Position numbers and translations under genes: made by a program. A DNA stretch of 41,520 nucleotides from an uncultured Flavobacteriaceae bacterium (GTDB lineage Bacteria > Bacteroidota > Bacteroidia > Flavobacteriales > Flavobacteriaceae). Within the stretch, counting starts at the first letter, position 1. Each line of letters starts with the position of its first letter. Under the pieces are notes generated by a model. It saw only the letters and a program-made list of their open reading frames with translations, was not told the DNA's origin and made no database searches. The stretch spans positions 1 through 41,520 of the forward strand of contig CAJXEB010000017.1 in NCBI GenBank assembly GCA_913052585.1, read 5' to 3'. Shown here piece by piece: positions 1 to 41,520 of this stretch.

Positions 1-1
1 G

Positions 2-694
2 GATAAAAAGCAAACACTACAATCTTTACGTCATTTAACAATAGAAGAAACCTACGAGTTAGGTGATGCTATTTTAGATAATAATTTAGAAGAAGTAAAA
101 AACGAATTGGGCGACTTATTGTTGCACATTGTTTTTTATGCAAAAATTGGAAGTGAAACCAACGATTTTGATATTGGAGACGTTGCTAATGCTATTTCTG
201 AAAAATTAATTTCTCGACATCCTCATATCTATGGAGATGTAAAAGTTGCTAACGAAGAAGAAGTAAAACAGAATTGGGAAGCTTTAAAATTAAAAGAAGG
301 AAAGTCTAGTGTTTTAGAAGGAGTTCCTAAATCGCTCCCTTCATTAGTGAAAGCAAGTCGAATTCAAGAAAAAGTTGCCGGAGTAGGATTTGATTGGGAA
401 GAGCCACAGCAAGTTTTTGAAAAAGTTAAAGAGGAATTAGAAGAGTTACAGCACGAAATTTCAGATAATAATCAAGATAAGATGGAAGCTGAATTTGGTG
501 ATGTATTGTTTTCTATGATCAATTACGCACGTTTTCTTAAGGTAGATCCTGAAAATGCTTTAGAACGTACCAATAAAAAATTTATCAAACGATTTCAATT
601 TATTGAGGAAAAGGCTAAAGAGTTAAATAAATCTATTAACGATATGACTCTTGCCGAAATGGATGTGTTTTGGGAACAAGCCAAAAAATTATAA
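2..694 (+). CDS. mazG: MazG nucleotide pyrophosphohydrolase (5' end missing)
   Basis: This is the 3' part of a MazG-type nucleoside triphosphate pyrophosphohydrolase, which hydrolyses NTPs to NMP and PPi as a housecleaning and stress enzyme in the cytoplasm. The reading frame is already open at base 2, so the start lies upstream of the window. The first visible residues, TIEETYELGDAI, followed by EVKNELGDLLLHIVFYA, form the N-terminal metal-binding helices (E-E-x-x-E ... E-x-x-D). A second, degenerate MazG repeat follows: VKEELEELQHEI and AEFGDVLFSMINYAR. The C-terminus, ending near MDVFWEQAKKL, looks complete. Two MazG repeats match the long bacterial form. The gene converges on the DUF349 gene and shares a bidirectional terminator with it. 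Confidence 0.93.
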   Translation, partial: DKKQTLQSLRHLTIEETYELGDAILDNNLEEVKNELGDLLLHIVFYAKIGSETNDFDIGDVANAISEKLISRHPHIYGDVKVANEEEVKQNWEALKLKEGKSSVLEGVPKSLPSLVKASRIQEKVAGVGFDWEEPQQVFEKVKEELEELQHEISDNNQDKMEAEFGDVLFSMINYARFLKVDPENALERTNKKFIKRFQFIEEKAKELNKSINDMTLAEMDVFWEQAKKL

Positions 695-695
695 T

Positions 696-731
696 AAAAA
701 AGGTGTTGATTTTAAATTCAACACCTTTTTT
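696..731. terminator. Bidirectional intrinsic terminator between mazG and the DUF349 gene
   Basis: AAAAAAGGTGTTGA at 696-709 is followed by a short AT loop and its complement TCAACACCTTTTTT at 718-731. The A-run on one side and the T-run on the other make the hairpin usable on both strands, as expected between convergent genes. Confidence 0.85.
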
Positions 732-747
732 GTAAGATTAATTATTT

Positions 748-2805
748 TTATTCTCCTTTACGAATACTTCTAATTTTTTTAAGTTTTTCTATCCAAGTTT
801 CTAATTGTTCCTTATGCCTATTAATGTTTTTATTAACCTCTTGGACTAAAGGATTGTCGTCTTTTACATGCTTAAAGAATAATAAGTTATTTTCTAATTG
901 TCTTATTTCATCTTTAGCTTCACCTACTTTTTTAGATATAAAGAATTCTTCATTCTTTAATTTTCTATCATCTTCTTCAGAAGCTATCGAGTTTAATTTA
1001 TTTTCAAATTTGATAAGCTCCGTTTGTTTTTTATCTAAATCTAACTTTTCAAAAAGCTCATCTAATTTTTTATTAAACTTCTGTTCAACATTTCTTTTAT
1101 TATAAGGTACTCTTCCAAGTTTTTTCCATTCTGCTATTTTACCAGTAATAGTCGCAATGTCTTTTTTATGATCTCCTTCTAATTTAATATCCTCTAAAGT
1201 TTCTAAGAATGCATTTTTAGCATCGTAATTTGCAAACTCTTCTTTATTAGCTTCATCTTTTTGTGAATGCAAACGATCAAAATAGTGGTTGCAAACTGCT
1301 TTAAATTCTTTCCAGATTTTATCGCTATCTTTTCTTGGAACGTGACCAATATCTTTCCAGTCGCTTTGAATTTTTTTCATTAACGGTGTTAATGTGTCAA
1401 AATCATCACCTTCTTTATTATCCTCAGCTATTTTTATTAATTCTCTTTTCTTAGCTAGATTATCAAATTGCTCTTTCTTTTGTCCTTTATAAAAAGCATT
1501 TTTCTCTTTATTAAAGTTTCTTGTTGCTTCTTTAAATAAATCCCAAACTTCTTTGTTTTTTGAACGAGGAACTTTTCCAGACTCAAAGAACTGATCTCTT
1601 AATTCTTGAACTTTTTTAATGGTGTTTTGCCAAGCTTGATGTCCTTTATTTTTAGCAGTCTCAGTTAACGTGTTAATTTCAATTATTAATTCTTTCTTTA
1701 AAGTAACATTTTCTTCAGCTTTCTTTTCTAATTCTTCAATATATTCGTGACGTTTGTCATGAATTATTTTAGTGGCAGCGCTAAATTTTTCCCAAATTTC
1801 ATCACTAAATTCTTTTGCAACAGGACCAATTTCTTCCTTCCACATTTTATGAAGCATTTGTAATTCACGAAATGCTACATTATTATCTTCTTCTTTAGTA
1901 AGTTCTTCTGCTCTTCCAATTATCCTTAACTTTTGTTCAAGATTTTGTTTGAAATTACGATCCCTAAACTCTCTGTCAAGGTGAAGTATGTCATAAAAAT
2001 TCTCTACATGATGATGGTAATTATTCCAAACAGTATTGTTTTTATCACGAGGAATAGAGCCAGCATCAAACCATCGTTCTTGGATGTCTCTAAACCTTTT
2101 GTAAATCGTACTTGTATTTTCCTTAGCGTTAAAAAGACTTTTTAATTCTTCAATTAATTCTTCTCTTTTTATAAGGTTTGTTTTTTGATCATTTAATAGA
2201 TTTTTATAATAATTACTACGTTTGTCTTTATAATCGTAATATGCAGAATCAAATACTTTTTTAATTGGAGACGTATAATAAAAATCTATAATATTACCAC
2301 CCTCAGCTAAAAATGCTTCCTTATTTTTTTCTAATTCATCATTAAATTTAGAATTGAATTCTGTTTTAATGTTTTCAACATCGGACTTAATTTCTTGAAT
2401 AGGTTTGCTTTCAACTAGCGCTTTTAATTCGGTTATTAACTCCTCTTCAGATAAAAGCGTGTAATCTTTCTCTGTCTCTTCAGCGACAACTTCTTTCTTC
2501 TCTTCATTAATCGTTACTTCTTCAGTGCTTTCAGATTCAGATTTTGTAGGTTCTTCTTCTTTAACTTCAGGTGTGTCTTCTTTAGCAGTTACTTCTTCTG
2601 TGCTTTCAGATTCAGGATTTTTAATTTCTTCTTCTTTAACGTCAGATTTATCTTCTATCTGTTTTTCAATTTTTTCTTCAACAGTAGTTTCAGAATCTTT
2701 ATTATCTTGAGTTTCTTCTTTCGAATTTACTTCTTCTGGAGTAGCAATTTCTGAAACATGTGTTTCAGTAATTTCTTTTTCATTTTTCATTTCTTTTTCT
2801 GACAT
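748..2805 (-). CDS. DUF349 repeat protein with acidic N-terminal region
   Basis: This is a cytoplasmic, highly charged, helical protein of about 685 residues with at least five DUF349 repeats. Each repeat has a W-x-x-x-G-x-(V/I)-P-(R/K) signature followed by a W-x-x-F/Y helix: WFDAGSIPRDKNNTVW, MWKEEIGPVAKEFSDEIW, FESGKVPRSKNKEVWDLF, DWKDIGHVPRKDSDKIWKEF and EWKKLGRVPYNKRNVEQKF. The first ~130 residues are low-complexity Glu/Lys/Ser/Thr with an internal tandem repeat. The frame could begin at a TTG (2814), but ATG at 2805 (MSEKEMKNEKE) is more likely. The function of DUF349 proteins is not established; the coiled-coil character suggests a scaffold or nucleic-acid/ribosome-associated role, which is only inference. 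It lies upstream of mazG's convergent end and 127 bp downstream of aroE. Confidence 0.85.
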   Translation of the reverse strand: MSEKEMKNEKEITETHVSEIATPEEVNSKEETQDNKDSETTVEEKIEKQIEDKSDVKEEEIKNPESESTEEVTAKEDTPEVKEEEPTKSESESTEEVTINEEKKEVVAEETEKDYTLLSEEELITELKALVESKPIQEIKSDVENIKTEFNSKFNDELEKNKEAFLAEGGNIIDFYYTSPIKKVFDSAYYDYKDKRSNYYKNLLNDQKTNLIKREELIEELKSLFNAKENTSTIYKRFRDIQERWFDAGSIPRDKNNTVWNNYHHHVENFYDILHLDREFRDRNFKQNLEQKLRIIGRAEELTKEEDNNVAFRELQMLHKMWKEEIGPVAKEFSDEIWEKFSAATKIIHDKRHEYIEELEKKAEENVTLKKELIIEINTLTETAKNKGHQAWQNTIKKVQELRDQFFESGKVPRSKNKEVWDLFKEATRNFNKEKNAFYKGQKKEQFDNLAKKRELIKIAEDNKEGDDFDTLTPLMKKIQSDWKDIGHVPRKDSDKIWKEFKAVCNHYFDRLHSQKDEANKEEFANYDAKNAFLETLEDIKLEGDHKKDIATITGKIAEWKKLGRVPYNKRNVEQKFNKKLDELFEKLDLDKKQTELIKFENKLNSIASEEDDRKLKNEEFFISKKVGEAKDEIRQLENNLLFFKHVKDDNPLVQEVNKNINRHKEQLETWIEKLKKIRSIRKGE

Positions 2806-2864
2806 TTTTTTCAATGTTAAGGTTCGGATTCATCCAGAAATATTCTGAACTTATAATTAATTTG

Positions 2865-2895
2865 TCAAGATAGTAACAACTACTTAAATAGCAAA
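2865..2895 (-). promoter_or_regulatory. Candidate promoter for the DUF349 gene
   Basis: On the minus strand a TTTG (2892-2895) is followed after 19 nt by TATCTTGA (2865-2872). This resembles the Bacteroidota pattern TTTG-N19-TAnnTTTG, with two mismatches in the -7 box. It lies about 60 nt upstream of the ATG. Confidence 0.35.
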
Positions 2896-2931
2896 GAAAG
2901 CATTGATTATTTAAGTTATTTTGAGAATAAT

Positions 2932-3663
2932 TTATGATATCCAAATAGACCAAGCTTTTTTTGCTTGATATTCTAGCATTTTCAATCCGTTACTTATTCT
3001 AGCGCCACGATCTTTACTTAGTTTCATGAATTTGGTTTCTAGTGGATTATAAGTTAGATCAAAAGCCAAGTGATCTTTAGTTAAATATTGATAAGGAATA
3101 TCTGGAAATTCATGAATATTTGGGAAAGTTCCTAGGGGAGTACAATTTATTATCAAATAATTTTGAGAAATCAGCTCTCTATTTAAGTCGGTATAAGTAA
3201 TGGTGTTTTCAGTTTTAGTTCTAGAAATTTGTGTGATTTCAAAACTCATTGTTTCTAAGACATACATAATTGCTTTACTTGCCCCACCGGTACCGAGAAC
3301 CAATGCTTTTTTTTCTTTTATGGGTAGAAATTCCATCAAAGCTTTTGCAAAACCGTAATGATCTGTGTTGTAGCCTATAAGTTTCCCGGTCTCATTTATT
3401 TTTATGGTATTTACAGCACCAATTTTACGAGCTTCTTTATCTACTTCGTCCAATAATTGTATGACACTTTCTTTATAAGGAATAGTTACATTTAAGCCTT
3501 CTAAATCGGGATTTTTTTTTAATATTTTTGATAATTCACTTACAACAGGAATGTCAAAGTTTTCATAACTATCATTTCTATTTTCATTTTCAAACTTGAA
3601 ATTGAAAAATGCTTTAGAAAATGAATATCCTATTTTATGGCCAATTAAGCCGTATTTAGCCAT
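2932..3663 (-). CDS. aroE: Shikimate dehydrogenase
   Basis: The product reduces 3-dehydroshikimate to shikimate with NADPH (step 4 of chorismate/aromatic amino acid synthesis). Residues 1-100 hold the substrate domain: GLIGHKIGYSFSKAFFN (the usual S-x-S is S-F-S), GLNVTIPYKE with the catalytic Lys, GAVNTI and GYNTDHYGF with the conserved N and D. The NADP Rossmann loop is VLGTGGASKAI, and the C-terminal GLKMLEYQAKKAWSIW supplies the conserved Gln. At 243 residues it is slightly shorter than E. coli AroE (272) but complete. Its start overlaps the stop of the upstream DUF368 gene by 8 nt, so it is translationally coupled to the membrane-protein pair. Confidence 0.95.
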   Translation of the reverse strand: MAKYGLIGHKIGYSFSKAFFNFKFENENRNDSYENFDIPVVSELSKILKKNPDLEGLNVTIPYKESVIQLLDEVDKEARKIGAVNTIKINETGKLIGYNTDHYGFAKALMEFLPIKEKKALVLGTGGASKAIMYVLETMSFEITQISRTKTENTITYTDLNRELISQNYLIINCTPLGTFPNIHEFPDIPYQYLTKDHLAFDLTYNPLETKFMKLSKDRGARISNGLKMLEYQAKKAWSIWIS

Positions 3664-4678
3664 TTGATGTTAGTTTTATTTTATGATATCCGTCTAAAAA
3701 AAGTAAGATTAAAATTCCTATAATAATAAATATAATTGCGAACATAATTTCGGAAGTAAATTCTGATGGAAAGTAGCGTTGATAGCTTGTAATTATCTCT
3801 CTTCCATTGGTGTCGTAAACGATATTTCCTAAAGCATCTTTTTCAAGTATTTTTGTTTTCCATGGCCAAACAACTCCTAACGAGCCTGCAATAAATCCTA
3901 TGATTACAGCATTTGTTGTTTTTTTATAATGTTTTAATAAATAGGCTAATATATTAGAAAGTGATACCAATCCTACAAAAGAACCTAGTGAGAAGACGAC
4001 CAACACTTTTAATAAATGAATTCTATTTTGGTTGTCTATAAAACTAAAATCTCCTTGAAAAACATCGAAAAAAGTATCATACAATGCATTTACAGAGTCT
4101 ACTAAAAGCAAAACGTAATTGCCTAATAAAATTAGTATAAAGGAACCTGAGAGACCAGGTAATGTCATGCCAGAAACTCCAATAATACCGCATAGAAATA
4201 CAAATAAAAGATTATTGTTTTCTTTTGCTGGTTCTAAAAAACTAATACTAATTCCAATACTAATCCCTAATAATAGAAATAAAATAAATTTGCGTTTCCA
4301 TTCGCCAAAATCTTTAGCGATGTAATAAAGTGAACCAATGATCATTCCAAAGAAAGTACTCCAGACATAGAGTTCGTAGTTTGCTAAAAGGTAATCGAGC
4401 ACTTTAGAAATACTAAAATAACTAATAATCATTCCTAAAAATAAAAGTCCCAAAAAACGAGCATTGGTATATTCTAAAAATGGTTTTAGACCTCTTTTAA
4501 ATAATAATAAAAATGCTTTACGATTAATTTTTTGTAGCGAGTAAATAAATTCTTCATAAAACCCTGCAACAAAAGCAACTACACCGCCTGAAACTCCAGG
4601 AACCTTATTGGCAGTGCCCATTGCAAGCCCTTTTAAGACTAGCCATAATTTATCTGATTTGGAGCGATCATTTGCCAT
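3656..4678 (-). CDS. DUF368 / PopT-type undecaprenyl-phosphate translocase (copy 2)
   Basis: This is a polytopic inner-membrane protein of 340 residues. It shows the DUF368 signature twice, as expected for an inverted-repeat fold: an N-terminal GLAMGTANKVPGVSGGVVAF, and near the middle GMTLPGLSGSFILILLGNY. A third conserved segment (VIIGFIAGSLGVVWPWK) precedes a polar, Thr/Tyr-rich stretch and a last membrane helix. DUF368 proteins have been assigned as PopT translocases that return undecaprenyl phosphate across the membrane for cell-wall and LPS synthesis; applying that here is inference by family. Its ATG overlaps the TAA of the preceding paralogue (TAATG), and its 3' end overlaps aroE by 8 nt. 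Confidence 0.85.
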   Translation of the reverse strand: MANDRSKSDKLWLVLKGLAMGTANKVPGVSGGVVAFVAGFYEEFIYSLQKINRKAFLLLFKRGLKPFLEYTNARFLGLLFLGMIISYFSISKVLDYLLANYELYVWSTFFGMIIGSLYYIAKDFGEWKRKFILFLLLGISIGISISFLEPAKENNNLLFVFLCGIIGVSGMTLPGLSGSFILILLGNYVLLLVDSVNALYDTFFDVFQGDFSFIDNQNRIHLLKVLVVFSLGSFVGLVSLSNILAYLLKHYKKTTNAVIIGFIAGSLGVVWPWKTKILEKDALGNIVYDTNGREIITSYQRYFPSEFTSEIMFAIIFIIIGILILLFLDGYHKIKLTSNG

Positions 4679-5646
4679 TATTCGTTTTTTTGATTGGCAA
4701 ATCTTTCAAATAATAGAATTATTAAAAAGCCTATAATCATAAGTATTATAGAGAATAAAACCTGAGGGTCACCCGTAAAATTATTTGGTAGGATACTTTT
4801 TTCTATAAAAGGTATCCTTTCTCCATGATGATTTAGACGGTACTCAATTACCTCTTTCCAAGGCCATATTTTATTAAGAGCACCAATCATAAACCCAGTT
4901 AAAATAGATAATATGAGATCTTTATAGTTTTCAAACATCCAATTTAAAATTTTAGAAAACATTTTAATCCCAAGAAGTGCTCCAATTCCAAAAACAAATA
5001 ATTTAATAAATGCATTCGAAAAAAGTTGCCAATTTAGTTGTGTAATGCCATCACCGAATTGTGTGATAATTTCTAAAACTGATTGATAAGCTCCAAGTAG
5101 TAATAATATAAATGCTCCAGAAATTCCAGGAAGAATCATTGCTATTATTGCAATAAACCCTGCAATAAACAAAAACCAAGTATCTTCAGGAGAACCTATA
5201 GGTTCTGCTAAAGTAATTAAATAGGATAGCATAACTGCAATTAACATAGCAGTGAAAGTTGAAATCGACCATTTTTTTATTTGTTTCCCAATGTGAAATA
5301 TACTTACCAATACCAAGCCAAAGAAAAAAGACCAAACCAAAATGGGTTGATCTTTTAAAAGAGAAGTTATAAGCCTAGCAAAAGATAAAACACTAATTGC
5401 TATTCCTAACAATAATGACATTAAAAACGATAGATTATAAGTTTTCCAAACCGATAAGAATCCTTCTTTTTTATATTTTTTTAAGATACCAAAATCTAGT
5501 TTGTCTATTGTTTTAATCAATTCTTCATAGATTCCAGAAATAAAAGCTATAGTGCCACCAGACACGCCAGGGACAACGTCTGCAGCGCCCATAGCTAGGC
5601 CTTTTGCTGTGATTGTAAGATATTGTTTAAAGCTACGTGTTGGCAT
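4678..5646 (-). CDS. DUF368 / PopT-type undecaprenyl-phosphate translocase (copy 1)
   Basis: This 322-residue membrane protein is paralogous to its downstream neighbour. Signatures are GLAMGAADVVPGVSGGTIAF at the N-terminus, AMILPGISGAFILLLLGAY in the middle and GFMIGALNKIWPWKEV toward the C-terminus, with about eight to ten hydrophobic segments. Copy 1 keeps the canonical A-A-D-V-V-P-G-V-S-G-G-T loop. Copy 2 has T-A-N-K-V-P-G-V-S-G-G-V, so an acidic residue is replaced. The two genes share one base at the stop/start junction. The likely role is recycling of lipid carrier phosphate; whether the copies differ in substrate or act together cannot be read from sequence. Confidence 0.87.
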   Translation of the reverse strand: MPTRSFKQYLTITAKGLAMGAADVVPGVSGGTIAFISGIYEELIKTIDKLDFGILKKYKKEGFLSVWKTYNLSFLMSLLLGIAISVLSFARLITSLLKDQPILVWSFFFGLVLVSIFHIGKQIKKWSISTFTAMLIAVMLSYLITLAEPIGSPEDTWFLFIAGFIAIIAMILPGISGAFILLLLGAYQSVLEIITQFGDGITQLNWQLFSNAFIKLFVFGIGALLGIKMFSKILNWMFENYKDLILSILTGFMIGALNKIWPWKEVIEYRLNHHGERIPFIEKSILPNNFTGDPQVLFSIILMIIGFLIILLFERFANQKNE

Positions 5647-5694
5647 TAATTTTTATGATGCTTTATTAAAGTGATAGCATCAAAAATACACATT

Positions 5695-7083
5695 TTATAT
5701 AGAAGGATTTTTGTGTATTTTGATTAATTCTTGTACTTTTTTTAAATCATATACTCTAGGAAATAATTCTTCAATTATTATTAAATATTCTGGATCTAAT
5801 TTTAGCGCATTTTTTAAATGAAATTCACCTTTACCATATTCTATGTTATGATAAAATAAACCAGCTAATCGGTATTCAATTTCTGCATTCTCTGGATAGA
5901 ATTCTAATGCTTGAAAAAGAGTATTTGTTGCAGCTTCGTGTTCTCCTAGCTTTAACAAAATATCATGACGAGTTAACCAAGTGTTTAGTTCATAATTACC
6001 TAATTCTAAAGCTTTTCTGAATCCAACTTCAGCTTCTTCAAAAAGATTTAATCTAAAGTTTATTTTTCCATAACGTTTCCAGTACAAAACATTTTCGCTG
6101 TCTATATTTATTGCTTTATTAATATAGTAAAGTGCTTTTTTGTAATTTTTATTTCTAATATAATAATCTGTAATAGCAATCCAACCTTTATCTAATAATG
6201 CGTCTTCTTCAACACATTTATTAAAAAACTGAAGTGATAATTCAGTATTTCCTATTTTTTCATAACATTTGCCAATACGCAATAAAGCAAATGAAGTAGG
6301 GTCATCCAAACCTAATGTAACCGTATAACTTTCTATGGCCTCATTATATTGTTTTAGTTGCTCTAGTACTTTTCCTTTTTCTAAATATGCGCCAATAAAA
6401 GTATCATCACTTATGATAGCAAAATCATAAGCAGCAAGTGCTTTTTTATACTCCTTTAAAATATAATATTGTTTTCCTACTTGATGCCATGCAACTTCAC
6501 AATATGGATTTTTATTTAAAAAACTATTTAAATATTCTATCGCTTCTTCTGTTTGATCTAAATATTCGAAACAATAAATAATGTTATATAAAGCTGAAAA
6601 ATCTTCTTTATCATCTGCTAAACATTGAATAAAATATTTTTTAGCATTTTCAAAATCTTCTAAAAACAGGTACTCCATACCAATTAATGACAGTACGTCA
6701 GATTGATCTGTAGTTAAATTGTGAGCGATTTCAAGCATTTCTATTGCTTCTAAATGCTTATCTCTTCTTGAAAGTATATTTGCTTTCTGAATATATACTT
6801 CTTCGTTGGATTGTTCTATTAAGAAAATGTTTTCTAAAAGCTCTTCAGCAACCTCCAATTCATTTTCAAAAATGAACATTTCAACTTGAAATAATTTTAG
6901 GTTGGTTGAAGTAGGGTGCTGTTCTAATCCTAGCTTAGTAGCTTTTTTTGCTAATGCAATTTTTCCATTGTCTAAATAATAATGTATAATGTCTTCAAAC
7001 TCACTGGAGTCGAAGAAAAACACATTGTTTGTTTTTAACATGGATTCGAAACGGGAAAGCGATATGTTATTGTTTTCGTTCAA
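5695..7083 (-). CDS. Tetratricopeptide repeat protein
   Basis: This 462-residue soluble protein has no signal peptide and consists almost entirely of TPR helices. Repeats of 34 residues with the usual W/Y-G-A-Y-A-P pattern run from about residue 30 to 445, for example AWHQVGKQYYILKEYKKALA, AYLEKGKVLEQLKQYNEAIE and YWKRYGKINFRLNLFEEAEV. Such proteins act as protein-interaction scaffolds; the partner is unknown. The reading frame opens just after a TAG and the only upstream start is TTG at 7083 (MNENNNISLSRFES); the first in-frame ATG is 14 codons later. It is 48 bp upstream of the DUF368 pair and probably heads their operon. Confidence 0.85.
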   Translation of the reverse strand: MNENNNISLSRFESMLKTNNVFFFDSSEFEDIIHYYLDNGKIALAKKATKLGLEQHPTSTNLKLFQVEMFIFENELEVAEELLENIFLIEQSNEEVYIQKANILSRRDKHLEAIEMLEIAHNLTTDQSDVLSLIGMEYLFLEDFENAKKYFIQCLADDKEDFSALYNIIYCFEYLDQTEEAIEYLNSFLNKNPYCEVAWHQVGKQYYILKEYKKALAAYDFAIISDDTFIGAYLEKGKVLEQLKQYNEAIESYTVTLGLDDPTSFALLRIGKCYEKIGNTELSLQFFNKCVEEDALLDKGWIAITDYYIRNKNYKKALYYINKAINIDSENVLYWKRYGKINFRLNLFEEAEVGFRKALELGNYELNTWLTRHDILLKLGEHEAATNTLFQALEFYPENAEIEYRLAGLFYHNIEYGKGEFHLKNALKLDPEYLIIIEELFPRVYDLKKVQELIKIHKNPSI

Positions 7084-7121
7084 GTTCTATTACACTAGTT
7101 GGTTTGATGTTTCTGTTAAAT

Positions 7122-7151
7122 TAAAGATACTAATGTAACCTAAATTTCAAA
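7122..7151 (-). promoter_or_regulatory. Candidate promoter for the TPR-DUF368-aroE operon
   Basis: Minus-strand TTTG (7148-7151), an 18-nt spacer, then TATCTTTA (7122-7129, seven of eight positions of TAnnTTTG). It lies 38 nt upstream of the TTG start at 7083 in a 161-bp intergenic region. Confidence 0.5.
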
Positions 7152-7244
7152 TGTTGTGCCACTTTTGTTGTTAACGTACTTATTAACACTATATAAATAG
7201 GTGTAATAAGTTGTTTTACAGCGAATTATGAAGTTAAAAAGAAA

Positions 7245-8429
7245 TTAAATTGAATTTAAGACTTGCAATAAAACCTGACATCCTTTTTTAATTTCTTCTT
7301 CAGTTATCGTTAAAGGTGGAGTGATCCGTATTGCTTTTGTTTCAAAAAGGAGCCAAAATAGTAGCAATCCATTTTCTTTGCATTTTAAAATAACTTCGGA
7401 AGCTATCTCTGGTGTATCAACTATTAAAGCAAGCATAAGTCCTTTACCTCGAATTTCTTTTATTAATGGATGATCTAAAAGTTTTCGAAGTAATATTTCT
7501 TTTTGAAGTGTTTCTGATATTAAATTAGTCTGGGTAATCTCTTTTAAAGTTGCCAACGCAGCAGAAGCAATAACAGGGTGTCCGCCAAAAGTAGTAATGT
7601 GCCCTAATTTTGGATTATGAGATAATAATAACATTAATTCTTTAGAAGCAGTAAATGCACCAATTGGCATGCCACCACCCATACCTTTACCTATAGCTAA
7701 AACATCTGGTGAAATATCATAATGTTCAAAACCAAATAACTTTCCAGTTCGTCCAAAACCTGGTTGTATTTCGTCTAAAATTAATAAAGCACCTACTTCA
7801 ATACAACGATTTTTTACTCTTTTTAAATAACCATTTTTTGGCATTATAAAACCCGCTCCTCCTTGTATGGTTTCTAAAACAACTCCTGCAGTTTTAGATG
7901 TAATTTTTAAAATATCTTCCTCATTATTGAATTCAATGGAGTTGCAATCTGGTACTAATGGTCCAAATATTTCTTTTTTTTCTTCAGCCCCCATAAGACT
8001 TAAAGCTCCCATGGTATTCCCATGATATGCATTTTTTGCATAGAGAATCTCTTTTCTACCGGTAGCTCTTCTAGCTAATTTTATGGAACCTTCAATTGCT
8101 TCGGTTCCACTATTTGTTAAATAGGTAGTTGTTAAATTATCGGGTAAATATTTAGAAAGAAGCTTGGTGAGTTCGACTGCTGGTTCTTGAATAAATTCCC
8201 CATACACCATTACATGGAGGTATTTATCTAACTGGTCCTTAACTGCTGAAATTACTTTTGGATGACAATGCCCTAAGCTACAAGCGGATACGCCTGCTAT
8301 AAAATCTAGGTATTCTTTGCCATTTATATCATAAATATAGCTTCCTTTCGCATGAGAAACTTCTAATGCTAATGGGTGAGGAGTGGTTTGAGTTTGGTAT
8401 TTATAGAAATCGTTTTTCATCAATTTCAT
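7245..8429 (-). CDS. Class III PLP-dependent aminotransferase (acetylornithine/aspartate-type)
   Basis: This is a fold-type I, class III aminotransferase of 394 residues. Motifs are the N-terminal YLDFIAGVSACSLGHCHP, the cofactor-phosphate loop TNSGTEAIEGSIKLAR, GALSLMG, the cofactor Asp in LILDEIQPGFGRTGKLF and the Schiff-base Lys in DVLAIGKGMGGGMPIGAF. Class III members transfer omega-amino groups (ornithine, acetylornithine, GABA, lysine), and the substrate cannot be fixed here. No arginine genes are nearby. The ATG at 8429 overlaps the upstream ostA-like stop (ATGA), so it is the last gene of the relA-fur-purA-ostA run; a second ATG at 8420 is also possible. Confidence 0.88.
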   Translation of the reverse strand: MKLMKNDFYKYQTQTTPHPLALEVSHAKGSYIYDINGKEYLDFIAGVSACSLGHCHPKVISAVKDQLDKYLHVMVYGEFIQEPAVELTKLLSKYLPDNLTTTYLTNSGTEAIEGSIKLARRATGRKEILYAKNAYHGNTMGALSLMGAEEKKEIFGPLVPDCNSIEFNNEEDILKITSKTAGVVLETIQGGAGFIMPKNGYLKRVKNRCIEVGALLILDEIQPGFGRTGKLFGFEHYDISPDVLAIGKGMGGGMPIGAFTASKELMLLLSHNPKLGHITTFGGHPVIASAALATLKEITQTNLISETLQKEILLRKLLDHPLIKEIRGKGLMLALIVDTPEIASEVILKCKENGLLLFWLLFETKAIRITPPLTITEEEIKKGCQVLLQVLNSI

Positions 8430-10162
8430 TGTTTAGATTGTTTTCTTTCCTTTAACGTTCCTTTTTCTTTATTAACTCGCTTATTTTTAAAATGCTCTGG
8501 AGAGAGTTTTGAAGCTTCTGGTATTTGAAGTTCGTCTTCTGAGTTTTCATCAAAAAAATCATCTTCTACCTTAGGAAGCGGAATCCCTTTTATTTTGGGT
8601 AAGATAGGAGCTGGTTTCCCTCTAAATATATCGTTTACAATAAATAGTCGCTCATCGCCATACCAATTAAAACCTGGCAGAATTCTTGCGTTTTCAGGAA
8701 ATTGAGAAGGAGGATACAATTTTCCATTCACTTTTTTATTAAATCGAATGCCTCTTATTTGTTGATTTTCTAGATGCATTTGAATAGAGCTACTTGTGGT
8801 GTTGTTAATTCCTAATAACTCTTGTTCTTCATTTCTAGAGAAGAATATTACTTGTGTATTTTTCTCAATATTTATAGTATCTAAATCATTGTTTGTAAAC
8901 AATCCAATTAACCGTTCGCCTTTTACTTGATTGTATCCAGCACTATCTTTTTGAATGATAAATGCATTTTTAAAAACTTTTAAAGTGTCTAATTTACTAG
9001 TTTCAATATTCCGAAGTAAATGAATGGTATCACCGGTCATTTGGTTTTCACCAGTCCACATTATTGGATTTTGTAATAGTTTAGTGATTCCTGTTTTTTC
9101 ATTTACATAAATAGAATCGCATTTCCCACTTGTAGGTTCTTCTCCTGGTAAACCTTTTTTAAAGAAACGAGCTTTATAATAACCTCTTAAAATACGATTA
9201 TCTACTTTTCCAGTAATGCGTAAGGTATCGGCATGAACATAAATGGAATCATTTTCTCTAACCGTAATAGCTACTGCTCTTTTGGTAATAAAAACGGAAT
9301 CTTTTTCTTTAAATACTTCTGCATAATGTCCTTTAATAAAACTATTGTTTAAGGTGTCTATTAAACGAATATTATTGGTTGCGGAAGCAAAGTTTTTATT
9401 TCTGTCAAAATAGATACTATCTCCATACATGGTTCTGTTTTCATAATCAACTCTTGAGTTTTTTACAAAATATCCAATGTCATTTCTAGTGTTATAGTAT
9501 CCTCTCTCACAATAAACGATACTGGATTCACCTTCTATAGTAGATTTGCCGTATAAATAGGCAATTCCAGATTCTGAATAGAAATCTAATTGTTCAGAAT
9601 TTATGGTGTACTTTGGGTTTTTGATAACAACATTTGATAAGAACTGGTATTTCTTTGATTCTGCAAAGTACCTTCCAACGTTGCTGGTTAAGGTACTTGC
9701 AGTATCCTTAACGGTGCCTCCACTTCTATAAAACGCTTGTTGTTTAATACGGTCAAAATATAAGGTGTCTGTTTTTAAGGAAGTTTTAGAGTCGTTAAAA
9801 GCAACATCTCCACTTGCAAATGCAAATTGAGTATTACCGTTATACTCCCCGTATTTACTTTTCATGGAAACGGTATCTCCTTGCGAAATTTTTACAGAAC
9901 CATACGCTTTTACGAAATTGTCTTTTGTGTAAACATAAGCTTGATCGCACCACATTTCTACTCCTTCATGAACAATGTAAACTTGACCTAAATTATCACG
10001 AGTATAAATTACGGCGTCAGGGAATTCAGGTTTTTTTTCTAAATAACCAGATTTAACAGTTACCTGTGTTTTTTTCTCAGGAGTACTTTCTTCTTCTTGT
10101 GCAATTAAATTGCATCCGAAGAAAATAAATAAAAGTAAAAAAATGTAATTGTCAAGTTTCAA
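8426..10162 (-). CDS. OstA/LptA-like periplasmic protein
   Basis: This secreted 578-residue protein has a signal peptide (hydrophobic residues 7-20, cleavage likely after LIAQ). The rest is rich in beta-strand repeats of the OstA/LptA type, such as VYTKDNFVKAYGSVKISQGD, GEYNGNTQFAFASGDV and TLYFDRIKQQAFYRSGGTV. OstA-family proteins form a beta-jellyroll bridge that carries LPS to the outer membrane. The length is intermediate between LptA (~185) and LptD (~780), and no C-terminal barrel is evident, so a periplasmic LptA-type or Bacteroidota-specific bridging role is inferred. The start is a TTG at 10162 after an AGGA-like stretch: no ATG would keep the signal peptide, and the frame closes at a TAA upstream. 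Confidence 0.82.
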   Translation of the reverse strand: MKLDNYIFLLLFIFFGCNLIAQEEESTPEKKTQVTVKSGYLEKKPEFPDAVIYTRDNLGQVYIVHEGVEMWCDQAYVYTKDNFVKAYGSVKISQGDTVSMKSKYGEYNGNTQFAFASGDVAFNDSKTSLKTDTLYFDRIKQQAFYRSGGTVKDTASTLTSNVGRYFAESKKYQFLSNVVIKNPKYTINSEQLDFYSESGIAYLYGKSTIEGESSIVYCERGYYNTRNDIGYFVKNSRVDYENRTMYGDSIYFDRNKNFASATNNIRLIDTLNNSFIKGHYAEVFKEKDSVFITKRAVAITVRENDSIYVHADTLRITGKVDNRILRGYYKARFFKKGLPGEEPTSGKCDSIYVNEKTGITKLLQNPIMWTGENQMTGDTIHLLRNIETSKLDTLKVFKNAFIIQKDSAGYNQVKGERLIGLFTNNDLDTINIEKNTQVIFFSRNEEQELLGINNTTSSSIQMHLENQQIRGIRFNKKVNGKLYPPSQFPENARILPGFNWYGDERLFIVNDIFRGKPAPILPKIKGIPLPKVEDDFFDENSEDELQIPEASKLSPEHFKNKRVNKEKGTLKERKQSKQ

Positions 10163-10212
10163 ATAAAAATTCCTTTGTATATTGAATTAACGAAGATACT
10201 AACGAATTGGTA

Positions 10213-11484
10213 TTACCTATGAATAGTTTGTTTTCTATCTGGACCAACCGATACTACCTTAATAGGGATTTCTAATTCCTTTTCAAGAAAATCAATGTAT
10301 TCATTTAACTCAGATGGTAATTGACTAGCATCTGTCATTTTTGTTAAATCTTCTTTCCAACATTTAAATGTTGTATAAATTGGAGCTACATTTTCTTCTT
10401 CAATATTATAAGGTAGGTGAGTGATAGTTTCTCCTTTGTAGTTATAAGCAGTACAAATTTTAAGGTTTTTAAATCCACTTAATACATCACTTTTCATCAT
10501 CATTAGCTGTGTTACCCCGTTTATTTCACAAGTGTATTTTAGGGCTACTAAATCTAACCAACCACAACGTCTTGCTCTTCCTGTAACAGCACCAAATTCG
10601 CGACCTACTTTAGCCATCTCTTCACCTACTTTATCAAATAATTCAGTAGGGAAAGGTCCAGAACCTACTCTAGTTGTGTATGCTTTAAAAATCCCAAACA
10701 CTTCTTTAATTTTGCTAGGAGCTACTCCTAGTCCTGTGCAGGCACCTGCAGCAGTTGTATTTGAAGAGGTTACAAATGGATATGTTCCAAAATCAATATC
10801 TAATAAGGAACCTTGAGCTCCTTCAGCTAATATTGTTTTACCAGATTTCATTGCTTGATTCAAATACTCTTCACTATCAATAAAAGTTAACTCTTTCAAT
10901 TTCTTGATAGCATCAAAAAATTCAACTTCCATTTCATCTAAATCATATTGAATTTCTACATCATAGAAATTAATCATAGCTACATGCTTGTCTGCTAAGG
11001 CTCTATACTTTTGCTTAAATGTTTTAAGTTCTAAATCTCCAACTCGAATACCATTTCTCCCGGTTTTGTCCATATAAGTTGGTCCAATGCCTTTTAAAGT
11101 AGATCCGATTTTCGCTTTACCTTTTGAAGCTTCTGAAGCTGCATCTAACAATCGATGCGTTGGTAAAATTAAATGTGCTTTTCTAGAAATGATTAGTGTT
11201 GAAATATAATCGATATTATAAGGATCTAATCCTTCTAATTCTTTTACAAAAACAACTGGATCTATAACCACACCGTTTCCAATTACATTCATAGATTCTT
11301 TATGAAATATACCAGAAGGAATCGTTCTTAATACGTGTTTTATACCATCAAATTCTAAGGTGTGTCCTGCATTTGGACCTCCTTGAAATCGTGCTATAAT
11401 ATTGTAATCTCTAGTAAGGACATCTACAATTTTCCCTTTTCCTTCATCGCCCCATTGTAAGCCAAGTAATAAATCTACTGCCAT
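10213..11484 (-). CDS. purA: Adenylosuccinate synthetase
   Basis: The product couples IMP, aspartate and GTP to adenylosuccinate, the first committed step to AMP. The 423 residues match the family length. Visible motifs are the P-loop LLGLQWGDEGKGKIVD with the catalytic Asp, NAGHT with the catalytic His, IGSTLKGIGPTYMDK, EGAQGSLLDIDFGTYPFVTSS, TTRVGSGPFPTE and the GTP-binding KSDVL segment. The start ATG lies 3 nt after the fur-like stop, so the two are co-transcribed. Placement in the same run as relA/spoT is functionally suggestive because (p)ppGpp inhibits PurA in several bacteria; a regulatory link here is inference. Confidence 0.97.
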   Translation of the reverse strand: MAVDLLLGLQWGDEGKGKIVDVLTRDYNIIARFQGGPNAGHTLEFDGIKHVLRTIPSGIFHKESMNVIGNGVVIDPVVFVKELEGLDPYNIDYISTLIISRKAHLILPTHRLLDAASEASKGKAKIGSTLKGIGPTYMDKTGRNGIRVGDLELKTFKQKYRALADKHVAMINFYDVEIQYDLDEMEVEFFDAIKKLKELTFIDSEEYLNQAMKSGKTILAEGAQGSLLDIDFGTYPFVTSSNTTAAGACTGLGVAPSKIKEVFGIFKAYTTRVGSGPFPTELFDKVGEEMAKVGREFGAVTGRARRCGWLDLVALKYTCEINGVTQLMMMKSDVLSGFKNLKICTAYNYKGETITHLPYNIEEENVAPIYTTFKCWKEDLTKMTDASQLPSELNEYIDFLEKELEIPIKVVSVGPDRKQTIHR

Positions 11485-11487
11485 AAG

Positions 11488-11955
11488 TTATGCTTTTTCC
11501 TGTTCTGAATCAGGAGTTTTTTTATTTCCGTAAAAATAAAGTGAATGATTAATTATTTCAACATTAAAAACTTCTTCGATGGTTTTTTTTATAGCTTGGA
11601 TTCTAGGATCACAAAACTCTATAACTTCCCCATTAGATAAAATAATATGATCGTGTTGTTTATCAAAATAACATTTTTCATAATGTGCTTGATTTTTACC
11701 AAACTGATGCTTGCGAACCAAACCACAATCCAAGAGTAATTCTATGGTATTATAAAGAGTAGCTCTACTGACTCGATAATTTTTATTTTTCATGTTTATG
11801 TATAATGATTCTATATCGAAATGATCATTATGGTCATAAACTTCTTGAAGTATCGCGTAACGTTCAGGTGTTTTTCTATGCCCTTTTTCTTCTAAAAAAG
11901 CTGTAAAAACATTCTTAACTATTCCTTGATTATTTGGATTTATCTTAGCGTTCAT
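11488..11955 (-). CDS. Fur-family transcriptional regulator
   Basis: This metal-dependent repressor of the Fur/PerR/Zur superfamily has 155 residues. The winged-helix domain covers residues ~10-85 ([16 protein letters not shown], then the recognition helix [21 protein letters not shown]). The dimerisation domain follows with the metal ligands [20 protein letters not shown] and a late His (NHSLYFYG). The first CxxC pair of the structural zinc site of many Fur proteins is missing (ILSNG where ICxxCG is usual), so it does not carry the standard zinc clamp. Metal or peroxide specificity cannot be assigned. It sits 20 nt downstream of relA/spoT and 3 nt upstream of purA. Confidence 0.9.
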
Positions 11956-11975
11956 ATTGCAACAAAAATACTCAT

Positions 11976-14180
11976 TTATACTCTGGTAACTTTATCGATA
12001 CCATTAATTTTTTTAATGTTTTTCACAAGGTTATCAAGAATGGTGATATTTTTTACAACGACTATAATATTTCCGTTAAAAACACCATCATCACTCTCAA
12101 AATGTACACTTATCATGTTGATGTTGTGAGTATTTGAAATAATTTTCGTCACTTCATTTACCAGTCCAACGGTGTCAATTCCAGAAATTAATAATTCTGT
12201 TTTAAAATCACTTTGAGTAGAGTCTATCCACTTTGCAGTAATAATACGATAACTAAAATTGCTTTGTAGTTGAAGTGAATTTGGACAATTTTTTTTATGA
12301 ACCTTAATGCCATCAGCAACTGTTATAAATCCAAATACTTTATCACCAGGAATTGGGTTACAACAAACTGCGATTTTATAATCTAATTTATCATCATCTT
12401 TACCAAATACAAGTTGATCGTATTTTGCAGTAATTTCTTCTTTATCTATATCTTCTGGTTTACTAGGCTTTCGAAGCTTGTTTTTAAAGAAGCTTACAAA
12501 CATATTGTTTCTTGATGCTGCAAACTCTTTTAGTTTTTTATTATCGATAATACCAATACCAACTCTGTAAAATAGATCGAGGCTTGTTTTAATTTTAAAA
12601 TAAACGACTAATTGATTGATCGTGTTTTCGTCTAATGTGATTTTAAGAGATTTTAATTTTCTTGCCAAAATTACTTTTCCATCTTTTGCAATTTGTTTCT
12701 CTTCTTCTTTTAATGAAGATTTTATTTTTGAAATAGCTCTGCCTGAAGTTGCATAATCCAACCAATTTGAATTTGGCTTTGCTTTTTCTGATGTAATAAC
12801 CTCTACTTGATCTCCACTTTTTAATTGATGACTTAATGGAACTAATTTGCCATTAACTCTTGTTCCTCTGGTGTGTAGCCCTATTTCGGTATGTATGTTA
12901 AATGCGAAATCTAAAGCAGTAGAACCTTTAGATAGAGAGTATAAATCACCCATTGGTGAGAAAACAAAGATCTCCTTGGCATATAGATTTAATTTAAACT
13001 CTTCAACAAAATCTAATGCACTAATGTCTGAATTACCAAGTGTTTCTTGTAATTTATTGAGCCAAACGTCTAATTCAACATCACCTTTTTCTTTGTTTTT
13101 ATATTTATAATGAGCCGCAAATCCTTTTTCAGCGATCTCATTCATTCGTTCCGATCTAATTTGTACTTCAACCCATCTACCTTTTGGTCCCATTACTGTA
13201 ATATGAAGCGCTTCATAACCTGTCGACTTTGGAGATGATATCCAATCTCTCAATCGAGTTGGATTGGGACGAAAATGATCGGTAACAATTGAATAAATTT
13301 TCCAAGCCAGAAATTTTTCGTTATCTTCATCTCCTTTGTAAACAATTCGCACCGCAAATTTGTCATATACTTCATCAAATGAAACATTTTGAACCATCAT
13401 TTTTCTTCTAATTGAAAAAATTGATTTTGGTCTTCCTTTTATTTCATATGCTAAGCTTTCTTTATCAAGAGAATCTTTAATAATACTTGTAAAAGTATTA
13501 ATGTAGGCGTCTTGCTGTTCATTACTTTCCTTAATTTTACTGAATATATCGTTGTATACTTCCGGTTCGGTATATTTTAAACTTAAATCTTCAAGCTCGG
13601 TTTTTATATTATACATGCCAATACGGTGAGCTAATGGTGCATATATATATAAAGTTTCTGAAGCTATTTTTACTTGTTTATGAGGAGGCATAGCACCCAT
13701 GGTTTGCATATTGTGCAAACGGTCTGCAATTTTTATAATGATTACTCGAATATCTTCATTTAAAGTAAGTAACATTTTACGGAAATTTTCCGCTTGAAGT
13801 GAAATGTCTTTATCTGAAGAAAGATGCGATATTTTTGTAAGTCCATCAACGATTCTAGCTACTGCTTCTCCAAACATCTGTTCGATATCAGCTAATGTAT
13901 AATCAGTATCTTCTACAACATCATGAAGTAATGCTGCTGCTATTGAAGTGGAATCCAAACCAATTTCTGAAGCGACGATTTTTGCAACTGCTATGGGATG
14001 AAAAATATAGGCTTCACCAGATTTTCTGCGTTGCTCTTTGTGGGCATCAACAGCAATATCAAAAGCACTACGAATCAGTTTCTTATCTTCTTTGGTAAGC
14101 GTTCTATAACTGATTTTAAGCAATTTTTTGTATTGCTTCGCAATTTCTTTATTCTCTATTTCTATAGCCTCTTCTGTCAT
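11976..14180 (-). CDS. Bifunctional (p)ppGpp synthetase/hydrolase (RelA/SpoT family)
   Basis: This long RSH enzyme of 734 residues makes and degrades the stringent-response alarmone. Domains in order are: the HD hydrolase (residues ~50-200; [37 protein letters not shown], with the HD pair and D/N intact); the synthetase (~240-350; [47 protein letters not shown]); the TGS domain (~390-450; [20 protein letters not shown]); and a C-terminal ACT domain (~655-734). Both catalytic centres look intact, as expected where one RSH serves both activities. It heads the relA-fur-purA-ostA-aminotransferase run, with an AT-rich 108-bp upstream region. Confidence 0.95.
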
Positions 14181-14288
14181 ATATTAAAAATACATAAATG
14201 ATTGTAATAAACAGTAAAATACATATTTATTTATCTGTATTTTTTTATAGTTGAAATAGATTAAAAAATCTTGAACAAAACCCAGGTA

Positions 14289-15521
14289 TTATTTTATCAT
14301 ATTATGGTAGCGTTGTAATAAAGTTGGATGAGAGTAATGTGCAAAAACATAAGCTGGATGTGGAGTAAGATTGCTTAGACTGTTTTTAGATAATTTTTTT
14401 AATCCAGAAATTAATGGAGCTGCTTTAAAAGTGTTTTTTGCATAATCATCAGCTTGATATTCAAATTTTCTTGAAATGTAATTCATAACCAATCCGGTAA
14501 GCTCAGAAATTGGACTGTATAAAATTCCAAATGCTATTAATCCAATATGAAATGATGGAATGGTTACATTTAACGCTTGAGATAATACAGGACTACCAAC
14601 AAATAATGAGAGTAACCAAAATGTAAGTCCCATTGTTAAAATACTTGCAATTAAATTGAAAACGATGTGCTTCCTTTTATAATGTCCTACTTCGTGAGCG
14701 AGTACTGCTACAATTTCATCTTCTTCTAAATCATTGATTAACGTATCATAAAGCGTTACTCTTTTTTCACTTCCAAATCCTGAAAAATAAGCATTGGCTT
14801 TTGTACTTCTTTTTGAGCCGTCAATAACAAATATTTTATCCAACGTAAAACCGACTTTTTGAGCATAATTTTCAATTTTCGTTTTTAAGGTGCCTTCATC
14901 AAGAGGTGTTTGTTTATTAAAAAGTGGCACGATTAACCGTGCGTAAAACATATTCATAAAAAAGGCAAATGCTGCAACCATTCCCCAGGCATATAACCAA
15001 AAATTACTTCCTGTAGATTCATAAAACCAAATAATTACAGATAACATTAAACCTCCTAAAAGAGCAGACATCGCCCACCCTTTAACCTTATCTAGAAAAA
15101 ATGTTTTTATAGTAGTTTTATTGAAACCAAACTTTTCTTCGATTACAAAAGTGTGAAAATAACTAAATGGTGTACTTAAAATATCACTTGCAAACATGAT
15201 ACCTCCAAAAAAGATAAGTGCAATAATAATATTATTATTTGAAAAAGTTCGTGCCCATTGATCTACAAAAGCAAAACCATCTAAAAAGAAAAAAGCCAAT
15301 GTTACAATCAATGATATTAATGAAGTGATCGAACTAAACCGATCATTTACTTTTTTATAATTCTGTGATTTTTGATATTCTTCTAGGTCATAGACATCAC
15401 TTAATTCAATTGGAATAGGATCGTTGTAATGTCTAGCATTCAAAGTGTCTAAAATTTTATCAATAATGAAACTTATTATTAATATAGCTATGATAATATA
15501 AAATAGGGTAGTGGATGTCAT
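14289..15521 (-). CDS. M48 family metalloprotease (Ste24/CAAX-protease-like)
   Basis: This membrane zinc endopeptidase of 410 residues has several transmembrane helices. The zinc motif is AVLAHEVGHYKRKH (HExxH), with the third ligand Glu in FEYQADDYA (E-x-x-x-D). The preceding KANAYFSGFGSEKRVTLYDT segment is characteristic of the Ste24/HtpX M48A group. Eukaryotic Ste24 cleaves prenylated CAAX proteins; bacterial homologues lack that substrate and are thought to act in membrane protein quality control. It ends 108 bp from relA/spoT's start. A TACCTTTA box (15540-15547, minus) lies 18 nt upstream of the ATG. Confidence 0.93.
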   Translation of the reverse strand: MTSTTLFYIIIAILIISFIIDKILDTLNARHYNDPIPIELSDVYDLEEYQKSQNYKKVNDRFSSITSLISLIVTLAFFFLDGFAFVDQWARTFSNNNIIIALIFFGGIMFASDILSTPFSYFHTFVIEEKFGFNKTTIKTFFLDKVKGWAMSALLGGLMLSVIIWFYESTGSNFWLYAWGMVAAFAFFMNMFYARLIVPLFNKQTPLDEGTLKTKIENYAQKVGFTLDKIFVIDGSKRSTKANAYFSGFGSEKRVTLYDTLINDLEEDEIVAVLAHEVGHYKRKHIVFNLIASILTMGLTFWLLSLFVGSPVLSQALNVTIPSFHIGLIAFGILYSPISELTGLVMNYISRKFEYQADDYAKNTFKAAPLISGLKKLSKNSLSNLTPHPAYVFAHYSHPTLLQRYHNMIK

Positions 15522-15569
15522 TTGAATTGTTCTAACTTTTAAAGGTATAAATTGAGTTTAATAAGTTCA

Positions 15570-16370
15570 TTATTTAAAATTCCGTTGTCTTTTTACTTCA
15601 AATAAAAGTATTCCAGCTGCCACCGAAACGTTCATCGAATCAATTTCGCCTTGCATAGGAATATGAATGTTTTTCTTGCTTTTATCTCTCCATTGTTGTG
15701 ACAATCCAGTAGATTCAGTTCCAACTACTATTGCTGTACTCTCTTTAAAATCGCACGTATAATAAGGTTCGGATTCTTGTAAAATCGCACTATAAATAGA
15801 AATGTTATTATTATTTAAAAGGCTTATAATCTCTGGAGTAGTTCCCATCGCAATTGTATTGGTGAAAACACATCCAACACTACTTCTAATAATATTTGGA
15901 TTGTATAAATCTGTTTTTGGGTTTGCAATAATAACGGCATCAACATTTGCAGCGTCAGCAGTTCTTAATATAGCACCAATATTACCTGGTTTTTCGGGAG
16001 CTTCCGTAACTAAAATTAGTTGATGGTGATCTTTTAATTTTAAATTACTAATGGCTAAGTCTTTAGATTCAGAAATTGCAATGATTCCTTCGGTAGAAGT
16101 TCTGTAGGCAATTTTTTTATAAACCTCAAAAGAGATTTCAATAAGATTGTTAACGTCTGTGTTTAATAAGTTTGATACTTCGTTTTCTGAAATAATCTCG
16201 GTACAAAAAAGTAGGGTATCCATTTTATAACCACCTTTTATAGCTAATTCTATTTCGCGTTTTCCTTCAATAATAAACAAACCACTTTTCTTTCGTTCCT
16301 TAGATTTCTCTTGAAGCAGCAAAACTTTTTTTATAAGTGGATTTTGAAAGCTTGAAATATTTTTTAACAT
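15570..16370 (-). CDS. SpoU/TrmH-family RNA 2'-O-methyltransferase
   Basis: This AdoMet-dependent RNA ribose methyltransferase of 266 residues belongs to the SPOUT fold. The N-terminal substrate-binding domain is KSGLFIIEGKREIELAI. The catalytic domain carries all three SPOUT motifs: EAPEKPGNIGAILRTADAAN, IVVGTESTGLS and IPMQGEIDSMNVSVAAGILL. It most resembles RlmB/TsnR-type 23S rRNA methyltransferases, but the target nucleotide cannot be read off. The frame extends to a TTG at 16463, but ATG at 16370 is preferred: the conserved domain begins there (MLKNISSFQNPLIKK) and a perfect -7 box lies inside the extension. Confidence 0.92.
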   Translation of the reverse strand: MLKNISSFQNPLIKKVLLLQEKSKERKKSGLFIIEGKREIELAIKGGYKMDTLLFCTEIISENEVSNLLNTDVNNLIEISFEVYKKIAYRTSTEGIIAISESKDLAISNLKLKDHHQLILVTEAPEKPGNIGAILRTADAANVDAVIIANPKTDLYNPNIIRSSVGCVFTNTIAMGTTPEIISLLNNNNISIYSAILQESEPYYTCDFKESTAIVVGTESTGLSQQWRDKSKKNIHIPMQGEIDSMNVSVAAGILLFEVKRQRNFK

Positions 16371-16374
16371 AGCG

Positions 16375-16382
16375 CAAATATA
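16375..16382 (-). promoter_or_regulatory. -7 promoter box of the SpoU methyltransferase gene
   Basis: TATATTTG on the minus strand is a perfect TAnnTTTG. Only four bases separate it from the ATG at 16370, so transcription would begin at or next to the start codon. No good -33 TTG is seen at the usual distance. Confidence 0.45.
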
Positions 16383-16479
16383 GCTATTTTGGAGAATTTT
16401 AAGTTTTATTAAATAGTAATTATTTGTTCGACTAACCCTTTTACAAAGGTTATAGCCAACCAATTATCAAATTTATTAG

Positions 16480-16641
16480 AAATTTGATAACGTAATTAAT
16501 ACTGGTGTTTTTGATCTTATAATTAACACTCCTATAGTTTTAGCAGATAAAGACCCATTGATTTATGAAGTTGAGCAAAAGCTTCGAAGAAATTACAAAC
16601 ATCAGAAACAAAATGAATACTCTTCTTTCTTAAAACTATAG
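16480..16641 (+). pseudogene. Possible 3' remnant of a gene
   Basis: The 289-bp gap between two minus-strand genes contains a plus-strand open frame of 53 codons without a plausible ATG. It reads ...TGVFDLIINTPIVLADKD... and ends ...EYSSFLKL before TAG. The mixed polar/hydrophobic composition is protein-like rather than typical AT-rich spacer translation, and it begins immediately after a TAG. It could be the C-terminal tail of a lost gene; no family was recognised. Chance remains possible at this length. Confidence 0.3.
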
Positions 16642-16659
16642 ATTTAAAATCATAGTGAT

Positions 16660-17964
16660 TTACTTCTTGCTATATTTTTTAGAATATCGTTTCCAAAGTT
16701 TAGTTTGATGGGTTTCTAAAGATATATTTCTACCATCAATAAAAGCATGACTTAAAATGTTAGTTCGCATATCTAAAGCGTCCCCTTCACAAATAAATAA
16801 AGTAGCACTTTTACCTGTTTCTAATGTTCCATAAGAATTGTCGATTCCTAAAATTTTGGCAGGATTTTCTGTAATTAATTGCAATGCTTTTTCTTTACTT
16901 AAACCTTGCGCAGCAACCTGACCTGCATAAAAAGGTAGGTTTCTAGTATTCATTCTTTCCATTTGTCCACTAGTTTGTAAAGCGACTAAAACTCCATCTT
17001 CAACTAATAATTTAGCTAATTTATAAGGTAAATCATAATCGTCATCATCATTCTCTGGAGTGGTATGTACTCTTTGAATTAAAACTGATACCTCATTCTT
17101 TTTAAGGAAATCACTTATCTTATAAGCTTCATAAGCACCTACCACAACAACATTATTTATTCCATTATTTTTAAGAGTAGTCACCGCATCAATCATTTCT
17201 TTTTCTCCATGTGCGTGCACAAACATTTTTTGCTTACCATTAAATAGTCCCTGCATTGCTTTATATGATTCATTGATAGTTTTAGGAGTTGACTTTCCAT
17301 AAGTTTTACTATTTAAAATAAAGTTCTTAATGCTTTCAATTTCTCCTTGGTATTTTTTGTTGGGCTTAGATGCGCTAGATTCTCCTAACCACCATCTTCC
17401 TTGAGCATAACTATTTGGCCAATTTATATGAATCCCATCATCTTCTTTAACTGCTGCATCTTCCCAGTTCCAAGCATCTAGTTGTACAATCGAAGAAGTA
17501 CCTGAAATAGTTCCCCCTCTAGGAGTAATTTGTGCAATTAATATACCATTTGGTCGCAATGATTCAACCACCTTACTTTCTGCATTATAAGCAATTAAAG
17601 ATCTCACATTGGGTATAAATTCGCCTAATTCATCTTTATCTCTTGTTTGTCTAACCGCATCAATTTCCACCAAACCTAAAGTAGTATTAGCAGCAATAAA
17701 ACCAGGGTATACGTGTTTTCCAGTGGCGTCGATAATAGTTCCTCTCAACGCTATTTTTGAGGTAGTAGCATCTACAACAGCTACTAATATTCCATTTTCA
17801 AAGGTGATGATACTATTTTCTATAACGGTGCCATTACCAATATGAGCAGTAGCTCCAGATATAGTGATGGTTTTATTTTGAATAGGAGCAGGTGTTTGTT
17901 GTGCAAAAACAACCAAACTAAAGCTCATGATTAATAGTGTTATTGTATTTTTAAATGTTTTCAT
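16660..17964 (-). CDS. Secreted amidohydrolase-family protein lacking the HxH metal motif
   Basis: This exported 434-residue protein has a signal peptide over residues 1-22 (cleavage near VVFAQ). The composite beta domain of amidohydrolases is clear (ENGILVAVVD, IIDATGKHVYPGFIAANTTL; C-terminal KILGIDNSYGTLETGKSATL). Where the family has H-x-H after P-G-(F/L)-I-D, this protein has A-A-N-T-T, so the standard binuclear metal site is not formed. A lone H-x-H occurs later (KMFVHAHGEKEM). It is probably not a conventional hydrolase and may be a partner of the larger amidohydrolase that starts 25 bp upstream and is co-transcribed. Homologues are usually annotated as amidohydrolase or imidazolonepropionase-like. 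Confidence 0.82.
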   Translation of the reverse strand: MKTFKNTITLLIMSFSLVVFAQQTPAPIQNKTITISGATAHIGNGTVIENSIITFENGILVAVVDATTSKIALRGTIIDATGKHVYPGFIAANTTLGLVEIDAVRQTRDKDELGEFIPNVRSLIAYNAESKVVESLRPNGILIAQITPRGGTISGTSSIVQLDAWNWEDAAVKEDDGIHINWPNSYAQGRWWLGESSASKPNKKYQGEIESIKNFILNSKTYGKSTPKTINESYKAMQGLFNGKQKMFVHAHGEKEMIDAVTTLKNNGINNVVVVGAYEAYKISDFLKKNEVSVLIQRVHTTPENDDDDYDLPYKLAKLLVEDGVLVALQTSGQMERMNTRNLPFYAGQVAAQGLSKEKALQLITENPAKILGIDNSYGTLETGKSATLFICEGDALDMRTNILSHAFIDGRNISLETHQTKLWKRYSKKYSKK

Positions 17965-17989
17965 AATAGAATGATTTCTTTAATTTGAA

Positions 17990-20950
17990 TTATAAACTTT
18001 CACATGTTAAATGTCTCTTCTTTTTCTTCATAGGAGTTTTCTTTTTTCCTCCACTGTTTTTCTCATTTCGCATTAAGTTAACAAGTTTATTTTTTTCTTC
18101 CTGAATTTTTTTACGTTGAAGTTTATCTGTTTCCATATCAAAGTAAACCGCTCCTTCAATTAATGTTTTTTCAGCCTTAGCGTATACTGATAAAGGATGA
18201 TTACTCCACAATACTAAATCTGCATCCTTACCCACTTTTATGCTTCCTACTTTATCATCTAAGTGTAATAGTTTTGCAGGATTTAAAGTGACCATTTTCC
18301 AAGCATCTTCTTCAGACATCCCACCGTATTTAACAGATTTTGCTGCTTCTTGGTTTAATCTTCTAGACATTTCTGCATCGTCACTATTAATCGCTACGGT
18401 AACTCCTGCATTGGCCATAATTGAAGCGTTATAAGGTATGGCATCATTTACTTCGTATTTATATGCCCACCAATCACTAAAAGTTGATCCCCCAACTCCG
18501 TGTTCTTTCATTTTGTCGGCGACTTTATAGCCTTCTAATATGTGTGTAAATGTATTAATTCTAAAATCGAACCGTTCAGCAACTTTCATCAACATATTGA
18601 TTTCACTTTGCACGTATGAATGACAAGAAATAAAACGTTCCTTATTTAAAATCTCTACTAAGACTTCCATTTCTTCATCGTAACGATATACATTTCCACT
18701 TTTCTTTTTAGCTTCATATTCTTGAGCTCTTGTAAAATAATTAATATACAATTGTTCTACTCCCATTCTTGTTTGTGGAAAACGATTGAAGCTTTGCCAA
18801 TTGGATTGTTTTACGTTTTCACCCAATGCAAATTTTATAAATTTCGGAGCGTCTTTATAAAGAAGTCCTTGTGCATCTGCACCCCATCTAGGCTTTATAA
18901 TAGCAGATTGACCTCCTATAGCATTGGCAGAACCATGTAAAATTTGTATGGTGGTAACTCCTCCAGCTAAATTCCGATAGATATTTATATCCTCAGGATC
19001 TAAAACATCTTCTATGCTTACTTCGGCAGAAGAATTTTGACCTCCTTCATTGATGCTAGATGCTGCAATATGTGAATGCTCATCAATTACTCCAGAAGTT
19101 AAATGTTTTCCTGTTGCATTAACAATTAGTGCATTTCCAGTAGATAAATTAATTCCAATTTTTTCAATTTTACCATTTTTAACTAAAACATCTGTTTCCT
19201 TTAAAATTCCACCCTCTTCATTGGTCCAAACCGTTGCATTTTTAAAAAGAATGGTTTGTTGTTTTGGAACTTCAGAAAAACCATACCCTACATTTGGATA
19301 GGTAAGAGGTACTATTTCAATTTCTTGTTCATCCTCTTTTTTAATTTCTTTTTTATCTTTCTTTTCTTCAAAAGCTTTTTGTTTTATGGCAGTAAAAGCA
19401 GTCTCTTTTCCACTTGGTGAAATTAATAGTCCTGAAAAATCAGCATTATTTTTTTCAATAAGAGCGGTAGTATTATAAACACCTTTAGTCTCTTTATCTG
19501 TAATCATAAGAGTAACCCAATTGTCTTTATAATTTAATTTTGAAGCATATACTAAAGTGTCAACTTTTACTTCAGATTTTAATTTGTCCATTTTACCAGA
19601 AATCGAAATATCGAATTTTTTTCCAGCTGTTAAAATCGCATAATCTCCACGTATATCTTTTTGGTTTAAAGAATTGATCACATTTTTATTTCCTTGAACC
19701 CAGTTTTCATAAAGGATTGTTTCTTCTTCAAAAAGTTCGCCAGAGGTAATTAAAAAGTTAGCGTACCGTCCATTTTTTAAAGTTCCTACTTTATCGCTTT
19801 GACCAAGCATTGCTGCTGGTACTGTAGTTAAAGATTCCAATGCTTTGGTTTTATCATAACCATATTTAATAGCTTTTTTTAGATTGGTATGGAACTCAGA
19901 GACTTTTTTTAATTTAAAAGTAGTTAGCGCAAATTCAATATTATTATCAGCCAATACTTTTAAATTAGTAGGTGCTTGATTCCAGTCACGCATTTCTTCG
20001 ATAGTCAGGTGCTTTAATGAATAAGGATCACTCACATCATAAGCTTCCGGAAAATTTATAGGTATAATATATTTTGCTTGAGTAGCTTTGATACTCTCGA
20101 TAGTTTCATACTCATTACCTCCTCCAACAATGGTATAATTAAGGTTGAATTGATCACTAATATCATCTGCATTAATGTCTTTTCTTTTATCTCCACTTTC
20201 AATAAATGAGGGTAATTTTTTACTTGCGTTGAAAGCCTCCAATGATAAGTCTTTATTGGTTGCATTTCCTGCTGCATACCATTTAGCATCGTGTTGAAAC
20301 TGTTTTAATAAAGCTATAGATCCCATATGTGAAGAAGGGTAAGATTGTCTACTTGCTTGCGATTTTTTAAAAGAAAAGTATTGACCGGAAATGTCATTGA
20401 TGATTCTTTCTGAATTAGTACCCTCATCATTTAACGTTACTAAGACCCCCGTTCCTCGAGCAATCCCATCCATAATATGTGAGTTTACAACTCCAAACCC
20501 AGCTTTTCTTAGTTCATCTGCTTTTTTACTAGCATACTTAAATTTGTCGATGGCCTTATTTTCGGGCTTGATGTGATCGTTCCAATAAAACCCCTCTCGT
20601 TTAGTTTCATATTGAGGAGATCGTTCTCTTTTTGCCTTTTCAGGTTTCGATACTCCAAAACCAGAATACAGATCGATAAAGGAAGGGTAAATGTATTTTC
20701 CATTTAAATCGATAATAATAGCATTTTCAGGGATGGTTAATGATTTACCACTTGCTATTACTTTTCCATCTTGTATTAATAAGGTACCGTTTTTTATTAC
20801 TTCATTTGGAGTAATAAAAATTACAGCATTTGTAAAAGCTGTATAGTTATTGTTTTCTTGTTTTAGTCTAGTATTGGTTGGAAAATAATCTTGAGCAATT
20901 AAATTTGTTACACTTAATAAGATTAAGCATAGAAGGACTGTTTTTTTCAT
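17990..20950 (-). CDS. Large secreted two-domain amidohydrolase
   Basis: This 986-residue exported protein has a signal peptide of 19 residues (cleavage after NLIAQ). Two amidohydrolase-like halves are visible. The N-terminal half (~25-440; LIQDGKVIASG, GKYIYPSFIDLYSGFGVS, TVPAAMLGQSDKVGTL) lacks H-x-H. The C-terminal half (~570-960; VWTNEEGGILKETDVLVKNG, GVIDEHSHIAASS) has it, with further candidate ligands in ISCHSYVQSE, NTFTHILEGYK and INSDDAEMSRR, and ends with the standard KLLHLDDKVGSIKVGKDADL. So the C-half is the probable catalytic unit (a periplasmic metal-dependent hydrolase, substrate unknown). The tail is strongly basic (GGKKKTPMKKKKRH). A 25-bp gap links it to the downstream paralogue. 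Confidence 0.87.
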   Translation of the reverse strand: MKKTVLLCLILLSVTNLIAQDYFPTNTRLKQENNNYTAFTNAVIFITPNEVIKNGTLLIQDGKVIASGKSLTIPENAIIIDLNGKYIYPSFIDLYSGFGVSKPEKAKRERSPQYETKREGFYWNDHIKPENKAIDKFKYASKKADELRKAGFGVVNSHIMDGIARGTGVLVTLNDEGTNSERIINDISGQYFSFKKSQASRQSYPSSHMGSIALLKQFQHDAKWYAAGNATNKDLSLEAFNASKKLPSFIESGDKRKDINADDISDQFNLNYTIVGGGNEYETIESIKATQAKYIIPINFPEAYDVSDPYSLKHLTIEEMRDWNQAPTNLKVLADNNIEFALTTFKLKKVSEFHTNLKKAIKYGYDKTKALESLTTVPAAMLGQSDKVGTLKNGRYANFLITSGELFEEETILYENWVQGNKNVINSLNQKDIRGDYAILTAGKKFDISISGKMDKLKSEVKVDTLVYASKLNYKDNWVTLMITDKETKGVYNTTALIEKNNADFSGLLISPSGKETAFTAIKQKAFEEKKDKKEIKKEDEQEIEIVPLTYPNVGYGFSEVPKQQTILFKNATVWTNEEGGILKETDVLVKNGKIEKIGINLSTGNALIVNATGKHLTSGVIDEHSHIAASSINEGGQNSSAEVSIEDVLDPEDINIYRNLAGGVTTIQILHGSANAIGGQSAIIKPRWGADAQGLLYKDAPKFIKFALGENVKQSNWQSFNRFPQTRMGVEQLYINYFTRAQEYEAKKKSGNVYRYDEEMEVLVEILNKERFISCHSYVQSEINMLMKVAERFDFRINTFTHILEGYKVADKMKEHGVGGSTFSDWWAYKYEVNDAIPYNASIMANAGVTVAINSDDAEMSRRLNQEAAKSVKYGGMSEEDAWKMVTLNPAKLLHLDDKVGSIKVGKDADLVLWSNHPLSVYAKAEKTLIEGAVYFDMETDKLQRKKIQEEKNKLVNLMRNEKNSGGKKKTPMKKKKRHLTCESL

Positions 20951-21035
20951 GAGTTAGTTTATTAACAATAATTTTTAAAAATACAAATACTGTAGGATTA
21001 AAAATTAATATTCAGGATTTTAACACTAATAGAAT

Positions 21036-22103
21036 TTAAAAGGGTTGGTCTTCGTAATAATTAATAATTAAAGCTACCATATAGCTATAACTTTTAATTC
21101 CGTTGGATTGATTATTGGCTTTTAAAAATTGATCCCAAAATAATTTTGAAACCACTTCAAAAGGGTTCTCATAACTTTTCCAGAAATCGCGCATTTCTTT
21201 GTAGCTTTTTAAAATACCGGGATTAATGGTTTTCAATAATTCACGATAAGTGTCTAAATCTCGTCTGGCGATTTCATTTACACAATAACGCAGTGCAAAA
21301 ATGTAACCTGTATATTGAATAAATTCATCTTCATTATTTATAGTCGCAAGCGCTGCTATAAAATTTGCTTCATTCTCTGCGGCATAACCTAATTGATGAG
21401 CTTGCTCGTGACAACTTACCACAGGAAATTTATGCAGTTTAATAAGTCCATTTACTTGTGCTTCGCCCGTAAAAGGATTGTAATAACCACTATAACCCAT
21501 ATATGTTAATCCCAAACTCCAGGTGCTTTTTTTTAAGCTTAATGGATTATAGTTAAGGTTGGGATGTTTTTTAGCAAGGTTTTGATAACCATTTAAAGTT
21601 TTTTTAAATATTTGTTTATGATCATAGGGAGATTCGATTTGTATGGTATCGTGAAAGTCTAATTGACGGTGCATTTCATTCGATTTTTTAATCAATCGTT
21701 TGGTGGTAGCAATTAATTTTTCCGTATTGTAATCGGTGCCTAATGAAAGAGTTTGATGTAATGGAACGCGATAATAATTTAATCCCCAGAGAAGATTAAA
21801 TACTAGGTACACAATTGATAAAGTTGAAAACACATCTAAAATAAAATATTTAGTATCTGTTTTTATTCGTTTTATGTTTTTATAAAACCATCGAATCAAT
21901 AATAAGATTAAAAAGAAATAAAATAGATCACCTATTGAAAAAGGAATCCATCCAAAAATATACCTAGAAATTTTTGAAATAACAGGGAATATTCCAGTGC
22001 TATAGAAAGATTCTATAAATTCAGGAACGTTTTTTAAAAGTTGCAAAACTAAAATCTGAATAGGGAGTAGGGCTACTAAAATTAGTTTTGTCTTTTTTTG
22101 CAT
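21036..22103 (-). CDS. DUF3810 membrane protein with a zinc-protease-like HExxH motif
   Basis: This 355-residue protein has hydrophobic helices near residues 5-25, 40-70 and 90-110, followed by a soluble domain. The domain contains VVSCHEQAHQLGYAAENEANF, an HExxH motif with a downstream E-x-x-x-(N/F) third-ligand candidate as in gluzincins. The family is named DUF3810 in Bacteroidota and is uncharacterised; a membrane-tethered metallopeptidase role is inferred from the motif. The gene is divergent from pepD, 91 bp away. Confidence 0.85.
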   Translation of the reverse strand: MQKKTKLILVALLPIQILVLQLLKNVPEFIESFYSTGIFPVISKISRYIFGWIPFSIGDLFYFFLILLLIRWFYKNIKRIKTDTKYFILDVFSTLSIVYLVFNLLWGLNYYRVPLHQTLSLGTDYNTEKLIATTKRLIKKSNEMHRQLDFHDTIQIESPYDHKQIFKKTLNGYQNLAKKHPNLNYNPLSLKKSTWSLGLTYMGYSGYYNPFTGEAQVNGLIKLHKFPVVSCHEQAHQLGYAAENEANFIAALATINNEDEFIQYTGYIFALRYCVNEIARRDLDTYRELLKTINPGILKSYKEMRDFWKSYENPFEVVSKLFWDQFLKANNQSNGIKSYSYMVALIINYYEDQPF

Positions 22104-22107
22104 AAAT

Positions 22108-22115
22108 CAAACTTA
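22108..22115 (-). promoter_or_regulatory. -7 promoter box of the DUF3810 gene
   Basis: TAAGTTTG on the minus strand is a perfect TAnnTTTG, four bases before the ATG. This is the same geometry as for the SpoU gene and suggests a leaderless transcript. Confidence 0.45.
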
Positions 22116-22157
22116 CAAATAATTCTTTTTATAATTTTTCCTCGTGGAAGTAAATCG

Positions 22158-22165
22158 TAATTTTG
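22158..22165 (+). promoter_or_regulatory. Candidate -7 promoter box of pepD
   Basis: TAATTTTG matches TAnnTTTG and lies 29 nt upstream of the pepD ATG. No convincing -33 TTG was found at 18-20 nt upstream. Confidence 0.4.
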
Positions 22166-22194
22166 CATGAAATTTTTAAATAAAACCTAATACC

Positions 22195-23649
22195 ATGAAT
22201 GAAGCCATTAGAAATTTAGAGCCAAATAGACTTTGGAATAATTTTGCAGATTTAAACGCAGTACCTCGTGCTTCCAGAAAGGAAGAGGAAGTGATTGAGT
22301 TTATGAAGAATTTCGGAAAGAATTTAGGTTTAGAAACTTTTGAAGATGATGTGCGAAATGTAATTATTCGTAAACCTGCAACACCCGGAATGGAAAACCG
22401 TAAAGGGATTGTAATGCAGTCTCATCTCGATATGGTACATCAAAAAAACAATGATACCGATTTTGATTTCGCAACACAAGGAATCGAAATGTATGTGGAT
22501 GGTGATTGGGTTCGTGCAAATGGAACCACCTTAGGAGCCGATAATGGTTTGGGAGTAGCAACGATTATGGCAATTTTAGAAAGCAACGATATTTCACATC
22601 CAACAATTGATGCTTTGTTTACGATTGATGAAGAAACAGGAATGACTGGTGCTATAGGATTAAAAGGCGGGATTTTACAAGGAGAAATCTTATTAAATTT
22701 AGATACCGAAGAAGATGATGAAATAGGAGTGGGTTGTGCTGGTGGAGTAGATGTTACTGCATCTAAAAAATATACTCCAATGACAAGTGCTGCCAATGCA
22801 AATGCTTATAAAATCACAATTAAAGGCTTACAAGGTGGGCATAGTGGAATGGAAATTCAATTAGGATTGGGGAATGCTAATAAAATGATGAACCGTATTT
22901 TAACTGAAGTGAAAGGTAATTGTTCATTATCAAATTTATTAGGTGGAAGCTTGCGTAATGCAATTCCAAGAGAAAGTAACGCAGTTGTGGTCGTTGATAG
23001 TAATAACGAAACTGATTTTCTTGCTGGTTTTGAAATAATGAAAAATGAAATTAAAAATGAATTTTATCACATAGAATCAGATATCATAATTACGACTGAA
23101 AAAGTAGCATTACCAGAAACGGTATTGAGTGCCGAAGACCAAGATAAATTTTATAAAGCTGTTTATGCGGCTCATAATGGTGTTTTTAGAATGAGTCCTG
23201 ACATAAAAGACTTGGTAGAAACTTCTAATAATATTGCAAAAATAACAGTGAATAATGGTTCCATTACTATAGAATGTCTTACCCGTTCGTCGGTAGATTC
23301 TTCTAAAGATAATATGGTGAATACTTTAACTGCAGTATTTGAATTGGCTGGATTTACAGTCAGCTTATCTGGTGATTATCCAGGTTGGGCACCAAATATG
23401 GATTCTGCTATCTTAAAAGTACTAGATGCTTTATATGAAAAAATGAATGGTGAAAAAGCAAATGTAGCAGCTTGTCACGCAGGATTGGAATGTGGTATTC
23501 TAGGGACTAACTATCCAGGAATGGATATGATTTCTTTTGGACCAACTATTAAAGGAGCGCACTCTCCAGATGAAAGAGCTTGTATTTCATCTACACAAAA
23601 GTTTTGGAAATTTGTGGTAGAAATATTAAAAGAGATTCCGGTTAAGTAA
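22195..23649 (+). CDS. pepD: Aminoacyl-histidine dipeptidase (M20C)
   Basis: This cytoplasmic zinc dipeptidase cleaves Xaa-His dipeptides such as carnosine and other unspecific dipeptides. The 484 residues match PepD. Metal and catalytic residues appear in order: VMQSHLDMVHQK (His and catalytic Asp), GADNGLGVATIMA (bridging Asp), FTIDEETGMTGA (catalytic Glu pair), LLNLDTEEDDEI (Asp) and GAHSPDERA (final His). The lid domain lies between (GLQGGHSGMEIQLGLGNANK). It is one of the few plus-strand genes here, divergent from the DUF3810 gene and convergent with katG across a strong terminator. Confidence 0.95.
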   Translation: MNEAIRNLEPNRLWNNFADLNAVPRASRKEEEVIEFMKNFGKNLGLETFEDDVRNVIIRKPATPGMENRKGIVMQSHLDMVHQKNNDTDFDFATQGIEMYVDGDWVRANGTTLGADNGLGVATIMAILESNDISHPTIDALFTIDEETGMTGAIGLKGGILQGEILLNLDTEEDDEIGVGCAGGVDVTASKKYTPMTSAANANAYKITIKGLQGGHSGMEIQLGLGNANKMMNRILTEVKGNCSLSNLLGGSLRNAIPRESNAVVVVDSNNETDFLAGFEIMKNEIKNEFYHIESDIIITTEKVALPETVLSAEDQDKFYKAVYAAHNGVFRMSPDIKDLVETSNNIAKITVNNGSITIECLTRSSVDSSKDNMVNTLTAVFELAGFTVSLSGDYPGWAPNMDSAILKVLDALYEKMNGEKANVAACHAGLECGILGTNYPGMDMISFGPTIKGAHSPDERACISSTQKFWKFVVEILKEIPVK

Positions 23650-23682
23650 TATTATAATTGTTTTTTTAAAGTCTATTTTAAT

Positions 23683-23734
23683 AATACTAAAAAAGGTAGC
23701 TAAGAATTAATTCTTAACTACCTTTTTTAGTATT
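23683..23734. terminator. Long bidirectional terminator between pepD and katG
   Basis: A 52-nt inverted repeat with 26-nt arms (23683-23708 and 23709-23734) differs at only one position. The arms contain AAAAAAGGTAG and CTACCTTTTTT, providing a T-run on each strand, as expected between convergent genes. Confidence 0.9.
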
Positions 23735-23788
23735 TGCTGTGTGTAGTTTAAACACTGCTTATAAAGAATAGAAATTTATAACCTCAAC

Positions 23789-26451
<2,663 letters not shown>

Positions 26452-27039
26452 TTATTGTCTTCTTTTTTTTAATATATCTTCAATATCTTCAAATGTTTGA
26501 CCTTTCATTTTTAGTAGGATTAAATAGTGATATAATAAATCTGCAGCTTCGTTTTTAAAAAGTTTATCATTGTTATCTTTAGCTTCAATCACTAATTCTA
26601 TTGCTTCTTCGCCTACTTTCTGAGCTACTTTATTAATGCCTCTTTGGTACAATTTATTGGTGTATGAGTTTTTATCATTTTCATCAATACGTTGATTTAT
26701 GGTAGCTTGTAAATCATATACATAACCTTTAGCAGTTTCTTTTTTAAAACATGATGTGGTACCCTTGTGACAAGAAGGCCCAGATGGATTGGCTTTAATA
26801 AGAATCGTATCATTATCACAATCGATTTGTATGTCTTTTACTTTTAAAATGTTTCCAGACGCTTCACCTTTTGTCCATAACCGATTTTTACTTCTACTAA
26901 AGAAGGTAACTATATTATCATTTTTTGTTTTCGTAAAAGCTTCCTTGTTCATATAGCCTAGCATCAATATTTGTAAGGTATTGTTGTCTTGGATAATTAC
27001 TGGAACTAATCCGTTCCCTTTTGTAAAATTGATATTCAT
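26452..27039 (-). CDS. hisIE: Bifunctional phosphoribosyl-AMP cyclohydrolase / phosphoribosyl-ATP pyrophosphatase
   Basis: The product carries out steps 2 and 3 of histidine synthesis (PR-ATP to PR-AMP to ProFAR). The N-terminal HisI domain (1-~105) has [27 protein letters not shown] and the metal-binding [19 protein letters not shown] with later Cys in GTTSCF. The C-terminal HisE domain (~110-195) has [13 protein letters not shown] and [14 protein letters not shown] with the acidic MazG-like metal site. At 195 residues it is a normal fused form. It is the last gene of the operon, overlapping hisF by 4 nt. Confidence 0.96.
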
Positions 27040-27791
27040 ATTCTTATCGGAATTTTTTGTTTGTTTAAGTAATCTTTTAATTCAGGTATTGGTATTTCTC
27101 CATAATGAAATATACTTGCCGCTAATCCACCTGTTGCATCGGTTTTATTAAATACCTCTTTAAAGTGTTCCGAGCTTCCAGCACCACCTGATGCAATTAC
27201 TGGAATATTAACTGTTTTTGAGACTTGATTGGTGATTTCTAAGGCAAAGCCAGTTTTAGTTCCATCATTATTCATAGATGTTAGTAAAATTTCTCCAGCT
27301 CCTAAGTGTTCAACTTGTTTTGCCCACTCTAATGTTTTTAGTGAAGTAATTGTTCTACCACCGTTAACAAACACTTTCCATTCTTCGTCTTGAAACTTAG
27401 TATCTATGGCAACTACTAAACACTGCTTTCCAAATTCTTGGGCTATTTCCTTAATTAGTTTTGGTCGCTTTACAGCAGATGAATTCACACTCACTTTATC
27501 TGCACCAGCTTTAATTAAATTGCTTACATCTTCAACTGAATTAACTCCACCACCAACGGTAAAAGGAATATTAATTTCCTTAGCAATAAGGGTCACTAAT
27601 TCTATCAATGTTTTTCGATTTTCTAACGTGGCTGTTATGTCTAAAAAAACTAATTCGTCTGCACCTTGTTTTATATATTTCTTTGCCAATTCAATTGGGT
27701 CACCAGCATCTTGAATATCTATAAAATTGACTCCCTTTACGGTGCGTCCATTCTTAATGTCCAAACAAGGTATTATTCTCTTTTTTAGCAT
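27036..27791 (-). CDS. hisF: Imidazole glycerol phosphate synthase, cyclase subunit
   Basis: This (beta/alpha)8 barrel uses ammonia delivered by HisH to convert PRFAR to imidazole glycerol phosphate and AICAR. The catalytic acids lie in [18 protein letters not shown] (Asp11 equivalent) and VVAIDTKF (Asp130 equivalent). Phosphate-binding loops are [25 protein letters not shown] and [14 protein letters not shown]. Length 251 is typical. It overlaps hisA by 7 nt and hisIE by 4 nt. Confidence 0.97.
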
Positions 27792-28498
27792 AGTTTTCCT
27801 AATTGTTTTAATGTTATTTTTCCTTCGTAAAAAGCTTTGCCAATGATAGCTGCTTCACATCCAATTTCTTTTAATAATACTAAGTCATTAATACAAGAAA
27901 CTCCGCCACTAGCAATGAGTTTAATATTGGTTGTACTTAAAATTTCTTTGTACAATTCGTTTGAGGTTCCTTGCAACATTCCATCTTTTGCAATGTCTGT
28001 ACATATCACGTAGGTTACTTTTTCTTTTTCATATTCAACAATAAAATCTACCACATCTATTTTAGAAGTTTCTAGCCAACCCGATGTAGCTATTTTTCTG
28101 TTGTTGCAATCTGCACCTAATATTATTCTGTCACTTCCGTATTGCTGAAGCCATCTTTTAAAAACATCCGGTTTTTTAACAGCAATGCTTCCTCCAGTAA
28201 TCTGATTGGCTCCAGATTCAAAAGCAATTCGTAAGTCCTCATCAGATTTTAATCCTCCACCAAAATCTACATTAAGGTTGGTGTTACCACATATATTTTC
28301 TAGCACCTTATAATTGGCAATATGTTGCGCTTTGGCTCCATCTAAATCTACTAAATGTAGGTGTTGAATGCCATTGTCTTCAAATGCTTTCGCTATTTCT
28401 AGGGGATTTTCGCTATATATCTTTTTGGTGTTATAATCTCCCTTAGAAAGCCTTACACATTTACCTTCTATAATATCTATTGCTGGTATTATTCTCAT
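27785..28498 (-). CDS. hisA: ProFAR isomerase
   Basis: This is phosphoribosylformimino-5-aminoimidazole carboxamide ribotide isomerase, a (beta/alpha)8 barrel and ancient paralogue of HisF. Diagnostic residues are [19 protein letters not shown] with the catalytic Asp8, [40 protein letters not shown] with the second catalytic Asp and [12 protein letters not shown]. The 237-residue length is normal. It overlaps hisH by 4 nt and hisF by 7 nt. Confidence 0.97.
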
Positions 28499-29073
28499 AA
28501 CTCTAAAAAATATTTAAGTATTTGTTCTCCAATTTTAGCAGATTTCTCAGGGTGAAATTGAGTAGCATAAAAATTATTTTTTTGCAATGCCGCACTAAAT
28601 GGATTAATATAATTGCAAACAGCTACCGTATCCTTATTTAGTTCTGCATAATAACTGTGTACATAATAAACATCATCATTTTTATTAATTTTACTAAATA
28701 ACGTTCCTTTAACATCTGCAAAGTTGTTCCAACCCATGTGAGGAACTTTTTCTGTAGGAGGAAACAGTTTCACATTGGTATCAAAAATATTTAAACAACT
28801 TGTGTTTCCTTCTTCAGTATGGTTGCACATTAATTGTAATCCTAAACAGATTCCTAAAAATGGCTGTGTTATCGATTTAATAACTTTATCCAATCCTCTA
28901 TCAATTAAGTATTCCATAGCTGAACTTGCCTCACCGACTCCAGGAAAAATAACCTTTTCTGAATTTAAAATAATAGTGGGGTCATCAGTAATTATAGAAT
29001 CATAACCTAATCGATTTAACGCATTCTGAACCGACTTTATATTTCCTGCATTGTATTTTATTATAGCGATCAT
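28495..29073 (-). CDS. hisH: Imidazole glycerol phosphate synthase, glutaminase subunit
   Basis: This class I glutamine amidotransferase feeds ammonia to HisF. The triad is visible: Cys in [12 protein letters not shown], and His and Glu in [13 protein letters not shown]. Also seen are [15 protein letters not shown] at the N-terminus and [11 protein letters not shown] in the oxyanion strand. Its 192 residues are slightly short but complete. It overlaps hisB and hisA by 4 nt each. Confidence 0.96.
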
Positions 29074-30158
29074 AGGGTCCCTTTTGTACTTGGTATGTTG
29101 TAATTATTTGTTTTGCTTACTGCCATTTTTATGGCTTTAGCAAAAGCTTTAAAAATCGCTTCTATTTTGTGATGCTCGTTGTCTCCATCTGCTTTTATGT
29201 TGAGGTTACATTTAGCAGCATCACTAAACGATTTAAAAAAGTGCATAAACATTTCTGTAGGCATCGCTCCGACCATTTCACGATTAAATTGTGTTTCCCA
29301 AACTAACCAAGGTCTACCGCCAAAATCTAAAGCTACTTGAGCTAAGCAATCATCCATAGGTAATAAAAAACCATAACGTTCAATTCCTTTTTTACTGCCT
29401 AAAGCTTTTATAAATGCTTCACCCAAAGTAAGGGCTACGTCTTCTATAGTGTGATGCTCATCAATTTCTAAATCGCCTTTAACAATCACTTCCAAATCTA
29501 AGTCTCCATGCTTGGTAATTTGTTCTAACATATGATCAAAAAAATCAATCCCAGTATTTAGTTTAGACTGACCATTACCATCTAAGTTAATACTAACCTT
29601 GATGTCTGTTTCTTTAGTGGTTCTGATAACTGTTGCAGTTCTTGGAATTACTTTTAAGTACTGGTAAATATCTCTCCAATTTGATGTACTCAGCGCAGCA
29701 TTTTCGTTGTGATTTCCAATAAAAATACCTTGAGCTTTAAGATTAGTAGCTAGTTCAATATCTGTAGCTCTATCTCCAATTACAAAAGAGTTAGCCATAT
29801 CGTAATTGCCAAACAAATATTTGTTTAACAAGCCTGTTCTTGGTTTGCGAGTTGGAGCATTGTCTTCAGGGAAACTTTTATCAATTAGGATATCATTAAA
29901 TACTATTCCTTCATTTTTAAATGATTGAATAATTTTATTTTGAACAGGCCAAAAAGTGTCTTCTGGAAAAGATTTTGTTCCCAATCCATCTTGATTGGTA
30001 ACCATCACCAATTCATAATCTAATTCAGTAGCAATTTTTGAAAGCCATTGAAATACTCCAGGAAAATATTCTAGCTTCTCTAAGCTGTCTAATTGGTAAT
30101 CTATAGGAGGTTCTATTACTAAAGTGCCGTCTCTATCTATAAATAATACTTTTTTCAT
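29070..30158 (-). CDS. hisB: Bifunctional histidinol-phosphatase / imidazoleglycerol-phosphate dehydratase
   Basis: This fused enzyme of 362 residues performs steps 6 and 8 of histidine synthesis. Residues 1-~165 form a HAD phosphatase ([32 protein letters not shown]). Residues ~170-362 form the manganese-dependent dehydratase ([45 protein letters not shown], the two His-rich ligand repeats). The fusion is common in Bacteroidota and enterobacteria. It overlaps hisC and hisH by 4 nt each. Confidence 0.97.
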
Positions 30159-31183
30159 GACATGTTTTTTAAAGCGTTGACCAATTTTTTATTTTCTTCT
30201 GAAGACCCCACCGATATCCTAAGACAGTTGGGAACTTGTTTATTTCTATTTCTGGTAATTATTTGTTTTTTAACCAATGAGGTATAAATAGCATTTGCAT
30301 TATCCACTTCAATTAATAAGAAATTAGCATCGGAAGGATATATTTTCTTCACTACATCAATTTGTTGCAAAGCTTCTCTTAAAAGCTCTTTTTCAATAAG
30401 AATGTTTTTTAAATTATCTTGATAGGTACTTTTATTTTCAAGTGAATTTATAGCTGCTTTTTGATTCAACTTACTGATGTTGTAAGGAGGTTTTACTTTG
30501 TTGTAAAAATTGATTATTTTTTCATTCGCATAGGCCAATCCAACTCTTGCTGCTGCTAGCCCCCAAGCTTTGCTAAAAGTCTGGCTCACTATTAAATTGT
30601 TAAATTTATTAATAAGGTTGATTAGCGATTTACTATTTGAAAAATCAATATAAGCTTCATCTATAATGACTATTCCTTCAAAGTTGTTAAGTATATATTC
30701 GATGTCACTCTTATTCATTAAATTACCAGTAGGGTTGTTAGGCGAACAAATAAATAGTAGCTTAATGTTTTTATCAGATAAATAAGGTTTTACTTTTTCC
30801 AAATCAATTTGAAATTCTTTATTTAAAGAAAGAGTTATTAATTCTACATTATTGATAGCGGCAGATACTTCATACATACCATAAGTAGGAGCGAAAATAA
30901 GTGCCTTATCAACTTCAGGTTGACAGAATAATCTAAAAGCCAAATCTATCACCTCATCACTACCATTACCCACAAAAATATTTTTGTTGTTTACTTTATT
31001 TAACGCTGCTAACTTTTGTTTAAGCTCTTTTTGATAAGGATCTGGATACCTATTCAATTCTCCAAAAGGATTTTCATTTGCATCTAAATAGATTCCTTCT
31101 TTGCCGTTAAACTCATTTCTTGCACTTGAGTAAGGCTTTAATGCTAGAATGTTTGGACGAACTATATTTTCTATTTTAATCAT
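30155..31183 (-). CDS. hisC: Histidinol-phosphate aminotransferase
   Basis: This class I/II PLP aminotransferase converts imidazole acetol phosphate to histidinol phosphate with glutamate. Motifs are [16 protein letters not shown] at the N-terminus, [12 protein letters not shown] in the cofactor-phosphate loop, [19 protein letters not shown] and the Schiff-base Lys in [16 protein letters not shown], with the C-terminal [11 protein letters not shown] supplying the substrate Arg. Its 342 residues fit the family. It overlaps hisD by 8 nt and hisB by 4 nt. Confidence 0.96.
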
Positions 31184-32465
31184 TGTTAATCTCTTTTAAC
31201 CGCAGGGTTACTGCATTTTTATGAGCCATTAATTCTTCAGCTTCAGCCATGATTTCTATGGATTTACCAATGTTTTTTATTCCTTCTTTGCTTAGTTTTT
31301 GAAAGGTTATTTTCTTTACAAAACTGTCTAAGGATACTCCGCTATAATTTTTAGCATAACCATTAGTAGGTAGTGTGTGATTAGTTCCGCTGGCATAATC
31401 ACCGGCAGACTCACAACTATAATTACCTAAAAAAACAGATCCTGCATTGGTAATTTTGTCTACTAATTCATTCGCTTTTAAGGATGCAATGATTAAATGC
31501 TCAGGAGCGTATTGATTACTAAAGGATATACATTTATTTAAATCATTTAAAATAATTGCTTTGCTATTTACTAATGCTTTTAAAGCAATTTCTTTTCTAG
31601 GTAAAAGTGCTACTTGTATATTAACTTCTTTTAAACATTGTTTTATCATATTTTCGTCATCACTCAATAAAATTACTTGACTGTCTGCTCCGTGCTCAGC
31701 TTGTGATAATAAATCTGCTGCCACAAAAGCAGGGTTAGCAGTGTTGTCTGCAATTACCAATACTTCACTAGGCCCAGCAGGCATATCTATAGCCACACCA
31801 GTTTGTTGTACTAACTCTTTGGCTTTGGTTACATATTGATTTCCTGGTCCAAATATTTTATACACTTGAGGTATGGTTTCTGTTCCATATGCCATTGCAG
31901 CTACTCCTTGAGCTCCTCCAGCTTTGTATATTTTATGAATTCCAACTAGGTTAGCTGTATACAAAATAGCAGGGTTAATTTTATCATTTTTATTGGGAGG
32001 TGTGCATAACACTAACTCTTTACAGCCAGCAATTTGGGCTGGTATTCCTAACATTAAAATGGTAGAGAATAATGGAGCACTTCCCCCAGGTATATATAAA
32101 CCTACTTTCTCGATGGCAATCGATTTTCTCCAGCATTTAACGCCAGGAGTTGTTTCAATTACTTCTTCTTTGATTTGTTGTGCTTTGTGAAATTTATAAA
32201 TATTAGTATAGGCTATTTGAATTGCATCTTTTAATTTTTGAGAAACGTTGTTATAAGCTTTTTCTATTTCTTGTTGAGAAACAGTTAATTGATTTAGTTC
32301 AACATTATCAAACATCTTTGCATATTTAATAAGTGCTTTATCCCCGTTTCGTTTTACCTCATTAATAATGATATTGACTTTTTTATTTAGTTCTCCCTCA
32401 TCAATAATTGGTCTTTTAGACAGTATGGCCCATTTTGATTTATTTGGTTTGTTATACGTTTTCAT
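31176..32465 (-). CDS. hisD: Histidinol dehydrogenase
   Basis: This zinc- and NAD-dependent enzyme oxidises histidinol to histidine in two steps. The 429 residues show GLYIPGGSAPLFSTILMLG, KAGGAQGVAAMAYGT, FGPGNQYVTKAK, DMPAGPSEVLVIAD, LLSQAEHGADSQ (with the zinc-binding Gln/His) and the signature SAGDYASGTNHTLPT. It starts within the hisG stop (ATGA) and overlaps hisC by 8 nt. Confidence 0.97.
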   Translation of the reverse strand: MKTYNKPNKSKWAILSKRPIIDEGELNKKVNIIINEVKRNGDKALIKYAKMFDNVELNQLTVSQQEIEKAYNNVSQKLKDAIQIAYTNIYKFHKAQQIKEEVIETTPGVKCWRKSIAIEKVGLYIPGGSAPLFSTILMLGIPAQIAGCKELVLCTPPNKNDKINPAILYTANLVGIHKIYKAGGAQGVAAMAYGTETIPQVYKIFGPGNQYVTKAKELVQQTGVAIDMPAGPSEVLVIADNTANPAFVAADLLSQAEHGADSQVILLSDDENMIKQCLKEVNIQVALLPRKEIALKALVNSKAIILNDLNKCISFSNQYAPEHLIIASLKANELVDKITNAGSVFLGNYSCESAGDYASGTNHTLPTNGYAKNYSGVSLDSFVKKITFQKLSKEGIKNIGKSIEIMAEAEELMAHKNAVTLRLKEINND

Positions 32466-33319
32466 ATCACCATTTTATCTATTGGTATAATTAAAATATC
32501 TTCTGCTCCTGCATTTTTTAATTCATCGATGACCTCCCAAAATTGAGTTTCATCAATAACCGAATGTAATGAGCTCCAACCTTTTTCGGCTAGCGGTAAA
32601 ATTGTGGGGCTTTTTAAAACAGGTAGGATGTTTGTTACTGCTGCTATTTTTTCGTTAGGTACATTTAATAAAATATACTTGCTATTTTTTGCTCTTAATA
32701 CCGCATTAATTCTAAATAGAAGTTTACTCAGTATTTCTTCCTGTTCTTGATCTAATTGAAGTGATTTAACCAATACAGCTTCCGATTTTAAAATAACCTG
32801 TGTTTCTCTTAAACCGTTTTTAAATAAAGTGCTTCCAGAACTTACGATATCACAAATACCATCGGCTAATCCTATGTTAGGTGCAATTTCAACAGAACCA
32901 GAGATAGTGTGAACTTCTGCTTGAATGTTGTTTTTATTTAAATAGGTTTGCAAGGTATTAGGGTAGGAGGTAGCAATTTTTTTTCCATTAAAATAATTAT
33001 CAGAATCATCTTCCACCTCTTTTGGGACTGCAAGCGATACTTTACATTTTGAGAAGCCTAATTTTTGAACAATAGCTACTTGCTTTTGTTTTTCGATTAA
33101 TAAATTTTCACCTATTATGGCTATATCTACTGTTCCGTCTTCTATGTATTGAGGAATGTCGGAATTACGCAGGTATAAAATTTCCATTGGAAAATTATCT
33201 ACGACCACTTTTAATTGATCTTTACCATTGTTAATGGCAATTCCACAATCTTTTAAGAGTTTTAACGAATCTTCGTTAAGTCTTCCGCTTTTTTGTATTG
33301 CAATTTTTAGTTTACTCAT
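32462..33319 (-). CDS. hisG: ATP phosphoribosyltransferase, long form
   Basis: This first and feedback-controlled enzyme of histidine synthesis condenses ATP and PRPP. At 285 residues it is the long, HisZ-independent form: two catalytic lobes (LKIAIQKSGRLNEDSLKLL; IATSYPNTLQTYL; the PRPP loop DGICDIVSSGSTLFKNGL) and a C-terminal ACT-like regulatory domain (~210-285; YILLNVPNEKIAAV; KSPTILPLAEKGWSSLHSV) that binds histidine. It is the first structural gene, 38 nt after the attenuator hairpin. Confidence 0.96.
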   Translation of the reverse strand: MSKLKIAIQKSGRLNEDSLKLLKDCGIAINNGKDQLKVVVDNFPMEILYLRNSDIPQYIEDGTVDIAIIGENLLIEKQKQVAIVQKLGFSKCKVSLAVPKEVEDDSDNYFNGKKIATSYPNTLQTYLNKNNIQAEVHTISGSVEIAPNIGLADGICDIVSSGSTLFKNGLRETQVILKSEAVLVKSLQLDQEQEEILSKLLFRINAVLRAKNSKYILLNVPNEKIAAVTNILPVLKSPTILPLAEKGWSSLHSVIDETQFWEVIDELKNAGAEDILIIPIDKMVI

Positions 33320-33358
33320 TTTGTTTTTTTAAAAGTCTGAGTAAACCTTTGGGTATAA

Positions 33359-33393
33359 AAAAACACCGTCTGATTAACTCAGACGGTGTTTTT
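33359..33393 (-). terminator. Attenuator terminator of the his operon
   Basis: Read on the minus strand, AAAAACACCGTCTGA (33393-33379), loop GTTAA, then TCAGACGGTGTTTTT (33373-33359) continuing into further T residues. The 15-bp perfect stem with a U-run lies between the leader peptide stop and hisG, where it would block the operon when histidine is plentiful. Confidence 0.9.
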
Positions 33394-33436
33394 AGATATT
33401 TTAAATTATTACATATCCATCATCACTTCGCCTGAG
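33378..33436 (-). promoter_or_regulatory. Predicted antiterminator pairing in the his leader
   Basis: CTCAGGCG (33436-33429), which overlaps the Pro-Gln-Ala codons of the leader peptide, can pair over all eight bases (one G-U) with CGTCTGAG (33385-33378), the upper part of the terminator's ascending arm. A ribosome stalled on the upstream His codons leaves CTCAGGCG free, so the terminator cannot form. A ribosome reaching the stop covers it. The pairing is seen in sequence; its use is inference. Confidence 0.7.
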
Positions 33437-33479
33437 GGCAAATATGAAAATGATGTTGATGTAATGTTATAAAATTCAT
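33423..33479 (-). CDS. hisL: Histidine operon leader peptide
   Basis: This 18-codon ORF reads MNFITLHQHHFHICPQAK, with four His in six codons (CAT CAA CAT CAT TTT CAT), followed by TGA. It lies between a perfect promoter box and a terminator hairpin ahead of hisG, as in transcription attenuation of the enterobacterial his operon. It is unrelated in detail to the E. coli HisL run of seven His. Its role is to sense charged tRNA-His through ribosome pausing. Confidence 0.88.
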   Translation of the reverse strand: MNFITLHQHHFHICPQAK

Positions 33480-33497
33480 TATTTCTTTAATAAGGGA

Positions 33498-33505
33498 CAA
33501 ATGTA
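33498..33505 (-). promoter_or_regulatory. -7 promoter box of the his operon
   Basis: TACATTTG on the minus strand matches TAnnTTTG exactly and lies 18 nt upstream of the leader-peptide ATG, giving a short leader before hisL. A well-placed -33 TTG is not obvious; the nearest is 26 nt upstream. Confidence 0.6.
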
Positions 33506-33689
33506 CATATTATTTTGATCTGACACTAAACCAATTGTGAAATTTATAAGAAAATATTTTACTTTGAAGTCCATAATAGAAATACCATTATTACATTAAT
33601 AATAATATTTTGAAAGTATACTTAACTTATTACTGTTTTTTTTTGGTTTTTATCACATAAAAATCAGAATCAAATAAACTACTTAAATT
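33506..33689. other. AT-rich spacer between the his promoter and the rhodopsin terminator
   Basis: No convincing ORF, hairpin or repeat was seen in this stretch. Confidence 0.6.
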
Positions 33690-33724
33690 AAAAGAGGGTA
33701 TGATTTTACTCATACCCTCTTTTT
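33690..33724. terminator. Terminator downstream of the rhodopsin gene
   Basis: AAAAGAGGGTATGA (33690-33703), a 6-nt loop, then TCATACCCTCTTTT (33710-33723) with further T residues. A 14-bp perfect stem flanked by A- and T-runs, 26 nt after the rhodopsin stop; it can work on both strands. Confidence 0.88.
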
Positions 33725-33749
33725 TAACAAATATTAAATAACCTTATAT

Positions 33750-34478
33750 TTATTCACTCTTGGACTGTTTAAGTGCCAAGTTATAAATAACCAAACCAAA
33801 TCCAATTTTATTAATTGCATCGGCAATGTTATAAAAAATATCCATACTTAAACCTCCAAAAACACCTTCATACCATCCTGGAGTACCAGCCATATATCCA
33901 ATAGGATAAATAGCCCAACCAACTAATACGAACCAACAAAGGACTTTGTGTGCACTTTGAACTGAACCTCCTGCTGATTTAGCTAATTTAGCTGCACCAC
34001 CTAACCATATTTCATAAACGATTGCAAAATATGCAATACCAGAAACTAATCCCCATAATTGAGCATTTTCAGGATCTACGCCTTCTCCAAGATAACCAGT
34101 TACAAGCATTATAACGGAAAGTAAAATTAGTTTCCACATTAATGATTTTTTTGCTCCTGCTAATTTTAGAATTAAATAAAACTCTACACACATCAACGGA
34201 ACTGTAAGAATCCAATCTACATATCTGAAAAATGTTGGTGATTCCATATTCGTTGCCCAATAATCACGCATATACCAATAATGTACTGCTGCAATAAAGG
34301 TAATTAAACCCGAAACAAGAATAGAAGTTTTCCACTTTCGATCAAAATCATTCATTGAAAAAAAGAAGAAAGCAGATGCTGCCATCATGGCCATACAGCC
34401 AATAAAGAAAGTAAATCCCACATAGTCATCTGGTGCCATTTTAGGGACAATTGCAATAATTGATAATAAATTTGTCAT
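33750..34478 (-). CDS. Proteorhodopsin, green-absorbing proton pump
   Basis: This seven-helix retinal protein of 242 residues in the inner membrane pumps protons out of the cell in light. Helix C reads RYVDWILTVPLMCVEF: Asp88 (proton acceptor), Thr92 and Glu99 (proton donor) form the DTE triad of bacterial proton pumps, rather than the NDQ or NTQ motifs of sodium and chloride pumps. Met96 sits at the spectral tuning site (residue 105 of the reference green proteorhodopsin), and Leu/Met there give green absorption. His66 is the conserved helix B partner of the acceptor. Lys224 in AINKIGFGL is the Schiff-base lysine. It is divergent from blh, which makes its retinal. Confidence 0.96.
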   Translation of the reverse strand: MTNLLSIIAIVPKMAPDDYVGFTFFIGCMAMMAASAFFFFSMNDFDRKWKTSILVSGLITFIAAVHYWYMRDYWATNMESPTFFRYVDWILTVPLMCVEFYLILKLAGAKKSLMWKLILLSVIMLVTGYLGEGVDPENAQLWGLVSGIAYFAIVYEIWLGGAAKLAKSAGGSVQSAHKVLCWFVLVGWAIYPIGYMAGTPGWYEGVFGGLSMDIFYNIADAINKIGFGLVIYNLALKQSKSE

Positions 34479-34500
34479 AATATTATATGTTTTGTTTAAT

Positions 34501-34508
34501 CAAAGGTA
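34501..34508 (-). promoter_or_regulatory. -7 promoter box of the rhodopsin gene
   Basis: TACCTTTG on the minus strand, a perfect TAnnTTTG, 22 nt before the rhodopsin ATG in the 90-bp divergent region. The -33 region is only AT-rich. Confidence 0.55.
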
Positions 34509-34568
34509 GTGATTATTAAACAATAAAAAATAATAATTTAACATAAATTATCATAATTTATTATAAAC

Positions 34569-35468
34569 GTGTATTTTTATGCTGTGAAATATAAAAAAAT
34601 AGCAATCCTAATTACATTTTTTAGCCTGTGGCTTACAGTTTACTTCGCTAGTCCTTCTCAAGAAGTATTTGCTGTTTTTCTCATTTTTTCTTTAGGGATT
34701 ATGCACGGAAGTAATGATTTGTTTTTAATTTCAAAAGTTAAAATAACCGCCAAACCCTTAAAACTTGTTTTTTTTTATAGTTCTTATGTTTTAACAGTTT
34801 TATTTGCAAGTTTTCTATTTTATTTCATTCCTATTTTTGCCTTGGCTGCCTTTATAATTTTTAGTGCTTTTCATTTTGGCGAACAGCATTGGATTGAAAC
34901 AAACACCAAAAGCGTAAATTTTAACCGTATTCTATTTCTTAACTACGGACTTTCTATTTTATTCTTACTTTTTGCTTTAAATAGCAATGCTACTATAGGA
35001 GTAATATTCGCGCTTACTGGTTTATTGATTAATGAAAGTTTGTTTAGCTGGATATTTATATTCAGTATTATTTTATTGATAATTCAAGTTATAATAATGG
35101 TATATCGTAATTACATTACTTGGCAGCAACTATTGTTTGAGTTATTTTTAATCTTAGTTTTTGCTATTGTTTTTAAAACGGCTACCCTTATATGGGCATT
35201 TGCTATTTATTTTATATTTTGGCATAGTATCCCATCAATTTTTGAACAACAGTCTTTCTTATATGGTGAGGTATCAACTCGAACTTTTATTAAATATGTT
35301 AAATCATCATTTCTTATTTGGCTAATCTCTATTAGTACAATCATACTATTATATGTATGGTTGAAAAATGAGACTATTTTTTTACCATTATTATTTGCTT
35401 TTCTAGGTGCAATAACTTTCGCACATTCATTAACCATTTCTAAAATGTTTAAAGATAAAAACAGCTAA
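34569..35468 (+). CDS. blh: Brp/Blh-family beta-carotene 15,15'-dioxygenase
   Basis: This polytopic membrane enzyme of 299 residues cleaves beta-carotene into two retinals for the adjacent rhodopsin. Family signatures are the His-containing SLGIMHGSNDLFLI in an early helix, FSAFHFGEQHWIE and IFWHSIPSIFEQQ, whose histidines are expected iron ligands, with about eight hydrophobic segments. The start appears to be a non-ATG codon: GTG at 34569 (or GTG at 34584), since no in-frame ATG precedes the conserved region. No strong TAnnTTTG box was seen upstream, so expression may rely on the divergent region. Carotenoid synthesis genes are not in the window. Confidence 0.92.
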   Translation: MYFYAVKYKKIAILITFFSLWLTVYFASPSQEVFAVFLIFSLGIMHGSNDLFLISKVKITAKPLKLVFFYSSYVLTVLFASFLFYFIPIFALAAFIIFSAFHFGEQHWIETNTKSVNFNRILFLNYGLSILFLLFALNSNATIGVIFALTGLLINESLFSWIFIFSIILLIIQVIIMVYRNYITWQQLLFELFLILVFAIVFKTATLIWAFAIYFIFWHSIPSIFEQQSFLYGEVSTRTFIKYVKSSFLIWLISISTIILLYVWLKNETIFLPLLFAFLGAITFAHSLTISKMFKDKNS

Positions 35469-35523
35469 TAATATCAATTTTAAGCTACTCACATTTTAAG
35501 CTAAAAATAAAATGTTTAACAAA

Positions 35524-35556
35524 TTGCTTAATATGTTAAACATTATTGTATCTTTG
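35524..35556 (+). promoter_or_regulatory. Promoter of the Lacal_2735-like / DUF2452 / TIGR03643 gene set
   Basis: TTG (35524-35526) is followed after 22 nt by TATCTTTG (35549-35556), a perfect -7 box. It lies 48 nt upstream of the small Lacal_2735-like gene and separates this set transcriptionally from blh. Confidence 0.55.
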
Positions 35557-35604
35557 ATTTATAATTTCTAGAAATTTATTTCTGGTACCTAAAAGTAAAA
35601 TGCA

Positions 35605-35769
35605 ATGTTCGGATTATTTAAGAAGAAGTCAGAGAAAGAAAAATTAAGAGTTTTATTTGAAAAGCTTTTGGAAGAATCTTACAAATTATCTACTATCAAC
35701 AGGAAATTGAGCGACCAAAAATCCTTTGAAGCAGATCAAGTAATGAAGCAACTCGAAAAATTGAGCTAA
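35605..35769 (+). CDS. Small Lacal_2735-family protein
   Basis: This 54-residue protein starts MFGLFKKKSEKEKL and ends ...MKQLEKLS; it is strongly charged and helical, with the core SYKLSTINRKLSDQKSFEAD. This matches the small family NCBI calls Lacal_2735, known mainly from marine flavobacteria and of unknown function. No signal or membrane segment is seen. It is followed 16 bp later by the DUF2452 gene and preceded by a good promoter box, so it leads a three-gene set next to the rhodopsin pair. Confidence 0.82.
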   Translation: MFGLFKKKSEKEKLRVLFEKLLEESYKLSTINRKLSDQKSFEADQVMKQLEKLS

Positions 35770-35785
35770 TTCGATTTATATAATA

Positions 35786-36187
35786 ATGACAGAAGATAAA
35801 AAGCCAGATAATGTAGTTTTTAATACTGAAACTCAAAAGTATGATGCCGCACTCAAACCTTATGCAACTTCTGTAGGTGCTCCTGTAATTATTTCAATAG
35901 ATACCATTGCTTGGAAGAATAGAAGTATTAATAAGATTAATCACAAAGTAGAAGCTAAATATTTAGAACTAAAAGCTGAATATGAAAAAATGATGCAAGA
36001 ATTTGAATATAATCAACTTATTTTCAAATCAAAATTTTCATTTGAGCCTATTATTGGTGAAATCTATCATTTATACAAAAGAGAAAATAGAGAATCTTTT
36101 CTTTCCCTCATATCACCAGAACAATGCAATTTTAATTCTATTGGTAGCTTTTATTTGAATGCAGACCAAATTTGGGAAAAAATATAA
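35786..36187 (+). CDS. DUF2452 protein
   Basis: This 133-residue soluble protein starts MTEDKKPDNVVFNTETQKYD and continues with LKPYATSVGAPVI. It has a central charged helix (KVEAKYLELKAEYEKMMQEF) and a C-terminal conserved part (FEPIIGEIYHLYKRENRESF, SLISPEQ). This pattern is DUF2452, a small family of unknown function found in bacteria and animals. It follows the Lacal_2735-like gene by 16 bp and precedes the TIGR03643 gene by 7 bp, so it is in the same transcript. Confidence 0.85.
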   Translation: MTEDKKPDNVVFNTETQKYDAALKPYATSVGAPVIISIDTIAWKNRSINKINHKVEAKYLELKAEYEKMMQEFEYNQLIFKSKFSFEPIIGEIYHLYKRENRESFLSLISPEQCNFNSIGSFYLNADQIWEKI

Positions 36188-36194
36188 TTTTATT

Positions 36195-36488
36195 ATGGTT
36201 AGTAAGAAACAATTTACAGAAGTAGAGCTAGATCGGATTATAGAAATGGCTTGGGAAGACCGTACTCCATTTGAAGCAATTCTCTATCAGTTTAAATTGC
36301 CAGAAAAAGAAATCATTAAATTGATGCGTGGCAATCTTAAGGAATCTAGTTTTAAACGTTGGCGTAAACGAGTTAATAGTGGCGTTAGTCAAAAGCATTT
36401 AAAAAAACGAAACCCAGACATTTCACGTTTTAAATGTTCACGGCAAAAGGCTATTTCAGGAAATAAAATCAGTAAAAGAAGTTATTAA
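36195..36488 (+). CDS. TIGR03643-family small basic protein
   Basis: This 97-residue protein starts at ATG 36195 (MVSKKQFTEVELDRIIEMAW); an earlier in-frame ATG at 36159 would overlap DUF2452 and adds a non-conserved stretch. The hallmark residues of the family, with its conserved Trp and Met, are present: EMAWEDRTPFEAI, EKEIIKLMRGNL and SFKRWRKRV. Members are small, found mostly in marine bacteria and uncharacterised; the segment looks like a helix-turn-helix-like basic fold. The tail (residues 65-97) is rich in Lys/Arg/Ser. I recall these genes often lying close to photolyase/cryptochrome genes, which are not in this window. Confidence 0.84.
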   Translation: MVSKKQFTEVELDRIIEMAWEDRTPFEAILYQFKLPEKEIIKLMRGNLKESSFKRWRKRVNSGVSQKHLKKRNPDISRFKCSRQKAISGNKISKRSY

Positions 36489-36500
36489 TATTTTATTTTT

Positions 36501-37091
36501 TTATTTTAGTTTCACTTTTGAGACAATAAGCTCAAACGGCAAGTTTTTTTGAACAGAAACATAACAATCTTCACTTACCATTCCATCTTCAAAAGACAAT
36601 TGATTTCGACATTTCTTAGAATCTTTATATCCCATAACGGTGTAAGTAGACCAATTAATTGTAAAACTAATGGAATCATCAACAAAATTAAATATAACAC
36701 CTTTTCCACGTAAAGAACTAATGGGGGTTAGGGGAGAAATATTCCAACCTTTTGAAGCTATATCGTGGTTTATATTTTCCAGCGATACATACTGAAAATA
36801 CTTTTGTAAGCTATCCTTATGAGTAGTTATTTCTTCCAATTCTTGGTTAAATTTCAACTGCACTTTCATTCCTTTGTATGCCACCTCAATTAAGTCATTT
36901 TTTTCTTCAGGACGCTCTGGATGGTATCTGGTTATTGTTGCGGTCGCTTCTTCACCTAACATGTTAACAGAGTATTTGTTTGGGTTTTCCAAATACCATT
37001 GATTAATATTTTTAATTACTTGATTTTTTGATATTTGTGCTTTTGATGTAAAAGTAACAAGTATCAAGAATACGATTAAAACAATTTTCAT
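36501..37091 (-). CDS. Secreted protein of unknown function
   Basis: This 196-residue protein has a clear signal peptide (MKIVLIVFLILVTFTSKAQ, cleavage after KAQ). The mature part is mixed alpha/beta with two Cys (KKCRNQ and SEDCYVS), which could form a disulfide in the periplasm. Recognisable pieces are NQWYLENPNKYSVNMLG, SLENINHDIASKGWNISPL and SFTINWSTYTVMGYKDS. I do not recognise the family. It stands alone between the convergent TIGR03643 gene and the frameshifted membrane gene 117 bp upstream. Confidence 0.7.
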   Translation of the reverse strand: MKIVLIVFLILVTFTSKAQISKNQVIKNINQWYLENPNKYSVNMLGEEATATITRYHPERPEEKNDLIEVAYKGMKVQLKFNQELEEITTHKDSLQKYFQYVSLENINHDIASKGWNISPLTPISSLRGKGVIFNFVDDSISFTINWSTYTVMGYKDSKKCRNQLSFEDGMVSEDCYVSVQKNLPFELIVSKVKLK

Positions 37092-37208
37092 TTGAATATT
37101 TTCTTAAATCAGTTTCAATTATTGTGCCTAGTGCTTCAGCTAAATTATCGTGCAACGTTTAGGATGGTTGGTCATAAATTTCAGCCATTGTTGTCATTTT
37201 TTTGTTTT

Positions 37209-37597
37209 CTATTCTATTTTGGATGGATTCGTTCTAAAGGCATATGCAAAAAATATTCCAAAAACACTATAGATGACTGTGAGATAAATAATAATTTCCG
37301 AATGGATTTGGATTTTAGAAATAATTTTAACCAAAGCAAGTGCCCCAACTCCAAAATGCATAAAATTTCCAACTGCTATGGGTTTATCGTAAATACCACC
37401 AATTAAAGGTCCTTTAGCCATCCAATTTAACATTGCGAACCCTAAATACATTGCTCCCATCAATTGCAAAGACAATGTTAAGATTGGGTTTGATTTTATA
37501 CGTATACTGGAAATAATTTCATGAGGTAAAATGTTAAAATAGCCCCGGATACGTCTAGAAATATAGAGTTCGAAATCATTAATGTTTTTGTGTTCAT
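37209..37597 (-). pseudogene. Small integral membrane protein interrupted by a frameshift
   Basis: The intact 3' part (to about 37545) encodes LQLMGAMYLGFAMLNWMAKG, PIAVGNFMHFGVGALALVK and a final membrane helix. The expected 5' part, from ATG 37597 (MNTKTLMISNSIFLDVSGAI, then LTF), is in another frame. Joining the two by one base gives a continuous ...GAILTF-LPHEIISS... protein of about 129 residues with four helices, typical of small flavobacterial membrane proteins. The shift falls at a T4 tract (plus-strand A4, 37528-37531), so loss of one T, in the genome or in sequencing, explains it. It lies 24 bp downstream of the GNAT gene. Function unknown. Confidence 0.7.
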
Positions 37598-37621
37598 GTT
37601 TTTTTAATTATTTTCAATGTA

Positions 37622-38104
37622 TTATGCGGTTATATTTGGTGGTGTCTTTTGCTTTATTATTCTTTTCTCAAATTTTATTTTTCTAACTCCGTGGTCCGTA
37701 TCCCATTGTTTCACTTCAACAAATCCAAATTTCTTGTATAATTTAGAAGCGGGTCCATTTTCCAGTCCAGTTTCAACGATAAACAAACTAGAGTCAAATG
37801 TAGCCAAAACAAATTCCATTAACTTTTTTGCAATCCCTTGTCTAAAAAAAAGCGGGTTTACCACTAAACTTCTAATAAGTGTATTGTTATTGGTATGATC
37901 AATTTCAATAACTCCAGCTAGTTCTTCATTTTTTAAATATCCGAAAAAGACAGTGTTACTTTTCACATAATCTTCAATAGGTCTTTTTAAGGGCGGAAAA
38001 TTGGTGGCATTTAATAATTTAGCCTCTACTTTATAGGATACTTGAAAAACAGAACGTATTTTTTTTGATATTTCTAAGTCACTATTTTGAAGCTTTTCAA
38101 TCAT
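37622..38104 (-). CDS. GNAT family N-acetyltransferase
   Basis: This 160-residue acetyl-CoA-dependent acyltransferase contains the GNAT core: beta-strand LIRSLVVNPLFFRQGIAKKL with the acetyl-CoA pyrophosphate loop (RQGIAK, the R/Q-x-x-G-x-A form), then SLFIVETGLENGPASKLYKK and FGFVEVKQW. The acceptor (amine, antibiotic or protein) cannot be deduced. It lies 18 bp downstream of the alpha/beta hydrolase and 24 bp upstream of the frameshifted membrane gene, so the three were probably one transcript. Confidence 0.9.
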   Translation of the reverse strand: MIEKLQNSDLEISKKIRSVFQVSYKVEAKLLNATNFPPLKRPIEDYVKSNTVFFGYLKNEELAGVIEIDHTNNNTLIRSLVVNPLFFRQGIAKKLMEFVLATFDSSLFIVETGLENGPASKLYKKFGFVEVKQWDTDHGVRKIKFEKRIIKQKTPPNITA

Positions 38105-38122
38105 TTTTATGTCTATTTGAAA

Positions 38123-39166
38123 TTAATACTTATTATAATAGTTAAAAATTTGGTTCATCGTTTTAATCCTTATCTCATCCTTTTCAATAAATAATTCATG
38201 CTGTGCATTTTCTATCAAAAAACCTTCACATGTTTTACCTAGTTGTTGTGCTTCTTCTATAAATTTTTGATGTGCTTTAATACTAACAATTTCTTCGTTT
38301 TCTGCTGAGAATAATATAAAAGGAGTTTCAATATTATTGATATTATCATTGATGTAATCAAACTGTTTACAGGATTTATAAATCCACTGATAACTAGGTC
38401 CACCCAACCTTGCAAGCGTATCTTTTGCAAAGGCGGCATTCATTAAATGGTATCTAATTTCTGATCCTGTAAGTTTATTCTTTTTAAATATATTTTCATT
38501 TTCTTGATAGCTACCTTGACCCAAAGCATATTTTGTTTTTTTACCAGACAAAAGCTTAGTTGCACTACATGTAAATGCAATAAAACCTAGCATGGGTGAA
38601 GAAAATGCTGCAGCATTAAAATCTTTAGGGTTTTGTTCCAGATAGGTTATTCCAATAGCACCACCCATAGAATGAGCCAATAAATATTTCTTTTTATGAG
38701 GAGTTTTTTTAAGTGTGGTATCATAAAAATATTTCATATCGTCAACGTAAAACTGAAAAGTATCAATATATCCCATATCTGGATCCTTCGTCATTCTGCC
38801 AGACAAACCCTGTCCTCTATGGTCAAGAATATATACTGAATAACCATTGTTATATAGATCAAAAATTAATTCTTTATATTTTATCGCAGCTTCGGTACGT
38901 CCTGAAGAAATAAGAATAGCAGGACTTTCTAATGCAGCCTGTCTAAATATTTTATAATAAATCTGAATGCTATCTTTTCCAGCAAAGTAGCCCTCTTTTC
39001 CAAGTGTATAGAAATTTTCGATTTTCTCTTGATAATGTTCGTTCTTTAATTGCGCTTCGGCACTTATTTTGTAAACGTTATCTAGTCTTTGAATTGTTTT
39101 AAAGTTTACTGCACAAGATGCGGTGATCAATAAAATAAATAGTAATTCATATTTTATAGATCTCAT
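38123..39166 (-). CDS. Lipoprotein alpha/beta hydrolase (lysophospholipase/monoacylglycerol lipase type)
   Basis: This 347-residue protein has a lipoprotein signal (lipobox TASC, lipid-anchor Cys18). The hydrolase_4 (PldB/MGL) fold follows: ILISSGRTEAAIKYKELIFD, VYILDHRGQGLSGRM, nucleophile Ser in YLLAHSMGGAIGITYLEQNP and catalytic His in IENAQHELFIEKDEIR. The acid is less standard: FILFSAENEEIVSIKAHQKF has Glu where G-x-x-D is usual, as I recall for E. coli PldB (lysophospholipase L2). The likely substrates are lysophospholipids or monoacylglycerols at the cell envelope. It is the first gene of a short minus-strand run. Confidence 0.88.
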   Translation of the reverse strand: MRSIKYELLFILLITASCAVNFKTIQRLDNVYKISAEAQLKNEHYQEKIENFYTLGKEGYFAGKDSIQIYYKIFRQAALESPAILISSGRTEAAIKYKELIFDLYNNGYSVYILDHRGQGLSGRMTKDPDMGYIDTFQFYVDDMKYFYDTTLKKTPHKKKYLLAHSMGGAIGITYLEQNPKDFNAAAFSSPMLGFIAFTCSATKLLSGKKTKYALGQGSYQENENIFKKNKLTGSEIRYHLMNAAFAKDTLARLGGPSYQWIYKSCKQFDYINDNINNIETPFILFSAENEEIVSIKAHQKFIEEAQQLGKTCEGFLIENAQHELFIEKDEIRIKTMNQIFNYYNKY

Positions 39167-39540
39167 TTGTTTAAAATTATCTTGTTTTAAAAGTAGTTTA
39201 TTTTTCTTAGTTTATAAAGGTTGAGTATTTTTTTTAGTCATTATTGTTTTTTTAATTTTCTCAATAAATAGGTGTAAGAAAATTGAGGGTTTACTGCGAG
39301 GATTTTCAATGGGAAAATTAGAGTAAATAAAAATAAAAACTAAAGTTAATTAAGCATAAAGGATAGTAAAATTTTCTACTTGCTGTTTCTATTTGTTTTT
39401 TTCATATTTCATCTTTAAAATCAAAATTAATTTTGAAATATTTAGTGGTTTTTAAAGAGTTTTGATATTTTTTTTCGCCTTTTAAGTGTCTATAAAACAG
39501 CTTAAATACTTAAAACATCGTTTAGCGGTCAATATAATTA
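39167..39540. other. AT-rich intergenic region with a 16-bp perfect palindrome
   Basis: This stretch separates the hydrolase (minus) from the ice-binding gene (plus). It has no convincing ORF. A perfect palindrome TCAAAATTAATTTTGA lies at 39421-39436 and may be an operator or just AT-rich chance. Confidence 0.5.
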
Positions 39541-39547
39541 TTTTACA

Positions 39548-39576
39548 TTGATTTCATTATTTTTAAACTACATTTG
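39548..39576 (+). promoter_or_regulatory. Promoter of the first ice-binding protein gene
   Basis: TTG (39548-39550), an 18-nt spacer, then TACATTTG (39569-39576), a perfect Bacteroidota-type promoter. It lies 54 nt upstream of the ATG. Confidence 0.65.
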
Positions 39577-39600
39577 GAGGAAATTACTTACTCTCTAAAA

Positions 39601-39630
39601 AACTAAAATCAACTAAAATCAACTAAAATT
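39601..39630 (+). repeat. Three tandem 10-bp direct repeats abutting the start codon
   Basis: AACTAAAATC is repeated three times (the last copy ends in T) directly in front of the ATG at 39631. The paralogous gene at 41381 has a diverged non-repeated version. The repeat occupies the ribosome-binding position of the 5' leader. Confidence 0.85.
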
Positions 39631-41091
39631 ATGAAACTAATGAAATCAATTCCAATTTTAGCGATGCTATTTATTGGACTTTTATCTAGCTGTGATTCTG
39701 AGACAGAATCCTTAGGTATTGAGGAAGCAAATTCAAATTATGCACAAATTTTATCTTCTAGATTGCCAGTTGATCTTAAAACTGCTGAAGGTTTTGCTAT
39801 TCTTTCAAAATCAGGAATTACAAATGTGCCTCCATCTGCCATTACAGGAAACGTAGGAACAAGCCCAATAACAGGAGCTGCGCTTCTATTAACTTGTGCC
39901 CAAGTTGATGGAGAGATATATACAGTTACTGCTGCAGGGCCACTTCCTTGTAGAGAAATGAATCCATCACTACTAACAACATCTGTGCTTGATATGCAAG
40001 CTGCATATACAGATGCCGCAGGACGTACTGCCCCAGATATTACAAATTTAGGAGCTGGAGTTATTGGAGGAGAAACGTTTGGAGGAGGACTTTATAAGTG
40101 GACAAGTACCCTTGTAATAGCATCTGACATAAATCTTCTTGGTGGTCCAGATGATGTATGGATATTTCAAGTTGCAGGAACTTTTAATATGAGTTCTGCA
40201 GCTAAAATTATTTTAAAAGGAGAAGCGCAAGCTAAAAATATTTTTTGGCAAGTATCAGGAGCAGTTACCCTAGGTACTACAAGTCATTTAGAAGGAACCT
40301 TATTAGGTGCAACCTCCATTGCTGTACAAACAGGAGCCACTGTAAACGGAAGGTTACTTGCACAAACAGCGGTAACACTACAAATGAATACGGTTACAAA
40401 CCCAACAGCAATCATTTCAGAACCACCACCACCAACCCCATTGTTAGTTGTAAATCTTGGTGAAGCTGAAGGTTTTGCGATTCTTTCAAAATCAGGAATT
40501 ACTAATGTACCTCCATCTTCCATAATAGGAAACGTAGGGACAAGTCCAATAACGGGAGCTGCACTTTTATTAACATGTCCCGAAGTTGATGGAGCAATAT
40601 ATACAGTTGCCGCTGCAGGACCACTTCCTTGTAGACAAACTAATGCACCACTACTTACACAATCTGTGCTTGATATGCAAGCTGCATATACGGATGCTGC
40701 AGGACGTCCTGGTGATGTTTTAAATTTAGGAGCTGGAGTTATTGGAGGAGATATACTAGAACCAGGAGTTTATAAATGGAATAGTACCCTTGTGATTGCA
40801 TCTGACATAATACTTGATGCTGATGATAAAGATGATAGTGTATGGATATTTCAAGTTGCAGGAACTTTTAATATGAGTTCTGCAGTTAGAATTAAATTAA
40901 GAAATGGTGCTAAAGCTAAAAACGTTTTTTGGCAAGTTTCGGGAGCGGTTACCCTAGGTACTACAAGTCATTTAGAAGGAACCTTATTAGGTGCAACCTC
41001 CATTGCTGTGCAAACGGGAGCCACTGTAAAGGGAAGGTTACTAGCACAAACAGCGGTAACGCTACAAATGAATACAGTCATTAAACCATAA
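39631..41091 (+). CDS. Lipoprotein with two DUF3494 ice-binding domains
   Basis: This 486-residue exported lipoprotein has a signal peptide of 20 residues with lipobox LSSC (Cys21), followed by acidic DSETES, which may direct it to the cell surface. Two DUF3494 domains follow: residues ~52-263 and ~279-486, joined by a Pro-rich linker (EPPPPTPLL). Each has AEGFAILSKSGITNVPPS, GNVGTSPITGAALLLTC, a second Cys in AAGPLPCR (probable capping-region disulfide), GVIGG, VWIFQVAGTFNMSSA and FWQVSGAVTLGTTSHLEGT. DUF3494 proteins are right-handed beta-solenoids that bind ice crystals and inhibit recrystallisation. A membrane-anchored tandem form may hold cells to ice or protect the envelope, which is inference. 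A paralogue starts 289 bp downstream. Confidence 0.95.
   Translation: MKLMKSIPILAMLFIGLLSSCDSETESLGIEEANSNYAQILSSRLPVDLKTAEGFAILSKSGITNVPPSAITGNVGTSPITGAALLLTCAQVDGEIYTVTAAGPLPCREMNPSLLTTSVLDMQAAYTDAAGRTAPDITNLGAGVIGGETFGGGLYKWTSTLVIASDINLLGGPDDVWIFQVAGTFNMSSAAKIILKGEAQAKNIFWQVSGAVTLGTTSHLEGTLLGATSIAVQTGATVNGRLLAQTAVTLQMNTVTNPTAIISEPPPPTPLLVVNLGEAEGFAILSKSGITNVPPSSIIGNVGTSPITGAALLLTCPEVDGAIYTVAAAGPLPCRQTNAPLLTQSVLDMQAAYTDAAGRPGDVLNLGAGVIGGDILEPGVYKWNSTLVIASDIILDADDKDDSVWIFQVAGTFNMSSAVRIKLRNGAKAKNVFWQVSGAVTLGTTSHLEGTLLGATSIAVQTGATVKGRLLAQTAVTLQMNTVIKP
40261..40390 (+). repeat. Near-identical 130-bp segment in ice-binding domain 1
   Basis: This segment aligns without gaps to 40945-41074 in domain 2 with six differences, five of them synonymous. 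It covers the end of each solenoid domain (VTLGTTSHLEGTLLG onwards). Confidence 0.9.
40945..41074 (+). repeat. Near-identical 130-bp segment in ice-binding domain 2
   Basis: Partner of 40261-40390: 124 of 130 bases identical by direct reading, with a single amino acid change (Asn to Lys). It is much closer than the middle of the two domains, as expected from recent duplication or gene conversion. Confidence 0.9.
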
Positions 41092-41116
41092 CCAACAGTG
41101 GTATTATAATTTAATA

Positions 41117-41155
41117 AAATCAGATACTGGCATTCGCTGGTATCTGATTTTTTTT
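41117..41155 (+). terminator. Terminator of the first ice-binding gene
   Basis: AAATCAGATAC (41117-41127) pairs with GTATCTGATTT (41140-41150), followed by a T-run, 26 nt after the stop codon. Confidence 0.88.
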
Positions 41156-41199
41156 GCGTTGTAAACGTACTTTTTTTGACAAGTATTATAGACTACTTG

Positions 41200-41225
41200 A
41201 AGGCTTAATAATAAATAAAAGCCTT
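41200..41225 (+). other. Short hairpin between two terminators
   Basis: AAGGCTT (41200-41206) and AAGCCTT (41219-41225) form a 7-bp stem with a 12-nt loop, followed by a short T-rich stretch. It may be a weak terminator or chance. Confidence 0.35.
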
Positions 41226-41239
41226 TTATTCAATTATTT

Positions 41240-41265
41240 AAGCCCTACTTCGGTGGGGCTTTTTT
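41240..41265 (+). terminator. Second terminator upstream of the paralogous ice-binding gene
   Basis: AAGCCCTAC (41240-41248), a TTCG tetraloop and GTGGGGCTT (41253-41261) with one wobble pair, then a T-run. This stable hairpin insulates the paralogue's promoter from upstream transcription. Confidence 0.85.
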
Positions 41266-41298
41266 ATATTCATTAATTCTAAAAATAATTATTTCACA

Positions 41299-41327
41299 TT
41301 GTTTTCATAATATTTAAACTACCTTAG
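41299..41327 (+). promoter_or_regulatory. Promoter of the second ice-binding gene (copy of the first)
   Basis: TTG (41299-41301), 18-nt spacer, TACCTTAG (41320-41327), aligned base for base with the promoter of the first gene. The -7 box has one deviation (A for T at position 7). Confidence 0.55.
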
Positions 41328-41380
41328 TAGGATATTACTTACTTTTAAGAAGCCCAAACCTACCTAAAACAACCTACATT

Positions 41381-41520
41381 ATGAAACAAATGAAAATTGT
41401 TCCAATCTTAGCGCTGCTAATAATTGGACTTATGACAAGCTGTAGTTCAGAGATAGAATCTTTAGAACTTGAGGAAGCAAATTTAATTATTACACAATCT
41501 AAATCTTCAATATTACCAGT
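41381..41520 (+). CDS. Start of a second ice-binding lipoprotein paralogue (cut by window end)
   Basis: The visible 46 codons begin MKQMKIVPILALLIIGLMTS and continue to Cys21 (lipobox MTSC), then SSEIESLELEEANLIITQ. They align position by position with the start of the upstream two-domain ice-binding protein (MKLMKSIPILAMLFIGLLSS, Cys21, DSETESLGIEEAN). The leader is acidic after the lipid-anchor Cys in both. The DUF3494 domain itself lies beyond the window, so the family call rests on the paralogous N-terminus and the shared promoter. Confidence 0.8.
   Translation, partial: MKQMKIVPILALLIIGLMTSCSSEIESLELEEANLIITQSKSSILP

Follow-up and report, generated by a model that had tools for sequence, protein, structure and literature searches.

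The his operon in the window (by which we mean the whole stretch of DNA analysed, 41,520 nucleotides from an uncultured marine member of the Flavobacteriaceae) is preceded by what is very probably a ribosome-mediated histidine transcription attenuator, a reading to which, judging from the sequence and from that of its relatives, we assign a probability of about 0.9. At this level of evidence the parts of the switch, the mutual exclusivity of its hairpins, its geometry and its conservation are demonstrated. We also find that the ascending arm of the terminator, strand C, can pair with a strand, E, close to the start of hisG, and the conservation of E at this position suggests an unstudied second layer of control. 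The components in the window are as follows.

33498-33505, minus strand: promoter-like element TACATTTG, a -7 element of the Bacteroidota type (from sequence)
33423-33479, minus strand: leader peptide ORF of 18 codons plus TGA, MNFITLHQHHFHICPQAK (from sequence and the conserved His-rich leader of relatives)
33444-33461, minus strand: regulatory codons His-Gln-His-His-Phe-His, leader codons 7-12 (from sequence)
33429-33436, minus strand: strand B (CTCAGGCG), the antiterminator arm in the last leader codons (from pairing with C and covariation)
33395-33417, minus strand: helper helix between B and C, GATAT (33417-33413) with ATATC (33399-33395) (from the fold)
33374-33393, minus strand: strand C, the ascending arm of the terminator (33393-33379) plus loop (from folds and pair tables); it pairs with B at 33385-33378 and with E at 33384-33374
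33357-33373, minus strand: strand D, the descending arm of the terminator plus U-run (from the terminator fold)
33335-33345, minus strand: strand E (TTTACTCAGAC), third partner of C (from pairing tests and covariation)
33311-33318, minus strand: segment F, TGAGTAAA of the hisG start ATGAGTAAA, complementary to E (from the pair count)
32462-33319, minus strand: hisG, first gene of the operon (Pfam PF01634 and PF08029)
26452-33319, minus strand: his operon hisG-D-C-B-H-A-F-I, 3' of the leader (from overlapping same-strand ORFs and Pfam)

A first-pass annotation, made from the sequence alone, had listed a promoter, an 18-codon His leader and a 15-bp terminator with U-run followed by hisG, and each of these is present on the minus strand; its list is incomplete in that the helper helix and strand E are missing from it. 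His residues occupy leader codons 7, 9, 10 and 12. The 8-bp segment that the annotation saw in the last leader codons does pair with the ascending arm of the terminator, CTCAGGCG (33436-33429) with CGTCTGAG (33385-33378) giving 8 bp including one G.U. The terminator (33393-33359) has 15 bp, the loop GTTAA and a U-run that reaches as far as 33357; the 3' end of E lies 15 nt 5' of the hisG ATG, and hisG starts at 33319. Pfam support covers the first six genes of the operon, with hisC matched only as a class I/II aminotransferase and hisH only as a class I amidotransferase, while hisF and hisI were named by reading frame and gene order alone. Directly 5' of the leader and on the same strand lies a rhodopsin gene (Pfam Bac_rhodopsin), with a divergent beta-carotene dioxygenase gene (Pfam BCD) beside it; the pair, at 33750-34478 and 34569-35468, probably represents a light-driven pump and the maker of its retinal.

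Relatives were compared in two samples. The flavobacterial-type set of 128 loci consists of the window, 80 named hisG loci and 47 loci of families f1 and f2; 126 of these were scored, L079 (at a contig end) and L030 (with a leader beyond the 260-nt cut) being left out. In L030 about 110 nt more separate leader and terminator from hisG than in related loci, and no E was found there. The phylum sample consists of 140 of the about 150 best hisG matches (328 genomes have hisG); because its loci come from best matches, distant hisG genes are under-sampled. L295, whose leader sequence is identical to that of L002, was not counted.

Conservation of the His codons in relatives, which the first-pass annotation had proposed as a check, is pronounced: 76 of 80 flavobacterial-type regions (the window plus 79 named loci, L079 again being left out because it is cut at a contig end) have an ATG-started leader with at least four His in eight codons, no more than 260 nt from hisG, as do, by the same strict rule, 108 of 140 phylum regions (best hisG matches). 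Shuffled regions yield none (0/800 and 0/1,400, respectively), nor does the antisense strand, and even when the rule is relaxed to at least three His in eight codons shuffles yield just 4/800 and 26/1,400. Leaders rich to the same cut-off in any one of 15 other amino acids are found in no more than 6 of the 140 phylum regions (best hisG matches). Set against the shuffles, this conservation excludes a chance origin of the leader. By a looser rule (at least three His, an ATG, GTG or TTG start, 450 nt) a His-rich leader precedes hisG in 129 of 140 Bacteroidota loci (best hisG matches), some of them doubtful; the misses comprise all loci of f19 (3), f48 (3), f26 (1) and f15 (1), two of the eight in f30 and one of the three in f10.

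Flavobacterial-type leaders contain at least four His in 115 of 126 loci and three in the other 11. The string HHHH is present in 67 of the 126 and HQHH in three (the window, L006 and L028), and the window's HQHHFH, which the first-pass annotation had set apart as a different peptide, turns out to be a variant of the usual HHHHFH and no separate design. Since the leaders otherwise vary widely in sequence (HHHHFHTCTQAS, HIHHHHTYPSR and HHLSLHHHHHVVIR, for example), the His codons are what is kept. A minimal start-stop ORF follows 3' of the leader in 49 of 126 loci. Upstream, TAnnTTTG is found no more than 60 nt 5' of the leader ATG in 81 of the 96 flavobacterial-type loci with enough sequence, compared with 4 of 96 shuffles. 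A scan for sigma-70-type promoters gave chance-level results (5 found, 3.7 expected), as one would expect of a promoter of another type.

We turn now to the competing hairpins. In the window the terminator folds at -22.5 kcal/mol (z -7.8, with 0 of 200 shuffles as good); set beside the antiterminator hairpin from B to C, which with its helper helix reaches -18.9 kcal/mol, it has -22.1; a B..C fold ended inside C is weaker (-9.4, z -1.8, 13 of 200 shuffles as good). Motifs resembling the helper helix were spotted by eye in relatives. Leader and intrinsic terminator are found before hisG in 126 of the 128 flavobacterial-type loci. B pairs with its own C in 120 of 126, defined as no more than 10 of 200 shuffles being as good, and pairing is weaker in the remaining six (12-20 of 200). 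Terminator and antiterminator pairing are thus both kept, which speaks to the other comparison that the first-pass annotation had proposed, and among the 108 loci where B was located by identity one B:C pair covaries beyond a tree-aware null in which substitutions are redistributed on the hisG tree (p<0.001; all pairs summed p 0.010; shifted-register controls p 0.49 and 0.90). In Chryseobacterium (L014, L019 and others) B lies in another register, across or beyond the leader stop codon, and pairs with a different part of C (AGACGG with CCGTCT).

Spacing fits the switch geometry that had been proposed from the window, and does so across 108 loci: between the first His codon and the start of B there are 19-28 nt (most often 25, in 63 of the 108), and the leader stop codon ends 4-20 nt past the start of B. 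The leading edge of the 70S ribosome lies about 12 nt beyond the A site, so that a stall at the first His should leave B free and a ribosome at the stop codon should cover it. On this basis, RNA polymerase would initiate shortly past TACATTTG and a ribosome would translate the 18-codon leader. Were charged His-tRNA scarce, the ribosome would stall at the first His codons, about 10 nt short of B, given the footprint of the ribosome; B, left free, would pair with C, the C:D terminator would be blocked and transcription would enter hisG. Were His-tRNA ample, the ribosome would reach the stop codon and cover B, C:D would form and transcription would stop at the U-run. Transcription-translation coupling, stalling and read-through are steps that we infer.

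The two-hairpin logic of the first-pass annotation holds as regards antiterminator and terminator, both of which are conserved, and falls short in leaving out a third conserved partner of C. This partner, E, was noticed on aligning relatives as a third copy of the terminator motif just 5' of hisG, and its sequence complements C together with the terminator loop (GTCTGAGTAAA in many relatives). In the window, none of 200 shuffles gives a C:E pairing as good; its C loop, GTTAA, costs one pair with E. At least 9 of 11 pairs with the locus's own C are present in 111 of 126 flavobacterial-type loci, and 112 pass an energy test against shuffles, with 109 doing both (L015, L092 and L122 pass the energy test only, L048 and L052 the pair count only). 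By pair count E is missing from 12 of 126 loci, after crediting shifted or partial copies in L015, L093 and L122 and counting L092, which passes the energy test, among the 12. As these loci do without it, E is dispensable.

Variants of C are matched in E: GTTTGAG/CTCAAAC, GACTGAG/CTCAGTC, GTTTGAGTACA/TGTACTCAAAC and GTCTGAATAAA/TTTATTCAGAC. For the covariation set we located E by consensus identity, not complementarity, and kept loci with at least 9 of 11 pairs. Covariation between C and E exceeds that in all 1,000 tree-aware nulls (single pairs p<0.001, 0.002 and 0.019), and shifted C:E registers do not covary (summed G p 0.48 and 0.77). On the same hisG tree, independent-pairs tests, which have low power, gave three supported pairs each. 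Read on the mRNA strand, C:E mismatches comprise 79 G.U and 3 A.C; a structure-blind MAFFT alignment of 125 loci, including those without E, gives 1,171 Watson-Crick pairs, 77 G.U, 3 A.C, 46 other and 78 gapped. Such an excess of G.U over A.C means that pairing occurs in mRNA-sense RNA. That C:E is a real RNA pairing is well supported by the covariation in these alignments.

Of 112 loci, 93 have 12-18 nt between the 3' end of E and the hisG ATG, and the others 21-33 nt; the distance from terminator to E varies more, at 10-32 nt for 75 of them and 40-51 nt for 37. Because spacing to hisG stays and spacing to the terminator varies, E is anchored to the gene start. Note that E is transcribed after the terminator and hence cannot influence that termination event.

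What else might E pair with? Its first eight bases, TTTACTCA, are complementary to TGAGTAAA of the hisG start ATGAGTAAA, with all 8 of 8 paired in 88 of the 111 E-bearing loci. In 56 of the 111 an 8-mer of C is identical to the hisG-start 8-mer; in the window the two differ, C carrying TGAGTTAA. Codon 2 of hisG is AGT in 107 of the 111 E-bearing loci (with the start of L071 corrected) and AGC in one, where AGT:AGC across the 80 named hisG genes is 358:271, a baseline drawn from hisG genes. AGT is found at codon 2 in 1 of the 12 E-less loci, a contrast that does not represent independent events because the loci are related. The preference for AGT at this codon suggests a constraint on F as RNA. 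Covariation between E and F is weak (p 0.007 and 0.028, due mainly to one column pair, with one shifted control at p 0.035), and same-letter coupling of C and F is not significant (summed G p 0.21). Taken at the sequence level, the evidence for E:F as a conserved, weakly covarying pairing is suggestive.

To compare the strands' energies we used 110 loci, having left out L071, where the match begins at residue 6 and positions are 15 nt off. Median hairpin energies are -16.5 (terminator), -14.7 (B..C) and -6.2 kcal/mol (E..F); median duplex energies are -13.6 (C:E), -13.5 (C:D), -13.0 (B:C) and -8.1 kcal/mol (E:F). In every one of these 110 loci C:E is more stable than E:F, and in 64 it is more stable than B:C. 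When the RNA ends at -1 and D is excluded, E holds C at P>0.5 in 98 of 110 loci (median 0.93; window 0.70), whereas with D allowed the median P is 0.67 for C:D and 0.11 for C:E. In the window with D allowed, D holds C nearly always, and E reaches C at P<0.001, even before the start has been made. Taken over the 110 loci, the results for RNA ending at -1 fit a relay in which E is free for the start codon when the terminator holds C, and takes C when it does not. Once the hisG start is included, the equilibrium model gives, whichever the leader state, E:F a probability of about 0.98 and C:E one close to 0; excluding D still leaves just 18 of 110 loci in which C:E exceeds E:F. An equilibrium relay through E is therefore not supported: the two leader states barely differ in start-codon pairing (over 110 loci the median difference is 0.000, with six above 0.1 and two below -0.1), and the same holds when D is excluded. 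Since equilibrium folding favours E:F, any relay through E would have to be kinetic, acting before E meets the start, or pseudoknotted or in trans. Bacteroidota mRNAs generally lack Shine-Dalgarno sequences (PMC6847099). A study of F. johnsoniae reports that initiation there is tuned by structure near the start (PMC6847099), so that an E:F hairpin could matter.

Our best guess, which equilibrium folding does not back, is that E relays the terminator's decision to hisG translation. If C were locked in the terminator, E would fold onto the hisG start and damp leaky expression; if C were not locked, E would take C while hisG is being transcribed, and the start would be left open. C would then have three competing partners (B, D and E), E would also have the hisG start, and strand exchange through B-C-D and C-E-F would transmit the ribosome's reading of the histidine supply, first to the terminator and afterwards, by kinetics, to the start. 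We put this relay, specific to the flavobacterial type, forward tentatively and at less than even odds.

There are other scenarios that might explain E. One, which we consider somewhat less likely than the relay, is that E turns hisG translation off through C:E in leaked transcripts and that the likeness of the hisG start to C is mostly a matter of inherited protein sequence (MSKLKIAI). C:E does beat E:F in every one of the 110 loci, E and F covary weakly, and the terminators of other families often end in a similar place, 10-34 nt from the hisG start (36 of 56). Against this model, D should already hold C in leaked transcripts (median P 0.67 versus 0.11 for RNA ending at -1), and AGT at codon 2 in 107 of 111 E-bearing loci suggests that F is constrained as RNA. 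The pairing might also occur between molecules, with the C strand or loop of terminated leader RNA acting in trans on E of the hisG mRNA. Such action is reported for the trp attenuator RNA of Sinorhizobium, E adjoins a start codon, and covariation is blind to the difference between cis and trans; yet D holds C in terminated RNA (median hairpin -16.5 kcal/mol) and invasion from a short loop would be needed, so that we regard trans action as improbable.

Two further readings are less credible still. C and E are inverted copies in DNA and might together form a transcription-factor operator. G.U and A.C should then be equally frequent, but the mismatches are strand-asymmetric (79 versus 3, or 77 versus 3 in the structure-blind alignment), by which we reject an operator and leave this reading the least credible of all. 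Almost as hard to credit is a His-rich ORF that happens to precede an ordinary constitutive terminator with no regulation involved: weak leaders with at least three His in eight codons do arise in 26 of 1,400 shuffled regions, but leaders with at least four are found in 108 of 140 phylum regions (best hisG matches) and in none of the 1,400 shuffles, B:C is conserved, and 126 of 128 loci have a terminator placed between the leader and hisG.

How far does this arrangement extend? Among the other 93 phylum loci (best hisG matches), 56 have leader and intrinsic terminator, and the B:C test is passed in 39 of these 56 scored loci of other families, pairing being weaker in 17. Families f4, f17 and f35 mostly retain leader, B:C and terminator in different sequence (10/10, 11/14 and 5/6 scored loci, respectively, pass the B:C test); in f17 the terminator stem ends 16-38 nt 5' of hisG. 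E is another matter: among the 56 scored loci of other families the energy test is passed by 4, and only L094 has both the sequence and the place of E, the other three matches lying within 5 nt of the start and looking like chance. L094 (G152, family f35) is of flavobacterial type, E included, whereas the five other scored f35 members are of another type, a distribution of sequences that suggests that operon and attenuator were transferred together. In the window's own genus (g1) a hisG match is found in only 2 of 19 genomes, several of which are incomplete; operon and attenuator may come and go jointly, as a cassette.

Some His leaders were found without an intrinsic terminator: 8 of 10 loci in f3 (for example L185 and L187), 5 of 8 in f8 (for example L129 and L145) and all four in f24 (L217, L219, L220 and L221). 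Several of these loci have a C/T-rich stretch 3' of the leader, and the terminator-less leaders possibly work by Rho-dependent or translational attenuation. Elements of similar layout precede other genes. Six relatives (L223-L228), of which four belong to the window's genus, have Phe-rich short ORFs followed by terminators 5' of pheA-like genes (PF00800), and these are likely Phe attenuators; inspection by eye of the region before these pheA-like genes revealed no E strand. Before an ilvB-like gene (L229) we identified by eye a short ORF in which Ile, Val and Leu abound, MLRFDIISNVIILLRET; it is followed by a terminator, which makes a branched-chain attenuator probable.

The attenuator as such is not new, since both a hisG 5' element and clues to attenuation have been published. 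The text of a transcriptome study of F. psychrophilum describes strong clues for leader-peptide attenuation before amino-acid operons and a hisG 5' element that is present in other Flavobacteriaceae genera and has no Rfam hits (PMC9723704). Like the window's element, it is structured and upstream of hisG; the text gives no anatomy and does not mention a third strand, and the supplement may hold more (PMC9723704). The first-pass annotation had called this type of attenuation classically enterobacterial, which is right as to where it was classically described and too narrow as to where it is found, with His leaders at 129 of 140 Bacteroidota loci (best matches) and the hisG element in print (PMC9723704). 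Elsewhere in the phylum, the text of a B. thetaiotaomicron transcriptome study describes leader-peptide-like short ORFs in long 5' UTRs without naming his (PMC7366714), and the text of a paper on his genes in Bacteroidota does not use the word leader and mentions attenuation once, for enterobacteria (PMC8305728). Beyond it, the text of a 2010 survey states that leader-peptide systems were known to its authors only in Proteobacteria and Actinobacteria, to which it adds bacilli (PMC2965389); the bacilli hisS/hisZ leader described there likewise has His codons and predicted attenuation outside Proteobacteria, before other genes and in another phylum. Among the titles and abstract openings listed for open-licence papers, we found none on a third strand in a his attenuator. 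What is new here is the phylum-wide count of His leaders and the third strand, E, with the attenuator itself already known for the family in outline. Bacteroidetes may be included in a survey that Lopatovskaya and colleagues published in 2010.

Rfam yields no match over the window at gathering score, and when the limit is relaxed to E 10 the interval 33270-33520 gives 34 matches, none of them the His leader (RF00514). The best sub-threshold matches there, PyrR (32.1 bits, cut-off 54) and trpB (31.9 bits, cut-off 59), cover leader and terminator and probably reflect composition and shape.

Attenuators of this kind are natural probes of transcription-translation coupling in Bacteroidota, where the first-pass annotation regards coupling as unsettled. 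E, for its part, is a concrete element that can be mutated to ask whether one chain of strand exchange controls both termination and initiation. With the enterobacterial his attenuator, hisL, the window's element shares a His leader and a mutually exclusive antiterminator and intrinsic terminator placed before the his operon; it differs in the extra strand E by the hisG start. The trp leader of Bacillus subtilis, where TRAP also exerts translational control over read-through transcripts, offers a parallel in the idea that a terminator decision is followed by a second lock at the start of the first gene. The B. subtilis leader is protein-sensed, whereas the window's leader would be sensed by the ribosome, with a second lock that we only infer.
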